A stretch of 64,000 nucleotides of DNA from Selenomonadales bacterium. Lineage in GTDB: Bacteria > Bacillota > Negativicutes > Sporomusales > UBA7701. The notes under the pieces were generated by a model, which saw only the letters and a list, made by a program, of their open reading frames with translations, searched no databases and was not told the origin of the DNA. The stretch lies in assembly GCA_029975165.1 (NCBI GenBank), contig JARKPR010000003.1:124001-188000 (forward strand), written 5' to 3'. Each line of letters begins with the position of its first letter. Positions within the stretch are counted from its first letter, which is position 1. Position numbers and translations under genes: made by a program. This document shows positions 1-64,000 of this stretch, piece after piece.

Positions 1-38
1 AAAATTGGCAATAGATAAATGAAAATAACGAATTGGCG

Positions 39-1364
39 CTAATCGACGCGGAACGCTTCGCGGGGCAGTTCCATCATTTTGAGGAAGCCGGCCGCGTAGC
101 CGGCGATGCTTTGCGTCATATAATCGGTGCGCAGCATTTCGGCGGGCGTATGGATGAGCTGCTCCTGCCCGGCGCCGTAACCGACGGCCGGCCGGCGGTC
201 GTCGCCGACCACCTTCGACAGGTCGGTGCCGAAATACCAGTACTTGTATCTCACTTCCTGGCCAACGGCTTCCAGGCCTGCCGCCATCGCCCGGACGAAG
301 GGATGCTCCCGGGGTATCTTCCAGGCGCTCTTCTTATTGGCGATGGTGACCGTTTTTCCGGTGTAGAAGGTCCGCACTTCCTCGGCAATCCTGACCTCGG
401 CGCGAAATTCCGGGTCGGCCGCGGCCAGCTCGTCGATGATCGCCTGCAGTTCCCGGATACAGCTTTCCGGGGTTTCGCCGGGCACGAACCGGCGGTCGAA
501 GTTTATGTCGCACCGTTCCGGAACGATGCACAGCTCGCCAGGGCTGGCCTTGATGATCGTCAGGGCGATGCTGGAGCGGCCGAGGTCGGGGTCGGCGGGA
601 AAGCGTTGCGGCAGCTCGTTGGCCACTTTGTCGATGAACTTGCTGGCTTTGTATACGGCGTTGATCCCGAGCCAGGGGGCGCTCCCGTGGCTGATTTTGC
701 CGTGGACGCTGACAACCGGCTCCACCCGGCCGCGATGGCCGAGGGCGATATCGAGCGACGACGGCTCGGCCGATATGAGGCCGTCGTAGTCCCAGCCCAG
801 CTTTTTGAAGGTATCGTCGATAAGCTGGATGGTCCCCACCTGATCGCCGGGCTCCTCCAGGCAGACGGCGGTAACGATGTACCGGCCCCTGAGCTGTACG
901 CCCGCGTCTCTCAGGGCGAGCAAAAGCTTCCCGGCGTATATCTGGCAGGCCAGCCCGCCTTTCAGGTCGGCCGCGCCCCGCCCGTGTATGGCCTGGACCG
1001 TTTCTTTTCCGCTCGCGTCCCGGTTGTCGACCTCGACGACATCCACTTCGCCGCCATAGGGCCGATATTTGCCCCACAGGGAAAGCTCGCCAGGCGGCAC
1101 ATGGTCGAGGTGGCCGTTGTACAGGATGGTCGGGCCCGGCTCCTGGCCGTTGATCACGCCGATGACATTGCCCCATTCGTCGCGCAAGGTCTCGTCGTAG
1201 CCCAGTTTGCCCATCTCGGCGAGGCATATATCGGCCGCGCCTTTTTCGTCCCCGCCCAGGGAAGGGCAGCGCACCAGGCGCTGGGTGAATTCGATCGCCG
1301 CCGGCAGCAGTTCGTCCGCCAATTGCCGTACCTTTTGAAACCGGTCCAAGGCTTCGCCCTCCAT
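39..1364 (-). CDS. M20-family metallohydrolase, YgeY-like
   Basis: Predicted cytoplasmic zinc-dependent amidohydrolase or deacylase of about 441 residues. Visible M20 metal-site motifs are GHLDHVP, GRGAADLKGG, the CLEEPGD acid pair, an EPSS segment and a C-terminal IHTPAE. The central lid domain carries the SHGSAP motif. The GRGAADLKGG region and overall length resemble YgeY, a hydrolase linked to selenium and purine metabolism in enterobacteria, but substrate cannot be read from sequence. The frame stays open upstream to 1448; the ATG at 1364 gives a family-like N-terminus. It lies 105 bp downstream of gntR on the same strand and is probably co-transcribed with it. That suggests it processes a substrate related to the divergent hydratase/transporter operon. 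Family call secure, function uncertain. Confidence 0.85.
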   Translation of the reverse strand: MEGEALDRFQKVRQLADELLPAAIEFTQRLVRCPSLGGDEKGAADICLAEMGKLGYDETLRDEWGNVIGVINGQEPGPTILYNGHLDHVPPGELSLWGKYRPYGGEVDVVEVDNRDASGKETVQAIHGRGAADLKGGLACQIYAGKLLLALRDAGVQLRGRYIVTAVCLEEPGDQVGTIQLIDDTFKKLGWDYDGLISAEPSSLDIALGHRGRVEPVVSVHGKISHGSAPWLGINAVYKASKFIDKVANELPQRFPADPDLGRSSIALTIIKASPGELCIVPERCDINFDRRFVPGETPESCIRELQAIIDELAAADPEFRAEVRIAEEVRTFYTGKTVTIANKKSAWKIPREHPFVRAMAAGLEAVGQEVRYKYWYFGTDLSKVVGDDRRPAVGYGAGQEQLIHTPAEMLRTDYMTQSIAGYAAGFLKMMELPREAFRVD

Positions 1365-1469
1365 TTGCTGTAAGTGTTTGGTATTTATTTCGCCAAGCCG
1401 GGGGCAAATCCTTTGGCGCAATGCATAATTGGCGCTGTTCGCAGGCACGGTCGCTGTAGGGGCCGGACG

Positions 1470-2183
1470 TCAGGAGATTTCGGCGGCGAGGAATTTGTCG
1501 ATGCTGCTGATGGTGGTGGCGAGGTGGGATTTGACGGCTTTTTTGATGCGGCTCTCACTGCCGGACTCGATGGCTTTGATGATTTCGAGGTGGTCGTGGT
1601 GGCGGGCCGCGAGGGAGATGGGCACGGCGTTGATGTTGGCGAAGGCTTTGCGCCAGGTGGCCTCGATCTCCTGGTGGAAGTCGTGCAGCAGGGGGTTGTT
1701 GAGGAAGGAGGTTATCAACCGCTCGAGGTTGAGGTTGGGGATGGCGGGGCCGTCGCCGTTCGTGCTTTCGAGCAGTTGGGCATTTTCGCGCGCCTCGTGG
1801 TCGTAGAGCAGCTTGAGCTGGTCTTTGGTGATGATCTTGGCGACCTCGACGGCCGTGTACGTTTCCAGCATGACCCTGGCGTTGGCGACATGCTTGACGA
1901 GCTTGAGGTTCTCCTGGCCGTCGCGGCTGCTGCTGTACTGGGAGAGGAGCACGCCGCTTAAGGAGGCGACGAAGATGCCGCTGCCGTGCCTGATGGTGAT
2001 GACGTTGTTCATCTCCAGGGCGCTGAGGGCGGCCCGCACCGTGCTGCGGCTGACCTTGAGCAGCTTGACGATCTCCCGCTCGGGCGGCAGCTTGTCGCCG
2101 GGCCGGAGGCCGTTGTCCTTGATGTAGCCGAGTATTTCTTCCATGGCCGCCTCGTGGACGACCACCTTGCGGATCTCTTTCAT
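1470..2183 (-). CDS. GntR/FadR-family transcriptional regulator
   Basis: Ligand-responsive DNA-binding regulator of 237 residues. Residues ~10-75 form a GntR winged helix (LRPGDKLPPEREIVKLL, then VSRSTVRAALSAL, then a GSGIFV wing). Residues ~90-230 form an all-helical FCD-type effector domain with the histidines typical of metal/carboxylate sensing (HHDHLEII near residue 195). FadR-subfamily members usually repress an adjacent catabolic operon until its carboxylate substrate appears. It is transcribed away from the LeuCD-like/DASS operon and the two share a 224-bp intergenic region holding two inverted copies of a 9-bp word, candidate operators. An AGGAGT ribosome site lies 12 nt before the ATG. 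Confidence 0.88.
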   Translation of the reverse strand: MKEIRKVVVHEAAMEEILGYIKDNGLRPGDKLPPEREIVKLLKVSRSTVRAALSALEMNNVITIRHGSGIFVASLSGVLLSQYSSSRDGQENLKLVKHVANARVMLETYTAVEVAKIITKDQLKLLYDHEARENAQLLESTNGDGPAIPNLNLERLITSFLNNPLLHDFHQEIEATWRKAFANINAVPISLAARHHDHLEIIKAIESGSESRIKKAVKSHLATTISSIDKFLAAEIS

Positions 2184-2234
2184 GGGTACAATCTACACTC
2201 CTTTTGCGCTTACGGAACGGGAGCTAATTTGTCT

Positions 2235-2380
2235 ATATCTGTCAATAAGGATACAATATTCCCGCCCACTTTGCAACCGGCGCCGGCCCAGGGGACCGCG
2301 CCGGTTGCGCGCCCCGGCCCGGGAATAACCTATTGACAGTCGATTTCCGGCCGGGATATAATTCAAATGAGGACAGATAT
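2235..2380. promoter_or_regulatory. Candidate GntR operator pair in the divergent intergenic region
   Basis: ATATCTGTC at 2235-2243 and its reverse complement GACAGATAT at 2372-2380 occur once at each end of the intergenic region. Beyond the 9-bp core the two copies stay similar in the outward direction (AC followed by AATT). The right copy falls at about +3 of the leuC-like promoter, a position suited to repression; the left lies upstream of gntR. Binding by the adjacent GntR protein is inferred from position only. Confidence 0.45.
2333..2362 (+). promoter_or_regulatory. Sigma-70 promoter for the LeuCD-like/DASS operon
   Basis: A consensus -35 TTGACA at 2333-2338 and consensus -10 TATAAT at 2357-2362 are separated by 18 bp. 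The predicted start is near 2369, about 40 nt before the ATG. Both hexamers match perfectly, implying strong transcription that would need repression. Confidence 0.8.
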
Positions 2381-2407
2381 CATACCAATTTTGAAGGGGG
2401 ACATTTT

Positions 2408-3655
2408 ATGCACGCACTGGAAAAGCTGATGGCCAATGCCGCCGGCGTCGCGAAGGTGTCGGCCGGCGACCGGGTGTGGTGCAAGGTCGACCTGGCCCTG
2501 GGCATCGATCTGTACCGCAACATCATCGATTCGTTCCACGAGATCGGCTTGGAAAAGATGCAGCATCCGGAACGGGCGGGCTTCATTTTCGGCATCAACG
2601 CCCCGGCCCCGACCATCCGCGCCGCCCAGAACGAAAAGGACATGCGGGAGTTCTGCAAGAAGCACGGCGCGCACATTTTCGACATCAACAGCGGAGTGGT
2701 CTACCAGCATGTGATCGAGCAGGGCTATATCTTTCCGGGGGCGGTGTCGGTGGCCAACGACTCGCACGCCACAATCTGCGGGGCGCTGGGCGCGTTCGGC
2801 ACCGGCACGGGCGGGTACGACACGGCGGCGGCCCTCGGCTTCGGCGAGATGTGGTTCAAGGTGCCGGAGGTCATCCGCGTGGCGATCAGGGGCCAGCTGC
2901 CGAAAGGCGTGTTCGCCAAGGATGTGGTGCTGAAGATCCTCCGCGAGCTGAAGTCGGACTTCGCCATTTATAAGGCGATCGAGTACACGGGGGAGACGGT
3001 GGCGGCGATGTGCCTGGCGGAGCGGATGGTGCTGTGCAATATGGCGGTGGAGATGGGGGCGAAGACGTCGTACATCCAGCCGGACGAGAAGGTGCACGCT
3101 TTCCTGCGGGGCCGGGTGAAGCACGATTACACGGTGTATACGACCGACCCGGATTACGAGTACTGCGCCGAGTACGTGTTCGACGTGTCCGCCCTGGTGC
3201 CGCAGGTCGCCCTGCCCCACAATGTGGACAACGGGGTGGACCTGACGGACGTGGAGCCGTTCGCCTTCAACCAGGGGCTGGTGGGCACGTGCACGGGCGG
3301 CCGGCTGGAGGACCTGGCGGCGGCGGCGGCCATCCTCAAGGGCCGGAAGGTGCACCCGGACGTGCGGATGCTGGTCATTCCGGCGACGTACGAGATTTAT
3401 TCGCAGGCGATCGCCAGGGGGTACATCCAGACGTTCATCGACGCCGGCTGCGTGATCTGCAACGCCGGCTGCGGGCCGTGCCTGGGGGCGCACATGGGCG
3501 TGCTGGCCGAGGGCGAGAAGTGCATCACGGCCTCGAACCGCAATTTCGCCGGCCGCATGGGGCATATGAACGCGGAGCTGTATCTCGCCTCGCCGGCGAC
3601 GGTGGCCGCGTCGTGCGTCGAGGGCGTACTCGCCGACCCCCGCAAGTATTTATAA
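2408..3655 (+). CDS. Aconitase-superfamily hydro-lyase, large subunit (LeuC-like, divergent)
   Basis: Large subunit of a two-part [4Fe-4S] hydro-lyase, 415 residues, paired with the LeuD-like protein just downstream. Cluster-ligand motifs are visible: GTCTGGRLEDL near residue 300 and NAGCGPCLGAH near residue 360. The NDSHA loop corresponds to the catalytic DSH of aconitase. The motif that normally reads FDHxxPA instead reads FGINAPA, so the Asp-His pair is lost, and the active-site His in the GICHQ-like segment appears to be Tyr. Substrate is therefore probably not isopropylmalate. The context (DASS transporter, GntR, no leuA/leuB) suggests catabolism of an imported di- or tricarboxylate. ATG at 2408 is chosen because a GAAGGGGG ribosome site sits just upstream; the frame is open to 2333. 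Confidence 0.85.
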   Translation: MHALEKLMANAAGVAKVSAGDRVWCKVDLALGIDLYRNIIDSFHEIGLEKMQHPERAGFIFGINAPAPTIRAAQNEKDMREFCKKHGAHIFDINSGVVYQHVIEQGYIFPGAVSVANDSHATICGALGAFGTGTGGYDTAAALGFGEMWFKVPEVIRVAIRGQLPKGVFAKDVVLKILRELKSDFAIYKAIEYTGETVAAMCLAERMVLCNMAVEMGAKTSYIQPDEKVHAFLRGRVKHDYTVYTTDPDYEYCAEYVFDVSALVPQVALPHNVDNGVDLTDVEPFAFNQGLVGTCTGGRLEDLAAAAAILKGRKVHPDVRMLVIPATYEIYSQAIARGYIQTFIDAGCVICNAGCGPCLGAHMGVLAEGEKCITASNRNFAGRMGHMNAELYLASPATVAASCVEGVLADPRKYL

Positions 3656-3675
3656 CCGGAGAGGAGCATGGGAAT

Positions 3676-4191
3676 ATGGCAAAGATTTTAAAGGGCCGGG
3701 TGCTGGTTTTCGGCGATAATATCGATACGGATATGATCGTGCCGGGACGGTACCTGGAGCTGAGCAAGCCGCAGGAGATCGCGGCCGTGGCCATGGCCGG
3801 GCTGGACCCGGATTTTCCGAAGAAGGTGCAGCCGGGCGACATCGTCGTGGCCGGCAGGAATTTCGGCTGCGGCTCGAGCCGGGAGCACGGCATTATCGCC
3901 TTCACGGCCAACGGGGTGCAGGCGATCGTCGCCCGGTCGTTCGCCAAGATATACTACCGCAACGCCATCGTCTCCGGGCTGATGGTGCTGTTTTCGGAGG
4001 AGGCGCACGATATTTTCGCGAGCGGCCAGCATTGCGAGATCGACCTGGAGGCCGGGACGGTCACCAATACGGACACCGGGCGGACGGCGAGGTGCGATAA
4101 GCTGTCGGCCGAGGATATCGCGGTGTGGGCGGCGGGCGGCATGGTCACGGAGTACAAGCGCAAGGCGCAGGCGATCAACCAGAGGGGTTGA
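3676..4191 (+). CDS. Aconitase-superfamily hydro-lyase, small subunit (LeuD-like)
   Basis: Swivel-domain subunit of 171 residues that completes the active site of the upstream LeuC-like protein. Visible motifs are DNIDTDMIVPGRYL near residue 15 and GRNFGCGSSREHG near residue 60, where the SSRE loop carries the substrate-contacting Ser-Arg pair. It starts 20 bp after the large-subunit stop with a GGAGAGGAG ribosome site, so the subunits are probably made in equal amounts. Length matches the archaeal/bacterial short LeuD type (about 165-170 residues). Neighbouring genes argue for a catabolic hydratase rather than leucine biosynthesis. Confidence 0.88.
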   Translation: MAKILKGRVLVFGDNIDTDMIVPGRYLELSKPQEIAAVAMAGLDPDFPKKVQPGDIVVAGRNFGCGSSREHGIIAFTANGVQAIVARSFAKIYYRNAIVSGLMVLFSEEAHDIFASGQHCEIDLEAGTVTNTDTGRTARCDKLSAEDIAVWAAGGMVTEYKRKAQAINQRG

Positions 4192-4233
4192 CGGGCAGGA
4201 GAAGCCCCGCCCTTATTCGAAAGGAGAGGGATT

Positions 4234-5637
4234 ATGAACAGAGCGGTTGTTAAGGGACTGATATGTTTAGCCGTCCCGGCCATTATTATGGCGTGCCCGG
4301 TGCCGAAGGGCCTGAGCGCGGACGCCTGGCAGCTGCTGGCGTTCTATCTCGGCGCGATCGTGGGCCTCATCCTGCGGCCGCTGCCCGAGCCGGTGGTGCT
4401 GCTGGCCGCTTTGACCGGCATCGCGATTTTCTTCAACAAGACGGGGGCGGCGCTGGCCGGCTACGCCAACCCGACGACGTGGCTGGTGTTCTCGGCGTTC
4501 ATGGTCGGCCAATGCTTCGTGGAAACGGGGCTGGGCCGCCGCATCGCCTATCTGCTGATCGATAAGATGGGCCAGACCTCGCTCAGGCTGGGATACGCGG
4601 CGGCAATCACCGATGCGGTGATCAGCCCGGCGACGCCGTCGAACACGGCCCGGACGGGCGGCCTGGTGTTCCCGATCTTCCAGAGCGTGGTGGTGACGCT
4701 GGATTCGCATCCCGGCGAGACGGCCAAGCGGCTGGGGACGTATATGATGCTGATGCTCTTCCAGGTCAGCCTGGTGACGTCGACGCTGTTCATCACCGCC
4801 AACGCCGTCCACGGGCTGACGGTGTCGTTCGCCAAGAACATCTTGAAGCAGGATATCACCTGGATGCAGTGGGCGTCGGCGATGGTGCCGCCCGGCCTCG
4901 TGCTGCTGGCGATCGTGCCGTGGCTGGTGTATAAGCTGCAGCCGCCGACGGTGACGAAGATCGACAACAAGGTGATTTCGGCAAAGGGCCTGGCGGAGCT
5001 CGGGCCGATGACGGCGAAGGAGAAGACGCTGGCCGTGCTGTTCATCCTGGCGATCATCGGCTGGGCGACCGGCAATATCACGAAGATCAATTCGACGGCG
5101 GTGGCGATCGGCTTCACGACGTGCTGCCTGCTGACCGGCGTGGCGGACTGGAAGGCGATGCTGAAGGCCCAGGGCGCCTGGAGCACGTTCATCTGGTACG
5201 GCGGCATCCTGTCGTTCGCCGACGCCCTGGGCAAGGCGAAGTTTTTCGACTGGCTGGGCAAGCTGATCGGCGCGTCGGTGAGCTTCGCGGGCATGAGCCA
5301 GATCACGGTGCTGCTGGGGATACTGGTGATCAGTCTCGTGGTGCGGTACTTCTTCGCGTCGAGCGCGGCGTACGTGTCGAGCTTCATCCCGGTGCTGATG
5401 GCGATCGGGCTGGCGGCGCAGCTGCCGCCGCTGATGCTGGCGCTCATCCTGGGCGTGTCGTCGATGATGGGCAGCCTGCTGACGCATTACGGCAACGGCG
5501 CGGCGCCGGTCCTGTTCGGGGCCGGGTACGTGGACCAGGGCTTGTGGTGGAAGACGGGCCATATCATGGCGGTGCTGGGCATGGCGGTGTATCTCATCGT
5601 CGGCCTGCCGCTGTGGAAGCTGATGGGGATTTGGTAA
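4234..5637 (+). CDS. DASS-family dicarboxylate/tricarboxylate transporter
   Basis: Integral membrane protein of 467 residues from the divalent anion:sodium symporter (SLC13/CitT-like) family. It has about 12 hydrophobic segments. The signature PSNTARTGG near residue 135 forms the first SNT-type sodium/substrate hairpin; the second hairpin is the MMGSLLTHYGNG region near residue 415, as in the CitT/SodiT branch. Such proteins move citrate, malate, oxoglutarate or tartrate by symport or exchange. It is the third gene of the leuC-leuD-like operon (42-bp gap, AAAGGAGAGG ribosome site) and presumably imports the hydratase substrate or exports its product. A strong terminator follows. Confidence 0.9.
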   Translation: MNRAVVKGLICLAVPAIIMACPVPKGLSADAWQLLAFYLGAIVGLILRPLPEPVVLLAALTGIAIFFNKTGAALAGYANPTTWLVFSAFMVGQCFVETGLGRRIAYLLIDKMGQTSLRLGYAAAITDAVISPATPSNTARTGGLVFPIFQSVVVTLDSHPGETAKRLGTYMMLMLFQVSLVTSTLFITANAVHGLTVSFAKNILKQDITWMQWASAMVPPGLVLLAIVPWLVYKLQPPTVTKIDNKVISAKGLAELGPMTAKEKTLAVLFILAIIGWATGNITKINSTAVAIGFTTCCLLTGVADWKAMLKAQGAWSTFIWYGGILSFADALGKAKFFDWLGKLIGASVSFAGMSQITVLLGILVISLVVRYFFASSAAYVSSFIPVLMAIGLAAQLPPLMLALILGVSSMMGSLLTHYGNGAAPVLFGAGYVDQGLWWKTGHIMAVLGMAVYLIVGLPLWKLMGIW

Positions 5638-5653
5638 GGGTATGATAGGAAGA

Positions 5654-5680
5654 GGCGCCGCCGGGGGCGGCGCCTTTTTT
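5654..5680 (+). terminator. Rho-independent terminator after the DASS gene
   Basis: Perfect 9-bp stem GGCGCCGCC/GGCGGCGCC with a GGG loop, followed by six T residues. It ends the leuC-leuD-like/DASS operon. Confidence 0.93.
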
Positions 5681-5775
5681 ATCGGCAGGGGCGGAGTGAC
5701 AGCCTTGTCCTGCTGTGATAAAATGGAGTACACATTGGCGCAAATTGCCAGTGCTGGGCAGCAAAGGAGGACGGG

Positions 5776-6945
5776 ATGGGCCACCGTTTCACAGAGCTGG
5801 ATTCGTTGCGGGGATTAGCCGCTTTGACGGTTGTTTTCTCCCATATTTACACGCTTTATTTTCCGACCTGTCTCGCGACGCTGCTGTTCAAGTTCGGGCC
5901 GCTGCGCATCGGCATCGCCGGCGACGAGGCGGTGACACTGTTTTTCGTGTTGAGCGGGCTGGTTCTGTCGCTGCCGTTTTACGCCGACCGGGCGCTGAGC
6001 TACGGAAATTTCGTCGTCCGGCGCGTCTGCCGAATTTATATCCCCTATGCGGCGGCCATCGCGCTGGCGATCGTCTGCCGGGAGCTGTTCTACAGCGGGG
6101 CGATCGACCATATGAACGACTGGTTCAACAATATCTGGCGACAGGACCTGGACGCCGCGACGCTGCTGGACCATGCGCTGCTGGTCGGTACGTTCGTCAG
6201 CAACCTCGATTTCGTCGTCTGGTCGCTGGTGCACGAGATGAGGATTTCGCTGGTATTCCCGTTTATTATGTGGCTGGTGCTCCGCGCCAGTTGGCAGCAG
6301 AGCCTCGTGCTGGCGGCGGCTTTGTCGGCGGCCGGCGTTTTGTCCGCCGCGATCACGGGCGCCACGCAGTTGGAAACTTCGCTGCACGCCAGCCTGCATT
6401 ACGCGGCGATGTTCGTCGTCGGGGCGCTGATCGCCAAGCACCGGGAGGAAATCGGCGGCCTGATGGCGGGTTTGACCAAGGCGAGGCGGCTTGCGTTGCT
6501 GGTTGCCGGGGTGGCGATGTATCTTTATTTCCGGCCGTCGTATGTCTTGTATCACTGGTTGATCCCGGGGTTCGCCCCGTTTCACCGCACGGTGGTCGAC
6601 ACGTGGTTCATCACTGCGGGCGCTGCGGCGATAATAGTGTTCGCTTTATCGTCGGCCCAATTTTCCCGCTTTCTGAGACACGGCTTTGTCAGCCATCTGG
6701 GGAAGATATCTTATAGCTTGTATCTGACGCATCTCATCGTGCTGGTGTCGTTTATCCATCTGTTCCATAACCACGACGTGCTGCCCGATTGGCTGCTTTA
6801 CCTGCTGGCGCTCGGCGGGGCGATAGCCGTGGCGACGGTCATGTACCATGCGGTGGAGAAACCGGCTGTCCGCCTGGGCCGGTTTCTGACGGCGCCGCCC
6901 ACGGCCGGGCCGGGGGCGGAAACGGCCCCGGCGGAAAAGGCCTGA
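5776..6945 (+). CDS. Acyltransferase 3 (OafA/YrhL-like) membrane protein
   Basis: Membrane O-acyltransferase of 389 residues. The family opening FTELDSLRGLAALTVVFSHIY is present at residues ~4-24, including the conserved LDSLRG and the membrane His. Roughly ten hydrophobic segments follow, with RRVCRIYIPY near residue 80 and a late SLYLTHLIVL segment typical of this family. Members add acetyl or other acyl groups to cell-surface polysaccharide, lipid or peptidoglycan. A strong AAAGGAGG site precedes the ATG. It stands alone between two hairpins, so no neighbour identifies its substrate. The tail (~25 residues, Ala/Pro-rich) is probably cytoplasmic and disordered. Confidence 0.88.
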   Translation: MGHRFTELDSLRGLAALTVVFSHIYTLYFPTCLATLLFKFGPLRIGIAGDEAVTLFFVLSGLVLSLPFYADRALSYGNFVVRRVCRIYIPYAAAIALAIVCRELFYSGAIDHMNDWFNNIWRQDLDAATLLDHALLVGTFVSNLDFVVWSLVHEMRISLVFPFIMWLVLRASWQQSLVLAAALSAAGVLSAAITGATQLETSLHASLHYAAMFVVGALIAKHREEIGGLMAGLTKARRLALLVAGVAMYLYFRPSYVLYHWLIPGFAPFHRTVVDTWFITAGAAAIIVFALSSAQFSRFLRHGFVSHLGKISYSLYLTHLIVLVSFIHLFHNHDVLPDWLLYLLALGGAIAVATVMYHAVEKPAVRLGRFLTAPPTAGPGAETAPAEKA

Positions 6946-6972
6946 CCGACAGCAGCTCCCGGTTATGAGCGA

Positions 6973-7042
6973 AGCCCCGGCGCTTTTAGGGCCGGGGCTG
7001 GATATGTTAGCAGAGTCAGACTGGCGAGAAAGGTCCAGATGC
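6973..7042. other. Intergenic hairpin and short repeat relic
   Basis: AGCCCCGG at 6973-6980 pairs with CCGGGGCT at 6992-6999, without a following T tract, so it is a weak terminator at best. At 7026-7042 the word GAGAAAGGTCCAGATGC resembles part of the structured element at 48447-48568 (14 of 17 positions), perhaps a decayed copy. No gene was recognised between 6946 and 7151. Confidence 0.4.
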
Positions 7043-7151
7043 ACGTTCTGATTACGCAAGCTTTGTCAGCGCATATTGCTTACTGCGAAGAGTCGACACG
7101 AACTGTGTGCGGGGCGCACCGGAGGCAGGCGCCGCAGATGGGCCTTTATCG

Positions 7152-7439
7152 TCAGTCTGCCCCAGCGGCGAGGCGGACGGTGACTTGCATGCCCTCCTGC
7201 AGCAGCCCGTCGGGGGCGTCGGGGAGCCTGATGTGGGCTCTGAACTCGGGGACGCTGTCGCCCCGCGCCGCGGGGTAGATGGCGGCGATCCGGCCCGCGA
7301 GGGTCCGGCCGGCCGCTTCGACGGCCGCTTCGCCGCCCAGGGGGACGGCGTTCAGTTCGTCCTGCCGCAGGGGGACGACGACGGCGATTTTCTGGCCGCC
7401 GCCGATGACCACCACCTGCTGGCCGGCCTGCACGTGCAC
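7152..7439 (-). pseudogene. HlyD/RND-type adaptor C-terminal fragment
   Basis: About 95 codons from a GTG at 7439 resemble the beta-barrel and membrane-proximal part of periplasmic efflux adaptors (HlyD/MFP family): a VxAGQQV lipoyl-edge segment, then VPLRQDELNAVPLGGEA, then PEFRAHIRLPD, ending in LLQEGMQVTVRL. The same frame remains adaptor-like upstream (PPRVHGRAF) until a stop near 7500, but the N-terminal anchor, coiled-coil hairpin and first lipoyl half are missing. No efflux pump is adjacent. It is best read as a remnant of a deleted efflux operon; a short expressed protein cannot be excluded. Confidence 0.5.
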
Positions 7440-7531
7440 TACGAGGTGAGGAAGGAAGGCGCGGCCGTGGACCCGTGGCGGTATCTGGTGGTGTATTGAC
7501 TATTAATGCGGAAATCGACGGAGGTATTGAC

Positions 7532-8284
7532 ATGAAAAAATGGCGTTGCAATGTTTGCGGCTATGTACATGAAGGCGACCAGCCGCCGGAAAAATGCCCG
7601 GTGTGCGGCGTGGGCCCGGAAGAATTCAGCCTTGTTGCTGTCGAGGAAAAGCCGGCGGCCGTAAAGCGCTGGCAGTGCACGGTGTGCGGCTATATCCATC
7701 AGGGCGCCGAACCCCCGGAAAAATGCCCGGCGTGCGGCGTGGGCCCGGACAAGTTTGTCGCGGTGGCCGACCTTGTTCAGGAATTGACGCCCGCCGCCGT
7801 CGCCGCGGCCGGTGAAGCCACCGTCAACCCGGCGCTCGATTTTATCAGCTATGGTCTGTATGTCGTGACGTCGGCCCATGACGGCAAAATCAACGGCCAA
7901 ACCGCCAACAGCGTATTCCAACTGACCGTTGCCCCGCCGCAAATCGCCGTGGCCCTCAACAAAAGGAACCTGACCCATGAATTTGTCCTGGCCAGCGGCA
8001 AATTGGCCGTTTCCATCCTGGCCAAGGAGCAGATAGCGCTTGTCAAAAACTTCGGTTACCGCTCGGGCCGCGACGGCGACAAGTTTGCCGGCCTCGATTA
8101 TCTGCCCGGCAAAAACGGCTGCCCGATCCTGGCCCAGTGTTCGGCTTATCTGGAGGCCGAGGTAATCCCCGACAAGGTCGTGGATGTCGGCACCCACACG
8201 CTGTTCGTGGCCAGGGTGACGGCCGGCGGACCGGCGAGCTGCGCCGCGCCGCTTATTTACGCCCATTACCGGACGGTAAAATAG
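7532..8284 (+). CDS. Twin rubredoxin-like domain / flavin reductase fusion
   Basis: Redox protein of 250 residues. Residues 1-30 and ~48-78 are two short rubredoxin-like knuckles of the rubrerythrin type, each with CxxCGYxH and CPxCGVGP motifs, hence two predicted mononuclear iron sites. From ~100 to the end is a flavin-reductase-like FMN-binding split barrel, with ISYGLYVVTS and a NSVFQLTVAPPQIAVALNK segment. Moorella high-molecular-weight rubredoxin (Hrb) has related modules but, to my knowledge, carries its rubredoxin domain at the C-terminus. The role is probably electron transfer to an oxygen- or NO-reducing flavodiiron protein. ATG at 7532 has a GGAGG site; it is monocistronic and ends at a strong hairpin. 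Confidence 0.85.
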   Translation: MKKWRCNVCGYVHEGDQPPEKCPVCGVGPEEFSLVAVEEKPAAVKRWQCTVCGYIHQGAEPPEKCPACGVGPDKFVAVADLVQELTPAAVAAAGEATVNPALDFISYGLYVVTSAHDGKINGQTANSVFQLTVAPPQIAVALNKRNLTHEFVLASGKLAVSILAKEQIALVKNFGYRSGRDGDKFAGLDYLPGKNGCPILAQCSAYLEAEVIPDKVVDVGTHTLFVARVTAGGPASCAAPLIYAHYRTVK

Positions 8285-8320
8285 AAAACAGGTCACAGCA
8301 TTCCGCTGTGACCTGTTTTT
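8285..8320. terminator. Bidirectional terminator
   Basis: AACAGGTCACAGC at 8287-8299 pairs perfectly with GCTGTGACCTGTT at 8305-8317, flanked by A and T runs. It serves the rubredoxin-flavoprotein gene on the plus strand and the antiporter gene on the minus strand. Confidence 0.92.
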
Positions 8321-8353
8321 GTTTATGGCGCGCCGCGCGAAGCTTTTGGCGGT

Positions 8354-9667
8354 TTATTCGGCGATTTTCCGCCGGCGGGTGAACCAGTAGGTGAGGGGCA
8401 CGAGCCAGAGGTAAAAGGCATAGGGGATGAAGCCGCTGTCGGCGGCGAGGATGGCGGCGGGCACGGCGCCGGCGATGTTCCAGGGGATGAGGGCGGAGAT
8501 GAGGATGACGGTGTTCTCCAGGTCGAGCGCGAGCCGGTAGGGGCTGACGCGCTGCCGGTCGTAGGCTTCGGCCTGGAACTGGTGGGTAAGGATGACGGCC
8601 ATCGTCTGGTTGCAGCCGAAGGCGGCCGAGAGGGTGCCGATGCCGAGCGTGCCGGCGTAGAGGCCGACGCGCCTGTTGAGAGCGGCGAAGGCGGTTTCGA
8701 TGTCGCGGAGAAGGTCGGTGGCGGCGAAGATGCCGGCATAGGCGGAGGAGAGCAGGACGATGAGGGCGACGTTGACCATGGAGATGAGGCCGCCGCCGCG
8801 GATGATGGCGGCGAAGAAGCCGCTGTCGGCGCTCTCGTAGCCGAAGACGAGGAAGCGGAGCATGTCGCCGGGGCCGTGGTGCTGGATGAGGACGCCGACC
8901 GCCAGCCCGGTGAGGATGCTGGCCATCATGGATTTTTCGACGTCGACGCGCAGGGCGGCGAGGGCGAGGACGAGGGCGGCCGGGGCGACGACGACGGGCG
9001 AGAGGACAAAGGTGCGGCTGATCTCGGCGGCGATGCGGTCGTCGACGGCGGTCAGCGGGTGGCCGGGGGACAGGAGCGCGTAGCCGGCGGCGGCCAGGGC
9101 GAGCGGCAGCCAGGCCGAGGCGAACATGTTGCGCAGGTTGGTGTACAAGCCGGTGCCGGTGAGGGCGGCGATGAGGCTGGCGCTCGACGACAGCGGCGAG
9201 CAGCGGTCGCCGAAGTAGGCGCCGGCGATGATGGCTCCGGCGGCGACGGCGATGTCGACGCCGCCGGCCCTGGCGAGGATGATCATGATGATGCCCATGG
9301 TGCCGGCGGTGCCGAAGGAGGTGCCGAGCAGGAAGGAGACGAGGCAACAGAGCAGGAAGGCGGACAGGATGAAGTACTGGGGATGGATGAGGGCGATGCC
9401 GTGGTAGACGATGAAGGGGACGGTGCCGCAGGCGCGCCAGACGGCGGTGATGGCGCCGATGAGGACGAAGATTTTGATGACGATGAGGGAGCGGGCGGCG
9501 CCGGCGCGCAGCATGCGGGCGACGGCGGGCAGGGAGTGGCCGCGGCGCAGGGCGAGGAGGACGAAGCAGGCGAGGCCGAAGGCCAGCGGCCAGACGAGGG
9601 TAACGCCGTGGGTGAGGGCCGCGAGGAGGGCGGCGAAGAAGAGGGCGAAGACGGCGGTTGTCGCCAA
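8354..9667 (-). CDS. NhaC-family Na+/H+ antiporter
   Basis: Polytopic membrane protein of 437 residues with 11-12 hydrophobic segments. The family signature GAYFGDRCSPLSSSASLIAA is at residues ~145-165, followed by TNLRNM, and a second repeat has GCNQTMAVILTHQF near residue 355. NhaC-type proteins exchange Na+ for H+; some members (MleN) couple malate and lactate. The start is a TTG at 9667 preceded by AGGTG eight nucleotides upstream, and no better ATG is available. It is alone in its transcription unit. Ion or substrate specificity cannot be read from sequence. Confidence 0.87.
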   Translation of the reverse strand: MATTAVFALFFAALLAALTHGVTLVWPLAFGLACFVLLALRRGHSLPAVARMLRAGAARSLIVIKIFVLIGAITAVWRACGTVPFIVYHGIALIHPQYFILSAFLLCCLVSFLLGTSFGTAGTMGIIMIILARAGGVDIAVAAGAIIAGAYFGDRCSPLSSSASLIAALTGTGLYTNLRNMFASAWLPLALAAAGYALLSPGHPLTAVDDRIAAEISRTFVLSPVVVAPAALVLALAALRVDVEKSMMASILTGLAVGVLIQHHGPGDMLRFLVFGYESADSGFFAAIIRGGGLISMVNVALIVLLSSAYAGIFAATDLLRDIETAFAALNRRVGLYAGTLGIGTLSAAFGCNQTMAVILTHQFQAEAYDRQRVSPYRLALDLENTVILISALIPWNIAGAVPAAILAADSGFIPYAFYLWLVPLTYWFTRRRKIAE

Positions 9668-9761
9668 AACGTATCACCTGTTTTCACTATGCGTCGCCCT
9701 CTATTATACTACTTCCGGCCGGCGGCGGCGAGACCGAAGTATCAGCGGCCCGGGGGCCGGG

Positions 9762-10796
9762 TCAGAGCTGCGGAGCCCTGCCTTTGGCGTATTCGAGCAC
9801 CGATTGGATGTCGGCGTTTTGGCGGGCGTCGTTCAGTTGGTCGGCGAACAGCCAGTCGTCGACGAAGCCGTTGTCTTTCTGGAAATGGACGCTGGCGTAC
9901 GGGACGGGCCCCGTTTCCTGCGCGCCGGCGACCGGGTTGTATTCGTTGATGATGATGACGTCGGCCAGGCCGTCGCCGTTGACGTCGGCGGCGGCGACGG
10001 CCCTGATCCGGGCGAACTCCCACCCTATCCTGGTCCGCTCGGGGAAGGTGTAAAGTATGTCCCCGTCCTTGCCGATAAGGTAGAAGCTGGCGGACCGGAA
10101 CGATTTGTAGTCCATGGCCGTGAATTGTACTTTGCCGCAGTTGGCGAACTCGGCGGGGAACGAGTGCTCCTTGATGACTTCCAGCCCGCCCTTGCGCAGG
10201 TCGGCCATAGTGCCCTGGCCAGTGCCGGCGGTGGCCAGGTAGCCGATGTGCCTTTTGACGGCGAGGGTGCTGTTTTTGATCGCCAGCACCCGCGTGGCGG
10301 GTACCGTCGGCTTGGTGGCCATGCTTTCGCGGTATTTCCTGACGAGGTAGTCGACGACGATGTCGCCGTTGACGATTTTGATGTTGTGGATGGTGTTGCG
10401 GTCGCCGAAATCGACGCTGTTTGTCCCCGTGTATTGTCGGCCGTCTGTGGTGTAGTTGGCGACAACGAAGACGAAGGTGCCGCTGCCGCCGGTGTTGACG
10501 GCCAGCGCCAGGGCGGTGCCGCGGGCGGTGCCGCCGCCGCCGGTGTCGAGGGCGCCGACCGGGCGGGGCACGTCCAGAACTTTGCATATGGGGGCGCGCT
10601 CGCCGCTTTTTTCATATACGCCGTTGGTCAGCTTGATGGGGATGTCCATCCAGTTATAGGTGTGGTTCAGGGCATGGGCGATTATTTCGTCGTCGGTCGG
10701 AAGCTGGGCGGGCTGCGGCGGCGGCGCTTTGGGGCCGCAGGCGGCCGCAAGCGCGGCGCTGAGAATGATTAGACTGTAGGCCAGCAACCTTTTCAT
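9762..10796 (-). CDS. Putative lipoprotein with a VCBS/EF-hand-like calcium motif
   Basis: Secreted lipoprotein of 344 residues and unknown function. The N-terminus MKRLLAYSLIILSAALAAAC is a clear type II signal with lipobox LAAAC, so the mature protein would be lipidated at Cys20, followed by a proline-rich linker. The C-terminal half contains AAADVNGDGLADVIII, the DxNxDGxxD pattern of FG-GAP/VCBS beta-propeller or EF-hand-like calcium sites. The rest predicts as mixed beta structure with no catalytic motif. An AAAGGAG site precedes the ATG. The next gene upstream is nifJ on the same strand, separated by a strong terminator, so it has its own promoter. Confidence 0.75.
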   Translation of the reverse strand: MKRLLAYSLIILSAALAAACGPKAPPPQPAQLPTDDEIIAHALNHTYNWMDIPIKLTNGVYEKSGERAPICKVLDVPRPVGALDTGGGGTARGTALALAVNTGGSGTFVFVVANYTTDGRQYTGTNSVDFGDRNTIHNIKIVNGDIVVDYLVRKYRESMATKPTVPATRVLAIKNSTLAVKRHIGYLATAGTGQGTMADLRKGGLEVIKEHSFPAEFANCGKVQFTAMDYKSFRSASFYLIGKDGDILYTFPERTRIGWEFARIRAVAAADVNGDGLADVIIINEYNPVAGAQETGPVPYASVHFQKDNGFVDDWLFADQLNDARQNADIQSVLEYAKGRAPQL

Positions 10797-10850
10797 CGCC
10801 TGTCGTCTCCTTTGTAGTATTTTGTTATATTATTTATGATAATGGCGATA

Positions 10851-10882
10851 AAAATCCTGCAGTCGGCGACTGCAGGATTTTT
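10851..10882. terminator. Terminator downstream of nifJ
   Basis: AAAATCCTGCAGTC at 10851-10864 pairs with GACTGCAGGATTTT at 10868-10881 around a GGC loop. The read-through on the minus strand ends in a T run, so it terminates nifJ. Confidence 0.92.
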
Positions 10883-10899
10883 GGCTTCCGCGGTGCGGG

Positions 10900-14616
<3,717 letters not shown>

Positions 14617-14699
14617 TTATCCTTTCTGATTGATAATTATTTAACTAAAGATATTTTCGCCGCTGCTGCGGGCAGGGGGAATAGCCGCGGCCACTATTC

Positions 14700-15539
14700 T
14701 TATAGCCCTAAGATTCTCAGCGCATTTTCGCCCAGTATCTTATCGACCGCCTCGCGGGCAAGGGGCAGTTTGCCGATTTTCTCGATGTTCCGTTTCATGT
14801 CCGCGCCCGGCCAATCGGTACCAAAGACGAATTTATGGGCAAACCGTTCCATTTCGGGGAAGTATTCCAATAGTTTCTGCGGCGGCAGGCCGGCGGCGTC
14901 GATGTAAACATTCGCGTGCAACCGGACCATGGCCATGGCTTCGCCGTACCAGGGCCCCCGTCCGCCATGGGCCATTATTATCGTCAGGTCGGGGAAGTCG
15001 ACGGCCACATCGTCGAACAGGATGGGGTTGCCGTATTTTATGCGGGAGTTTTTAAAGACGGACGAGCCCGTATGGAACAGCACCGGTATCGACAGCCTTT
15101 CCGCCGCGGCGTAAAGCGGGTAGATGGCGGGATCGTTGGGATAGAAGTGGTTGTAGGTCGGATAGAGCTTGAGCCCTTTGAAGCCCTGCTTTACGCACAG
15201 GTCTTCCAGGGATTTGCCCATATTGGCGTCAAGCTGCGGGTTGAAGGTGCAAAACGGGATCAGGCGCGGATTCCCCCGGCAAAAGGCGGCGATCATTTCG
15301 TTCGTGGCGATGCCGGTGGTCAAAGGCGCGACTTCGGCCAACAGCACCGCGTAGTCCACGCCGCTTTCGTCCATCAAGCCGGTGAATTCGACGGGGTTTT
15401 TGTACTTGTCGCGGAAGGCCTTGTAAGCGTCGGCGGAGGGATAGCTTTTGAGGTAAAATTCATAGGCGCTGTCGCTGAAGGGTTCGTACTGGGCAAGATG
15501 GACATGGAAGTCGATTATTTTCTTTTGTGGGCCAGCCAT
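14700..15539 (-). CDS. Amidohydrolase-2 family metal-dependent hydrolase
   Basis: TIM-barrel hydrolase or decarboxylase of 279 residues. Metal-site motifs in order are IDFHVHL at residues 9-15, a His in PVLFHTGSS near residue 153, MAHGG near 188, and the catalytic Asp in FGTDWPG near 235. This pattern is that of the ACMSD/amidohydrolase-2 group, whose members hydrolyse lactones or decarboxylate small acids. It follows the kdgT gene on the same strand but a terminator separates them. The neighbourhood of sugar-acid genes makes a lactonase-like role plausible, without direct evidence. ATG at 15539 is preceded by GGAAAGG. Confidence 0.83.
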   Translation of the reverse strand: MAGPQKKIIDFHVHLAQYEPFSDSAYEFYLKSYPSADAYKAFRDKYKNPVEFTGLMDESGVDYAVLLAEVAPLTTGIATNEMIAAFCRGNPRLIPFCTFNPQLDANMGKSLEDLCVKQGFKGLKLYPTYNHFYPNDPAIYPLYAAAERLSIPVLFHTGSSVFKNSRIKYGNPILFDDVAVDFPDLTIIMAHGGRGPWYGEAMAMVRLHANVYIDAAGLPPQKLLEYFPEMERFAHKFVFGTDWPGADMKRNIEKIGKLPLAREAVDKILGENALRILGL

Positions 15540-15663
15540 GTGGTCAACCTTTCCTTTCCAAAGTAAAAAATGAGGGGGCGATTGGCATATAGTACTTTTT
15601 CGCCGCCATTCGCGGCTGACCTTCCTGGCGAACCAGAAAGGTCATAAAAGCTCAGATCATGAA

Positions 15664-15698
15664 AAGCTCCCTGTTGTCCGGGCGACAACAGGGAGCTT
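15664..15698 (-). terminator. Terminator downstream of the KdgT-type permease gene
   Basis: Perfect 15-bp stem AAGCTCCCTGTTGTC (15664-15678) with GACAACAGGGAGCTT (15684-15698), a 5-nt loop, and a T run on the minus strand. The adjoining 15540-15663 stretch shows no gene. Confidence 0.9.
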
Positions 15699-15740
15699 GT
15701 GAGGCCGATGGCCCGGCTGACGGTTTGTCGGCAGCGCGGG

Positions 15741-16817
15741 CTATTCGGCTTTGGCGTCGATGCCGCGGCTCTTTTGCCATTTGTCCATCATGATGACGCC
15801 GATGGGGCAAAGGATGGCCGTGGTCAAAACGGAGATCGAAATCTGGGCGGTGGCGATTTCGACGAGGTTTTTGTAAGCGTTGGCTTCTTCCGCACTCATC
15901 ATGCCGGCGCCTACGGCCACGGCAGCGGCGGCGGCGATGGCGGCCGGCGTGGCGGCGGCGTTGCCGGCGGTGGAGGCTTCGGCGACCGGGGCGATCTGGC
16001 TCTTTTCGCGGAATATCATAAATACCAGGATGCCGGTCAGGCCGGTCAGTACTGTAGTCATAATCCCTAGCGTCAAACCGGCGGTAACGACTTTGGGGTT
16101 GAAGAAGTTGGCGAAGTTCATGCCGGCGCCCAGGGCAAAGGCGAAGAAAGGAATGGGCAGGGATTCGCCCGGTTTCAGAAAGTCGCGGATGTCCTTATCC
16201 AGGTTGCCGAGCAGCATGCCGATACCGATGGGCAGGAGCACGGCGATGAAGGCGATGATGGGGAAGTTGGAGCCCAGCATCCCCAGCGCCATGAGGGTGA
16301 AGAAGGGGCCGTCGTTCAGGGAGAGCACCGCGACCGCGCCGACGTCGGAGCGGTTGCCGTACTGGCCGGTGAGGGCCGCGTACATGCCGCCGTTGCCGTT
16401 GGTCATGGCGGCGATGATGGCCATGGTGGACAGGCCGAGGAAGCCGTTCATCATGTCGCCGGAGAGTTTGCCCCAGATGACGCCGACGATGAGGCCGGTG
16501 AAGTATTTGGATGTGGTGAGGAGAACGCCTTTCTTGAGGGCCAGGCCGCCGACCCGCAGGTTCATCTGGCTGCCGCAGCAAAAGAGGAAGAGGGCAATCA
16601 GGGGCATGGCGCCGTCTTTAAACAGGAATTGCGTAAACCCGCCGATCCGCAGGAACTCGTATACTCCGGGTTTGATGGGCGCTACGCCGAGGGATTTTAG
16701 AAACGACATGATGAAAGGTATGTGCATCTGGTCGATGGTGTTCAGCAAAGCGCCGAACATCAACGGCACCACCATAAGTCCGCCGGGAACCTTTTCGATC
16801 GCTCGTTTAATTTGCAT
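15741..16817 (-). CDS. 2-keto-3-deoxygluconate permease-family transporter (KdgT-like)
   Basis: Membrane transporter of about 358 residues with ~10 hydrophobic segments. The KdgT family signature GNGGMYAALTGQYGNRSDVGA lies near residue 145, and the N-terminal IEKVPGGLMVVPLMFGALLNT is typical. Family members take up 2-keto-3-deoxygluconate by proton symport, but relatives beside larA or DUF1537 kinase genes may carry other hydroxy acids. An Ala-rich insert (residues ~285-315) between late membrane segments is unusual. ATG at 16817 is preferred over GTG at 16826 because AGGAG lies at correct spacing from it. It follows larA by about 130 bp with no terminator, so the sigma-54 promoter upstream of larA may drive both. 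Confidence 0.87.
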   Translation of the reverse strand: MQIKRAIEKVPGGLMVVPLMFGALLNTIDQMHIPFIMSFLKSLGVAPIKPGVYEFLRIGGFTQFLFKDGAMPLIALFLFCCGSQMNLRVGGLALKKGVLLTTSKYFTGLIVGVIWGKLSGDMMNGFLGLSTMAIIAAMTNGNGGMYAALTGQYGNRSDVGAVAVLSLNDGPFFTLMALGMLGSNFPIIAFIAVLLPIGIGMLLGNLDKDIRDFLKPGESLPIPFFAFALGAGMNFANFFNPKVVTAGLTLGIMTTVLTGLTGILVFMIFREKSQIAPVAEASTAGNAAATPAAIAAAAAVAVGAGMMSAEEANAYKNLVEIATAQISISVLTTAILCPIGVIMMDKWQKSRGIDAKAE

Positions 16818-16951
16818 CGCTTTCACTCCTCATATTATTTCAGAAATTCGGCCGTAAGAAGATCGACTCTGTCCCACCTCCTTATCCGTGCGATGTTTGC
16901 TGGCTGCTTTCTTTTGCCGGAGGCGATACGCGAATCAGGTCTATTTCAGGT

Positions 16952-18214
16952 CTATCTGACGTAAGGAATGGTCAGCGGACCGAGAGGCAGGACGGCGACG
17001 CGGGCGGACGGGCCATATTTGGCGAGCAGCGCGGCCAGAGTCTGTTCGACATCGGCGATCGGGATGAATGTGGCCTTTGCCACGGTCGCGTCGTCGAGCG
17101 TCGAGTAGAGGTAGCAGTCGGCTTTAAGCTGCACCATCGCCTGCACCTGGACCTGCCACTGGTCGAACATGCTGAACGCCGGGTCGTTGATCATGTCCAG
17201 CAGTTCCTGCGGGGTTTCTCTCATCTGCAGTATCTTGGCGTAGTTGCCGTGGTTGGGTACGCCGTCGGAGCATTCCGACGCGCTGACGATCGCCCCGCCC
17301 TGCCGCACTATCTGGGCCGCGGCGCTCATCCCCTTGACCGTCTGATAAAGATTCTGGTCCAGCGGATAGCCCGAGTTGGTGGTAATGACGATGTCGAACT
17401 CCCGGTCGACGGCGTACATGGCGCTTTCCTTCACGAATTCGCAGCCGATGCGGTGGGCGGCGATCACGTCCCCGGCGAAGACGTTGGTGATTTCCTTTTC
17501 GCCGTTGAGCGTCACATTGAGCATGAAATCCGGCTTGGCCATCAGGCAGTTCTGGGTCGCGGCATCCTGGAGGATATTGCCCTCGATGATGCCCCAGGTG
17601 CTCTTGGGGTGGCCGATCATCTGCGCGTTATGGAAGTCCAGGATCGTCTTTATCCCCGATATGCCGGGCTGGATGCCTTTGGGGCCGCCGGAAAACCCGG
17701 CGAAGAAGTGGGGCTCGATGAAGCCGGTGACGATTTTGAAGGTGGCGTCGACGTAGGTTTTGTTGAAGTATACTTCCGAGCCGTAGGTATTGCAGCCGAC
17801 GCGGACAAGCTTGCTGTCGTCGAACGCATCGTGATTTTCGATGCGGATGGTATCGACGACTTGCTGCCCCAGCATGAGGATGAGTTCGTCCCTGGTGTTC
17901 GCCCGGTGGGAGCCCAGGCCGTTGATGATGACAAAGTTCTCCTTGGGGATATGGCCGAGTTCTTCGAGGAGCCACGGCACCAGCTTGTGGTTCGGCGTCG
18001 GCCTCGTCAGGTCGGAAATCACGATCGCCACGGTATCGGAAGCTTTGGCCATTTCACGCAGCGGCTTGGCGCCGACAGGATTGCGCAGGGCGGCAAGCAC
18101 CGCCGCTTTTTCGTCGGCTAGACCTTGCAGGTGGCGGGGCTCGATGATTACTGCATCGTCGGGAACGTTTACTTCCAGTCCGGTTCTGCCGTAAGCCAGT
18201 CTTACTTTTTTCAT
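16952..18214 (-). CDS. larA: LarA-family nickel-pincer hydroxy-acid racemase/epimerase
   Basis: 420-residue member of the LarA family. Lactate racemase uses a nickel-pincer nucleotide bound to a lysine; other members racemise or epimerise malate, 2-hydroxyacids or aldonates. Visible hallmarks are SDLTRPTPNH near residue 70, IEPHFFAGFSGGPKGIQPG near residue 165 (with the histidine and the cofactor-linked lysine), and a C-terminal NSGYPLDQNLYQTVKG segment. The cofactor genes larB, larC and larE are not in the window. The Pro-Lys in SGGPKG differs from the SGGRKA often seen, which hints at a substrate other than lactate. The frame is open to 18616, but the ATG at 18214 has an AAGGAGAGAG site and a family-like start. 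Confidence 0.88.
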   Translation of the reverse strand: MKKVRLAYGRTGLEVNVPDDAVIIEPRHLQGLADEKAAVLAALRNPVGAKPLREMAKASDTVAIVISDLTRPTPNHKLVPWLLEELGHIPKENFVIINGLGSHRANTRDELILMLGQQVVDTIRIENHDAFDDSKLVRVGCNTYGSEVYFNKTYVDATFKIVTGFIEPHFFAGFSGGPKGIQPGISGIKTILDFHNAQMIGHPKSTWGIIEGNILQDAATQNCLMAKPDFMLNVTLNGEKEITNVFAGDVIAAHRIGCEFVKESAMYAVDREFDIVITTNSGYPLDQNLYQTVKGMSAAAQIVRQGGAIVSASECSDGVPNHGNYAKILQMRETPQELLDMINDPAFSMFDQWQVQVQAMVQLKADCYLYSTLDDATVAKATFIPIADVEQTLAALLAKYGPSARVAVLPLGPLTIPYVR

Positions 18215-18309
18215 TCCAGCCTCTCTCCTTCTAAGCTTCGCTTGACATGGCGGGAATTCAAATTTGCCACGTATCGAGGATCTCGTATAGGGTATGCACT
18301 TTATTTTAT

Positions 18310-18325
18310 TGCAAAAATCGTGCCA
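18310..18325 (-). promoter_or_regulatory. Sigma-54 promoter for larA
   Basis: On the minus strand TGGCACG, four nucleotides, then TTGCA gives a perfect -24/-12 element with GG-N10-GC spacing. It lies about 95 bp upstream of the larA start and ~100 bp from an inverted repeat in front of a sigma-54 activator gene. Transcription should begin near 18298. Confidence 0.9.
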
Positions 18326-18418
18326 AAAAGCGCAAGGGTAAATAGCGGGCCGCGAAAGATGCCCCGCCTTTATAGCCTTTGATTTTGCCGGTCGCGGCGA
18401 ATGTAATAATGCAACAAT

Positions 18419-18448
18419 TGTCAGAATAATTCTTCTTACATTCTGACA
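18419..18448. promoter_or_regulatory. Inverted repeat, probable activator binding site
   Basis: TGTCAGAAT at 18419-18427 and ATTCTGACA at 18440-18448 are perfect 9-bp arms with centres 21 bp apart, two helical turns. Position about -120 to -150 relative to the larA sigma-54 start is typical of an enhancer site. A TATAAT at 18458-18463 just downstream suggests the right arm overlaps the activator gene's own promoter, allowing autoregulation. Confidence 0.75.
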
Positions 18449-18496
18449 GGGTTGATGTATAATAGTTATAGAACGGCCGAGAAAGGATTTCATAAA

Positions 18497-20410
18497 ATGA
18501 AAACCAAAATTTGGATTGTGGCTCCTTTCGTCTCTTTGCAGGAACTCGCCAAGCAGATAGTGACGGAAAGAACCCTTGAGCTTGCGAATTGCGATATCGC
18601 CGTGTCGACCTCGCATTGCGATATTACCGGGTTTCAGAACAGCCTGGCCGAATTGACCAAGGCGCAGGAGTGGGGCGCGGAGGTGATCATCAGCCGCGGC
18701 GGAACGGCGGCGTACATCGCCGAACGTACCGATATCCCGGTGGTCGAGATCGAGGTTACCGCGCTGGACATGCTGCGGGCTTTCAACCAGGCCGGACGGG
18801 ATGCTTCGATGATCGGCATCGCGGGGTTCAAAAACATTATTTACGAGTGTGAAAGCCTATACGACTTCTTGGGCACCCATCTCCGCCAGGTTACCATCCT
18901 TGACGATTGCGACGATGCGGGCATGAAGCAGGCGATGGAGGAGGGAATCCAGGTTCTCGTCGGCGACGCGCTGGCCATGAGGTTCGCCAATTCGGTCGGC
19001 ATGTCGTGCTTCCTGATCGAGTCGGGAAAAGCCTCCATATACAAGGCAATCAGGGAAGCCGAAGCGGTCGTCAAGATACGCAGAAAAGAACAGGCGCGCA
19101 CGGAAATGCTCCGGACGATAATCGATTCTTCGACCGACGGGATAATAGCCATTGACGATACCGCCCGCATTACGCTTTTTAACAAGACGGCGGAGACTTT
19201 GTTCGGTTTCAGTCAAAACCAGGTTGCAGGTTGTCCGGTTGCCGAAGTCATACCCAATACGCGGCTGCCCCATGTTTTGCGCACCGGCAGGCCGGAAATC
19301 GGCGAGGTCCAGTTGGTCGGCAAACGGCAGATCGCCACGAAGCGCATCCCGATCAAGACAGGCGATCAGGTCAGCGGCGTCGTGGCGACTTTCCAGGAGG
19401 TATCGCAGCTCCAGAAGTTCGAGCAGTCCATCCGGCAAAAGATGTATGACAAGGGCTTGACGGCCAAATTCCATCTGAATCAGATAATCGGCGAATCTCC
19501 CGCCCTGCGGAAAGCGAAGGATCTCGCCCGCACGTATGCGGTGGCCGATTCGACGGTGATGATTACCGGGGAGACCGGTACCGGCAAGGAGCTTTTCGCC
19601 CAGGGAATCCATAATCTCAGCGCCCGTTGCGATGCGCCCTTTGTCGCCGTGAATTGCGCTGCGTTGCCGGAGAATCTGCTGGAAAGCGAGCTGTTCGGTT
19701 ATGAGGAGGGCGCATTTTCCGGGGCCAAAAAAGGCGGGAAGATGGGGTTGGTCGAACTCGCGCACCGCGGAACGCTGTTTCTCGACGAGATCGGGGAAAT
19801 GCCGCTGTCGCTGCAGTCCCGCATTCTCAGGATAATCCAGGAGAAGGAGGTTATGCGGCTTGGCGGCGATAGGATTACGCCGGTCAATGTCCGCGTCCTG
19901 GTTGCCACTAACCAGGACTTGACCGAGCTTGTCGCCACGAAAAAGTTCCGCGAGGATTTGTATTACCGGCTCAATGTCCTGCCGCTGCATTTGCCGCCTT
20001 TGCGGGAGCGCCTTGACGATATAAGGCTGCTGGTGGAGCATTTCATCCGGAAATTCGCCTCGCGGCGGCCGGTCATAAAGACTATTTCCCCGGAAGGGTT
20101 GCAGCTGCTGAAGGAGTATCCCTGGTTCGGCAACGTGAGAGAGTTGGCCAATGTGGTGGAAAGGCTGGTGCTGTTGTCGCCGAGTCCGGCGATTGAAAGG
20201 CGCCACGTGGAGGAGGTTTTGAATGTTTCCAAGACGGCCGGCGTTTCAGCACAAACGTCTGCTGATATGTGGGCTTTGGTCGATGATTTCCGCCGGGCCG
20301 GGATGGGGGCGCGAAAAATCGCCAAACGGCTGGGGCAGAAAGGTTTTAATGTTAAGTATTATCAGGTTGCTTATCATCTCGATAAGGCCAAGGCAAATGC
20401 AAGTAATTAA
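18497..20410 (+). CDS. PrpR-type sigma-54-dependent transcriptional activator
   Basis: Enhancer-binding protein of 637 residues that activates RNA polymerase carrying sigma-54. Residues ~1-185 form a PrpR N-terminal sensor (AEVIISRGGTAAYIAE is the hallmark). Residues ~205-300 form a PAS domain (IIDSSTDGIIAIDDTARITLFN). Residues ~325-560 are the AAA+ module: Walker A GETGTGKE, sigma-54 contact loop GAFSGAKKGG (Ser where GAFTGA is usual), Walker B GTLFLDEIGEM, and an arginine-finger region. A helix-turn-helix (GARKIAKRLGQKGFN) closes the protein. Divergent sigma-54 promoter and palindrome point to larA-kdgT as target; the second promoter near 23300 is another candidate. ATG at 18497 is chosen over 18452 because an AAAGG site precedes it. 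Confidence 0.93.
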   Translation: MKTKIWIVAPFVSLQELAKQIVTERTLELANCDIAVSTSHCDITGFQNSLAELTKAQEWGAEVIISRGGTAAYIAERTDIPVVEIEVTALDMLRAFNQAGRDASMIGIAGFKNIIYECESLYDFLGTHLRQVTILDDCDDAGMKQAMEEGIQVLVGDALAMRFANSVGMSCFLIESGKASIYKAIREAEAVVKIRRKEQARTEMLRTIIDSSTDGIIAIDDTARITLFNKTAETLFGFSQNQVAGCPVAEVIPNTRLPHVLRTGRPEIGEVQLVGKRQIATKRIPIKTGDQVSGVVATFQEVSQLQKFEQSIRQKMYDKGLTAKFHLNQIIGESPALRKAKDLARTYAVADSTVMITGETGTGKELFAQGIHNLSARCDAPFVAVNCAALPENLLESELFGYEEGAFSGAKKGGKMGLVELAHRGTLFLDEIGEMPLSLQSRILRIIQEKEVMRLGGDRITPVNVRVLVATNQDLTELVATKKFREDLYYRLNVLPLHLPPLRERLDDIRLLVEHFIRKFASRRPVIKTISPEGLQLLKEYPWFGNVRELANVVERLVLLSPSPAIERRHVEEVLNVSKTAGVSAQTSADMWALVDDFRRAGMGARKIAKRLGQKGFNVKYYQVAYHLDKAKANASN

Positions 20411-20414
20411 GGAC

Positions 20415-20452
20415 AAAACCCGCTTTCGCGCCGTCAGGCGAAAGCGGGTTTT
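20415..20452. terminator. Bidirectional terminator between convergent operons
   Basis: AAAACCCGCTTTCGC (20415-20429) pairs perfectly with GCGAAAGCGGGTTTT (20438-20452). It ends both the activator gene and the minus-strand kinase operon. Confidence 0.92.
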
Positions 20453-20471
20453 GCGTATGTGGCCGCCGGTG

Positions 20472-21746
20472 CTATTGCTGCAGCGCTTCGAGAGCCTTGA
20501 CAAGCACGTCGTCGCTGCCGAAGGCGCCGGCTTTGGTGACAACCTTGAGGCCTTCCCGGCGCCCGCCCTGCAGTTCGCCCACCGGGACGCCCGGCGCTAC
20601 TTCGCGGGTCACTTTGAGTCCGGTGGCCCCGAGGGCGGCGCACACGGCCACGGCGATATCGCCACCGGTGAGCACCAGGCCGCCGAGGGAGAGGTTCTCG
20701 GCCAGCAGGCGGCCGATTTCGCCGAGGCTGTCGGCGATGAGGGTGCCGGCCTGCTGGCCGTCGAGGCCGAGAGCCTGGGCCTCGCTGCGGGTGGCCGCGA
20801 CGATGTCGTCGCTGTAGCCGGAGGCGAGTACGGCGTTTTTGCCGTCCTGTACGGCGGCGGCAGCCGCCGCGTAGCAGCGGTCGATCTCGGCTTGCCGCCT
20901 GGCGGCGGTAAGCAGGGCGGCCGGGGTGACCATTATGTAGGCGATGTCGGCACGTTCGCTGAGCTTGGCCACCTGGCTGCGGGTGACGTTGGATACGCTG
21001 CCGGCGATGACTACGACCGGTTCGCGGCGCCGGCCGCGGCCGCTAAGGCCTGAAGCGGCCGGCAGGTATTCGGCCAGACCGGCCGACCCGACCCACAGGG
21101 CGGCCAGGCCGCTGGCGACGATGGCGGCGGCCAGGTTTCTGAGCTGCTCGTCCTGCCAGGCGTCGCAGACGACCACCCCCGCCCCTTCCCCGGCGAGCCG
21201 CACCAGTTCGGCGGCGATGGCCGCCTCGCCGGCCAGCATGGTTTTCAGGGCGATGCTGGCGACTTTTCGCTTGGTCTGGCCGGCCAGCAGGGCGGGTACG
21301 GAGGATTCCCTGACAGGCATCTTGGGGTCGCGGGCGATTTCGCTGGCCTCGACGGGCACGCCGTTGAGGAGGTGCAGCCCACCGACGGTAACGCGGCCGT
21401 TCTTGGGGAAGGCGGGGGCGACGACGGCCAGTTTGAGGCCGCATTCGTCCATGATGGCGTCGATCTCCGGCCCGAGGTTGCCGCGGAGGGTGGAGTCGAC
21501 CTTTTTGTAGACGGTGCCGATGCCGCCGTCCCTGACGAGCCGCGCGGCCTCGGCGGCCTTGGCGCGCGCTTCCCCGGCCGGCAGGGCGCGGCTGTTGGTG
21601 TCGATGACAACGACGTCGGCGGACAGGGCGGCGGCGAAGTTTTTCGCTCCCAGCAGCACGACGGTCTCCAGCCCCTGTTTGGCGAACTGGACGCCGGTGT
21701 CGTTGGCGCCGGTAAGGTCGTCGGCGATTACGGCGATTCTTTTCAT
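20472..21746 (-). CDS. Four-carbon acid sugar kinase family protein (DUF1537)
   Basis: Cytoplasmic kinase of 424 residues, family of OtnK/DtnK, which phosphorylate D-threonate, D-erythronate or 3-oxo-tetronate. N-terminal sugar-acid domain: AVIADDLTGANDTGVQFA at residues ~5-22, KKVDSTLRGNLGPEI near 85 and APAFPKNGR near 115. C-terminal nucleotide-binding domain: VVIAGSVSNVTRSQ near 240, and the glycine-rich LVLTGGDIAVAVCAALG near 360 with APGVPVGEL. It is the last gene of an operon after the split UxaA-type dehydratase, matching known acid-sugar routes. ATG at 21746 is chosen over GTG at 21755 because an AGAGGTG site is well spaced. Confidence 0.9.
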   Translation of the reverse strand: MKRIAVIADDLTGANDTGVQFAKQGLETVVLLGAKNFAAALSADVVVIDTNSRALPAGEARAKAAEAARLVRDGGIGTVYKKVDSTLRGNLGPEIDAIMDECGLKLAVVAPAFPKNGRVTVGGLHLLNGVPVEASEIARDPKMPVRESSVPALLAGQTKRKVASIALKTMLAGEAAIAAELVRLAGEGAGVVVCDAWQDEQLRNLAAAIVASGLAALWVGSAGLAEYLPAASGLSGRGRRREPVVVIAGSVSNVTRSQVAKLSERADIAYIMVTPAALLTAARRQAEIDRCYAAAAAAVQDGKNAVLASGYSDDIVAATRSEAQALGLDGQQAGTLIADSLGEIGRLLAENLSLGGLVLTGGDIAVAVCAALGATGLKVTREVAPGVPVGELQGGRREGLKVVTKAGAFGSDDVLVKALEALQQ

Positions 21747-21768
21747 GCTGGTCACCTCTGTAAGCGCT

Positions 21769-22050
21769 TTATTTATCGCCGCGGCCGCGGCAGCTTTCCA
21801 GGTTGTGGACGTGAACGTGCTCGCCGGGCAGAATGTCCCGGGTGGCGAGGCCGATGGTTTCGCCGTATTTTTTCACCGCTTCGCCTTGTTTGATGGCCCG
21901 GAGGGCGAATTTGTGGCCGAAGGGGATTTTGTCGACCACGGTTATGGTTGTTTTGCCGTCGCCGCTTTGGACGGCAACGGCCGTACCGGATTCCACCGTT
22001 TCGACGACCGTGCAGACGTTGTCGGCCGGTTTCATGACAATCGCTTTCAT
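21769..22050 (-). CDS. UxaA-family hydro-lyase, small (SAF-domain) subunit
   Basis: 93-residue SAF-domain protein corresponding to the N-terminal part of altronate dehydratase UxaA and to SuyA of sulfolactate sulfo-lyase. Visible features are KPADNVCTVV, IPFGHKFALRAIKQGE with the conserved His-Lys, KYGETIGLATRDI, and the metal-site GEHVHVHNLES ending RGRGD. It starts 16 bp after the large subunit stop, with an AGGAAGGGG site, and would form a two-component dehydratase with it. The split arrangement is common in Firmicutes. Whether the substrate is an aldonate, a tetronate or a sulfonated acid cannot be told from this subunit. Confidence 0.85.
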   Translation of the reverse strand: MKAIVMKPADNVCTVVETVESGTAVAVQSGDGKTTITVVDKIPFGHKFALRAIKQGEAVKKYGETIGLATRDILPGEHVHVHNLESCRGRGDK

Positions 22051-22066
22051 GTTATCTTCCCCTTCC

Positions 22067-23230
22067 TCACATTGTGGGCCCGATGCGGTTGATGGCGAAG
22101 TCGTTGAAGCCGAGGGTTTCGGCTTTGGCGAGCTTCCCGGAGGCGACTGCGAGCATGTCGGCGAAAATGCGCCGCCCCACATCGGCGACCGTCTCTTCGC
22201 CGGTAACGACCGTGCCGGCGTCGAGGTCGATGTTGTCGTTCATTTTATGGAAGAGGGGGGTCGTGGTCGCGACCTTGATGGTGGGGGCGATGGGAGAACC
22301 GCAACACGTGCCCCGCCCGGTGGTGAAGACGACGAGATGGCAGCCGCCGGCGACCATGCCGGTGATCTGTTCGATATCCTGGCCGGGGGTGTCCATCCAG
22401 ACCAGGCCTTTCTTGGTTATCGGCGCTGCGTATTCGATGACGTCCTGAAGAGGCTTGGAGCCGGCTTTGTAGATGCAGCCGAGGGATTTTTCTTCGATGG
22501 ATGACAGGCCGCCTTCGATGTTGCCGGGGGTGGGCTGGCCGCCGCGCATGTCGACGCCCATGCCGGTAGCGAGGGCTTCGCAGCGGTCGATTACTTCGTA
22601 GCAGCGTTTGGCGACCTTGTCGTCAACTGCGCGGGCGGCGACGAGGTGTTCGGCGCCGATGATCTCGGTAGTCTCGGCGAGGATGACGGTGCCGCCGGCA
22701 TCGATGAGCATGTCGCTGGCCACGCCGAGGGCGGGATTGGCGGATATGCCTGAGCAGGCGTCGGAACCGCCGCATTCGGTGCCGAGGATAAGTTCGCCGG
22801 CGTCGATGGGCTCGCGAGCGAGGCCCGAGGCTTCGCCAACCATGGCCCGGGCGGCGGTGACGCCGGCGGCGGTGGCTTTGACCGACCCGCCTTCGTCCTG
22901 AATTATGACCAGGTGGACCGGTTTGTACGGGCATTGTTTGCGGATGGCGGCGGCGATATCCTGGGCGCGGATGGTTTCGCAGCCGAGACCGACGACGATC
23001 ACGCCGTAGACGTTGGGGTGGGTGCCGTGGGCGACGAGGACATGGGCGGTGAGGTCGGCGTCGGCGCCCAGCTGGGTACAGCCATGCTGGTGCTCGACCC
23101 AGACGGTGCCGGATACTTGCTGGGAAATGCCGCGGGCGACGCGGTTGGCGCAAACTACCGAGGGGATGACGAGCACGTGGTTCCGAATGCCCACCGTCCC
23201 GTCCGGACGCCGGTAACCTTGGAATTTCAT
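22067..23230 (-). CDS. UxaA-family hydro-lyase, large subunit
   Basis: 387-residue catalytic subunit matching the C-terminal domain of UxaA/GarD dehydratases and SuyB. It opens with FQGYRRPDGTVGIRNHVLVIPSV, the family hallmark, and carries HQHGCTQLG near residue 50, TECGGSDACSGISANPALG near 155, and TTGRGTCCGSPIAPTIKV near 305, with several cysteines and histidines for an iron site. Family reaction: metal-dependent dehydration of an acid sugar to a 2-keto-3-deoxy acid. It is the first gene of the dehydratase-kinase operon, behind a sigma-54 promoter. ATG at 23230 with a GAGGTG site is preferred over TTG at 23236. Confidence 0.88.
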   Translation of the reverse strand: MKFQGYRRPDGTVGIRNHVLVIPSVVCANRVARGISQQVSGTVWVEHQHGCTQLGADADLTAHVLVAHGTHPNVYGVIVVGLGCETIRAQDIAAAIRKQCPYKPVHLVIIQDEGGSVKATAAGVTAARAMVGEASGLAREPIDAGELILGTECGGSDACSGISANPALGVASDMLIDAGGTVILAETTEIIGAEHLVAARAVDDKVAKRCYEVIDRCEALATGMGVDMRGGQPTPGNIEGGLSSIEEKSLGCIYKAGSKPLQDVIEYAAPITKKGLVWMDTPGQDIEQITGMVAGGCHLVVFTTGRGTCCGSPIAPTIKVATTTPLFHKMNDNIDLDAGTVVTGEETVADVGRRIFADMLAVASGKLAKAETLGFNDFAINRIGPTM

Positions 23231-23290
23231 TGGCAATCACCTCGTATTGATAAAATTGGGTAACTATTGTCCTGGGCAACAATCATAATA

Positions 23291-23306
23291 TGCAAAAAAC
23301 ATGCCA
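23291..23306 (-). promoter_or_regulatory. Sigma-54 promoter for the dehydratase-kinase operon
   Basis: On the minus strand TGGCATG, four T, then TTGCA: correct GG-N10-GC spacing and only one mismatch to the -24/-12 consensus. It lies about 60 bp upstream of the large-subunit ATG. Confidence 0.85.
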
Positions 23307-23337
23307 GGTCCTCAGGTAATGCGCGGCTGAAGTTTTG

Positions 23338-23364
23338 AGTAAGGTCATATAGTCGTTTCTTACT
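23338..23364. promoter_or_regulatory. Candidate enhancer site upstream of the second sigma-54 promoter
   Basis: AGTAAG (23338-23343) and CTTACT (23359-23364) are 6-bp inverted arms with centres 21 bp apart, the spacing of the palindrome at 18419. The word differs from that site and short arms can arise by chance. The remaining 23365-23530 stretch shows no gene. Confidence 0.3.
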
Positions 23365-23539
23365 GAATTACTTTAAGTTTGTTCGAATAATGTATTCCCA
23401 TAACGAATAGCGAAATCCTGCAAGTTTAAGATCATTATTGCGCCTTTCATGGCGGGTTGCCAGCGCGCGGTATGTTGCGTTGAAAACATAATTTGCACTG
23501 GAAAGAATCTGGTCTCAATGGTAAAATTATGTTATATAT

Positions 23540-23564
23540 TGTCAAATATATACTTTATATGACA
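23540..23564. promoter_or_regulatory. AT-rich promoter region of the KAS III operon with short inverted repeat
   Basis: Very AT-rich sequence 60-85 bp upstream of the KAS III gene contains TGTCA (23540-23544) and TGACA (23560-23564) in inverted orientation, separated by AT-rich sequence. No single -35/-10 pair stands out. It probably contains the operon promoter. Confidence 0.35.
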
Positions 23565-23625
23565 TGTTTTGCTAATATATACTTCCAAAAGAAACAATGG
23601 AAACGACGGAACGGGGTAACGAAAA

Positions 23626-24609
23626 ATGATGGGTGTCGGTATTATCGGCTTGGGCCATTATGCCCCGGAAAAAAGGCTGACAAACGCAGACCTGGAAAAG
23701 ACCCTGGGCCTGACGGCCGAAAGCATTTTGCAGCGTTCCGGCATAAACCAGCGCCATATCGCCAGCCCGGAGGAGGCTACCTCAGACCTGGCCTCACGGG
23801 CCGCCAGGCTTGCTCTGGCGGATGCCAGGGTCGACCCGGAGGAAATAGATCTGATTATTGTCGCTACCACCACTCCCGATTGCTATGGCCCCCCTACTGC
23901 CGCGGCGGTGCAGGCGCAGCTTCAGGCGAAGAGAGCCGCGGCCTGCGATTTGTCGGCGGCCTGTTCCGGGTTTGTCTACAGTTTTGTGCTTGGCTGCCAA
24001 TTGATTAAGTCGGGGCTATATCGCAAGGTGCTTGTAATCGGCGGCGAAGTACTGTCCAGGATAACCGACTGGACGGACCCCGACACCGCCATTCTGTTCG
24101 GCGACGGCGCCGGAGCCGCAGTGTTGGGCGAAGTGCCGGCAGGCTACGGCCTTTTGGGTTCCGATCTCGGGGTGGACGGTTCCGGGTTCGATGCCCTCAA
24201 GGTGCCGGCCGGCGGCGGCCGGCGGCCGGCGTCGGCGGAAACGGTGGCTAAGCGGCTTCATTATGTGTCGATGGATGGCTACCGGGTATTCATGTTCGCT
24301 ATGCGGGTTTTGGGCGACTCGATTCGGCGTTCGCTGACCGCGGCGGGGTTCGGGTCCGACGATATAGACCTGCTGGTGCCGCATCAGGCCAATCTCCGCA
24401 TTATCGAGGCGGCGGCCAGAAGGGTGGATTTGCCGCTTGAAAAGACGTTTGTCAATATTGACCGTTATGGCAATACTTCGGCAGCCTCCGTCCCGATCGC
24501 GCTAAGCGAAGCAAAGGCCGCCGGCCGTATACGGCGGGGCAACCGCGTAGTCCTGGTCGGCTTCGGCGCCGGATTGACCTGGGCTTCCTGTGTGCTGAGA
24601 TGGTATTGA
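23626..24609 (+). CDS. 3-oxoacyl-ACP synthase III-like (KAS III/FabH family)
   Basis: Thiolase-fold condensing enzyme of 327 residues. The catalytic triad is complete: Cys113 in DLSAACSGF, His253 in LLVPHQANLRII, Asn283 in RYGNTSAASVP. The C-terminal GNRVVLVGFGAGLTWAS is typical of FabH. FabH condenses an acyl-CoA with malonyl-ACP; paralogues outside fatty-acid operons make starter units or transfer acyl groups in specialised metabolism. There is no fabD/fabG/fabF here. Instead the operon continues with GNAT-like, ACP and GNAT-like genes, so this is probably a dedicated enzyme. The start codon (23626 or the adjacent ATG at 23629) has only a weak ribosome site, which suggests low expression. 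Confidence 0.9.
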   Translation: MMGVGIIGLGHYAPEKRLTNADLEKTLGLTAESILQRSGINQRHIASPEEATSDLASRAARLALADARVDPEEIDLIIVATTTPDCYGPPTAAAVQAQLQAKRAAACDLSAACSGFVYSFVLGCQLIKSGLYRKVLVIGGEVLSRITDWTDPDTAILFGDGAGAAVLGEVPAGYGLLGSDLGVDGSGFDALKVPAGGGRRPASAETVAKRLHYVSMDGYRVFMFAMRVLGDSIRRSLTAAGFGSDDIDLLVPHQANLRIIEAAARRVDLPLEKTFVNIDRYGNTSAASVPIALSEAKAAGRIRRGNRVVLVGFGAGLTWASCVLRWY

Positions 24610-25619
24610 CGAGCGGGGACGACAAGGCGTATGAGATAATGCCGCTTACCGCCGAGGACGCCGGTCTTGTGGGCGGCGTGTTCCGTGCGGCGTACGGTGA
24701 CGGCTATCCGTATACGGAGGTGTATCAGCCGGAAAAGTTGCGGTCGGAGCTCCGGGAGGGGCGGCTGATTGCCTTCCTGGCCGTCGATCCTGCCGGACGT
24801 CCGGTCGGTTATTTCGCTCAGGCCAAGACGGCGCCCAATCCCCGGCTATGGGAGGAAAAGGGGCTGGCCGTGGCCCCGGAATATGGGCATACCCAATTGG
24901 CCCTGGCCTTGGTCAGCCGCGTTCGGGGTTCAATATTGCCGGCTCACGACGGTATTTTCAGCACAGCGGTGTGTCATCACTATTTTTCTCAGGTGGTATG
25001 CGCCAAGGGCGGCCGCAGCGATTGCGCACTGGGGCTGGATCAGCTTGAGGGCAATGTCTTCCGGGAACGGGCAGCCGCAGCCGGGCGGGTGGCTCTCCTG
25101 CTGAACTTTTCCGAGCACTCTGCCCCGCCGGCCCCGGTATATTTGCCGCCGGAATACGCCGTTATCCTGCGGCGGCTGGCTAAGCCCCTGCGACCGCGGG
25201 TTTTCCGGCCGGCGGACGCGCCGCTGCCGGTCAGCGGGCTTACCGTGCGGGTGGATAGCTATTACGAGTCGGCCCGCACTTGGACAGTTTCGGTACGGAA
25301 GGTTGGCGCGGACTGGCCGGCGGTGCTGGAGAAGCTTTTGCTGCAGGCAGCACGCCGAGGTGTAATCAGCTTGCAGGTAACAATCAACGCCGACAGGCCA
25401 TCGCTGGGGGCCGCCATCGCGTTGATGCGGCGCAGGGGGTTCTTCTTCGGCGGATTGGCGCCGCGCTGGTTCGGGACGGACGGGGTTATGCTGCAAAAGG
25501 TGTTAGGCAAAGATCCGGATTATGACGGTATCAGGCTTTATACGACGACAGCCCGCGAACTGCTTGCCTTCATCCGCGCCGACCGGGATGCCGCGAATCT
25601 GTTGGCGGCAGCTAAATAA
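24600..25619 (+). CDS. GNAT-like two-domain protein (first of a paralogous pair)
   Basis: 339-residue protein whose N-terminal ~110 residues resemble a GNAT acyltransferase (PLTAEDAGLVGGVFRAAYG, then PYTEVYQPEKL, then LAVDPAGRPVGYFA). A middle segment has the unusual TAVCHHYFSQVVCAKGGRSDCAL with several Cys and His, then PVYLPPEYAVIL. The C-terminal domain (from ~225) ends in MRRRGFFFGGLAPRWFGTDG, like the late GNAT beta-strand region. This layout recalls poorly characterised GNAT proteins found near anti-sigma-type ATPases. Its start overlaps the KAS III stop by 10 bp, indicating translational coupling. A paralogue lies after the ACP gene. Possible role: acyl transfer from ACP to an amine; no substrate is evident. 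Confidence 0.75.
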   Translation: MVLTSGDDKAYEIMPLTAEDAGLVGGVFRAAYGDGYPYTEVYQPEKLRSELREGRLIAFLAVDPAGRPVGYFAQAKTAPNPRLWEEKGLAVAPEYGHTQLALALVSRVRGSILPAHDGIFSTAVCHHYFSQVVCAKGGRSDCALGLDQLEGNVFRERAAAAGRVALLLNFSEHSAPPAPVYLPPEYAVILRRLAKPLRPRVFRPADAPLPVSGLTVRVDSYYESARTWTVSVRKVGADWPAVLEKLLLQAARRGVISLQVTINADRPSLGAAIALMRRRGFFFGGLAPRWFGTDGVMLQKVLGKDPDYDGIRLYTTTARELLAFIRADRDAANLLAAAK

Positions 25620-25637
25620 AAAGGAGGAATGAGTAGC

Positions 25638-25880
25638 ATGACAACATTGGAAAAAGTGGGCGAGATCATTCTGAAATTCAAGAAGGGCAAGGTTGCCCCC
25701 GAGGCGCTGAAACCGGGCGCCCTCCTGACGAAGGATATCGGTCTGGATTCCCTGGATCTCACGGAGCTCTGGGTGCTCACCGAGGATGCTTTCAAGCTGA
25801 AGATTTCCCTGGAGGATGCAGGCAAAATGAAGACTCTGGGCGATGTCGCCGGGTATATCGACAAGCAGCTTTCGGCATAG
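25638..25880 (+). CDS. Acyl carrier protein
   Basis: 80-residue carrier protein. The phosphopantetheine site is Ser38 in DIGLDSLDLTEL, the ACP signature. Helix-rich acidic flanks and length fit a discrete type II ACP. Its K-rich first helix (KFKKGKVAPE) differs from the usual acidic AcpP of fatty-acid synthesis, and no fab genes adjoin it, so it is probably a dedicated carrier for the neighbouring KAS III and GNAT-like proteins. ATG at 25638 is chosen: AAAGGAGG at 25620-25627 is spaced correctly for it but abuts the ATG at 25629. Confidence 0.92.
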   Translation: MTTLEKVGEIILKFKKGKVAPEALKPGALLTKDIGLDSLDLTELWVLTEDAFKLKISLEDAGKMKTLGDVAGYIDKQLSA

Positions 25881-25902
25881 TTGCCCCGGGGAGGGTTTCG
25901 TC

Positions 25903-26916
25903 TTGGCTGACAACGCTTTTCGCATCGTGCCGGTTGACGATGCCAACGCCGCTTTTGTGGGCACGGTGTTCCGGTCCATATACGGCGATGATTTCCCGGT
26001 GAAGGACGTGTACCAGCCGAATATCCTGGCGCGCGAGATCCGGGCGGGACGGGTGGCCGCTTCCCTGGCTTTCGACGAATCAGGCCGGCCGGCCGGCTAT
26101 ATTTCCTTATTCAAGAACGCTCCCAATCCCCGTCTGTGGGAAGGGGGCAATCTGGTCGTCGACCCCGCTTACAAGCACCATACCGACTTGTCGGCCCAGC
26201 TATTCAGCCACTACTTCAATTCGTCGATCAACAGCAGCCTCGATGGCGACGGCATTTACGGCGAAGCAGTATGCCATCACTACTTCACCCAGGTGGGCTG
26301 CGCCAAATCGGGTATGGTCGACTGCGCAATCGAGCTGGACCAACTGGACGGCGCCAGTTTCAAGGACGGTAAGACCGAAAGCGAGCGGGTGGCCTGTGTT
26401 CTCAACTTCCTGGAGATGACCGACCCGCCGGCGCCCGAATATCTGCCTCCCCAGTACGCCGATGTGTTGGGCGGCTTGGCTCAGCCGCTCCGCCCCCGCT
26501 CCTTCCTGACGGCCAAAACCCCGTTGCCCGCCAGCGGGATTACCGTGCGGGAGGATAAGTATCATGAATCAGCCCGCACCTGGAAAACCGCTGTCCGCGA
26601 GGTGGGGGCCGACTGGCCGGCAGTGCTGGAGGAGCTGCTCGGGGAAGCGGCCCATCGTCGGGTCATCAGCCTGCAGGTAACGCTCAATACCTCCTGCCCC
26701 CACATCGGCGACGCTATAAATCTGATGCGCCGGCGGGGCTTCTTTCTCGGCGGACTGGCGCCGCGCTGGTTCGGGACTGACGGTGTTCTGCTACAGAAGG
26801 TGCTGGGAAAAGAACCGGATTATGACGGCATAAGGCTGTATACCAAAACGGCCAGAGACCTGCTGGGCTATATCAAGGCCGACCGGGCCGAAGTGCTCCG
26901 GCTCGAAGGACGATGA
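25903..26916 (+). CDS. GNAT-like two-domain protein (second of a paralogous pair)
   Basis: 337-residue paralogue of the protein at 24600. Shared segments run the whole length: VFRSIYGDDFP/VYQPNIL near the start, APNPRLWE, AVCHHYFTQVGCAKSG with DCAIELDQLDG, PEYLPPQYADVL, GADWPAVLEELL, and a nearly identical MRRRGFFLGGLAPRWFGTDG tail. Retention of the Cys/His cluster in both copies points to function, possibly metal binding or catalysis. The start is a TTG at 25903 with GGGGAGGG about nine nucleotides upstream; no in-frame ATG fits except one inside the ACP gene. It is the last gene of the operon, before a strong terminator. The two copies may form a heterodimer. Confidence 0.75.
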   Translation: MADNAFRIVPVDDANAAFVGTVFRSIYGDDFPVKDVYQPNILAREIRAGRVAASLAFDESGRPAGYISLFKNAPNPRLWEGGNLVVDPAYKHHTDLSAQLFSHYFNSSINSSLDGDGIYGEAVCHHYFTQVGCAKSGMVDCAIELDQLDGASFKDGKTESERVACVLNFLEMTDPPAPEYLPPQYADVLGGLAQPLRPRSFLTAKTPLPASGITVREDKYHESARTWKTAVREVGADWPAVLEELLGEAAHRRVISLQVTLNTSCPHIGDAINLMRRRGFFLGGLAPRWFGTDGVLLQKVLGKEPDYDGIRLYTKTARDLLGYIKADRAEVLRLEGR

Positions 26917-26932
26917 CGGGAGTCAGAAGGAT

Positions 26933-26973
26933 AAGCCTCAACCCTGGATTTTTTCGCAGGGTTGAGGCTTTTT
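26933..26973 (+). terminator. Terminator after the KAS III/ACP operon
   Basis: AAGCCTCAACCCTG (26933-26946) pairs perfectly with CAGGGTTGAGGCTT (26957-26970) and is followed by T residues. Confidence 0.92.
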
Positions 26974-27050
26974 CGCCGTTGCCAGCGATACGGTTCTACG
27001 TATCATCATCGGGTATAACGGCGAATTTTGCTCTTCAGCGGGAAACTCTT

Positions 27051-27079
27051 TTGACGTACGGTTGGATTTGTGTTATTCT
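27051..27079 (+). promoter_or_regulatory. Promoter of the ABC-F leader
   Basis: TTGACG at 27051-27056 and TATTCT at 27074-27079 are separated by 17 bp. The predicted start is near 27086, just before an ATG-led short frame and a terminator-like hairpin. Confidence 0.65.
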
Positions 27080-27099
27080 TAATTAGTATGCCGAATAAT

Positions 27100-27131
27100 A
27101 AGCCGCCGCTGTCGGACGGCTTTGTTTTTTT
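27100..27131 (+). terminator. Probable attenuator in the ABC-F leader
   Basis: AAGCCGCCG pairs with CGGACGGCTT (one bulged A) around CTGT, followed by TTTG and seven T. It lies between the promoter and the ABC-F start at 27173, so it would stop transcription before the gene. A 34-codon ATG frame at 27088-27189 spans the hairpin and overlaps the gene start. Ribosome-mediated attenuation is known for antibiotic-responsive ABC-F genes and is a reasonable model here. Confidence 0.65.
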
Positions 27132-27172
27132 AATCGATCAAACGTTTATAAAGAGGAAGGCGGAATATTGGA

Positions 27173-28759
27173 TTGATCAGTACGAGTAATTTAGGTCTAA
27201 GTTACGGCAAACGGATATTGTTTAAAGATGTAGATATCAAATTTACTCCCGGCAATTGTTATGGTTTGATCGGGGCGAACGGCACCGGCAAATCGACTTT
27301 TTTGAAAATCCTCGCCGGTGAAATCGAGCCAAGTACCGGCAGCGTGCAGATTTCACCGGGAGAACGGCTGGCTGTCCTGAAGCAAAATCATTATGAATTT
27401 GATGATTTCGAGGTGCTTAAGACCGTAATCATGGGGCATACCCGGTTATATGCGATCATGGAGGAAAAAGAGGCTCTCTATGCCAAGCCCGTCTTTTCCG
27501 ACGAGGACGGTCTGAGGGTATCCGAACTGGAGGGCGAATTTGCCGAGCTGAATGGCTGGGACGCGGAAACCGACGCGGCGAAGCTGTTGATCGGCCTGGG
27601 TATTCCCGAGCAGCTGCATGGCCAGAAAATGCGCGATTTAAACGGCGATGAGAAGGTACGGATTTTACTTGCCCAGGCTTTGTTCGGCAATCCGGATATT
27701 CTCCTGCTCGACGAGCCGACTAATCATCTGAATGCCGCGGCGATCCGCTGGCTTGAAGAATTCCTCTACAATTTTGCGAACACCGTGATCGTGGTATCGC
27801 ACGATCGCCATTTTCTCAATAAGGTTTGCACCCATATCGCCGATATCGACTTCGATAAGATCCAGTTGTTCGTCGGCAACTATGATTTTTGGCTCGAGTC
27901 AAGCGAGTTGGCCCTGAGGCTGGCCAAAGAGGCAAACAAGAAGACCGAGGAGAAAGCGAAAGAACTCCAGAGCTTTATCCAGCGGTTCAGCGCCAACGCC
28001 TCCAAATCCCGGCAGGCGACGTCCCGCAAAAAGCTGCTGGAGAAACTGACGCTGGAGGATATCAAGCCCTCGTCCCGCAGGTATCCGTATATCGCCTTCA
28101 AGCCCGACCGCGAGGCAGGCGACCAGTTGCTCACGGTCGAAGGGCTGTGCAAGGGCATCGACGGGGAAAAGGTGCTGGACGGGGTTAGCTTCCGGGTGGA
28201 GAAAGGCGATAAAATCGCTTTTGTCGGCGAAAGCGAGTTGGCAAGGACGACCTTGTTCAAAATTCTTATGGGTGAAACCGCCGCTGATGACGGCGAGTTC
28301 AAGTGGGGTGTGACAACTTCCCAGGCCTACTTTCCCAAAGACAACGACGCTTTTTTCGCCGGCAACGAGGCCATTCTCGTCGATTGGCTGCGGCAGTTTT
28401 CCCGCGATCAGGAGGAGACGTTCATCAGGGGCTTTCTGGGCAGGATGCTGTTCTCGGGCGAGGAATCGTTGAAGAAGGCCAGTGTTTTGTCCGGCGGCGA
28501 AAAGGTGCGGTGCATGCTTGCCAAAATGATGCTCAGCGGCGCGAATGTCCTGATATTCGACGAACCGACAAACCATCTGGACTTGGAGTCAATCACGGCC
28601 TTGAATAATGGTTTGATTAATTTTAACGGCACCATTTTGTTCACTTCCCACGACCACCAATTCGTCCAGACGGTCGCCAACCGCATTGTCGAAATCACCG
28701 GAACGGGGATAATCGACCGGCGGATAAGTTATGACGAATACCTGGAAACAAAAATGTAA
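27173..28759 (+). CDS. ABC-F family ATPase, YkpA/YbiT-like
   Basis: Soluble ribosome-associated ATPase of 528 residues with two nucleotide-binding domains and no membrane segment. Domain 1: Walker A GANGTGKST near residue 35 and DEPTNHLN. Its signature reads LNGDEKV where LSGGEKV is usual, and the final Asp of DEPTNHLD is Asn. The linker (~residues 240-330) is helical and charged, the P-site tRNA-interaction region. Domain 2: a Walker A of the YkpA type (FVGESELARTTLF) with normal LSGGEKVR and DEPTNHLD. Such proteins rescue or tune translation. TTG start at 27173 with GAGGAAGG upstream. An attenuator-like leader precedes it and prfC follows, a coherent translation-related pair. Confidence 0.88.
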   Translation: MISTSNLGLSYGKRILFKDVDIKFTPGNCYGLIGANGTGKSTFLKILAGEIEPSTGSVQISPGERLAVLKQNHYEFDDFEVLKTVIMGHTRLYAIMEEKEALYAKPVFSDEDGLRVSELEGEFAELNGWDAETDAAKLLIGLGIPEQLHGQKMRDLNGDEKVRILLAQALFGNPDILLLDEPTNHLNAAAIRWLEEFLYNFANTVIVVSHDRHFLNKVCTHIADIDFDKIQLFVGNYDFWLESSELALRLAKEANKKTEEKAKELQSFIQRFSANASKSRQATSRKKLLEKLTLEDIKPSSRRYPYIAFKPDREAGDQLLTVEGLCKGIDGEKVLDGVSFRVEKGDKIAFVGESELARTTLFKILMGETAADDGEFKWGVTTSQAYFPKDNDAFFAGNEAILVDWLRQFSRDQEETFIRGFLGRMLFSGEESLKKASVLSGGEKVRCMLAKMMLSGANVLIFDEPTNHLDLESITALNNGLINFNGTILFTSHDHQFVQTVANRIVEITGTGIIDRRISYDEYLETKM

Positions 28760-28790
28760 TTTGCTTTATCGCAAATATTCCGGAGGCAAA

Positions 28791-30404
28791 ATGGAAGCTA
28801 TTATCGAGACCAACCCGCGACGCACTTTCGCGATCATATCTCACCCGGACGCCGGCAAAACGACGTTGACGGAGAAGTTGCTCCTGTACGGCGGCGCTAT
28901 CCATCTGGCGGGGTCGGTTAAGTCGCGCAAGGCCCAGAAGCATGCCGTATCCGACTGGATGGAGATCGAAAAGCAGCGGGGTATTTCGGTAACATCCAGT
29001 GTCCTGCAATTCGACTACCAGGGCTACCGTGTAAACATCCTCGATACCCCCGGCCACCAGGACTTCAGCGAGGATACTTACCGGACGCTGCTCGCCGCCG
29101 ACAGCGCCGTCATGCTCATCGATGCGGCCAAAGGGGTGGAGGAGCAAACCAAAAAGCTTTTCCGCGTGTGTAAAGAGCGGCATATTCCGATTTTCACCTT
29201 CGTGAACAAGCTGGACCGCTTCGGGCGTAATCCGTTCGAGCTTATGGAGGAGATTGAGAAGGTCCTCGGCATCCGCGCCTACCCCATGAATTGGCCGGTC
29301 GGCGTCGACGGGAATTATCAAGGCGTGTACAATCGTCAACTGGCTCAGGTGGAGCTTTTCGCGAAAGACGACTCCCATGGCCAGCGGGCCCTGCCGTCGA
29401 CAACCGGCAGTGTGGCTGACCCGGTTTTCCGGCAAGCGCTGGGCGAGGCTGTCCATCACGCTCTCTGCGAAGACATCGCTCTCCTCGACCTGGCCGGGGA
29501 TCAATTCGAATACGATAAGGTCGCGCGGGGAGAATTAACGCCCATGTTCTTCGGCAGCGCCATGACCAACTTCGGCGTACAGCCTTTTCTGGAAGAATTC
29601 CTGCGGCTGGCGCCCCCGCCGGCGCCCCACCGCTCTTCGGCGGGATTCGTCAGCCCGGACAGCGACGTATTTTCTGCCTTCGTCTTTAAGATACAGGCCA
29701 ATATGAATCCCGCCCACCGCGACCGAATCGCCTTCATCCGCATTTGTTCCGGCAAGTTTGCCCGTGGCATGAGTGTTTATCACGTCCAGTCAGGCAAACA
29801 GGTTAAGCTGACCCAGCCTCAGCAGTTTCTGGCTCAGGAGCGGACGCTTGTCGAGGAAGCTTTTCCGGGAGATATTATCGGCCTTTTCGACCCGGGCATA
29901 TTCTCTATCGGCGACACGCTGTGCCAGCCGGGGCAGGAAATACGGTTCGAGGATTTTCCGGTTTTTCCGCCCGAGCAGTTTGCCCGGGTCCAGGCCAAGG
30001 ACACCATGAAACGCAAGCAGTTCGTCAAAGGCATGGCCCAGCTGACCCAAGAAGGCGCAATCCAGGTCTTCCGCCAGCCAAACGCGGTCGAATCCTTTGT
30101 AGTCGGCGTTGTCGGCAGTCTGCAGTTCGAAGTGCTCCAATACCGCCTCAAGCAGGAATACGGTGTCGATATCCTCATGCACCCGCTGCCTTACGGCCTT
30201 GCCCGCTGGGTGACGGGGCAAGGACCCAATGCCCCAGCCCTCAAGGGTATGGATAACGGGATGGTGCTCGAGGATGTCAAGGGGCGCCCGCTTGTGCTGG
30301 TAGCAAACGAATGGCAGCTGAAATGGGGCCGGGATAATAACCCCGGTGTCGCATTCCTAGCGGCGCCGCCGAACGGCCCGGCTGCCGAACGCCCGTCCGC
30401 CTGA
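28791..30404 (+). CDS. prfC: Peptide chain release factor 3
   Basis: Translational GTPase of 537 residues that recycles RF1/RF2 after peptide release. G1 SHPDAGKTT at residues ~17-25, G2 region QRGISVTSS, G3 DTPGHQDF near 88, G4 NKLDR near 142. The length, the KHAVSDWMEIEKQRGIS segment and the missing EF-G tail domains separate RF3 from EF-G and tetracycline-resistance proteins. ATG at 28791 has GGAGG; an in-frame start at 28731 lies inside the ABC-F gene and would add 20 untypical residues. It starts 31 bp after the ABC-F stop, so the two are probably co-transcribed. Confidence 0.93.
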   Translation: MEAIIETNPRRTFAIISHPDAGKTTLTEKLLLYGGAIHLAGSVKSRKAQKHAVSDWMEIEKQRGISVTSSVLQFDYQGYRVNILDTPGHQDFSEDTYRTLLAADSAVMLIDAAKGVEEQTKKLFRVCKERHIPIFTFVNKLDRFGRNPFELMEEIEKVLGIRAYPMNWPVGVDGNYQGVYNRQLAQVELFAKDDSHGQRALPSTTGSVADPVFRQALGEAVHHALCEDIALLDLAGDQFEYDKVARGELTPMFFGSAMTNFGVQPFLEEFLRLAPPPAPHRSSAGFVSPDSDVFSAFVFKIQANMNPAHRDRIAFIRICSGKFARGMSVYHVQSGKQVKLTQPQQFLAQERTLVEEAFPGDIIGLFDPGIFSIGDTLCQPGQEIRFEDFPVFPPEQFARVQAKDTMKRKQFVKGMAQLTQEGAIQVFRQPNAVESFVVGVVGSLQFEVLQYRLKQEYGVDILMHPLPYGLARWVTGQGPNAPALKGMDNGMVLEDVKGRPLVLVANEWQLKWGRDNNPGVAFLAAPPNGPAAERPSA

Positions 30405-30431
30405 TTTTACCGCAACTCACGGCACCGGCCG

Positions 30432-30475
30432 AATGAAAGAAGCAACAACCGCAAAGGGTTGTTGCTTCTTTCATT
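30432..30475. terminator. Bidirectional terminator
   Basis: A perfect 19-bp stem (30432-30450 with 30457-30475; core GAAGCAACAACC/GGTTGTTGCTTC) with a 6-nt loop lies between the convergent prfC and uup-like genes. Confidence 0.92.
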
Positions 30476-30491
30476 CCCGGTCGCATTGCGC

Positions 30492-32399
30492 CTAACCGGG
30501 ACTTTTAGCTATATTCTCGGCCAATTCGTTCAGATATGTCCATCGTTCCAATAATTCGTCCAATTCTTGTTCTAGCGCTTTCTGCTCAGCCACCAATTTT
30601 TGCAGCAGTTCAAAATCGCTGCCTGCCAGGTCGATACGGGCGACGACGGCCTGTAATTTTTGCTCAACGCCGGCAATTACAGCCTCGATCTGCTCGTATT
30701 CGCGCTGTTCGTTGAAAGTAAAGCGGCGGGGCTTTTTTCTCTCAGGCGCAGCCGTCTTCGTATCTTTGCCGCTTCTCGTTTTGGGGCTCGTGACCGGCTC
30801 CGGCGGCATACGCTTATCATGGTAGTCAGAGTATCCGCCGGGATATTGCTTTATTTCACCGTTGCCCTCAAAGGCGAATATTTTATCCGCCAGCCGGTCG
30901 AGGAAATAGCGGTCGTGGGATACGACGATGACCGCCCCGGGGAAATCGTCCAGATAGTCTTCCAGAATGGTCAGCGTTTGAATATCGAGATCGTTGGCCG
31001 GTTCATCGAGCAGCAGTACATTCGGAGCACCCATCAGAATTCTCAGCAAATACAGGCGGCGTTTTTCCCCGCCCGACAGCTTGGCGATCGGCATCCACTG
31101 GACATTAGGCGGAAACAGGAATCGCTCCAGCATCTGCGAGGCGCTGATTGTCCCACCATCGGTTGATGTAATGACGTTGGCCTCTTCCTTGATGTAGTCG
31201 ATGACCCGCAAACTTTCGTCCATCTCACTGCTTTCCTGGGTGAAGTAGCCGATCTTCACCGTTTGCCCAATCTCTACCGCACCGCTGTCGGCGGCCAGGC
31301 GCCCGGCAATAATGTTCAGGAGCGTGGATTTACCGCTGCCGTTTGGCCCGACGATGCCGACCCGGTCATCCCGCAGAACGATATAGCTAAAATCGCGGAT
31401 CAAGGCTTTCTCGCCACAAGTTTGACTGATATGCGCCAGCTCGATAATCTTCCGGCCCAGCCGGGTCGCGCCGGCCTCAATTTCTAGCTTATCGACCGCA
31501 AAGTCGGACTTTTGGGCGCTGAGTCGCTCGAATCTGTCAATGCGAGCCTTCTGCTTGGTGGTCCGCGCTCTCGCGCCCCGTTTTATCCAGGCCAGTTCAT
31601 TTCTAAGGAGATTTTGCCTTTTCCGTTCGCTGCCGGCTTGCAGTTCTTCGCGGTCAGCCTTCTTTTCGAGGAAGTAACTATAGTTGCCGCCATAAGTATA
31701 CAGTCGCCCTTTATCTATTTCAATGATCCGGTTGGCCACCCGGTCCAGGAAGTACCTGTCATGGGTGACCATGAGCAGGGCGCCCTTGTAAGCCTGCAGA
31801 TATTGCTCCAGCCAGGCCACCATGTCATTGTCGATATGATTCGTCGGCTCGTCCATAATCAGCAGGTCGGCGGGATTTACCAGAGCGCCGGCCAGCGCGA
31901 CCCGCTTGCGTTGCCCCCCGGACAGCGTACCGACAATGGCGGAAAAGTTGTCGATGCCCAGTTTGGTCAGAATGGCCTTGGCGCTGCTTTCCAATTGCCA
32001 GGCATCCAGGGCATCCATTTGCTGACTTAGCGCGATCAGCTGCTTTTGCTGCCCGGCATCGCCGGCTTTTAAGCCGGCTTGTTCCAAAGCTTGCTCGTAT
32101 TCCCGGATCAGCCGCATGACCGGCGAGCTGCCTTTGAATACTTGCGCCAATATGGTAGACCCCGCGTCGAGCTCCGGGTTTTGCGGCAGATAACCCACCC
32201 GCACCCCGCTACCCAGCGTAACGTTGCCGCCGTCGGCCGGTTCTAGCCCGGCGATTATTTTTAAGAAGGTCGATTTGCCGGTGCCGTTGACGCCGATCAG
32301 GCCGATTTTATCGCCCTCGTCGACACCAAAGGAGACCTGGGCAAACAGAATCCGCTCGCCATAACTTTTGGCCAAGTTTTCGATCGATAGTAGATTCAT
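30492..32399 (-). CDS. ABC-F family ATPase, Uup/YfmR-like
   Basis: Twin-ATPase ABC-F protein of 635 residues. Domain 1: Walker A GVNGTGKSTF near residue 36, LSGGQRKRVALA, DEPTNHID. Domain 2: GPNGSGKSTLLN near 350, LSGGEKRRLYLL, and DEPANDLD (Ala where the family has Thr). A Lys-rich linker follows near residue 520 (RSGKDTKTAAPERKKPRRF), then a C-terminal coiled coil of about 85 residues (FNEQREYEQIEAV onward), diagnostic of the Uup branch, which binds branched DNA and acts on translation of difficult sequences. It ends 12 bp after the start of nothing else; the DEAD-box gene precedes it on the same strand and is likely co-transcribed. Confidence 0.9.
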   Translation of the reverse strand: MNLLSIENLAKSYGERILFAQVSFGVDEGDKIGLIGVNGTGKSTFLKIIAGLEPADGGNVTLGSGVRVGYLPQNPELDAGSTILAQVFKGSSPVMRLIREYEQALEQAGLKAGDAGQQKQLIALSQQMDALDAWQLESSAKAILTKLGIDNFSAIVGTLSGGQRKRVALAGALVNPADLLIMDEPTNHIDNDMVAWLEQYLQAYKGALLMVTHDRYFLDRVANRIIEIDKGRLYTYGGNYSYFLEKKADREELQAGSERKRQNLLRNELAWIKRGARARTTKQKARIDRFERLSAQKSDFAVDKLEIEAGATRLGRKIIELAHISQTCGEKALIRDFSYIVLRDDRVGIVGPNGSGKSTLLNIIAGRLAADSGAVEIGQTVKIGYFTQESSEMDESLRVIDYIKEEANVITSTDGGTISASQMLERFLFPPNVQWMPIAKLSGGEKRRLYLLRILMGAPNVLLLDEPANDLDIQTLTILEDYLDDFPGAVIVVSHDRYFLDRLADKIFAFEGNGEIKQYPGGYSDYHDKRMPPEPVTSPKTRSGKDTKTAAPERKKPRRFTFNEQREYEQIEAVIAGVEQKLQAVVARIDLAGSDFELLQKLVAEQKALEQELDELLERWTYLNELAENIAKSPG

Positions 32400-32411
32400 G
32401 CTGCAACCCTT

Positions 32412-33572
32412 CTACTTACTGCCAGGCCGCTGAGGAGTACTATCAACGACGCGCCCCCGCAGCAGCCGTTTTTCCGCCGCCGCGATTTTTAGCACCTTGG
32501 CGAATTTAACGAGCAGCGCCGCTTCCTTGCCCGTCACTATTGAAATCGCGGTGCCGCTCCGACCGGCCCGGCCTGTCCGCCCCACCCGGTGTAGATATAT
32601 CTGCGGGTCTTCCGCCAGCTCCAGATTAAATATATGCGCCACTCCCGGTATGTCCAGCCCCCGCGCCGCGAGGTCCGAGGCGATGAGGAATCGCACCTTG
32701 CCGTGGCGGAAATCTTCCAGCGCCTTTTGGCGGTCGGCCTTCACGGCGGTACCGGATATGCCGGCCGCCGTTAAACCGTGGTAGGTGAGCTTCATGACCG
32801 TTGTTTCTATCGTTTCGCTATGATTGACGAAAACGAGCGCCTGTTCCACATTAAGGTGAGCTGCCAGTTTGCGCAATACTTCAATCTTTTCGCGCTGCTC
32901 GCAGACAAAGTACATATGGGAAATATCGGCCGGAATATCGGTCTGCCCCTTGAGGACAATAAATTCCGGGTCGCGCATCAACTCTTTGGCGCGCGCCAGC
33001 GCGGCCGGGGTTATCGTTGCCGAGAAGAGCAGCATTTGCCTGTCACGCATGGTCGCCTTGACCACCGCTTTGACAGTGGGCCAGTTCATATCGTCAAGGA
33101 GTCTGTCCGCTTCATCGATGATGATCGTTCTGATCGTCTGCGCGTTTATCTTCCGCTTTTGGATCAGTTCGAGGATCCGGCCGCCCGAACCGACGATGAT
33201 ATGCGGTTTGCCCTTCAACATGTCGATTTGCCGCGCGATATTCACCTGGCCGATGATCGGGGCGGCCGTTACCGGCAAGCCCGCGTTTTCGGCCAGCGTT
33301 TCAATCTGGCGATATATCTGCATCGCCAGTTCGTGGGTCGGGGCGAGGATGATCGCCTGTGTCTCCCTTTTGGCGGCGTCGATCTTCTGCAGGAGCGGCA
33401 ACAGGTAGGCCAGCGTCTTGCCTGTTCCGGTCGCCGACTGGCCGATAACATCCCTGCCGGAGAGGGCCAGCGGGATTACTTCGGCCTGTATCCCGGTCGG
33501 CGTGGTGATTCCCGCCTTGTCGAGGCCTGTCGACAGCGACTCGTTTATGCCGAGTCCGGTAAAATCGCTCAT
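32412..33572 (-). CDS. DEAD-box ATP-dependent RNA helicase
   Basis: RNA helicase of 386 residues with all superfamily-2 motifs: Q motif PTGIQAEVIP, motif I SATGTGKT near residue 47, Ia APTHELAMQ, Ib GSGGRILE, motif II DEAD near 150, motif III SAT, motif IV FVNH, motif V ASDLAARGLDIPG, and motif VI HRVGRTGRAG. The C-terminal extension is short (about 25 basic residues), so it lacks the DbpA/CsdA RNA-binding tail. Likely roles are RNA turnover or cold-shock ribosome assembly. It is 13 bp upstream of the uup-like gene and 33 bp downstream of an exonuclease gene on the same strand. Confidence 0.93.
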   Translation of the reverse strand: MSDFTGLGINESLSTGLDKAGITTPTGIQAEVIPLALSGRDVIGQSATGTGKTLAYLLPLLQKIDAAKRETQAIILAPTHELAMQIYRQIETLAENAGLPVTAAPIIGQVNIARQIDMLKGKPHIIVGSGGRILELIQKRKINAQTIRTIIIDEADRLLDDMNWPTVKAVVKATMRDRQMLLFSATITPAALARAKELMRDPEFIVLKGQTDIPADISHMYFVCEQREKIEVLRKLAAHLNVEQALVFVNHSETIETTVMKLTYHGLTAAGISGTAVKADRQKALEDFRHGKVRFLIASDLAARGLDIPGVAHIFNLELAEDPQIYLHRVGRTGRAGRSGTAISIVTGKEAALLVKFAKVLKIAAAEKRLLRGRVVDSTPQRPGSK

Positions 33573-33605
33573 GGCTTGTCACTCCCATCAGGCGCTTCGC
33601 CCGTC

Positions 33606-34157
33606 TTAAAAATTCCTGACAGCAACTTGCAGTTTTTCGGTTAAGTGTTTAAAGCTGCCCGCCTGTACCGCTTGCTGCGCCGACAGCGCTATCAGCGCGC
33701 AGGTGCGGGCATCGTGCAAGGCGTTGTGATGCTCGAATTCGATGGCAAAGCGACTGGCCAGCGTCGATAGTTTATAATTCGCCACATCGGTCCAGACCCG
33801 CCTGGCGATGTCCACCGTACACGCGTATCGGAAGCGGGGATACGGCAAGCCGTATTCGTCGAGCATGCTGCGGAGCACGCCGATGTCGAAAATAGCGTTA
33901 TGGGCGATGACTGTTTTATTCTCAAGGTGGGGCCGTATTCTGGGCCACAGTTCGGCAAACGTCGGTTTATCCGCCACGTCTTTCGCCGTTAACCCATGGA
34001 TCCTGGTGTTCCAATAATCGAATTGGAGTACCGGTGGGCGAATGAGCGAATACGCCGCTTTTACGATCTGTCCATTTTCCACCGTAACCGCCGCCAGGCT
34101 GCAAGCACTGGCTCTGCTGCGGTTGGCGGTTTCGAAATCTATCGCTACATAATTCAT
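33606..34157 (-). CDS. DnaQ-like DEDDh 3'-5' exonuclease
   Basis: 183-residue exonuclease domain protein. ExoI: VAIDFETANRS with the catalytic Asp7 and Glu9. ExoII: TVIAHNAIFDIGVLRSML with the second Asp. ExoIII: HHNALHDARTCAL with the His and last Asp. It matches the short stand-alone epsilon-like exonucleases of Firmicutes, which degrade single-stranded DNA or RNA ends. It sits between topB and the helicase on the same strand, a plausible nucleic-acid maintenance operon, though no functional link is shown. Confidence 0.9.
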   Translation of the reverse strand: MNYVAIDFETANRSRASACSLAAVTVENGQIVKAAYSLIRPPVLQFDYWNTRIHGLTAKDVADKPTFAELWPRIRPHLENKTVIAHNAIFDIGVLRSMLDEYGLPYPRFRYACTVDIARRVWTDVANYKLSTLASRFAIEFEHHNALHDARTCALIALSAQQAVQAGSFKHLTEKLQVAVRNF

Positions 34158-34209
34158 CCGCCGCGCCGTTCCCTTCAGTCGTTAGTAGTATCTTCCCGTG
34201 GCCTGCCAG

Positions 34210-36354
34210 CTATTTATCTTGCCCCGGCCCTTGCTTCGCCGCTATGTCCGGCTCGCCCGCCTTGTCAGCGTATGTTGCCCGACAGGCGGGGTATTTCGTG
34301 CAGCCCCAAAACGCGCCGTTTTTGCCTTTGATAAGCTGCAGCGCCCCGGCTTTGCAGCGCGGGCAGGCGTGCTTAGGCTTTTGCGGCGCGCCGTTGTCGT
34401 CGTCATACGCCGCTTTGCACGCCGGGTAGCGGGAACAGCCCCAGAACTTCCCCCTACTGCCCTGCCGCGGCTGCAGGACTCCTTTGCCGCACTGGGGACA
34501 GGGATGCTCGCCCTGGGGAGCGATGTCAAGACCGGTCGCCAGGGCGCAGATGCCGGCAGTGAATTCCGTCTGCTGCTCAAGAAATCCCTCCAGGCTTTCG
34601 CGCCCCTCTGCCATGCGGTGCAAGATCGCCTCCCAAAGGGCGGTGGAGTCGGGGTAGGTCAGTTCCTCCGGCAACGCGTCGATCAATAGATACGCCGGCT
34701 CGGTCGGGATGAGATACTTCTTCTTTTTTTCTTCCCGGAGAAAGCCGCGCTGGACCAGTTCCTTTATAATCGTCGCCCGCGTCGCCTCGGTGCCGATGCC
34801 GCTGACCTCTTTGAGCTGTTTTTTCAGTTCGGGGTTTTTCACGTATTTATGGATTTCTTTCATCGCCGCCAGCAGAGTGGCGGCCGTAAACCGGCCGGGC
34901 GGCCGGGTGGTTTTCTTGTCGGCGAGGGCATGAAGGAAAGCGGCCTGATCGCCTTTTTCCATCGGCGGCAGTACTCCGTCGTCCTCGTCCTTTTTTTCTT
35001 CGGCGTCCGTACCGTATAGTTCCTTCCAGCCAGGCTCGCGGATAATCCGGCCGCTGGCGGTGAAACTCTCCCCGTCATGACGGACTCGCACCTTGGTCTG
35101 GTTATAGACATGCACGGGATAGAATTGGGCGACGTAGGCCTGGGCGATGAGAAAGTATATATTCTGTTCGGTCTCGCTCAGCGTCTCCCATTTGCCTTTC
35201 TCCGTCGTGGGAATGATGGCGTGATGGGCGGTGATCTTCGTGTCATTCCAGGCCCGGCTCCGCAGCCCGGCATCCGCCCGGCCGGACCAGGCTGCCAGTT
35301 CGTCTTGTTTGCCAGCGCGCAGGTTTTCCAGGATGACGGCGGCGTCAGCCGCCTGCGACTCCGGCAGATAATCGCAATCGGAACGCGGGTATGTTGTCAG
35401 CTTCTTTTCGTATAGTTTTTGCGCCGTGTCCAAAACAAGCTGCGGGTCGTAGCCAAACCGCTTCCCGGCCATTACCTGCAGCGCCGACAGCGACAGCGGC
35501 AGCCGCTGCGCTTCCCGCTTCTCCGCCGTCTCGCACTGGATGATCTCGGCGGCGGCGGCAGCGGCCGCCAGCTTGGCAAGCAGCGCCTGGGCGACGGCGT
35601 TATCGGTCAGCCGGCCTTCGGTATCCAAGCCCGCCTGGTCGTCCTGCGGTTTCCAATAGGCTGTAAACACGCCATTCGCATGTTGAAAGTCGGCCTTGAC
35701 GGTAAAATAATCCGCCGTCCGGAAACTCTCTATTTCCCGTTCCCGCCTGACGACAAGCGCCAGTGTCGGCGTTTTCACCCGGCCGACGGGAAGGGTTGCC
35801 CGGTGGCCGGCCCGCCGGGCGGCAAGCGTGAAGGCCCGCGAAAGGTTCATGCCGATCAGCCAGTCGGCCCGCGCCCTGGCCAGCGCCGACTGCTTGAGGT
35901 TATAGAAGTCTTTATTATCGCGCAAATTGGCGATGGCTTTTTTTATACTTTTCTCGTCGAGGGCATTGAGCAAGAGCCGCCTGACCGGCTTGTCATTGTC
36001 GACATACTCCAGCACCTCGTCGATCAGCAGCTGTCCCTCGCGATCCGGGTCGCCGGCATGGACAATTTCCGTCGCTTCGCCAATGAGCTTTTGGACAACG
36101 GCGAATTGCTTCTGGCACGAAGCCGCCACCAGCAGTTTCCACGTCGCGGGAATGATAGGCAGGTCTTCCAGCCGCCATTTTTCGTATCTGGCGTCGTATT
36201 CGCCGGGTTCGGCCTGGCGGAGGATATGGCCGAAACCCCAGGTAACCACGCCGGCACCGGTCGTAATATATCCATCCTTGCGGCTGCTGGGCCCAGGTAG
36301 GCATTTGGCGATCTCAGCCCCCATACTGGGTTTTTCGGCTATGTATAGTATCAA
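34210..36354 (-). CDS. topB: DNA topoisomerase III (type IA)
   Basis: Type IA topoisomerase of 714 residues that relaxes negative supercoils and decatenates. Toprim: LYIAEKPSMGAEIAKCL at the N-terminus and DPDREGQLL near residue 100. The catalytic Tyr is in KLTTYPRSDCDYLPES near residue 320. Two C-terminal zinc ribbons occur in tandem, each CPxC, about 14 residues, GxFWGCxxYPxC. Most TopB proteins carry fewer such repeats. The start is a TTG at 36354 with AGGAGT 11 nt upstream, which yields the canonical ILYIAEKPSMG N-terminus; the upstream ATG at 36417 would add an untypical extension through a terminator hairpin. Confidence 0.93.
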   Translation of the reverse strand: MILYIAEKPSMGAEIAKCLPGPSSRKDGYITTGAGVVTWGFGHILRQAEPGEYDARYEKWRLEDLPIIPATWKLLVAASCQKQFAVVQKLIGEATEIVHAGDPDREGQLLIDEVLEYVDNDKPVRRLLLNALDEKSIKKAIANLRDNKDFYNLKQSALARARADWLIGMNLSRAFTLAARRAGHRATLPVGRVKTPTLALVVRREREIESFRTADYFTVKADFQHANGVFTAYWKPQDDQAGLDTEGRLTDNAVAQALLAKLAAAAAAAEIIQCETAEKREAQRLPLSLSALQVMAGKRFGYDPQLVLDTAQKLYEKKLTTYPRSDCDYLPESQAADAAVILENLRAGKQDELAAWSGRADAGLRSRAWNDTKITAHHAIIPTTEKGKWETLSETEQNIYFLIAQAYVAQFYPVHVYNQTKVRVRHDGESFTASGRIIREPGWKELYGTDAEEKKDEDDGVLPPMEKGDQAAFLHALADKKTTRPPGRFTAATLLAAMKEIHKYVKNPELKKQLKEVSGIGTEATRATIIKELVQRGFLREEKKKKYLIPTEPAYLLIDALPEELTYPDSTALWEAILHRMAEGRESLEGFLEQQTEFTAGICALATGLDIAPQGEHPCPQCGKGVLQPRQGSRGKFWGCSRYPACKAAYDDDNGAPQKPKHACPRCKAGALQLIKGKNGAFWGCTKYPACRATYADKAGEPDIAAKQGPGQDK

Positions 36355-36371
36355 GGTTTGTACTCCTAGCC

Positions 36372-36403
36372 AAAAAAATGAGAATCCCGCAATTGCAGGA
36401 TTC
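36372..36403 (-). terminator. Terminator between the DUF188 gene and topB
   Basis: GAATCC(T)GC with GC(G)GGATTC around AATT at 36382-36403, followed on the minus strand by seven T at 36378-36372. It ends transcription from the DUF188 gene about 20 bp before the topB start. It could also act as an attenuator on topB. Confidence 0.75.
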
Positions 36404-36499
36404 CGGTCTGCATACATTATTTATTTTCTTGCAACACGGGTAAAATCCTGCAAGATCACGGGTATGAAGGATTAAATGCTAAGTTGGCCTGCGGGAATT

Positions 36500-36937
36500 T
36501 CATGAAAACTGGGTAAGAATTCGCTTTAATTCGGTCGCGAACCGTGAATCATCCTCCCTGGTCCGCTTGCCGGGTCCTTTCGTACGCCCGCCGCTTCGCC
36601 GGAACTTAGCCTTGATCTCCCGCTCTTCCAGCAGAAAGTCCATTTTTTCCCGGCGATACTCGATGCCGGCTGGACTAAGGCAATGCGCTTGCTTCGCCAA
36701 TACCATCGCGGCCAGGCCCCAATCCTGGGTAATGACGATATCGCCAGGCTCCGTCAGGTTGATGACCTTCATGTCGGTCTCCTGCGATGTGCCGCCTACC
36801 GTTATATGGTTGGCGGAGGCGATATTATGGTTGAAACTGGCCACGGTCAGAACAGGGATGTCATTCTTTGACCCGATATCCAGGCAATATTGCAATACCG
36901 CCTTTGGGCAGGCGTCAGCGTCAATCAGTATTTTCAT
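36500..36937 (-). CDS. DUF188/YaiI-YqxD family protein (PIN-like)
   Basis: 145-residue member of the conserved YaiI/YqxD family. Its opening [14 protein letters not shown] carries the paired Asp typical of PIN-like nuclease folds, and [21 protein letters not shown] holds another. The C-terminus is basic ([21 protein letters not shown]), suggesting nucleic-acid contact. The biological role is unknown in all species that I am aware of. It has its own terminator and no operon partner. Confidence 0.9.
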
Positions 36938-37095
36938 GGCTTTCCAAATTCAAGCCCGACCGGGCAGTGATCGCTTCCATGAACATCTGCGAACATCTGC
37001 GAAAATACTAGCCTCGCGAATATAATTTTTCCGTCTTTTAAAGGACGTTCCCCTTGTACTCCTGCGACCGGGCGAGGTAGGCTGTCCCGCACTTC

Positions 37096-37269
37096 CTAAT
37101 ACCCCTCCCATGATTTATCCCCGTCGTCTTGGAAATCGTCCACGCAATATACACTCGTGCTCCCACATTTGGGGCAGCATTCTAAATAGCCGCCATCGCC
37201 TGTCGGTTTCAGTATTGCTCCCTCGGTATTGAACACTTTTCCACACTTTGTGCACTTTACAACTGCCAT
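37096..37269 (-). CDS. Small zinc-ribbon protein
   Basis: 57-residue protein with two CxxC knuckles: KCTKCGKVF at residues 5-13 and CCPKCGSTSVYC near 33-43, enough for one zinc ribbon. The acidic C-terminus (DDFQDDGDKSWEGY) is unusual. ATG at 37269 is preceded by AAGGAGAG. It lies 62 bp downstream of the radical SAM gene, same strand, and both have AT-rich codon use unlike their neighbours, so they may have arrived together and could work together. Function unknown. Confidence 0.75.
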   Translation of the reverse strand: MAVVKCTKCGKVFNTEGAILKPTGDGGYLECCPKCGSTSVYCVDDFQDDGDKSWEGY

Positions 37270-37331
37270 TTTTCTCTCCTTAAAGCGCAGGCATCTATTC
37301 ACGTTTTGTCTGCTGCAATATACACACCATT

Positions 37332-38456
37332 CTAAAAAGCTATAATTGCCGGTTTATAGTCGTCAGGCAATGCTTCTTCCTTTAAAAATTTGAAATTGTC
37401 ATCATTCAGTATCGGTATAAATATTTCATATGGGATCATAGAAAACTCACAAGCATAATTACTGGCCCCGAACCACATGCCCGCTTTGCTGCTCAAATTT
37501 AAACCTCTGGCAAACTTTGTGTAGTTTGAGCAATCATGAACTGCTAAATCCCAGTTTTCTTCGTCAGCTATTTTCATGAATTTCAAAGTTAATTCCCTGC
37601 TCCAAATCGGCGATATATAGCCATGTCGGGAAATATACATATTTTCGCCATAATAATTGCCGATGTTATTCTCATTCAAATGTAATTCCGCACAATTGAT
37701 AAAATCAAGTTTCGTCGCGAGAATTGCTTGTTTTTTCTTGAAAAACGCTGTGAAAAACTCGGGAGTCATTGGCGTTTCGATACCGACACTTTTAATATAT
37801 TTTTTCGCTAAGCCAATATTTTCAATTACTTTGTCCGAACAATTAGAGGCACCTAGGTTGAAACGGATCTCATCAAGACCGGCTTCACCTAATGCTTTCA
37901 AAGTCTCTTCCGTAGCTAGAGTGCCATTTGTGTATAAATGTTGATGAATCTGAGCATCGCTAAATTTCTTTATGACCGGATAGTATTCTTCAATTTCCAT
38001 GAAAGGCTCCAAATAGACGTAGGCAATGCCCGTGGGTTTTGGGTGGATGGAAAGGAGCAAATCTATATCCTTTTCGTAAAATTTCGTGCCGCCAATTTCC
38101 CACATGCCTTCGCCAACCGGATGAATAGCTTCCAGTTCGCCATAATTATAACAGAACTTACACGCTAAATTACATTTGTTCGTTTTCCTAATAGCACTCA
38201 AACCGGTACCCAGCAGACAAGAACGACACCCTTGGGGGAATTTGCTTTCATTTCCCACAAAAAAAGTTCTATTGACCAAGGTTTTCAAACCGCTGATTTC
38301 CGACATCAGCTTTTCATTTCTATGATCAATTGCCGCCTCGATTTGCGCAAAGGTAGAGTAAATGATTTCTTCATGTTTTATGCTAATTTCTTCTTCCTCA
38401 GGCAATTGTGCAAAAAAGTCAAACCATATCACCGCATCATTCTTGGAAATTCTCAT
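37332..38456 (-). CDS. Radical SAM protein of unknown function
   Basis: 374-residue radical SAM enzyme. The cluster motif is CNLACKFCYNY near residue 95. It is preceded by QGCRSCLLGTGLSAIRKTNKC, an extra CxxC, and later cysteines (NCSD, INCAE, HDCSN, NYACE) could ligate a second cluster or zinc. GIAYVYLEPFMEIEEYYP matches the second strand region where acidic residues bind SAM. The gene is AT-rich with Lys/Asn/Ile-rich protein, in sharp contrast to the GC-rich surroundings, suggesting horizontal transfer from a low-GC clostridial donor. Its partner may be the zinc-ribbon gene downstream. No substrate peptide or known maturase neighbour was seen. Confidence 0.85.
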   Translation of the reverse strand: MRISKNDAVIWFDFFAQLPEEEEISIKHEEIIYSTFAQIEAAIDHRNEKLMSEISGLKTLVNRTFFVGNESKFPQGCRSCLLGTGLSAIRKTNKCNLACKFCYNYGELEAIHPVGEGMWEIGGTKFYEKDIDLLLSIHPKPTGIAYVYLEPFMEIEEYYPVIKKFSDAQIHQHLYTNGTLATEETLKALGEAGLDEIRFNLGASNCSDKVIENIGLAKKYIKSVGIETPMTPEFFTAFFKKKQAILATKLDFINCAELHLNENNIGNYYGENMYISRHGYISPIWSRELTLKFMKIADEENWDLAVHDCSNYTKFARGLNLSSKAGMWFGASNYACEFSMIPYEIFIPILNDDNFKFLKEEALPDDYKPAIIAF

Positions 38457-38544
38457 AACATATCCGCCTATCTGCTTAGTCCCATAGTATTTAAATTATA
38501 CCGGGTTACGCATGAGTTTTCAACAATGCCGAACGCACAACGAA

Positions 38545-38578
38545 CGCCCTCAGACCCTTGTCTAAAGGCCTGAGGGCG
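38545..38578 (-). terminator. Hairpin downstream of rlmH
   Basis: CGCCCTCAG (38545-38553) pairs with CTGAGGGCG (38570-38578). The T content after it on the minus strand is modest, so termination may be partial. Confidence 0.55.
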
Positions 38579-38591
38579 CGGTTTCGCACCT

Positions 38592-39071
38592 TCACCAATG
38601 GTACGGTTCGCCGCGGCTGATTTTGAAGGCGCGGTAGAGCTGTTCGACGAGGAGGAGGCGGATGATCTGGTGGGTGAAGGTGAGGGCGGAGAAGGAGATT
38701 GTTTCGGCGGCGGCCGCCAGGACGGCGGGGGCGAGGCCGAAGGCGCCGCCGATGGCGAAGGTGAGGTCGCTTTTGCCGGCGAGGGCGAGGGCGTCGAGGC
38801 GGGCGGCGAGGTCTTCGGAGGCGAGGACGGCGCCGCCGCGGTCGAGGACGATAAGGCGGCTGGCGGGGCGGACGGCTTTGAGGAGGCGCTCTCCCTCCCT
38901 GGCGAGGACTTTGGCTTTGTCGGCGGGGGACGGGCTGTCGGGCATTTTTTCTTCGGCGATTTCGACGATGTCGAGGCGGCAGTAGGGGGCGAGGCGTTTG
39001 ACGAATTCGCCGATGCCGTCAAGGAGGTAGCGTTCTTTTATTTTACCGATGGCGACGATGGTGATGCGCAT
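38592..39071 (-). CDS. rlmH: 23S rRNA pseudouridine-1915 N3-methyltransferase
   Basis: SPOUT-fold methyltransferase of 159 residues that modifies helix 69 of 23S rRNA in the 70S ribosome. Family landmarks are the opening MRITIVAIGKIKERYL, LIVLDRGGAVLASEDLAARL, the SAM-binding knot FAIGGAFGLAP, and the C-terminal HQIIRLLLVEQLYRAFKISRGEPYHW, which is nearly invariant. Length matches (E. coli 155). It begins 4 bp after the htrA stop in the walJ-htrA-rlmH order common in Firmicutes. Confidence 0.96.
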   Translation of the reverse strand: MRITIVAIGKIKERYLLDGIGEFVKRLAPYCRLDIVEIAEEKMPDSPSPADKAKVLAREGERLLKAVRPASRLIVLDRGGAVLASEDLAARLDALALAGKSDLTFAIGGAFGLAPAVLAAAAETISFSALTFTHQIIRLLLVEQLYRAFKISRGEPYHW

Positions 39072-39075
39072 GGCG

Positions 39076-40179
39076 TTACTGGCTCGGCATTTCTTCGAGG
39101 AGGACGCTGCGGGTTGCCGCCTGGCCGTTCCTGTTGATGGCGACGTCGACGCGGCTGCCGATGGGCTGGGCGTCGACGACGGCCCTGAGGTCGGCAACGG
39201 TGTTGGTTTCTTTGCCGGCGATGGCGAGGATGAGGTCGCCTTCGCGGATGCCGGCCTTGGCGGCCGGGCCGCCCGGCTGGACGCCGGCTACGTAGACGCC
39301 TTTGTCGACGTTGAGCTGGTAGCCGTAGCGGGCGGCGGTGGTTTTATCGAGGATGCCGACGCCGAGGTAGGCGCGGACGACTCGGCCTTTGTCGATGAGG
39401 GATTGGACGATCGGCCGGACGGTGTTGACGGGGATGGCGAAGCCCATGCCTTCGACGCCGGCGGCGGCGAGTTTGGCGCTGCTGATGCCGATGACCTGGC
39501 CGTCGGCGTTGACGAGGGCGCCGCCGGAGTTGCCGGGGTTGATGGCGGCGTCGGTCTGGATGAGTTTGAAGCGGCGCTCGCCGATTTCGATGGAGCGGTT
39601 GAGGGCGCTGATGACGCCGACGGTGACGCTGCCACGGAATTCGTTGCCGAGGGGGCTGCCGATGGCGATGGCCGGCTCGCCGACCAGGAGGTTATCGGAG
39701 TTGCCGAGGGTGACGGCGGGCAGGCCGGCGGCGTCGATTTTGACGACGGCGAGGTCGGTGACCGGGTCGGCACCTACCCGCCGGCCGGTGAAGGTGCGGC
39801 CGTCGGCGAGGGAGACGGTGAGTTCCTGGGCGTTTTCGACGACGTGGTTGTTGGTGACGATGTAGCCGTCGGCGCTGATGATGACGCCGGAACCGGCGCC
39901 TTGCTCGACGAGGAGCTGACGGTTGAAGAAGTCGCGGACGTAGCCTTTGTTGGTTATGCCGACGACGGCCGGGCCGACGGTCTGGGCGGCGCGGACGATG
40001 GGGGTGTTGCGGGCTTCGGAGACCTGGGCGTGGGCGGTGGGGGGCGCGATGGTGTTCTGGGGGGCGGCGCCGGGCTTGGCGAAGGGGGTGCCGTAGCCGA
40101 GGACGAGGCTGCCGCCGACGAGGGCGCCGAGGACGGCGACGATAAAGTAGGGAGCCAGACGTTGGTAGATTTGTTTCAT
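39076..40179 (-). CDS. htrA: HtrA-family serine protease (trypsin-like, PDZ)
   Basis: Envelope-quality protease of 367 residues. One N-terminal membrane anchor (residues ~8-30). Trypsin-like domain with catalytic triad His in TNNHVVE, Asp in VTDLAVVKID and Ser in NPGNSGGAL. One C-terminal PDZ domain (YLGVGILDKT, then GVYVAGVQPGGPAAKAGIREGDLILAI). This is the DegS/HtrA topology: anchored, active site outside, degrading misfolded exported proteins. Its ATG overlaps the walJ stop by 4 bp (ATGA), so translation is coupled. GGAGGG precedes the start. The upstream two-component genes (walRK) usually found nearby are not in this window. Confidence 0.95.
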   Translation of the reverse strand: MKQIYQRLAPYFIVAVLGALVGGSLVLGYGTPFAKPGAAPQNTIAPPTAHAQVSEARNTPIVRAAQTVGPAVVGITNKGYVRDFFNRQLLVEQGAGSGVIISADGYIVTNNHVVENAQELTVSLADGRTFTGRRVGADPVTDLAVVKIDAAGLPAVTLGNSDNLLVGEPAIAIGSPLGNEFRGSVTVGVISALNRSIEIGERRFKLIQTDAAINPGNSGGALVNADGQVIGISSAKLAAAGVEGMGFAIPVNTVRPIVQSLIDKGRVVRAYLGVGILDKTTAARYGYQLNVDKGVYVAGVQPGGPAAKAGIREGDLILAIAGKETNTVADLRAVVDAQPIGSRVDVAINRNGQAATRSVLLEEMPSQ

Positions 40180-40979
40180 CCTGTTTCCCTCCTGTGATTT
40201 TCGAGGCTGGTGGTGCGGTCGGGATGGGCGACGGCGATGGTGAGGTCGCGGCCGACGGCGCAGCCCTGCTCGCCGAGGATGCCGGCGACGGTGGCTTCGG
40301 CGAGGTCGGGACGGTTGTTTTCCTGGCTGAGGTGGGCGAGGAGGATGTGGCAGTTGTTCTTTTTCGGCAGGCGGGCCAGCGTCCAGCCGGCGTCGGTGTT
40401 GGCGAGGTGGCCGCGGCTGCCGAGGATGCGCTGTTTGAGGAACCAGGGGTAGCTGCCCTGTTTGAGCATGTCGACGTCGTGGTTGGCTTCGAGGACGATG
40501 GCGTCGGCGAAGGCGAGGCCTTTTTGGGCGGTTGCCGTGACGAAGCCGAGGTCGGTGGCGAGGGCGCATTTCTGGTGGCGGTGGAAGAAGCCGAAGCCGA
40601 CGGGGTCGGCGGCGTCGTGGGACAGGCTGAAGGGCTCGATTTTGAGCTTGCCGATGTCGAGGCTGGCGCCGAGGTCGCGGCGGGATTCGCCGGCGATGGC
40701 GGCGCCGGTGCCGTCGGCGTCCATGGCCCGCCAGGCGGCCGGCCGGGCGTATATGGGGAGGCGGTATTTGCGGCTGAGGGTGGGCAGGCCGGCGATGTGG
40801 TCGCGGTGCTCGTGGGTGACGAGGATGGCGTCGAGGTCTTCGATGGCGGTGCCGACGGCGGCGAGGGCGTTTTTGATCCGCCGGCAGCTGATGCCGGCGT
40901 CGACGAGGATGTTGGCGCCGGCCATCTGGATGAGGGTGGCGTTGCCGGTGCTGCCGCTGGCCAGGAGGTGGATGTTCAT
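40176..40979 (-). CDS. walJ: MBL-fold metallohydrolase, WalJ/YycJ-like
   Basis: 267-residue metallo-beta-lactamase-fold protein with the metal motif THEHRDH near residue 56, an upstream LVDAGIS, the later ATDLGFV (Asp) and LEANHDV segments, and a C-terminal LLAHLSQENNRPDLA typical of YycJ/WalJ. Family members are putative nucleases that affect cell-wall and DNA-replication coordination in Bacillus. It is the first gene of the walJ-htrA-rlmH operon here. AGGAGCC precedes the ATG. Confidence 0.92.
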   Translation of the reverse strand: MNIHLLASGSTGNATLIQMAGANILVDAGISCRRIKNALAAVGTAIEDLDAILVTHEHRDHIAGLPTLSRKYRLPIYARPAAWRAMDADGTGAAIAGESRRDLGASLDIGKLKIEPFSLSHDAADPVGFGFFHRHQKCALATDLGFVTATAQKGLAFADAIVLEANHDVDMLKQGSYPWFLKQRILGSRGHLANTDAGWTLARLPKKNNCHILLAHLSQENNRPDLAEATVAGILGEQGCAVGRDLTIAVAHPDRTTSLENHRRETG

Positions 40980-41073
40980 GGCAGGCTCCTTTGCGGGGAC
41001 AAGATGCTGTGGTATTTATTGTTATTCGCTACAAAAAACCACAATTCCTCTTGTCGGGAGCCGGGCGGCCCGG

Positions 41074-42417
41074 CTAGCCGGCGGTTATTTTCGCCTGGAC
41101 GGCGTCTCTGAGCGGGACGGGCAGGGCGGCCAGAAGGGTGGCGGCGATCTCCCGCAGGCGGCTTGCAGTCTTGGCTTCAAATCTGAAGGTGAGCAGGGGT
41201 TCGGTGACGGAGGCGCGGACCATGCCCCAGCCGTCGGCGAATTCAATGCGCACGCCGTCGATGAGGTTGGGGCGGTAGGGGGCGAGGGCGGCGGCGGCGG
41301 CGACGAGGATGGGTTCTTTATCGGCGTGGGGGCAGGGGATGCGGATGTCGGGGGTGAGGAGGTAGTGGGGAATGGCGGCGGCGAGGGCGGCGAGCGGGCC
41401 GCGGGCGGCGACGATGGCCGCGACTTTGAGGGCGGCGAACAGGCCGTCGTCGTAACCGAGTTCGCGGAAGAAGAAGTGGCCGCTTATTTCGCCGGCGAAG
41501 AGGGCGTTTTCCCGCCGGAAGGCTTGTTTGCTGAAGGTGTGGCCGGCGCGGGCCATGACGGCCCGGCCGCCGGCTTTGGCGATTTCTTCGGGCACGACCA
41601 TGGAGCATTTGGCGTCGTAGACGACGGCGCCGGGGCCGGCGGCGAGGTAGTGGCGGGCGAGGAGGACGATGATGTCGTCGTTGTCGAGGGGCCGGCCGCC
41701 GTCGTCGACGAAGCCGACCCGGTCGCCGTCGCCGTCGAAGGCGGCGCCGAAGGCGGCGCCGGTCTCGCGGACCGCGGCGCCGAGGGCGGCGAGGTTTTCG
41801 GCGAGGGCGGGGTTGGGGGGCCGGTGGGGGAAGCGGCCGTCAGGCTGGCAGAAGAGTTCGACGACGTGGTAGCCGAGGCTGCGGAAGAGCTGGGGGGCGA
41901 GGGTGGAGACGGCGCCGTTGCCGGCGTCGAGGACGATTTTGAGGGAGCCCCGCTCGGCGCGGGCGGCGGTGAAGGCGAGGTAGTCGCCGCGGACAGGCAG
42001 CCGGGCGAGGCTGCCGGGGCCGCTGGTGCGGGCGCCGGCGGCGACGAGGCGGGCGATGGCGGCGATGGCGGCTTCGCTGACGGGGTCGGGGCCGAGGACG
42101 AGTTTGAAGCCGTTATAGGGGGCGGGGTTGTGGGAGGCGGTGACCATGACGCCGCCTGCGGCCGCCGTTGTTTGCAGGGCATAGGAGAAGACGGGGGTGG
42201 AGACGGTGCCGATGTCGAGGACATGGCAGCCGGATTCGACGAGGGCATCGATGATGACGGCCTGGAGGGCCGGCGTGGAGAGGCGGATGTCCCCTCCGAC
42301 CACGACCTGGCGGCCGGCAAGCTTGAGGCCGACGGCGAGGCCGATCTTGCGGGCGGCGACGTCGCTGAGGTCGCGGCCGGCGATGCCGCGGATGTCGCAG
42401 GCGTGGAAGATGGTCAT
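41074..42417 (-). CDS. Phosphomannomutase/phosphoglucomutase
   Basis: Alpha-D-phosphohexomutase of 447 residues. Catalytic phosphoserine is in VTASHNPAPYNG near residue 95; the metal loop is DGDGDRVGFVDD near 237; sugar-binding GEISGHFFFRELGYDDG near 315; and a phosphate-binding RASVTEPLLTFRFEA near 410. Interconverts glucose- or mannose-1- and 6-phosphates for glycogen, cell-wall or lipopolysaccharide synthesis. The bifunctional AlgC-like pattern EISGH fits either substrate. No sugar-nucleotide genes adjoin it. It diverges from the peroxiredoxin gene. Confidence 0.93.
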   Translation of the reverse strand: MTIFHACDIRGIAGRDLSDVAARKIGLAVGLKLAGRQVVVGGDIRLSTPALQAVIIDALVESGCHVLDIGTVSTPVFSYALQTTAAAGGVMVTASHNPAPYNGFKLVLGPDPVSEAAIAAIARLVAAGARTSGPGSLARLPVRGDYLAFTAARAERGSLKIVLDAGNGAVSTLAPQLFRSLGYHVVELFCQPDGRFPHRPPNPALAENLAALGAAVRETGAAFGAAFDGDGDRVGFVDDGGRPLDNDDIIVLLARHYLAAGPGAVVYDAKCSMVVPEEIAKAGGRAVMARAGHTFSKQAFRRENALFAGEISGHFFFRELGYDDGLFAALKVAAIVAARGPLAALAAAIPHYLLTPDIRIPCPHADKEPILVAAAAALAPYRPNLIDGVRIEFADGWGMVRASVTEPLLTFRFEAKTASRLREIAATLLAALPVPLRDAVQAKITAG

Positions 42418-42562
42418 GGCCTGTTCTCCCTTCGGGGATTGGTAGGGTTATTGTAGCACGCGGCCGGCGGTTTTTCAACAACGGCGCAGGTTGCGGGGCC
42501 CGGAGGTTACATAACTGAACGCCCCGGCATAGGATATACAAATGTGTTGAGGGGGGCTTCCT

Positions 42563-43159
42563 GTGGAGGAGGGCAAGTCGTCGCCGCCGGCCCGCCAGTG
42601 TTTCCGCCTCGAGGAGCCGGCGCCGGATTTCCGCGCCCCGGCTTATCACCGGGGACGGGAGATCGAGGTGAGCCTGGGCGATTTCCGCGGCCGGTGGCTG
42701 CTGCTGTTTTTTTATTCCAGCGATTTCACGTTCGTCTGACCGACGGAGCTGGCGGCAGTTGCCGACATTTATCCGTGCCTGTGCGACTTCGGCGCGACGG
42801 CCGTCGCCATCAGCACGGACAGCGTGTATGCCCACAAGGTTTTTCACGATATTTCCCCCCACGGCAGCCAGGTGCAGTACCCGCTGCTGTCCGACCGGCC
42901 GGGGGGCATCGCCCGCGCTTACGGGGTATGGGGGGCGGAGACGGGCGCCGCGTACCGGGCGTCGTTCATCATCGACCCCGAGGGGCGCATCCGCTATTAT
43001 TCGGTTTACCCGCGGGAGGTGGGCCGCAATGTTAAGGAGATCGTGCGCACGCTGGCCGGCATCCAGTACGGCGAGGCGACCGGCGAGGGCGCGCCTGCCG
43101 GCTGGAAGCCGGGGATGCCGGGGATAAGCAGGGATTTCGCGTTGGTGGGCACGATATAG
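42563..43159 (+). CDS. Selenocysteine-containing peroxiredoxin (TGA read as Sec)
   Basis: AhpC/TSA-family peroxiredoxin of 198 residues with an in-frame TGA at codon 59 (42737-42739). The context DFTFV-TGA-PTEL matches the invariant FTFVCPTEL, so TGA occupies the peroxidatic cysteine. The frame is open and conserved on both sides ([13 protein letters not shown] before; [16 protein letters not shown] and [13 protein letters not shown] after). The C-terminal region that normally holds the resolving cysteine (GEVCPAGW) reads GEGAPAGW, so it would act as a 1-Sec enzyme needing an external reductant. A CxC (YPCLCDF) follows the active site. A SECIS-like hairpin lies just after TGA. GTG start at 42563 has GAGGGGGG upstream. 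Related PrxU is known in Eubacterium acidaminophilum. Confidence 0.88.
42743..42776 (+). promoter_or_regulatory. Candidate bacterial SECIS element
   Basis: Starting 3 nt after the TGA, ACGGA (42743-42747) pairs with TCCGT (42772-42776). An inner stem CGGC/GCCG, extended past one mismatch by GC and TA pairs, closes an AGTT apical loop at 42757-42760, about 18 nt from TGA. Distance and a G-T-containing loop fit SelB-binding hairpins. Folding was done by eye. Confidence 0.6.
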
Positions 43160-43162
43160 GGG

Positions 43163-43194
43163 AAACGCCGCTAGCAATGGTTAGCGGCGTTTTT
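43163..43194. terminator. Bidirectional terminator
   Basis: AAACGCCGCTA (43163-43173) pairs with TAGCGGCGTTT (43182-43192), followed by T. It separates the convergent selenoperoxiredoxin gene and hydrogenase operon. Confidence 0.92.
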
Positions 43195-43211
43195 CTTGGT
43201 TCTACGCAGTC

Positions 43212-44615
43212 TCAGATTATCAGCGGCTTTGCATTGGGGGCGTTGATGACATGGACGGCGCAGGTGAAACAGGGGTCGAACGACCGTATTACGCGGCCGA
43301 CCTCCACCAGGCTGCCCGGGTCGGCGACCGGGGTGCCGACGAGGGCTTGTTCGATCGGCCCCCGCTGGCCGCGGGCGTCGCGGGGCGAGAATTTCCAGGT
43401 GGTGGGGGTGACGATCTGGTGGTGGAGGATTTTGCCATCGGCGAATTTGAGCCAGTGGCCGAGAGCGCCGCGCATGACGTCGGTGAGTCCGGCGCCTTCG
43501 CCTATGGGCGGCAGTTCGTAGGGCCTGACGGTCGGCTGGCCGGGGACGAGCTGGGCGAGCCAGCTTTCGGCGAGGCGGCAAATTTTGAGCGCTTCCTGGG
43601 CGCGGGCGACGAGACGGTCGATGGCGCCTGTCCCCTGCCGGTATTCGCCGTTCAATATGCCCCGCGCCAGCGGGCCGCTTTCGAAGGCCAGTCCCTTGTA
43701 GCGGGGGGCTTTGGTCCAGGAATAGGCGTCGGGCTTGTCGCGGTCGGGGACGGTGTCCGCGGCCCCCGGCGGTCCGCCGCTTGCATCCCGGTACCAGCTG
43801 TAGCGGACGTCTTCGCTAATGAGGCTGGCGTCGAGGGGCTCGACCGGTCCGCCGCCGGTGACGACGCCGGCTTTGAAGGCCCGCTGGCCGGTGACCGGCG
43901 CGGGGAACATGCCGTAGGACATGAAATTGCCGCCGCTTTTGCCGATGGCGCGGTAGTCGGGGTAGTGGGCGGCTAGCAGTTGCGCGTCAGGCAGATGGGC
44001 GCCTTCGACGAAGTAGCGGATCTCCCGCAGGAGGGCGGTGGCGGCTTTGACGGTGTCGGCGTCGATCTGCCGGGTGACGCCGGTGACGAGGATGGTCTGC
44101 TGGTGGGGAGCCTTGGCACCGAACATGGCCATGAGCTCGTGGGCGAGGGCCGATACGTTGATAGCGGCGGAGAGGTGGTCCTGGAGGGCGGCGGTGGCTT
44201 GCGGGGGCAGGCGCAGGTCGTGTTTGGCGGGGTGCGGCGTCCAGGGCGGGGTGTCGGGCATGGCGGCGTAGTCGGGCATGGTGAGGAGGTAGAAGTGGCG
44301 GAGGTGGTTCTGGATGGTGTCGGCGGCGAGGATGAGGTTAGTGAGGTGTTGGCCGTTGGCGGTGGGGGCGAGGCCGGTGGCCTGCTGGAGGGCGAGGGCT
44401 TCGGCGACGGCGTGGGCGCTGGAGCAGATGCCGCAGATGCGCTGGGCGAAGAGGGCGGCGTCACGGATGTCGCGGCCGACGAGCATCTGTTCCCAGCCGC
44501 GGAAGAGGTGGCTGCCCACCCAGGCGTCGGTGACGCGGCCGCCTTCGATTTCGACGTCGACTCTCATCGGTTCGTGGATGCGGGTGACGGGAAAGAGGAT
44601 TTTTCGGGCCATCAT
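43212..44615 (-). CDS. [NiFe] uptake hydrogenase large subunit
   Basis: Catalytic subunit of 467 residues that binds the NiFe(CN)2CO centre. L1 motif RICGICSSAH near residue 60 and L2 motif DPCFTCAVH near the end supply the four Cys ligands. About 12 residues (VINAPNAKPLII) after the final His are the usual tail removed by a maturation protease, which is not in the window. The position that is Sec in [NiFeSe] enzymes is an ordinary Cys codon. The opening ILFPVTRIHEPMRVDVEIEGGRV is typical of HyaB/HupL. Its ATG overlaps the small-subunit stop by 4 bp, indicating coupling. Confidence 0.95.
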   Translation of the reverse strand: MMARKILFPVTRIHEPMRVDVEIEGGRVTDAWVGSHLFRGWEQMLVGRDIRDAALFAQRICGICSSAHAVAEALALQQATGLAPTANGQHLTNLILAADTIQNHLRHFYLLTMPDYAAMPDTPPWTPHPAKHDLRLPPQATAALQDHLSAAINVSALAHELMAMFGAKAPHQQTILVTGVTRQIDADTVKAATALLREIRYFVEGAHLPDAQLLAAHYPDYRAIGKSGGNFMSYGMFPAPVTGQRAFKAGVVTGGGPVEPLDASLISEDVRYSWYRDASGGPPGAADTVPDRDKPDAYSWTKAPRYKGLAFESGPLARGILNGEYRQGTGAIDRLVARAQEALKICRLAESWLAQLVPGQPTVRPYELPPIGEGAGLTDVMRGALGHWLKFADGKILHHQIVTPTTWKFSPRDARGQRGPIEQALVGTPVADPGSLVEVGRVIRSFDPCFTCAVHVINAPNAKPLII

Positions 44616-45853
44616 TCGTCCTTTCCGGTCTTGTCTTCGGTCCGCCAGAAGTTGATGAGGCGCTTGAGCAAAGATCGCCGGCGCCGGCGCGGAGCCGGGG
44701 CTTCGATTTTTCTGGCTTCGCTCAGGAGGGCGTTCTGGCGGCGGATGAGGTCGTCGAGCTCTTGTTTGACCTGGGCGAGGTTTTCCGGCGGGGTGGGGTC
44801 GCCGGGCTTGGTGCCGTCGAGGTATTGTTTGTGGATGCGGCGGGCGAAGACGCCGGCGGCGAGGTGGGTGGCGACCGCCCCAATACCGAGGGCGGCGGCG
44901 GCGGCGCCGATTTTGGCGACGCTGACGCGGACGGAGCGTGTCTTGATGCCGGGCAGGTGGCTGTAGAAGGGCATCGTGCCGTCGGGGAAATGGGGGCTGG
45001 CGCAGCCGATGCAGGGGGCGCCGGCCTTGACCGGCCAGTTGACGTAGTTGTTCCACTGGCGCAGGGGGCAGTCGGCATGGGTGACCGGCCCTTTGCAGCC
45101 GACTTTGTAGAGGCAGCCGTCCCCGCCGGGGAAGGCGGCGAAGATGCCGTCCTCGAACTGTTGGCGGCGCTGGCATTTGTCGTGGATGGTGTGGCCGAAG
45201 AACATTTTCGGCCGGTTGTAGGCGTCGAGGTCGGGCAGGCCGTAGAGCAGGAGGTGGCTGAAGGTGCCTGTCATCCAGTCGGGGTGGGACGGGCAGCCGG
45301 GGATGTTGACGATGACCCGGTCGGTGATGACGTCCCAGACGCCTTTGCCGCCGCCGGGGTTGGGGTGGGCGGCCGCCGGCCCGCCGAAGGCGGCGCAGTC
45401 GCCGACGGCGATTATGTAGCGGGCTTGGGGGGCGAATTCGGTGAGAGCCGCCAGGCCGGTGACCATTTCGCCATTACGGACGAAGACGTGGTTGAAACGG
45501 CCGTTGGCAGCGGTCATGACCGCGCCTTCGACGATGAGCCAGAATTTGCCGGCCTCGTGGGCGACGGTGTCTAGCAGCACCCGGACGGCGGCGTCGCCTT
45601 GGACGGTGTTGTACAGCCAGTGGTAGCGAAGGTCGAAGAATTCGGTTAGTAGCTGATAGAGGCTGGGGTTTCTGCTGTTGTCGAGCGAGATGCTCTCGCC
45701 GGTGCAGGAGCCGAGCTCGAGCCAGATGACGGGCGGCCGGGGCAGGATGCCTTCGGCGCCGGCCTGCCGCAGGAAGGGGGTGAGGATGCCGGCGAGGCCG
45801 GTGGCGGCCGTGGCCGTGAGGCAGAGGGTGAGGAATTCGCGTCTGGTGAGCAT
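44612..45853 (-). CDS. [NiFe] uptake hydrogenase small subunit, Tat-exported
   Basis: Electron-transfer subunit of 413 residues. A twin-arginine signal (TRREFL at residues 3-8, then a hydrophobic stretch to ~35) sends the folded dimer across the membrane. Cys ligands for the proximal (LGSCTGES, VGDCAAFGG, IPGCPSHPDW), distal and medial clusters (HDKCQRRQQF, GCLYKVGCKGPVTHADCPLRQWN, GAPCIGCASPHFPDGT) are all visible. A membrane segment lies at ~310-335. Beyond it is an unusual ~75-residue cytoplasmic tail with a predicted coiled coil (LAQVKQELDDLIRRQNALL) and a basic PRRRRRSLLKRL stretch. It follows the membrane protein gene by 4 bp. Confidence 0.95.
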   Translation of the reverse strand: MLTRREFLTLCLTATAATGLAGILTPFLRQAGAEGILPRPPVIWLELGSCTGESISLDNSRNPSLYQLLTEFFDLRYHWLYNTVQGDAAVRVLLDTVAHEAGKFWLIVEGAVMTAANGRFNHVFVRNGEMVTGLAALTEFAPQARYIIAVGDCAAFGGPAAAHPNPGGGKGVWDVITDRVIVNIPGCPSHPDWMTGTFSHLLLYGLPDLDAYNRPKMFFGHTIHDKCQRRQQFEDGIFAAFPGGDGCLYKVGCKGPVTHADCPLRQWNNYVNWPVKAGAPCIGCASPHFPDGTMPFYSHLPGIKTRSVRVSVAKIGAAAAALGIGAVATHLAAGVFARRIHKQYLDGTKPGDPTPPENLAQVKQELDDLIRRQNALLSEARKIEAPAPRRRRRSLLKRLINFWRTEDKTGKDE

Positions 45854-45857
45854 GGGG

Positions 45858-46370
45858 CTAGCCCCGCTTGGCGTGGCGCCCTTCCCCGCGCGGCCAGGCG
45901 AACAGCGCCGCGTACAGGAGGTAGCCGCACAGCCCCAGCGCCAGCCAGACGTAGCCGGCCAGCAGCAGGTACCAGCCGAGCTCCGCGGCGGCGATGCTGG
46001 CGAAGTCGCCGGCGGCGAGCACGAGGCCGCCGGCGACGATGAACAGGGCCATGATTCTTTTCATGCGTTCGCTGATGTCGAGCCTGGGGGTGAGCCACAG
46101 GGGGATGGCGGTCATCGCCCCCGCCAGGGCCAGGTGAAGGGGGATGCGGGCTTGGATGTCGCGTACGCCGCTTTCTTGGCCGAACTGGCCGGCGAAGGCG
46201 CTGGCCATTGCTATATCGCCCTTGGCCGCCATGTTGAGGGCCATATCGAGGTTGTAGAGCAGCGACTGGTGGCGGGCGGGCAGGACGAAGCCGTCGTAGA
46301 ACAGCCCGTAGCCGATGCTGAGCAGAAAGAGCAGCAGCCCGCCGGAAAAAAGGATGCGTTGACTTGTCAT
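45858..46370 (-). CDS. Hydrogenase-associated membrane protein
   Basis: 170-residue membrane protein with four to five hydrophobic segments (residues ~7-25, 75-95, 103-125, 130-155). It is the first gene of the hydrogenase operon, with GGAGG before the ATG, and ends 4 bp before the small-subunit start. In most uptake hydrogenases a cytochrome b anchors the dimer and passes electrons to quinone. This protein is shorter than HyaC-type cytochromes; a few His residues (ARHQS, PLHLALAG) could bind haem, but no recognised cytochrome b motif is evident. Likely role: membrane anchor or quinone-reducing partner; I do not recognise the family. Confidence 0.7.
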   Translation of the reverse strand: MTSQRILFSGGLLLFLLSIGYGLFYDGFVLPARHQSLLYNLDMALNMAAKGDIAMASAFAGQFGQESGVRDIQARIPLHLALAGAMTAIPLWLTPRLDISERMKRIMALFIVAGGLVLAAGDFASIAAAELGWYLLLAGYVWLALGLCGYLLYAALFAWPRGEGRHAKRG

Positions 46371-46500
46371 AACAGCCTCCGGCAATCGGTCGTCGCTACT
46401 AAAATTCCCATGCATGGCAATTTTATGCTTGCCCGCCGGCGGCACCACGCCGTTACGGAGGGCATATTATGTAGTAGATTACATGAGGAGGTATGGCGGC

Positions 46501-46704
46501 ATGGGATTTCCCCGCAAGAAGAAGGCGCGCGGACCTTATGATAAAATCGTCAAGTACGCGCAGGAGCTCTTCCGCCAGGAGCTTACGCCCCTGCGGACCG
46601 ACTTGCAGACGATCAGGGCCCAGAACGACAAGACCCTCGAATACGCCCGCCAGATTTGGCACAGCATCGAGCACCGCGAGACCGGTGAAGACGAGGGACA
46701 GTAG
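46501..46704 (+). CDS. Small helical protein
   Basis: 67-residue charged protein predicted to be one long amphipathic helix (YDKIVKYAQELFRQELTPLRTDLQTIRAQNDKTLEYARQIW) after a basic start (GFPRKKKARGPYDK). AGGAGGT lies eight nucleotides upstream of the ATG at 46501; an ATG at 46493 in another frame abuts that site and is too close. A strong terminator follows at once, supporting a real monocistronic gene. Function unknown; small coiled-coil proteins of this kind can be regulators or structural. Confidence 0.65.
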   Translation: MGFPRKKKARGPYDKIVKYAQELFRQELTPLRTDLQTIRAQNDKTLEYARQIWHSIEHRETGEDEGQ

Positions 46705-46711
46705 GCAATAT

Positions 46712-46754
46712 AAAGAAGGGGAGGCACACCACTAAGGCGTGCCTCCCCTTCTTT
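46712..46754. terminator. Bidirectional terminator
   Basis: A perfect 16-bp stem (46712-46727 with 46739-46754; core GGGGAGGCAC/GTGCCTCCCC) lies between the small helical protein gene and the metallopeptidase gene. Confidence 0.92.
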
Positions 46755-46762
46755 GCGTAGTT

Positions 46763-47608
46763 TTACATATTCATTTTCGCCCATTTGGGCCATTCGATTG
46801 CGTACATGCCGTAGTCCATGTCCAGGGCGGCGGCGACGGCATCAGGCAGCGGCCGGCCGGCGGCAAGGGCGGCGATGACTTCGCGGAGCTTGGCTTCGCC
46901 GTGGACGGCGGCGATGTAGCGCACGGCCGCCAGCGATTCGCGGTAGGCCAGCGACTGGTCGGGCAGGGCGTCGAAGCTGCCGTCGAGCTCGCTTTGGGTG
47001 TAGAGCCGACCGGCAAGGGAGTTGTCCGCTGTCCGCCATTCGTAGTCGTTGACTTTGTATTCGAGGTATTGGGCGAGGCCTTCGGTAAACCAGCGCGGGT
47101 AGTTGCCGCTCGTCAGGTGGTCGAAGACCAGGTGGGTGTATTCGTGGACCATCGGCCCGGTACGGGTGAATTCACTGGCGGTGTTGCCTTTGAACCAGGC
47201 GCTGGGCGACAGGAGCTCGATGACGCCGCCCCAGTAGACGCCCATGGCGCTCTGGCTGCCCGACCAGCCGAAGTTGCGGTTGAGCGCGCTGCGGTCGGGG
47301 TAGATGACGACGAGGGTTTTGCCGCCGGGGGCGTAGCCGAGCGCCCCGGTGACCGGCGCATAGGCCGCCTCGGCCGCCTGGGCGACCATGGCGACCGCCG
47401 GCTGGTCGGCAGGGGAATATTTTATCGTGAAGTGGGGCGTTTCGTACGAGGCCATGGCGCGGGTTTCGTAGTTAAGCTTGGCTTCGGCCGCCCGACGGGC
47501 CAGGGGGTAGGCCAGCATCCGCGCCTTGCCGGGAAACAGGAAAGCGACGGCCACCGCCATGAGGACGACGACAGCGACCGAACTTTTTAGTATTACCATT
47601 TTACGCAC
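46763..47608 (-). CDS. Peptidase MA-like gluzincin metalloprotease
   Basis: 281-residue exported or membrane-anchored zinc protease. Residues ~5-25 are a hydrophobic signal/anchor. The zinc motif HEYTH near residue 155, followed ~20 residues later by WFTEGLAQYLEYK (third ligand Glu), is the gluzincin pattern of the MA clan. The preceding ~110 residues (HFTIKYSPADQPAVAMVAQAAE onward) match the peptidase-MA-like N-terminal domain. Substrates are unknown. The start could be GTG at 47608 or ATG at 47599; GGAGG runs support either. It is not evidently in an operon. Confidence 0.85.
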   Translation of the reverse strand: MRKMVILKSSVAVVVLMAVAVAFLFPGKARMLAYPLARRAAEAKLNYETRAMASYETPHFTIKYSPADQPAVAMVAQAAEAAYAPVTGALGYAPGGKTLVVIYPDRSALNRNFGWSGSQSAMGVYWGGVIELLSPSAWFKGNTASEFTRTGPMVHEYTHLVFDHLTSGNYPRWFTEGLAQYLEYKVNDYEWRTADNSLAGRLYTQSELDGSFDALPDQSLAYRESLAAVRYIAAVHGEAKLREVIAALAAGRPLPDAVAAALDMDYGMYAIEWPKWAKMNM

Positions 47609-47686
47609 GGACCTCCCCTCCTCCCTATCCCTTACGGGTATCCTATTATAACATGGGAGGGAGTCCGCAGGTACCGGTATTTTATG

Positions 47687-48328
47687 TTAACTTAAGACAA
47701 GTGTTACGCCGGCGCTGGTGCCGAGCCGGGTGGCGCCGGCGGCGATCATGCGCTCGGCCTGCTCCTTGGTGCGGATGCCGCCGGAGGCTTTGACGCCGGC
47801 GCGGTCGCCGACCGCGGCCCGCAGCAGGCGGACATCCTCTTCCGTGGCCCCGCCGGGGCCGAAGCCGGTGGATGTCTTGACGCAATGGGCGCCGGCCGCA
47901 AGGATGGCTGCGCAGGCGCGCCGCTTTTCGTCGTCCGTCAGGAGCGCCGTTTCGAGGATGACTTTGACGGGCTGGCCGGCGGCGGCGGCGACGACCTGGC
48001 GGATGTCGTCGCTGACGGCTTCCCACAGGCCGGCCTTGGCGGCGGCGATGTTCATGACCATGTCAATTTCGTCGGCTTTGCGCTGGACGGCCTGCTGGGT
48101 TTCCAAGACTTTGACGGCCGTGTAGGTGGCGCCGAGGGGAAAGCCGACGACGGTGGCGACCTTGACGCCGCTGCCGGCGAGGAGATGGGCGGCAAGCTCG
48201 ACGTAGACGGGGTTGACGCAGACGGCGGCGAAACGGTGCTCGGCGGCCTCGTCGCAAAGTTTGACGATGTCGGCCACGGCGGCGTCAGGCTTGAGCAGGG
48301 TATGGTCGATGTATTTGGCTAGTTCCAT
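47687..48328 (-). CDS. deoC: Deoxyribose-phosphate aldolase
   Basis: Class I aldolase of 213 residues that splits 2-deoxyribose-5-phosphate into glyceraldehyde-3-phosphate and acetaldehyde. Hallmarks: [10 protein letters not shown] at the N-terminus, [40 protein letters not shown] with the proton-relay Lys, [14 protein letters not shown], and the Schiff-base Lys in [20 protein letters not shown] precedes the ATG at 48328; the frame runs further upstream but without family similarity. No other deo genes adjoin it. Confidence 0.96.
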
Positions 48329-48446
48329 GTCAGACCTCCTTTCCGGGAAATAATTCGCCCTCATGCGGCGTTTTCCTATGGAGGCAAAAGAAAAAACCCC
48401 GTCGGCGGACGGAGTTCGGAGGGAGAAAGGATGAAAGGGGTAAGCC

Positions 48447-48568
48447 GCAATTGCGTAGAAAGTTCCAGATACGAGGCGCGGTGAGGACGTGCAGCGACGC
48501 GTACTCGGAACGTACGCTAGCAAGCGCCCGCAGCCGCAACGAAGTAGATGGATTTTTTACGCGATTGC
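48447..48568. repeat. Structured ~122-nt intergenic element
   Basis: Outer arms at 48447-48472 (beginning GCAATTGCGTAGAAA) and 48544-48568 (ending TTTACGCGATTGC) are imperfect inverted repeats matching at about 19 of 25 positions. A perfect inner hairpin GCGTAC (48499-48504) with GTACGC (48512-48517) sits between them. The right arm ends 1 bp before the stop codon of the mini-rubredoxin gene. It looks like a folded repeat or non-coding RNA rather than a simple terminator. Part of it (AGAAAGTTCCAGATAC) resembles 7026-7042. Confidence 0.55.
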
Positions 48569-48569
48569 C

Positions 48570-48680
48570 TTAGTTTTGTTTCTCAATCTTGTCTTTGGGG
48601 GCGCCGCATTGGGAACATTTCCCCGGCCGGCACCGGCCCTCGCTGGTGGCGCCGCATGCGCCGCACTTCCAAACCGCCAT
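48570..48680 (-). CDS. Mini rubredoxin-like protein
   Basis: 36-residue protein, not much larger than its metal site: WKCGACG at residues 4-10 and KCSQCGAPKDK near 23-33, giving two CxxC pairs, with GATSEGRCRPGK between. This is the rubrerythrin-type rubredoxin knuckle without a larger domain. GGAGGTGA precedes the ATG at 48680. It lies 18 bp downstream of a Fur/PerR-family gene on the same strand, so the two probably form an operon tied to peroxide or iron response. It could serve as electron donor to rubrerythrin or the selenoperoxiredoxin. Confidence 0.8.
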   Translation of the reverse strand: MAVWKCGACGATSEGRCRPGKCSQCGAPKDKIEKQN

Positions 48681-48698
48681 GGTAATCACCTCCGCCTG

Positions 48699-49124
48699 TT
48701 AGTTGGCTGGTTTGCCCTGGCAGACGGGGCAGCAGCCGTAGAAGTAGAATTGCTGGCCGGTCAGGCGATAGGGAGTCTTTTCGGCGACCTGACCGATGAA
48801 GGTGTTGATGTCGATGTCGTGGAGGTCGTCCACGCGGCCGCACTGAAGGCAGCGGATATGGGGGTGCATGCTGGTGTCGGCGTCGTAGCGGAAGCTGTCT
48901 TCGCCGGCGTTGAGCACCTGGATGAGGCCGATCTCTTTGAGGATCTCGACCGTTTTGTAGACGGTGGCGAGGCTCATGGTGGGGTAGTACGGCTGTAGCT
49001 GCTGAAAGATATTTTCCGCGCTGGGGTGAGCTTTGCTGTTGGCCAGAACTTTGTAGATCGCCAGACGCTGGGGAGTGACTTTGAAGCCTTTCTCGCGCAG
49101 AAGAGCGGTTACCCGGTTCTCCAC
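48699..49124 (-). CDS. Fur-family regulator, probably PerR-like
   Basis: About 141 residues. Winged helix: GFKVTPQRLAIYKVLANSKAHPSAENIF, then TMSLATVYKTVEILKEIG. Dimer/metal domain: HPHIRCLQCGRVDDL with the first CxxC, and FYFYGCCPVCQG with the second, giving the structural zinc site of PerR/Fur. The partner gene encoding a rubredoxin favours PerR (peroxide sensing) over Fur, but the residues that distinguish them need alignment. The start is uncertain: GTG at 49124, TTG at 49127 and GTG at 49133 are all possible; 49124 is chosen for spacing from the AGG site and a family-like ENRVTALL N-terminus. Confidence 0.88.
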   Translation of the reverse strand: MENRVTALLREKGFKVTPQRLAIYKVLANSKAHPSAENIFQQLQPYYPTMSLATVYKTVEILKEIGLIQVLNAGEDSFRYDADTSMHPHIRCLQCGRVDDLHDIDINTFIGQVAEKTPYRLTGQQFYFYGCCPVCQGKPAN

Positions 49125-49146
49125 CAAAAACACCTACTTCCAATAA

Positions 49147-49172
49147 AATAATAATAACGAATAATAGTTATC
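49147..49172. promoter_or_regulatory. AT-rich candidate Fur/PerR operator
   Basis: Directly upstream of the fur-family gene the AATAATAACG and GAATAATAGTTA words form partial dyads resembling the A/T-rich per/fur box pattern. Autoregulation is common in this family. Match judged by eye only. Confidence 0.35.
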
Positions 49173-49230
49173 TATTTATATTTATTTTTTATTTTACAGG
49201 AGGTAGGCAAGAATCGTCAAGTCCTAAACA

Positions 49231-49264
49231 GAAAATTAGTCCCGCGGTCCTAGACCGCGGGACT
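49231..49264 (-). terminator. Terminator of the spore coat gene pair
   Basis: AGTCCCGCGGTC (49238-49249) pairs with GACCGCGGGACT (49253-49264), and on the minus strand it runs into AATTTTC. Confidence 0.85.
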
Positions 49265-49270
49265 ATAGAC

Positions 49271-49609
49271 CTATTGCATCCCCTGCTGCTGCGCCTGGCC
49301 GCTGAACTTGCTCTGGGCCTGGCTGACGTCCTGCGGGGTGGCGTTTTTGACGTTGTAGTAGCCTTTCTGTTGCATATAGTCGAAGATCTGTTTTCCTTGG
49401 CTGTAGATTTCGCCCAGGACGCTCATGTAGTCCCGGCGAAGCTGTTCGCTGGAGGCTTCCTGGATGTAGATGTTGAGCGAGCCGGCGAGATGCTTGGATT
49501 CGTTGAGGCAGACCTGCATTATGTCGCGGTCGGATATCTGGGCGCCCTGGCCGCTCAGTTGCCCCTGCTGGCCTTGCTGGCTCTGGCTTTGTCCCGACAT
49601 TTGCGCCAT
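49271..49609 (-). CDS. CotF-like spore coat protein
   Basis: 112-residue protein with a Gln/Gly/Ser-rich start (SGQSQSQQGQQGQLSG) and a helical coat-F region: DRDIMQVCLNESKHLAGSLNIYIQEASSEQLRRDYMSVLGEIYSQGKQIFDYMQQKGYYNV. The DxxMxxxxLxxxKxxAxxxNxxxxEaxxxxLR pattern is the CotF signature. Its presence is direct support for sporulation. ATG at 49609 fits the AAGGGG site better than GTG at 49618. It starts about 12 bp after the other coat gene and is co-transcribed with it. Confidence 0.85.
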   Translation of the reverse strand: MAQMSGQSQSQQGQQGQLSGQGAQISDRDIMQVCLNESKHLAGSLNIYIQEASSEQLRRDYMSVLGEIYSQGKQIFDYMQQKGYYNVKNATPQDVSQAQSKFSGQAQQQGMQ

Positions 49610-49621
49610 TTTTTTCACCCC

Positions 49622-49819
49622 TTACTGTAGGTTTTGTCCCGAATTAAGGTGTTTGCTGATGGTCTGGAAGTTCTGCTGGTTCCGCTGCGCCATCTGCTGC
49701 AGAAGCTGTTTGGCCTGGTTGTCCTGTAGCTGGCTGGCATAGAAGTTGAGGGTTTTGACGCAGGACTGTTCCATGGTCAGAAAGTCTTCCAGGTGCATCA
49801 ATTCTTTGGCCGACAACAC
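49622..49819 (-). CDS. Small coat-protein-like partner of the CotF gene
   Basis: 65-residue helical protein (ELMHLEDFLTMEQSCVKTLNFYASQLQDNQAKQLLQQMAQRNQQNFQTISKHL) resembling the N-terminal helices of CotF-type proteins, and rich in Gln/Leu. Start is GTG at 49819 with AAAGGGGGGA upstream. It is the first gene of a two-gene operon with the CotF-like gene, so the pair may assemble together in the spore coat. Confidence 0.75.
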   Translation of the reverse strand: MLSAKELMHLEDFLTMEQSCVKTLNFYASQLQDNQAKQLLQQMAQRNQQNFQTISKHLNSGQNLQ

Positions 49820-50023
49820 TATCGATCCCCCCTTTCGTCTCGTACCAGCAATAGCATGCGCGGCGGCTGGCCGGAATATGCGGCAAGGTGCCGCCTATTC
49901 GGGCGGAAGAAAAAATGAGACCAAAGACCTATGTTTTCGGGACAATCTGGCAATTCCCGCCACTGGTGCGCGGGTATATAATTATATATAAAATACCTGA
50001 TTGCGCGGCAAGGAGGTGGACGG

Positions 50024-51043
50024 GTGCGGATCGAGGATGCGGGGACAGGCATGGTGCTGACCCGCGATGTTGTCGACGAGCGCGGCAATCTGCTGCTGGA
50101 GAAGGGAATAACTCTTACCAGTACGTATATCAAGCGCCTGAAACGTTTGGGCGTGATCGCCGTGAGCGTCGCCGACCCCTACGCCGAGTCGCTCAGGCAG
50201 GATAAGGTGATAAGCGACGCTCTGCGCGACGAGCTGAGTGCGTGCTTCGGCGCGCTGTTTCGCATGAAGGCTGCGGATATTCTCAACTTTCGGCCGCCGG
50301 CCGTGCACCTGGAGAGGGTGAATACGGTGGTCGAGATGGTCATCGACGAGGCTGCCGAGCGGCTCGACCGCATGGTTAATGTCCAAATCCGCCAGCCGAG
50401 CGATGGCGAGGAGCAGCATGCGGTGAACGTGTGCCTGCTGGCGGTCGCGACCGGCCTGTATTTGAAGTATGAGCGCCCTGTCCTGCGGGAGCTCGCCCTC
50501 GGCGCCCTGCTGCACGATCTCGGCAAGTCGATGCTGCCGGCGGGCGACACCGATAAGGCTTTCTTGCATACGATCTACGGCCGCGAGCTCATTTTGCGCA
50601 GCAATCTTTGCGCCTCCGCCGCGCGGGTCGCCGCCGAACATCACGAGGCGTTCGACGGCACGGGCCATCCCAAGGGTTTGGCGGCGAAGGATGTCCATCC
50701 CCTGTCGCGGCTGGTGAGCATCGCCAATTATTTCGATAGCGCGGCGGAAGGCAGTTCCTGGGGCGGCGACCTTCTGACGCCCCAAGAGCTGCTGACGACG
50801 ATGTCGCTAGCCGGCAACCGCCTGTTCGACGCGAATCTGCTGCGGGCCTTTTTCAATACGGCGGCGCTCTATCCGGTCGGCAGCCTCGTCCGCCTGAATA
50901 CGGGCCGGACGGGTTATGTGGTGTCCAACCGCCCCCACTTCCCGCTGCGGCCGGTAGTGCGCGTCGTTGAGGAGACCGAGCATGCCGATATCGATCTCGC
51001 CCTGAAGCCGAATGTGGCGATTGTCGCCCTTGTGGCCAACTAA
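50024..51043 (+). CDS. HD-GYP domain phosphodiesterase-like protein
   Basis: 339-residue predicted cyclic-di-GMP phosphodiesterase. Residues ~1-110 form an N-terminal DUF3391-like region (GMVLTRDVVDERGNLLLEKGITLT). The HD-GYP domain follows: HAVNVCLLA near 132, LLHDLGKSML near 162, HHEAFDGTGHPKGL near 207 (GHP in place of GYP), then SRLVSIANYFD. The metal ligands HD and HH are present. About 60 C-terminal residues (YPVGSLVRLNTGRTGYVVSN onward) form an extra small beta domain common in Firmicute HD-GYP proteins. GTG start at 50024 with AAGGAGGTG. A TATAAT-like stretch lies upstream near 49977. Confidence 0.88.
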   Translation: MRIEDAGTGMVLTRDVVDERGNLLLEKGITLTSTYIKRLKRLGVIAVSVADPYAESLRQDKVISDALRDELSACFGALFRMKAADILNFRPPAVHLERVNTVVEMVIDEAAERLDRMVNVQIRQPSDGEEQHAVNVCLLAVATGLYLKYERPVLRELALGALLHDLGKSMLPAGDTDKAFLHTIYGRELILRSNLCASAARVAAEHHEAFDGTGHPKGLAAKDVHPLSRLVSIANYFDSAAEGSSWGGDLLTPQELLTTMSLAGNRLFDANLLRAFFNTAALYPVGSLVRLNTGRTGYVVSNRPHFPLRPVVRVVEETEHADIDLALKPNVAIVALVAN

Positions 51044-51055
51044 CTGCGGCAGAAA

Positions 51056-51087
51056 CAGGCCCCGCTTCCAATGGGAAGCGGGGCCTG
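51056..51087. terminator. Hairpin between convergent genes
   Basis: AGGCCCCGCTTCC (51057-51069) pairs with GGAAGCGGGGCCT (51074-51086). T tracts are short, so strength is uncertain, but position fits bidirectional termination. Confidence 0.65.
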
Positions 51088-51105
51088 CCGATTTCGGGAT
51101 GTTTT

Positions 51106-51459
51106 TCAGGGCAGCTGCCCTTGCCGCTTGGCGCTCTCGTAGATGAGCTTCTTGGCGGAGATGAGGACGCCGACCAACAGCCAGAACGCCCAGTACATCA
51201 TGACAAGCGAGTAACTGAGGGCGAAGGTCGCCCCGGCGAGAACGAATAACGGCTGCAGGACGAGGAACCAGGATGCCATGCCGGTTCCGAGGGCAAAAGT
51301 GAAGATGCACAGCGCCGCCAGGCAGGGGTTGTTCCGCCGAATCGCCGCCTTGCTGCCCCGGTCGCCGACGAGTACCAGGAGGGCTATGGCCACAATGGCC
51401 GCCAGGAAGGGTTTCGCCGCTCCGAAACCGACGAGTATGCTATTCCAAACCGCTTGCAC
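51106..51459 (-). CDS. Small membrane protein of unknown function
   Basis: 117-residue protein with three to four hydrophobic segments (SILVGFGAAKPFLAAIVAIALLVLVG; PCLAALCIFTFALGTGMASWFLVL; LFVLAGATFALSYSLVMMYWAFWLLVGVL). GTG start at 51459 is chosen because GGGGGTGG lies just upstream and the longer frame (to 51693) crosses the tex promoter. No conserved motif was recognised. Confidence 0.6.
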   Translation of the reverse strand: MQAVWNSILVGFGAAKPFLAAIVAIALLVLVGDRGSKAAIRRNNPCLAALCIFTFALGTGMASWFLVLQPLFVLAGATFALSYSLVMMYWAFWLLVGVLISAKKLIYESAKRQGQLP

Positions 51460-51637
51460 ACCGCCACCCCCACGAATTTGTACTACTTTTATATATTGGT
51501 GGCGGAGGCAATTTATGCTAATTTCCCGATATTTTTCGGCCGGGGGAAAGCGAAACTTGGCGAGGGCGGGTTTGCCGGCCGCATCCGGGGCTTTCCGAAC
51601 GGCCGCGAACGCAGGAAAAAGATAGTGTAGGTCCGTA

Positions 51638-51646
51638 TGGTATAAT
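51638..51646 (+). promoter_or_regulatory. Extended -10 promoter of tex
   Basis: TGGTATAAT, a perfect extended -10 (TGnTATAAT), lies 38 bp before the tex ATG. The region 51460-51637 shows no gene. Confidence 0.7.
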
Positions 51647-51683
51647 AATAACGCTGAATCATTCTTTTGAGGTTGGTGAAAAC

Positions 51684-53858
51684 ATGATAGCAAACGAGAT
51701 TCCCGCCGTGGTGGCCCGCGAGTTGGGCGTGCGGCCCGCCCAGGTGGAGGCGACGAGCAAGCTGCTGGACGAGGGCAATACGGTGCCGTTCATCGCCCGC
51801 TACCGCAAGGAGGCGACCGGCGAGCTTGATGAGGAGAAGATCCGCGCCGTGGAGGAGCGGGTGCAGTATCTGCGCAATTTTATCAAGCGCCAGGAGGAGA
51901 TTCTGGCGAGCATCGCCGAGCAGGGCAAGCTGACCCCGGAGCTGGAGGCGGCGGTCAAGGCGGCGGGCAAGCTGCAGGAGCTGGAGGACCTTTACTTGCC
52001 TTTCCGCCCGAAGAAGCGGACGCGGGCCCAGATCGCCCGCGAGCGGGGCCTAGAGCCGCTGGCCGCGCAGATGCTGGCCCAGGAGCTGACCGCGGGCGAC
52101 CCGCTGGCGGTCGCGGCCGCGTATGTGGACGAGGAAAAAGGGGTGGCGACGGCGGAGGACGCGCTGGCCGGGGCCCGGGACATCGTGGCCGAGACGGCGA
52201 GCGAGCGGGCCGATATCCGGGCGATGATCCGCAAGCAGCTGTGGACGGCGGGCGAGATCGCCACGACGCTGGCGGTGGCGGAGGCGGAGGGCCAGGAGTT
52301 CCTCAACTACCGCGAGTACCGCGAGCCGGTGCGGCGCATCCCCTCCCACCGCATCTTGGCGGTGAACCGGGGCGAGCGCAAGGCGGTGCTGAAGGTCGAG
52401 TTGAGCACCGCCCATGACGCCAATATCGATATGATCGGCCGCATGGTGGTGAGCAGGCCGTCGATTTTCACCGACTGCCTGCGCGCCGCCGTGGCCGACG
52501 GCTACAAGCGCCTGCTCTTCCCGTCGCTGGAGCGGGAGGTCCGCAACCTGCTGACGGAGAACGCCGAGAAGCAGGCGATCCGCGTTTTCGGCCTCAATCT
52601 GCGCCAGTTGCTGCTGGCGGCGCCGCTGGCCAGCCATACGGTGATGGGCCTCGATCCCGGCTACCGTACAGGCTGCAAGATGGCGGTGGTGAGCCCGACG
52701 GGGGCGGTGCTGGCGACGGCGACGCTGTATGTGACGGCGAGCGATAACCAGCGCCGGCAGGCGGCGGCGATGGTGCTGGAGGCGGTGCGGCGCCACGGGG
52801 TGAGCCTGGTGTCGATCGGCAACGGCACGGCGTCGTATGAGACGGAGGAGTTCGTGGCCGGGCTGATCGCCGAGCACGGCCTGGCGGTCCGCTATCTGAT
52901 CGTTAACGAGGCGGGGGCGTCGGTCTATTCGGCGTCGAAGCTGGCCAAGGATGAGTTGCCTGGCCTGGATGTGTCGCTGCGGGGGGCGGTGTCGATCGCC
53001 CGGCGGGTGCAGGATCCGCTGGCCGAGCTGGTTAAGATCGACCCGCAGTCGATCGGCGTCGGCCAATACCAGCACGATGTCGATCAGAAGAGCCTGGGCG
53101 GCGCTTTAGCGAACGTGGTGGAGTCGTGCGTCAACCATGTGGGCGTGGAGCTTAATACGGCATCAGTGGAGCTGTTGACGTATGTAGCCGGTATCAATGC
53201 GGCGGTGGCGAAGAATATCGTCGCCCGCCGCGACGAGGGCGGTCCGTTCGCCGACCGCGGCCAACTTTTGAAGGTGCCGCGGCTGGGGCAGGCGACGTTC
53301 ACGCAGTGCGCGGGGTTCCTGCGGCTGGCCGGCGGGGCCAATCCGCTCGATAATACGCCGGTGCACCCCGAGTCGTACCGATTGGCGGAAAGCATCCTTG
53401 CCAGGCTGGGGTTCGCGGTGGGCGACCTGGCCGACAAGGAGAAGCTGGGCCGGCTGCAGTCCCGGCTGCCGCAGGCGGACACGGCCGCTCTGGCGAAGGA
53501 GCTGGGGGCGGGCGAGCCGACGGTGCGGGACATTCTGGCGGCTTTGGCCAAGCCTGGCCGCGACCCGCGGGAGGAGCTGCCGCCGCCGCTGACCCGCAAG
53601 AATATCGTCAAGCTGTCCGACCTGGCGGTCGGCGCGGTGGTGAAAGGCACGGTCCACAATGTGACCGATTTCGGCGTGTTCGTCGATATCGGCGTGAAGA
53701 CGAACGGGCTGGTCCACCGCTCCGAGCTGAGCGACAAGCCTTTCCGCCACCCGCTCGACGTTGTGGCGGTCGGCGATATCATCGACTGCCTCATCCTGGG
53801 CGTGGACGAGGCGCGGGGCCGGATCTCGCTCAGTCTGAAGAAGGCGAAGGGTAAATAA
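51684..53858 (+). CDS. tex: Tex family S1 RNA-binding protein
   Basis: 724-residue Tex protein, a cytoplasmic nucleic-acid-binding factor related to eukaryotic Spt6. In order: N-terminal helical Tex-N domain (VVARELGVRPAQVEATSKLLDEGNTVPFIARYRKEATG), a YqgF/RNase-H-like domain (GLDPGYRTGCKMAVV near residue 322), helix-hairpin-helix motifs (YVAGINAAVAKNIVARRDEGGPF), and a C-terminal S1 domain (VVKGTVHNVTDFGVFVDIGVKTNGLVHRSEL). Length matches the family. GAGGTTGG precedes the ATG. Monocistronic. Confidence 0.95.
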   Translation: MIANEIPAVVARELGVRPAQVEATSKLLDEGNTVPFIARYRKEATGELDEEKIRAVEERVQYLRNFIKRQEEILASIAEQGKLTPELEAAVKAAGKLQELEDLYLPFRPKKRTRAQIARERGLEPLAAQMLAQELTAGDPLAVAAAYVDEEKGVATAEDALAGARDIVAETASERADIRAMIRKQLWTAGEIATTLAVAEAEGQEFLNYREYREPVRRIPSHRILAVNRGERKAVLKVELSTAHDANIDMIGRMVVSRPSIFTDCLRAAVADGYKRLLFPSLEREVRNLLTENAEKQAIRVFGLNLRQLLLAAPLASHTVMGLDPGYRTGCKMAVVSPTGAVLATATLYVTASDNQRRQAAAMVLEAVRRHGVSLVSIGNGTASYETEEFVAGLIAEHGLAVRYLIVNEAGASVYSASKLAKDELPGLDVSLRGAVSIARRVQDPLAELVKIDPQSIGVGQYQHDVDQKSLGGALANVVESCVNHVGVELNTASVELLTYVAGINAAVAKNIVARRDEGGPFADRGQLLKVPRLGQATFTQCAGFLRLAGGANPLDNTPVHPESYRLAESILARLGFAVGDLADKEKLGRLQSRLPQADTAALAKELGAGEPTVRDILAALAKPGRDPREELPPPLTRKNIVKLSDLAVGAVVKGTVHNVTDFGVFVDIGVKTNGLVHRSELSDKPFRHPLDVVAVGDIIDCLILGVDEARGRISLSLKKAKGK

Positions 53859-53965
53859 TCGCGATTGTGCCTTCAAGGCGCAGCCGTTGATTCAGAGGAA
53901 CGCTTCGCCACGACTGCTCCGCGTTATTTGAGCGCCCCCGCATGCGGGGACTTTCGCCGCGCATC

Positions 53966-53997
53966 AAAAAAGAAGGCCGGGTTTACACCCGGCCTTC
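53966..53997 (-). terminator. Terminator of the small CxxC protein gene
   Basis: GAAGGCCGGGT (53972-53982) pairs with ACCCGGCCTTC (53987-53997) and is followed on the minus strand by six T. It also lies 3' of tex. No gene was seen from 53859 to 53965. Confidence 0.88.
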
Positions 53998-54011
53998 ACT
54001 GGGGCACCCGG

Positions 54012-54194
54012 TCAGCTGGCGCTTTTGCTGCCGGCGGTCTGCGGCTTGACGATTTCGGTATCGGCCCCATGCACGCCGCACTCCGGGCACATCCAGGTCT
54101 GAACTCTCAGAAGCACGTCGCCGTGCGCGGAGTCGAACTTCAGGGTGGTATAACGGCAGATTTTGTCGGGGTGCTCACACCAATTGCTTTTCAT
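54012..54194 (-). CDS. Small CxxC protein
   Basis: 60-residue protein with Cys6 and Cys13 (WCEHPDKIC) and a later CPECG knuckle near residue 36, enough for a zinc site. GGAGGCG precedes the ATG at 54194, and a strong terminator follows, supporting expression. No family was recognised. It is one of several tiny Cys-rich proteins in the window. Confidence 0.65.
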   Translation of the reverse strand: MKSNWCEHPDKICRYTTLKFDSAHGDVLLRVQTWMCPECGVHGADTEIVKPQTAGSKSAS

Positions 54195-54398
54195 GGCTAC
54201 GCCTCCTTGCCAACAAATCATATTAGCTGGTACTATTAGTAGTTATTATATTCTGCAGCTGCTCTTTTATACCTGCTGCGGCGGGAAAAATTTTTCTGCC
54301 AAATTCCGCTATGGGGGCGGCCGCGAATGTCGGGAAAAGGAAATCCGCCGGGAAAGGGCGAAGAATATCTTACCTTTTTTTATGATAAGGAGCGCGCC

Positions 54399-56546
54399 AT
54401 GGAGAAGAAGCTGCTTTTCGCCCTCGACATCGGCACGAGGAGCGTCGTCGGCATGGTGGGCGAGCAGACGGCGTCCGGCATCAGGGTGCTGGCCGTCGAG
54501 CGCCGGGAGCATACCACCCGCGCGATGCTGGACGGCCAGATCCACGATGTGCCGGAGGTTGCCCAGGTGATCGGCGAGGTGACGTCCCGCCTCGTGGCCA
54601 TCGTCGGGCCGCTGAAGAGGGTGTCGGTGGCGGCTGCCGGCCGGGCGCTGTGCACGCTGACGGCCGGCGCGGAGATAGAGTGCAGCGGCCGCGGCGCCCT
54701 GACGGCCGACGACGACCGGGGGCTGGAGCTGGCGGCCATCCAGTCGGCCCAGCAGCAACTGGCGACCACGAAGGCGGTGCCCGATCCTACCGGCTATTAT
54801 TGCGTCGGCTACAGCGTCGTGCGCTTCACGCTCGACGGCACGACGATGAAGACGCTGGTCGGCCAGCGCGGCAAGCTGGCCGCCATCGAGGTGATCGCGA
54901 CTTTCCTGCCGCGCCAGGTCATCGATTCGCTGCAGGCGGCCATCGAGGCGGCGGGCCTGGAGATGGCCACGCTGACCCTGGAACCTATCGCCGCTATAAA
55001 TGTGCTGATTCCGCCGACGATGCGCCACCTCAACCTCGCTCTCGTGGATGTGGGGGCCGGCACTTCGGATGTCGCCATAACCCGCGACGGTTCGGTTATC
55101 GGCTACGGGATGGTGCCGTTCGCCGGCGACGAGGTGACCGAAGCCGTTTCCCAGGCGCATCTGCTGGATTTCACGGTGGCGGAGATGCTCAAGCGCAAGT
55201 TGGGCAACAGCAGCAAGAAGGTGGCGTTCACCGATGTGCTGGGAGTGGCCCACAAGCTGCCGGCCGCGGAACTCGTGGCCAGCACCGCCCCGGTCGTGGC
55301 CGACCTGGGCCAGGCCATCGCCGCCCAGATCCTGGCCCTGAATTCGACGCCGCCCCAGGCCGTGCTGCTGGTCGGCGGCGGTTCGCTGACCCCCGGCCTG
55401 CCGAAGGCGGTGGCCGAGGCGCTGGGCATCGCCGCTTCGCGCGTGGCCATCAGGCGGCCGGACACGGTCGAGGGGCTCTGCGATATTCCCCCCGATCTTA
55501 TCGCCCCCGACGGGGTGACGCCCCTCGGCATCCTCAAGCTGGCCGGCGGGCGCTCGCTGACCTTCGTGCAGGTGAGGCTCAACGACCGGCCTTTACGGCT
55601 GTTCAATCTCGGCCGGATGACGGTGGCCAACGCGCTGCTGGTGGCCGGAGTCGATGTCCGCAGTCTCCACGGCCGCCCCGGCATGGGGATGACCGTGACG
55701 GTGAACGGCGAGAAGCGGTTCCTGGCCGGCAGTATGGGCCAGACGGGCCATATCCTCGTAAATGGCAAGGAGGCCTTGTTCGGCGACAGCGTGAATGAGG
55801 GCGACGTTATTAAGGTGGAGAAGGGCAAGGACGGTACGAGCCCCGCGCCGACCGTCGCCGACCTCGTCGCCGTGCCGGAACCCTTCACGATCACGATCGA
55901 CGCCGTGCCGGTAACGGTGGGGCCTGAGCTGACGGTGAACGGCAAGGCGGCCGCCGCCGGCACGAGACTGGCCGACCGCGACCGGATCGTTTGCCGCCGG
56001 CCGGTGACGCTGGGTGAGGTGATGGCCGCCGCGGGCCGGCCGGTCGAGCCGCAGGAATACCATTATATCGTCAACGGCAGCGAGCGCACGGTTGTCCGCC
56101 GGCCGGAATTGACGCTGAACGGCGTCCGCTGCGGCGAGGAGGCGGCGGTGACCGGGAACGACGTCATCGCTACGGCAGAGGCCGGCGCCCCGACGCTCGG
56201 CGAGCTGGTGGGCCTGGACGAGGCGACCGAGGCGGCGCTTACCGTGCTTTTCAACGGCGACAGCTGCCGGATACCGCTGCGCCGCTGCTCGTTCACGGTG
56301 GCCGGCAAGCCGGCGAAGGCGGCCGATGTGGCCCGCCCGGGCAGCTATATCGATTTCGCCAGTTACGAGTTGCAGCCGATGGTCAGCGATGTGCTGCTGG
56401 CCGCGGCGTTCGACCCGCACTCGCTGCCGCCCGGCAGCCGAGTGGATGTGCTGGTGAACGGGAAGACGGCCGAGTTCACGACACCGGTGAAGAACGGCGA
56501 CAAGGTGGAGCTGGCGGTCGGGCGGGTTTTGGCGAATAGGCCGTGA
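54399..56546 (+). CDS. FtsA-like ATPase with long C-terminal extension
   Basis: 715-residue actin/Hsp70-fold protein. Residues ~1-345 follow FtsA/PilM: phosphate-1 ALDIGTRSVVGMVGE, SHS2/1C-like region (RVSVAAAGRALCT), phosphate-2 LALVDVGAGTSDVAI near 215, and adenosine motif VLLVGGGSLTPGLPKAVAEAL near 330. The second half (~400-715) consists of repeated small beta modules with VNGE/VNGK motifs (TVTVNGEKRFL, ILVNGKEALFGDSVNEGDVIKV, LTVNGKAAAAG, VLVNGKTAEFTTPVKNGDKVEL), like tandem beta-grasp units. No C-terminal FtsA membrane helix was seen. Start ATG at 54399 with AAGGAG. It is separate from any ftsZ gene, so it is probably not the division FtsA. Confidence 0.8.
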   Translation: MEKKLLFALDIGTRSVVGMVGEQTASGIRVLAVERREHTTRAMLDGQIHDVPEVAQVIGEVTSRLVAIVGPLKRVSVAAAGRALCTLTAGAEIECSGRGALTADDDRGLELAAIQSAQQQLATTKAVPDPTGYYCVGYSVVRFTLDGTTMKTLVGQRGKLAAIEVIATFLPRQVIDSLQAAIEAAGLEMATLTLEPIAAINVLIPPTMRHLNLALVDVGAGTSDVAITRDGSVIGYGMVPFAGDEVTEAVSQAHLLDFTVAEMLKRKLGNSSKKVAFTDVLGVAHKLPAAELVASTAPVVADLGQAIAAQILALNSTPPQAVLLVGGGSLTPGLPKAVAEALGIAASRVAIRRPDTVEGLCDIPPDLIAPDGVTPLGILKLAGGRSLTFVQVRLNDRPLRLFNLGRMTVANALLVAGVDVRSLHGRPGMGMTVTVNGEKRFLAGSMGQTGHILVNGKEALFGDSVNEGDVIKVEKGKDGTSPAPTVADLVAVPEPFTITIDAVPVTVGPELTVNGKAAAAGTRLADRDRIVCRRPVTLGEVMAAAGRPVEPQEYHYIVNGSERTVVRRPELTLNGVRCGEEAAVTGNDVIATAEAGAPTLGELVGLDEATEAALTVLFNGDSCRIPLRRCSFTVAGKPAKAADVARPGSYIDFASYELQPMVSDVLLAAAFDPHSLPPGSRVDVLVNGKTAEFTTPVKNGDKVELAVGRVLANRP

Positions 56547-56548
56547 GA

Positions 56549-56575
56549 AAAGGCGGGAGCATAGCTCCCGCCTTT
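56549..56575. terminator. Bidirectional terminator
   Basis: AAAGGCGGGAGC (56549-56560) pairs with GCTCCCGCCTTT (56564-56575), flanked by A and T on the appropriate strands. Confidence 0.88.
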
Positions 56576-56605
56576 AGAGTGTCGCGCAATATATTCCGTT
56601 GCCGG

Positions 56606-57649
56606 TTACATGCCGTATTTGAGCGCCGGTTCGGCGATGGGGAACTGGACGTTGTTGCGGCCGAGCTGCTTGGCGCGGTAGAGGGCGCGGTCGGCCTGCT
56701 CGAAGACGGCCTGGCTGCTCATCCCCGGTTTCTTCATGGCTACGCCGAGGCTTACGGTTATGCGGATGGGGACGGTCCCGCCTGCGAATTCGCATTCGGC
56801 GACTTTCTGGCGGAGGCGCTCGGCGACCTTCAGTCCGTTCTGGGCGGTGGTGCCGGGGAGGATGACGACGAATTCCTCGCCGCCGTAACGGAAGGCGAGG
56901 TCGCCGCTGCGAATGCTGAGCATGATAATGTTGCCCAGGGCCATGAGCACTTTGTCGCCGATGAGGTGGCCGTGGGTGTCGTTGAGCCGTTTGAAGTGGT
57001 CGATGTCGATGATGAGCAGGACGCACTGGGGCAGGCTGTCGATCTTTTCCTTGTAGGCGCGGTGGTTGTAGAGGCCGGTGAGGGAGTCGGTGAAGGCCAT
57101 GCGGTAGTTGCGGTCGTTCTGGCGGATGAGGTCGAGCATGTGCCTGTCGCCGTCGGCCTGCCGGGCGATGAGGGCGTCGATGTATACGGCGGCGTAGGTG
57201 ACGAGGGCGGCGCCGAGGAGGTTGTACAGCATCCTGACGACGATGTCGGCGGTGAAGCTGACGGTTACGGCGGCGGTGGCGATGAGCTGGGCGGCGGCGA
57301 CGACGGCGGCCACGCGCCCGGCCCGCTTGCGTCCGACCCACATTGCCATTCTGAGGAGGAGCAGGTGGTAGAGGATGTCGCTGTAGACGGCCTGGGCAAG
57401 GGTGAAGCCCGCGCACAGGGCAACGCTGACCAGGAGCTCGCGGATGTCCGGGGCTGCCTTGCGGTGACAGAGGGCGAGGTTGTATAAGGCGTGGACTGAT
57501 GCCAGGGCGACCGCCCATTGCCAGGCGGAGGTCTGCAGGTACCAGGCGCCGGCGCCGCTGAACAGCGCGAAGGCGATGCCCGCCCGACGGCCCAGGATTT
57601 GGATGGATTCGGCGCTGCCGGCGATGCCGGCGGTGCGGTCGTCGTGCAT
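56606..57649 (-). CDS. Membrane diguanylate cyclase (GGDEF)
   Basis: 347-residue enzyme predicted to make cyclic-di-GMP. Residues ~25-165 hold about six hydrophobic segments of a membrane sensor. A short coiled linker precedes the GGDEF domain: DSLTGLYNHRAYKE near 190, IDIDHFKRLNDTHGHLIGDKVL, and the active site RYGGEEFVVILPG near 255. The inhibitory RxxD site (RSGD) lies five residues before GGEEF, so product inhibition is expected. GGGAGG precedes the ATG. With the HD-GYP gene at 50.0 kb this makes a synthesis/degradation pair in one region. Confidence 0.93.
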   Translation of the reverse strand: MHDDRTAGIAGSAESIQILGRRAGIAFALFSGAGAWYLQTSAWQWAVALASVHALYNLALCHRKAAPDIRELLVSVALCAGFTLAQAVYSDILYHLLLLRMAMWVGRKRAGRVAAVVAAAQLIATAAVTVSFTADIVVRMLYNLLGAALVTYAAVYIDALIARQADGDRHMLDLIRQNDRNYRMAFTDSLTGLYNHRAYKEKIDSLPQCVLLIIDIDHFKRLNDTHGHLIGDKVLMALGNIIMLSIRSGDLAFRYGGEEFVVILPGTTAQNGLKVAERLRQKVAECEFAGGTVPIRITVSLGVAMKKPGMSSQAVFEQADRALYRAKQLGRNNVQFPIAEPALKYGM

Positions 57650-57778
57650 CTGCCACCCTCCCGCGGGAAGTCCCCAAAGTTTTTGGCGGCGTTTCCGCGT
57701 ATATTTACCGGCTTATTTGTGTATATTCCCCGGTCATGGCGAAAATCCTACCAGATATTGTGGGCGGCATATAAAAGG

Positions 57779-57812
57779 GGAAAGAGGTCCCATATATATG
57801 GGACCTCTTTCC
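57779..57812 (-). terminator. Terminator of the SSS transporter operon
   Basis: A long perfect stem (core GAAAGAGGTCCCAT/ATGGGACCTCTTTC) around a TATA loop ends, on the minus strand, in CCCCTTTTA. Confidence 0.9.
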
Positions 57813-57848
57813 TTATAGCGGCTAGGGCTGTGACCGGCTTGCCCGGAT

Positions 57849-59318
57849 TTAGCTGATGGCTTTGGTTTTTTGCTCGATGGTCGCGGGGGTGCTGGTCGCC
57901 ATGCTCACGACGGTGAAGACGACGAAGTTGCACACCAGGGCGACGAAGCCGGCGTTGAGGTTGAGGCCCATGATGCCGAGCGGGTCCATTTTGTTGAGCA
58001 TGAGGAAGAAGACGAGGAACTCGCCGACGATCACGCCGCAGTAGGCGCCGACTTTGGTGGCGCGTTTCCAGTAGAGGCCGAGGACGATCATCGGGAAGAA
58101 CTGGGTGACGCCGGCGTAGCCGGTGAGGAGCAGGTTGACGAGCATGTTGGGCGTCAGGATGGCGAGCGCAAGGGCGACGGCGGTGAGGACGAGCACGACC
58201 ACGCGGGCGATATTGCGCTGCGTTTCGGGGGGGGTGCCCACGCCGATGGTGCGGCCGTAGACGTTGCGGGTGAAGAGCATCGAGGTGGAAAGGATGAGGT
58301 CGGCGGCCGGGATCATGCAGGCCAATGCGCCGGCGCCGCCCACCAGGCCGAGGGCCCAGCCGGGGAAGACTTGCTGGACGATGGTCATGAAGGCCATGTC
58401 GGGCACTTTGAGGGCCGGGGTGAGAACCATCAGGGCGCAGAAGCCGATCAGCATCGGGAAGATGAGGCAGATCTGGTAGAGCGGCAGGTAGATGGCGTTG
58501 TGGCGCAGCACGTTGGGGCTCTTGGCGCTGAAGCTGTTGGCCGAGAAGTGGGGCCACATGTAGAAGCCAAGGCTGGTGAGCACCAGGGTGGACATCGCCC
58601 AGCTGACGTCGAGGTTCTTGGTGCCGCCCGGCAGGGACAGGAAGCCGGGTTTGGCCGCGTCAATGGCCTCGAACATGTTGCCCACGCCGCCGAAGAAGTG
58701 GTAGGGCAGCCAGAGGCCGAAGAAGACGACGGCAACGATCATGGTGACGTCCTTGATGACGGCGGTGGAGGCTACGCCTTTCAGGCCGCTGAGGTAGACG
58801 AACGCGGCGACCATGGTGAAGGCGATGAGCATGGCCGGCACGCGGCCGATGACGCCGTAGGAGCAGGTTTCGATGATAAGGCCGAGGCCGGTGAGCTGGA
58901 GCTGCAGGTAGGGGATGAGGAAGGCGACGCCGATGACGGCGGTAAGGACGCCCAGCCAGCGGCTGTCGTACATGTGCTCGACGAGGTCGGGCTGGGTCAT
59001 GAGGCCGTGTTTGCGGCCGATGGGGGCGATGGACGGCAGGACGTAGTAGCCGACGACGTAGGCCAGGGCGCCGTAGCCGAGGATGTAGAACGTCGGGCCG
59101 CCGCGGGCGTAGGCCCAGCCGCTGCCGCCGAGGAAGGCGAACGCGGTGTAGATTTCGCCGGCGAGGATGAACCAGTTGAGCCAGCGGCCGAAGCTGCGGC
59201 CGCCGACGGCCCATTCTTCGAGGCTCATTTTTTTGTTCATGCCGGGGATCATGCCGACGATGGTTGTACCGATTACGAATGCAAAAATTATGGCCAAGGC
59301 CATTGTTTCGTTACTCAT
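57849..59318 (-). CDS. Sodium:solute symporter (SSS family)
   Basis: 489-residue LeuT-fold sodium symporter with about 13 hydrophobic segments. Landmarks include EEWAVGGRSFGRWLNWFILAGEIYTAFAFLGGSGWAY in the first helices, GLKGVASTAVIKD in mid-protein, and GGAGALACMIPAADLILSTSMLFTRNVY (the sodium-site helix 8 region). The pairing with a DUF3311 small protein and an M20 amidohydrolase points to uptake of an acylated amino acid, peptide or carboxylate that the hydrolase then cleaves. GGAGG lies before the ATG. It follows the DUF3311 gene by 24 bp. Confidence 0.9.
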   Translation of the reverse strand: MSNETMALAIIFAFVIGTTIVGMIPGMNKKMSLEEWAVGGRSFGRWLNWFILAGEIYTAFAFLGGSGWAYARGGPTFYILGYGALAYVVGYYVLPSIAPIGRKHGLMTQPDLVEHMYDSRWLGVLTAVIGVAFLIPYLQLQLTGLGLIIETCSYGVIGRVPAMLIAFTMVAAFVYLSGLKGVASTAVIKDVTMIVAVVFFGLWLPYHFFGGVGNMFEAIDAAKPGFLSLPGGTKNLDVSWAMSTLVLTSLGFYMWPHFSANSFSAKSPNVLRHNAIYLPLYQICLIFPMLIGFCALMVLTPALKVPDMAFMTIVQQVFPGWALGLVGGAGALACMIPAADLILSTSMLFTRNVYGRTIGVGTPPETQRNIARVVVLVLTAVALALAILTPNMLVNLLLTGYAGVTQFFPMIVLGLYWKRATKVGAYCGVIVGEFLVFFLMLNKMDPLGIMGLNLNAGFVALVCNFVVFTVVSMATSTPATIEQKTKAIS

Positions 59319-59342
59319 TTGTTTTCACAACCTCCCTTCAGC

Positions 59343-59537
59343 TTATTCGTCGTCTTTGCCGACGTCCATCCTGTACAAGATGCTAAGGCAAATGTAGGAA
59401 ATGGGGATAGTGCAGCACAGCCAAAACGCCAGGAAGGGCAGGCCGAACACTATCGGTTTGACTTGGTTGACGAAGGGGAGCGCGCCGATGGTCCAGATGA
59501 AGGGAATGATGGTGAGGATGACTTTGACCGGATTCAC
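59343..59537 (-). CDS. DUF3311 small membrane protein
   Basis: 64-residue protein with two membrane helices (VILTIIPFIWTIGALPFV and VFGLPFLAFWLCCTIPISYICLSILY), the PF..N....V.GLPFL.FW pattern of DUF3311. These proteins almost always precede SSS transporter genes and probably act as an accessory subunit. GTG start at 59537 with GCGAGGTG. It is cotranscribed with the SSS gene. Confidence 0.88.
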   Translation of the reverse strand: MNPVKVILTIIPFIWTIGALPFVNQVKPIVFGLPFLAFWLCCTIPISYICLSILYRMDVGKDDE

Positions 59538-59618
59538 GTTTTCACCTCGCTTAAAAATTTAGTGTACCAAGTGGCATTGTATGTTCAGGCACCATATTGT
59601 GCCTTGATTTCCGCCGTC

Positions 59619-60845
59619 TTACCGGGCAAACAGTTTGAGGACGGTCCGGACCGTCGTTTCCAGGCCGTAGCCGAGCGCGTCCTCGTCGATGTTGAATTTG
59701 GGGTGGTGATGGGGATATACGCAGTCTTTGGCCGGATTGCCGGCGCCGACGAGGAGAAAGGCGCCGGGGGCGCGCCGCAGGTAATAGGAGAAGTCTTCGC
59801 CGACCATGAGCGGTTTGACGTCCTCCACTCTGATGCCGGCGACCTCGCGGGCGGCGGCGGCGGCGACGGCGGCGATGTCGGGGTTGTTGACGACTGGCGG
59901 GTAGCCGAAGATGGAGTCGAGCTTGTAGGTGGCGCCGGAGGCGGCGCAGATGCCTTTGCAGTAGGCGTCTATCTGGTCGAAGACGGCGTGGCGCACGCCT
60001 TCTTCGAAGGAACGGACGGTGCCTTTGAGGACGGCGGTGTCGGGGATGATGTTGAAGACTTCGCCGGCCTTGAACATGCCGATGGTGAGGACGGCCTGCT
60101 CGCGGGGGTCGACGTTGGCGCCGGTGATCGTCCTGAGGGCCAGGACGAGCTGGGCGCCGACGAGGACGGAGTCGACGGTGTTGTGGGGCATCGAGCCGTG
60201 GCCGCCCCTGCCCTGGATGGTGACGGTGAATTCGTCGGGAGCGGCCATGAGGGCACCGGCATTGACGCCGATGACCCCGATCGGCAGCGGCTGCCACAGG
60301 TGGGAACCGATGACGTAGGCTATGCCTTCCATCGCCCCGTCGGCGATCATGAATTCGGCGCCGCCGGGGAAGCGTTCTTCGCTGGGCTGGAAGATCAGCC
60401 GCACGCTGCCGGGCAGGTCGCCGGCCATGGCGGCGAAGGTTTTGGCCGCGCCGAGCAGCATGGCGGTGTGGCCGTCATGGCCGCAGGCGTGGGAGATGCC
60501 CTGGTTGCGCGATTTATAAGGCTGGGCGATCTGGTCCTCGACCGGCAGGGCGTCGATGTCGGCCCTTATGGCGACCGTTTTGCCGCCCGGCGCGCCGGGG
60601 ATGTCGGCGATTACTCCCGTGCCGGCGGCGGGACGGGCCTTGATGCCCATCGCGGCAAGTTCGCCCAAAAGTTTTTTTTGTGTTTCGTGTTCCTGGCCGC
60701 CCACCTCCGGGTGCATGCGGAAATGGCGGCGCATGGCCACGACGTAGTCGCGGCTGGCGGCCACCTTGGCGGTAACTGTGTCCACGGGTACAACACCTGC
60801 CTCTTTGTAGACTGTTTCTGTCGCTGTCGCGTTATGGGCGGACAA
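59619..60845 (-). CDS. M20D-type amidohydrolase
   Basis: 408-residue metal-dependent amidohydrolase of the IAA-amino-acid/hippurate hydrolase subfamily. Motifs: RRHFRMHPEVGGQE, IRADIDALPV, ACGHDGHTAMLLGAA (Cys-His-Asp-His metal set), QPSEERFPGGAE with the paired Glu, a lid domain GRGGHGSMPH, and a final YPHHHPKFNIDE with the last His ligand. It removes acyl groups from N-acyl amino acids or peptides. TTG start at 60845 with GAAGG seven nucleotides upstream, as no ATG fits. It lies 81 bp upstream of the DUF3311-SSS genes on the same strand, presumably hydrolysing what they import. Confidence 0.92.
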   Translation of the reverse strand: MSAHNATATETVYKEAGVVPVDTVTAKVAASRDYVVAMRRHFRMHPEVGGQEHETQKKLLGELAAMGIKARPAAGTGVIADIPGAPGGKTVAIRADIDALPVEDQIAQPYKSRNQGISHACGHDGHTAMLLGAAKTFAAMAGDLPGSVRLIFQPSEERFPGGAEFMIADGAMEGIAYVIGSHLWQPLPIGVIGVNAGALMAAPDEFTVTIQGRGGHGSMPHNTVDSVLVGAQLVLALRTITGANVDPREQAVLTIGMFKAGEVFNIIPDTAVLKGTVRSFEEGVRHAVFDQIDAYCKGICAASGATYKLDSIFGYPPVVNNPDIAAVAAAAAREVAGIRVEDVKPLMVGEDFSYYLRRAPGAFLLVGAGNPAKDCVYPHHHPKFNIDEDALGYGLETTVRTVLKLFAR

Positions 60846-60966
60846 AAAAATACCTTCAAGATGTAACTATTTTAACACATAATGGGAGCGACGGCACGAA
60901 AAGATTATGGCCGCCGCTCTTTTTTAAAGATGTATACATGATTTTTGTCAACAATTTTAGGGGTTA

Positions 60967-62277
60967 TCACTTGTTTTTCAAGTACCGGGAAACTTCGGCG
61001 AAGGCGGCGGCGCTGGCGGCGATGGTGGCGGCGATGTCGTCGTCCGTGTGGGCCGCGGACATGAAGGCGGCTTCGAATTGAGAGGGGGCGAGGTAGACGC
61101 CCTGGGCGAGCATGGCGTGGAAGTAGGCGCCGAAGGCGCCGACGTCGGCTTTTTTGGCGCTGTCGTAATCGTAGACGGGTTCGGCGGTGAAGAAGAGGCC
61201 GAACATCGAGCCAAGCTGGTGGTGCTGCAGTTCGAAGCCGAATTTCTCGGCCTGGGCTTTGACGCCGGCGCACAGGACGGCGGTTTTTTCGCTGAGCTTG
61301 GCGTAGAAGCCGGGGATGCCGACGGCTTTGAGGGTGACGATGCCGGCCGTCATGGCGAGCGGGTTGCCGCTGAGGGTGCCGGCCTGGTAGACCGGCCCGG
61401 CGGGGGCGATGAGCTCCATGATGTCGCGCCGGCCGCCGTAGGCGCCGACCGGCAGGCCGCCGCCGATGACTTTGCCGAGGCAGGTGAGGTCGGGGGTGAT
61501 GCCGTAGATTGCCTGGGCGCCGCCCAGGGCGACGCGGAAGCCGGACATGACTTCGTCGAAGATAAGGAGGCTTTCGTATTTGGCGGTGAGGTCGCGCACC
61601 GCTTGCAGGTAGCCGCCCTGCGGCAGGACGAGGCCCATGTTGCCGGGCACCGGTTCGATGATGACGGCGGCGATGTCTTCGCCGTAGCGGTGGAAGATGT
61701 CGGCGAGGCCAGGGATGTCGTTGTAAGCGGCGGTGATGGTGGTGCCGGCGATGCTCTCCGGGACGCCGGGGCTGTCGGGGATGCCGAGGGTGGTGGCGCC
61801 GGAGCCGGCCTTTACGAGCAGGCTGTCGTGGTGGCCGTGGTAGCAGCCGGCGAATTTGACGATTTTGTCGCGCTTGGTGTAGGCGCGGGCCAGGCGCAGG
61901 GCACTCATGGTGGCCTCGGTGCCGGAGTTGACGAAGCGGACGAGGTCGATGGACGGGACGGCGGCCTTGACGAGTTCGGCGAGTTCGGTTTCGAGGAGCG
62001 TGGGGGCGCCGTAGCTGGTGCCGCGCCCGGCGGCCCCGCGCAGGGCCTCGGTGACGGCCGGGTGGGCGTGGCCGAGGATGAGCGGGCCCCAGGAGCCGAC
62101 GTAGTCGATGTATTCGTTGCCGTCGATGTCGTGGAGGCAGCTGCCGCTGGCGGCGGCGATGAAGGGGGGCGTGCCGCCGACGCCGCGGAAGGAGCGGACG
62201 GGGCTGTTGACGCCGCCGGGGATGTGCCGCTTGGCGGCGGCGAAGGCGGCGGCCGATTTGTCGAGGGTGAGGGCCAT
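60967..62277 (-). CDS. hemL: Glutamate-1-semialdehyde 2,1-aminomutase
   Basis: PLP enzyme of 436 residues converting glutamate-1-semialdehyde to 5-aminolevulinate in the C5 haem/corrinoid pathway. Landmarks: [90 protein letters not shown] with the PLP Asp, and the Schiff-base Lys in [25 protein letters not shown] precedes the ATG at 62277. It follows hemB by 13 bp in a hemD-hemB-hemL operon. Confidence 0.97.
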
Positions 62278-62290
62278 GGTCGTTCCTCCT

Positions 62291-63265
62291 TTATCGCTGG
62301 AGCCAGCGGACGGCGTCCAGGGCGTGGTAGGTGATGATGATGTCGGCGCCGGCCCGCTTGATGCCGGTGAGCGTTTCGAGGACGATGCGCGGTTCGTCGA
62401 CCCAGCCGTTGGCCGCGGCCGCCTTGACCATGGCGTATTCGCCGCTGACGTTGTAGGCGGCGACGGGCAGGAGGAAGTCGTCCTTGACCTGGCGGACGAT
62501 GTCGAGGTAGGCGAGGGCCGGCTTGACCATGACGATGTCGGCGCCTTCCTCGATGTCGAGCTCGACTTCCTTGATGGCCTCGCGGGCGTTGGCCGGGTCC
62601 ATCTGGTAGGAGCGGCGGTCGCCGAACTGGGGGGCCGACTGGGCGGCGTCGCGGAAGGGGCCGTAGTAGGCGGAGGCGTATTTGGCGGCATAGGACATGA
62701 TCGATACTTTTTCGTAGCCTTCGGCGTCGAGCAGGTCGCGGATGGCGGCGACGCGGCCGTCCATCATGTCCGAGGGGGCGACCATGTCGGCGCCGGCCGC
62801 GGCGTGGCTGAGGGCGGTGCGGGCGATGAGGGCGAGGCTGGCGTCGTTGTCGACGTCGCCGTCCTTGATGCAGCCGCAGTGGCCGTGGCTGGTGTATTCG
62901 CACATGCAGACGTCGGTGATGACGGCCAGCTCGGGCATAGCGTCCTTGATGAGGGCCACGGCCCGCTGGACGGGCTGGTTGGCGTCCCAGGCGCTGGAGC
63001 CCTGGTCGTCCTTGTAGTCGGGCAGGCCGAAGACGAGCACGGCGGGGATGCCGAGGCCGTGGGCCGCCTTGGCCTCGGCGACGGCCATGTCGGCCGACAG
63101 GTGATGGATGCCGGGCATAGAGGGTATCTCGTTTCTGACTTTTTCGCCCGGGACAACGAACAGCGGGTAGACGAAGTCGGCGGGCGCGAGGACGGTTTCG
63201 CGCACCAGGGCGCGGATGGCGGCCGAGGCCCGCAGGCGGCGCGGGCGGATGAGCGGTTTTGTCAT
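62291..63265 (-). CDS. hemB: Porphobilinogen synthase
   Basis: 324-residue enzyme joining two 5-aminolevulinate molecules. Hallmarks are [18 protein letters not shown], FPxF-like YPLFVVPG, the zinc-type cysteine cluster [16 protein letters not shown] near residue 120, [12 protein letters not shown], the Lys in [19 protein letters not shown], and the second Schiff-base Lys in [13 protein letters not shown]. The start overlaps the hemD stop by 4 bp (ATGA) and AAGGAGGAG precedes it, showing coupled translation. Confidence 0.97.
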
Positions 63266-64000
63266 GCCAACTCCTCCTTGTATAGGGTGCCGATGGCCTC
63301 GACGAGGCCGGCGATGGTGAATTCCTCGGCGATGATGTCGGGGGTGATGCCTTTTTCCAGGCAGGTGGCGGCGGTGACGGGACCGATGCAGGCGACCCTG
63401 GCCCTGGCCACGAGGGCCGGGCCGTCCGGCCCGAGCAGGCCGAGCAGGTTGGTGACGGTGGACGAGCTGGTGAAGGTGACGAGGTCGATGGCGCCGGCGG
63501 CCAAAGCGCCGGCGAGGCTTTGGCCGTCGCTGTCGCCGCCGACGGTGCGGTAGGCGGCGACGACGTCGACTTCCGCCCCCGCTGCCCGCAGTTTGTCTGG
63601 CAGGAGGTCGCGGGCCACGGCGGCCCGGGGGATGAGCACCTTCATGCCGGGGGTGACGCGGCCTTCGAGGGCGGCGACGATGCCTTCGGCGCGGAATTCG
63701 GCCGGGACGACGTCGGCGAGGATGCCCTGGCCGCGCAGCCGCTCGGCGGTGGCGACGCCGATGGCGGCCACCTTGCGGCCGCCGAGGGCCCGGGCGTCGA
63801 GCCCGGCGCCGTGCAGGCGGGCGAAAAAGTGGTCGACGCCGTTGGCGCTGGTGAAGATCAGCCAGTCGTAGGCGGCGAGGCCGGCGATGGCGGCATCGAG
63901 GGGGGCGTAGTCTTCGGGGGGGACGAGCTTGATGGCCGGGGCTTCGAGGCACTCCGCTCCCAGTTCTTCCAGGGCGGTCGTAAGGATGCTGGCCTGGTCG
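63262..64000 (-). CDS. hemD: Uroporphyrinogen-III synthase (hemD), 5' part outside window
   Basis: C-terminal ~245 residues of HemD, which closes hydroxymethylbilane to uroporphyrinogen III. The visible reading frame includes [35 protein letters not shown] (the family motif), [18 protein letters not shown], and [13 protein letters not shown]-like [17 protein letters not shown] near the end. The frame continues past base 64000 with no start. In many Clostridia and Negativicutes this domain is the C-terminus of a CobA-HemD fusion, which the next bases would reveal. It overlaps hemB by 4 bp. Confidence 0.92.

Follow-up and report, generated by a model that had tools for sequence, protein, structure and literature searches.

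A predicted selenocysteine-containing AhpC-type peroxiredoxin without the C-terminal resolving cysteine in a Selenomonadales bacterium

Introduction

Peroxiredoxins of the 1-Cys (Prx6) type have no resolving cysteine and are expected to depend on an external reductant, as is the protein described here, but they form a different subfamily, and the present protein carries selenocysteine (Sec). Typical 2-Cys peroxiredoxins (AhpC/Prx1) share its fold and active-site motif and provide its nearest solved structures, but differ in having Cys at the peroxidatic position, a C-terminal resolving Cys and no selenocysteine insertion element (SECIS). PrxU, the Sec-containing peroxiredoxin of Eubacterium acidaminophilum (NCBIfam NF040737), is likewise AhpC-type, with Sec at the peroxidatic position and a SECIS hairpin at an equal register, and nearly all PrxU-clade members sampled here lack a C-terminal resolving Cys; our protein differs in having neither the PrxU insertion (ELSKM) nor the PrxU Cys at -10, and in falling within a separate clade of the tree. 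That clade also contains the Sec peroxiredoxins of Bacillaceae, Alicyclobacillus and Desulfosporosinus (approximately 47-57% identity), which have the TGA, the SECIS and no resolving Cys, but differ in their N-terminal sequences and Cys positions and often carry the SECIS loop GGTC or CGTG in place of AGTT. Sec peroxiredoxins have long been known (Sohling et al. 2001, as cited in PMC13188914 and PMC9312934), and the bacterial SECIS has been described as a hairpin shortly after the UGA with a small apical loop containing a G (PMC1088965). Within the part of the literature covered, we found no paper on the present clade or on a link between Sec and the resolving Cys.

Here we describe such a gene in the window, by which we mean the whole stretch of 64,000 nucleotides of a Selenomonadales bacterium that was analysed (contig JARKPR010000003.1, positions 124,001 to 188,000). 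The gene is no oddity: it is a well-supported example of a type of selenoprotein that is already known, and shows a clade-level pattern.

Results

The gene and the sequence directly 3' of it were read as follows:

42563-43159, plus strand: putative Sec-containing AhpC-type peroxiredoxin gene, GTG start, stop TAG at 43157-43159 (profile, alignment)
42737-42739, plus strand: TGA, putative selenocysteine codon for residue 59 at the peroxidatic position, with TGA there in 145 distinct AhpC-type homologues
43164-43192, plus strand: terminator-like inverted repeat (ACGCCGCTA...TAGCGGCGT, then a T run), read directly 3' of the gene

The frame comprises 198 codons and is open apart from one TGA at codon 59, and its GTG start aligns with the ATG of the genus orthologues. 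With the TGA read as Sec, the protein matches Pfam AhpC-TSA (PF00578) across the TGA (112.3 bits, cut-off 26), its active-site motif, DFTFVUPTE, contains the TxxC/U of AhpC/TSA peroxiredoxins, and the TGA pairs with the peroxidatic Cys both of solved 2-Cys peroxiredoxins and of Cys peroxiredoxins (FTFV-C-PTE). A six-frame scan for TGAs in open, codon-biased surroundings ranked this one first in the window. Translation, Pfam and alignment with Cys peroxiredoxins thus bear out the preliminary description, made from the sequence alone, which had placed an in-frame TGA at the peroxidatic position of an intact AhpC-type frame; its expectation that gene callers would split or truncate the gene proved correct too, the standard ORF list representing it only by a 111-residue in-frame piece from 42824 on. 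The inverted repeat was seen by direct reading and does not appear in the output of a separate scan. Downstream, ORFs resembling the large and small subunits of NiFe hydrogenase adjoin in antisense orientation (window 43212-45853, minus strand), and a NiFe hydrogenase large-subunit gene also borders the peroxiredoxin orthologue in several relatives.

The 11 closest orthologues, all from other genomes of the order and class (G001-G005, G010, G013, G021-G023 and G040, with proteins 69-88% identical to that of the window) and making up with the window gene a set of 12 sequences, have one TGA each, in every case at the position of codon 59, and because of this conservation the TGA there is not a matter of chance. 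It is present in all four other genus members examined, and across the order. TGA stands at this position in 145 of 194 distinct AhpC-type homologues, drawn from named genomes, relatives and a phylum-wide sample, and the other 49 carry a Cys codon, proportions that reflect a sample centred on the query and are no unbiased census.

Downstream of the TGA lie two candidate elements of the SECIS:

42753-42764, plus strand: putative SECIS apical hairpin CGGC-AGUU-GCCG, at a fixed register, with compensatory changes, absent from Cys homologues
42743-42776, plus strand: predicted longer SECIS stem enclosing the apical hairpin, from a single-sequence fold only

The apical loop (42757-42760) begins 18 nt after the TGA, and both the position of the hairpin and the G in its loop agree with what has been described for the SECIS of bacteria (PMC1088965). 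The single-sequence fold of 42740-42775 gave a z-score of -1.84, weak on its own; longer stretches around the element were not significant against shuffles, a scan for any hairpin downstream of the TGA came out barely above codon shuffles, and Rfam returned no SECIS match. The informative tests are those of fixed register and covariation only. The codons GCG-GCA-GTT-GCC are nearly invariant among the 12 orthologues, while other degenerate codons in this region vary. A stem of at least four pairs at one fixed register was found in 88 of 101 Sec representatives, compared with an expectation of about 28 when synonymous codons were shuffled, each gene drawing on its own codon set, and the hairpin was found at that register in none of 30 Cys representatives, counts that are approximate, the clade labels behind them having been set by motif, with some three rows misplaced relative to the tree. 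Across 38 diverse sequences, 87% of the cells in the helix are paired and 41 are doubly compensated (shuffle mean 12.7; 0 of 500 shuffles as high), and the covariation score of this register exceeds those of all 500 shuffles and is over double the best score among slid registers. The hairpin at 42753-42764 behaves as expected of a bacterial SECIS.

Near the C-terminus, the protein departs from typical 2-Cys peroxiredoxins, which are defined by a C-terminal resolving Cys that it lacks:

43082-43105, plus strand: GEGAPAGW motif, residues 174-181, at the resolving-Cys site of 2-Cys peroxiredoxins (translation, alignment)

Cys homologues read DEVCPARW at this site, which upholds the earlier claim that GEGAPAGW is without the resolving Cys. 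That claim had presented the absence as unusual, and in this respect it did not stand: the absence is real, but 143 of 145 distinct Sec AhpC-type proteins likewise have no Cys near the resolving position, and the C-terminal resolving Cys is kept in 48 of 49 Cys AhpC-type proteins, the exception being the protein L033. The loss of the C-terminal resolving Cys is thereby confirmed across the clade, and in this sample it is the rule for Sec AhpC-type proteins. The two Sec proteins that do have a Cys close to the resolving position both come from a Calditrichota MAG (L141), in which a single contig of 4193 bases carries two Sec AhpC-type peroxiredoxin genes in the same frame. L033/L078 (Negativicutes, G046) has Cys at the peroxidatic position, is nested in the Sec clade and has not regained the resolving Cys; the SECIS hairpin block of L033 is lost, and its genome is without a selA match. 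By appearance it is a natural revertant, and as a Cys member of the Sec clade that lacks the resolving Cys it offers a ready natural comparison.

In the tree of AhpC-type homologues, Sec needs three changes and the resolving Cys four. The best tree has two Sec clades separated by Cys proteins, and supported branches force at least two changes in Sec; under an AU test a single Sec clade remained acceptable (p 0.306), so two independent origins of Sec, although demanded by the best tree, are not established. The window clade comprises Negativicutes, Clostridia, Desulfosporosinus and many Bacillaceae (Bacilli/Negativicutes/Clostridia), the last with Sec peroxiredoxins at loci L076-L127. The second Sec clade is the NCBI PrxU family. 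Its model, NF040737, gave 370-385 bits for the PrxU-clade members tested, 170.9 for the window protein and 160.4 for a Bacillus member of the window clade, against a curated cut-off of 270. PrxU, cited in the preliminary description as a precedent, is indeed a related Sec peroxiredoxin, but the window protein lies outside the curated family. For the 1-cysPrx_C domain the window protein scored 20.1, just under the cut-off of 21.1.

Structure prediction gave an AhpC fold (pLDDT 86.6), and the solved structures nearest to the model are those of AhpC, the top match being its resolving-Cys-to-Ala variant. A predicted helix (60-75) begins at U59; C72 and C74 are near its far end and are not conserved, and were ruled out as the resolving Cys. 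Confidence for the N-terminal residues 1-9 is under 50.

Discussion

Sequence evidence strongly supports the view that the window gene encodes a real selenoprotein, since the conserved TGA and the covarying hairpin are joined by tRNA-Sec genes and by the Sec machinery of complete congeners. A Cys peroxiredoxin struck by a nonsense mutation, or misread in sequencing, would also leave a TGA at this codon, and such a pseudogene would fit with the failure to find selA, selB and selD in the assembly of this genome. We reject this reading, to which we give practically no credence, because the same TGA occurs in all orthologues; moreover, the frame is intact past it, the SECIS covaries, there are two tRNA-Sec genes and complete relatives do have the Sec machinery. 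The preliminary description had proposed a search for the Sec genes, which succeeded in part: the assembly (G000; 96% complete, 100 contigs) contains two genes for tRNA-Sec (selC), with anticodon TCA, but selA, selB and selD gave nothing above the cut-off. Were these three truly lost from the lineage, UGA would be read otherwise or now be a stop, and it speaks for such a loss that the TGA gene persists in two genomes, G000 and G003, in which neither selA nor selD is detectable. Yet selA and selD are present in all complete congeners (G001, G002 and G004), some 16 kb apart on one contig, and in G004 parAB and hydF lie upstream of selA in the same block. With the DNA of the sel block as query, matches in G000 were confined to fragments, short or distant, and to a transporter-like gene from the end of the block, and a protein search with hydF gave nothing in G000 or G003 beyond distant matches of GTPase-like kind; G000 thus lacks both the block DNA and hydF, and G003 lacks hydF, which is what an unassembled block predicts, and the tRNA-Sec genes of G000 are still intact. 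With hydF, part of the same block in a complete congener, absent too, the lack of selA, selB and selD is read most simply, by a wide margin, as a gap in the assembly, an explanation that falls short of proof, and a true loss of Sec decoding seems very unlikely. The absence of selA and selB, which had been named beforehand as a ground against a selenoprotein, formally applies to G000 and is accounted for by the missing block, hydF included.

In the mechanism that we propose, the hairpin, which lies 18 nt further downstream, would act together with SelB and Sec-tRNA to recode UGA-59 and place Sec at the peroxidatic position; the selenolate would attack peroxide to give a selenenic acid, and an external thiol, either a small one or that of a thioredoxin-like protein, would reduce this acid directly in a 1-Sec cycle. 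Peroxidase activity by selenolate attack would follow from the family, and the 1-Sec step with an external reductant is the most likely course for a protein that has no C-terminal resolving Cys; the gene neighbourhoods of the window gene and its relatives contained no recurrent neighbour that names the reductant. Taken whole, as a selenoprotein that is an AhpC-fold peroxidase with a 1-Sec cycle and an external thiol, this explanation is probable. The resolving Cys might instead have been relocated towards the N-terminus:

42599-42601, plus strand: codon of Cys13, N-terminal, candidate relocated resolving residue (alignment; an N-terminal Cys is kept in most of the window clade)

U59 would then form a selenenylsulfide with Cys13 of its own or the partner subunit, in an atypical 2-Cys-like selenoprotein. 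Cys13 is kept in orthologues of the order, and an N-terminal Cys lies 40-62 residues before Sec in about 41 of 55 window-clade representatives, being rarer in that range elsewhere (PrxU clade 4/46, Cys proteins 9/30; these counts rest on the same motif-set labels and are approximate). However, the position of this Cys shifts (-46, -48, -51, -53), several members have lost it (for example L093, L120 and L124), the N-terminal segment of the model is of low confidence, and the PrxU clade keeps another Cys, at -10, so that no single substitute would serve all Sec proteins. Cys13 is the only plausible candidate for a substitute resolving residue on the present alignments, but we think it rather unlikely to act as one, and favour direct reduction by an external thiol.

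Sec at the peroxidatic position goes almost without exception with absence of the resolving Cys, which provides a testable rule on the effect of selenium on peroxiredoxin mechanism; since independent events are few, this correlation does not lend itself to a statistical test for convergence. It may be that the exchange of the peroxidatic Cys for Sec was coupled to loss of the resolving Cys, perhaps twice independently (in the window clade and in PrxU), with an N-terminal Cys taking over resolution in the window clade. This is a tentative and rather unlikely scenario, but if it were true, Sec chemistry would have rewired the reductive half of the peroxiredoxin cycle. A practical consequence concerns annotation: two tested members of this Sec peroxiredoxin clade of Negativicutes, Clostridia and many Bacillaceae reach no NCBIfam cut-off, and the window gene is a case of a selenoenzyme cut to a 111-residue fragment by standard ORF calling.

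The two tRNA-Sec genes of G000 (L010, C3:114974; L011, C3:52777) differ in sequence and lie outside the window, approximately 62 kb apart on one contig, and two strong tRNA-Sec matches were also found in G008, G011, G022, G024 and G027. Also outside the window, the genome has a second peroxiredoxin with an in-frame TGA, of the PrxQ/Bcp type (L270, C32:8793-9233; motif NTAGUTNEV), for which there are TGA-bearing matches in G001-G004.
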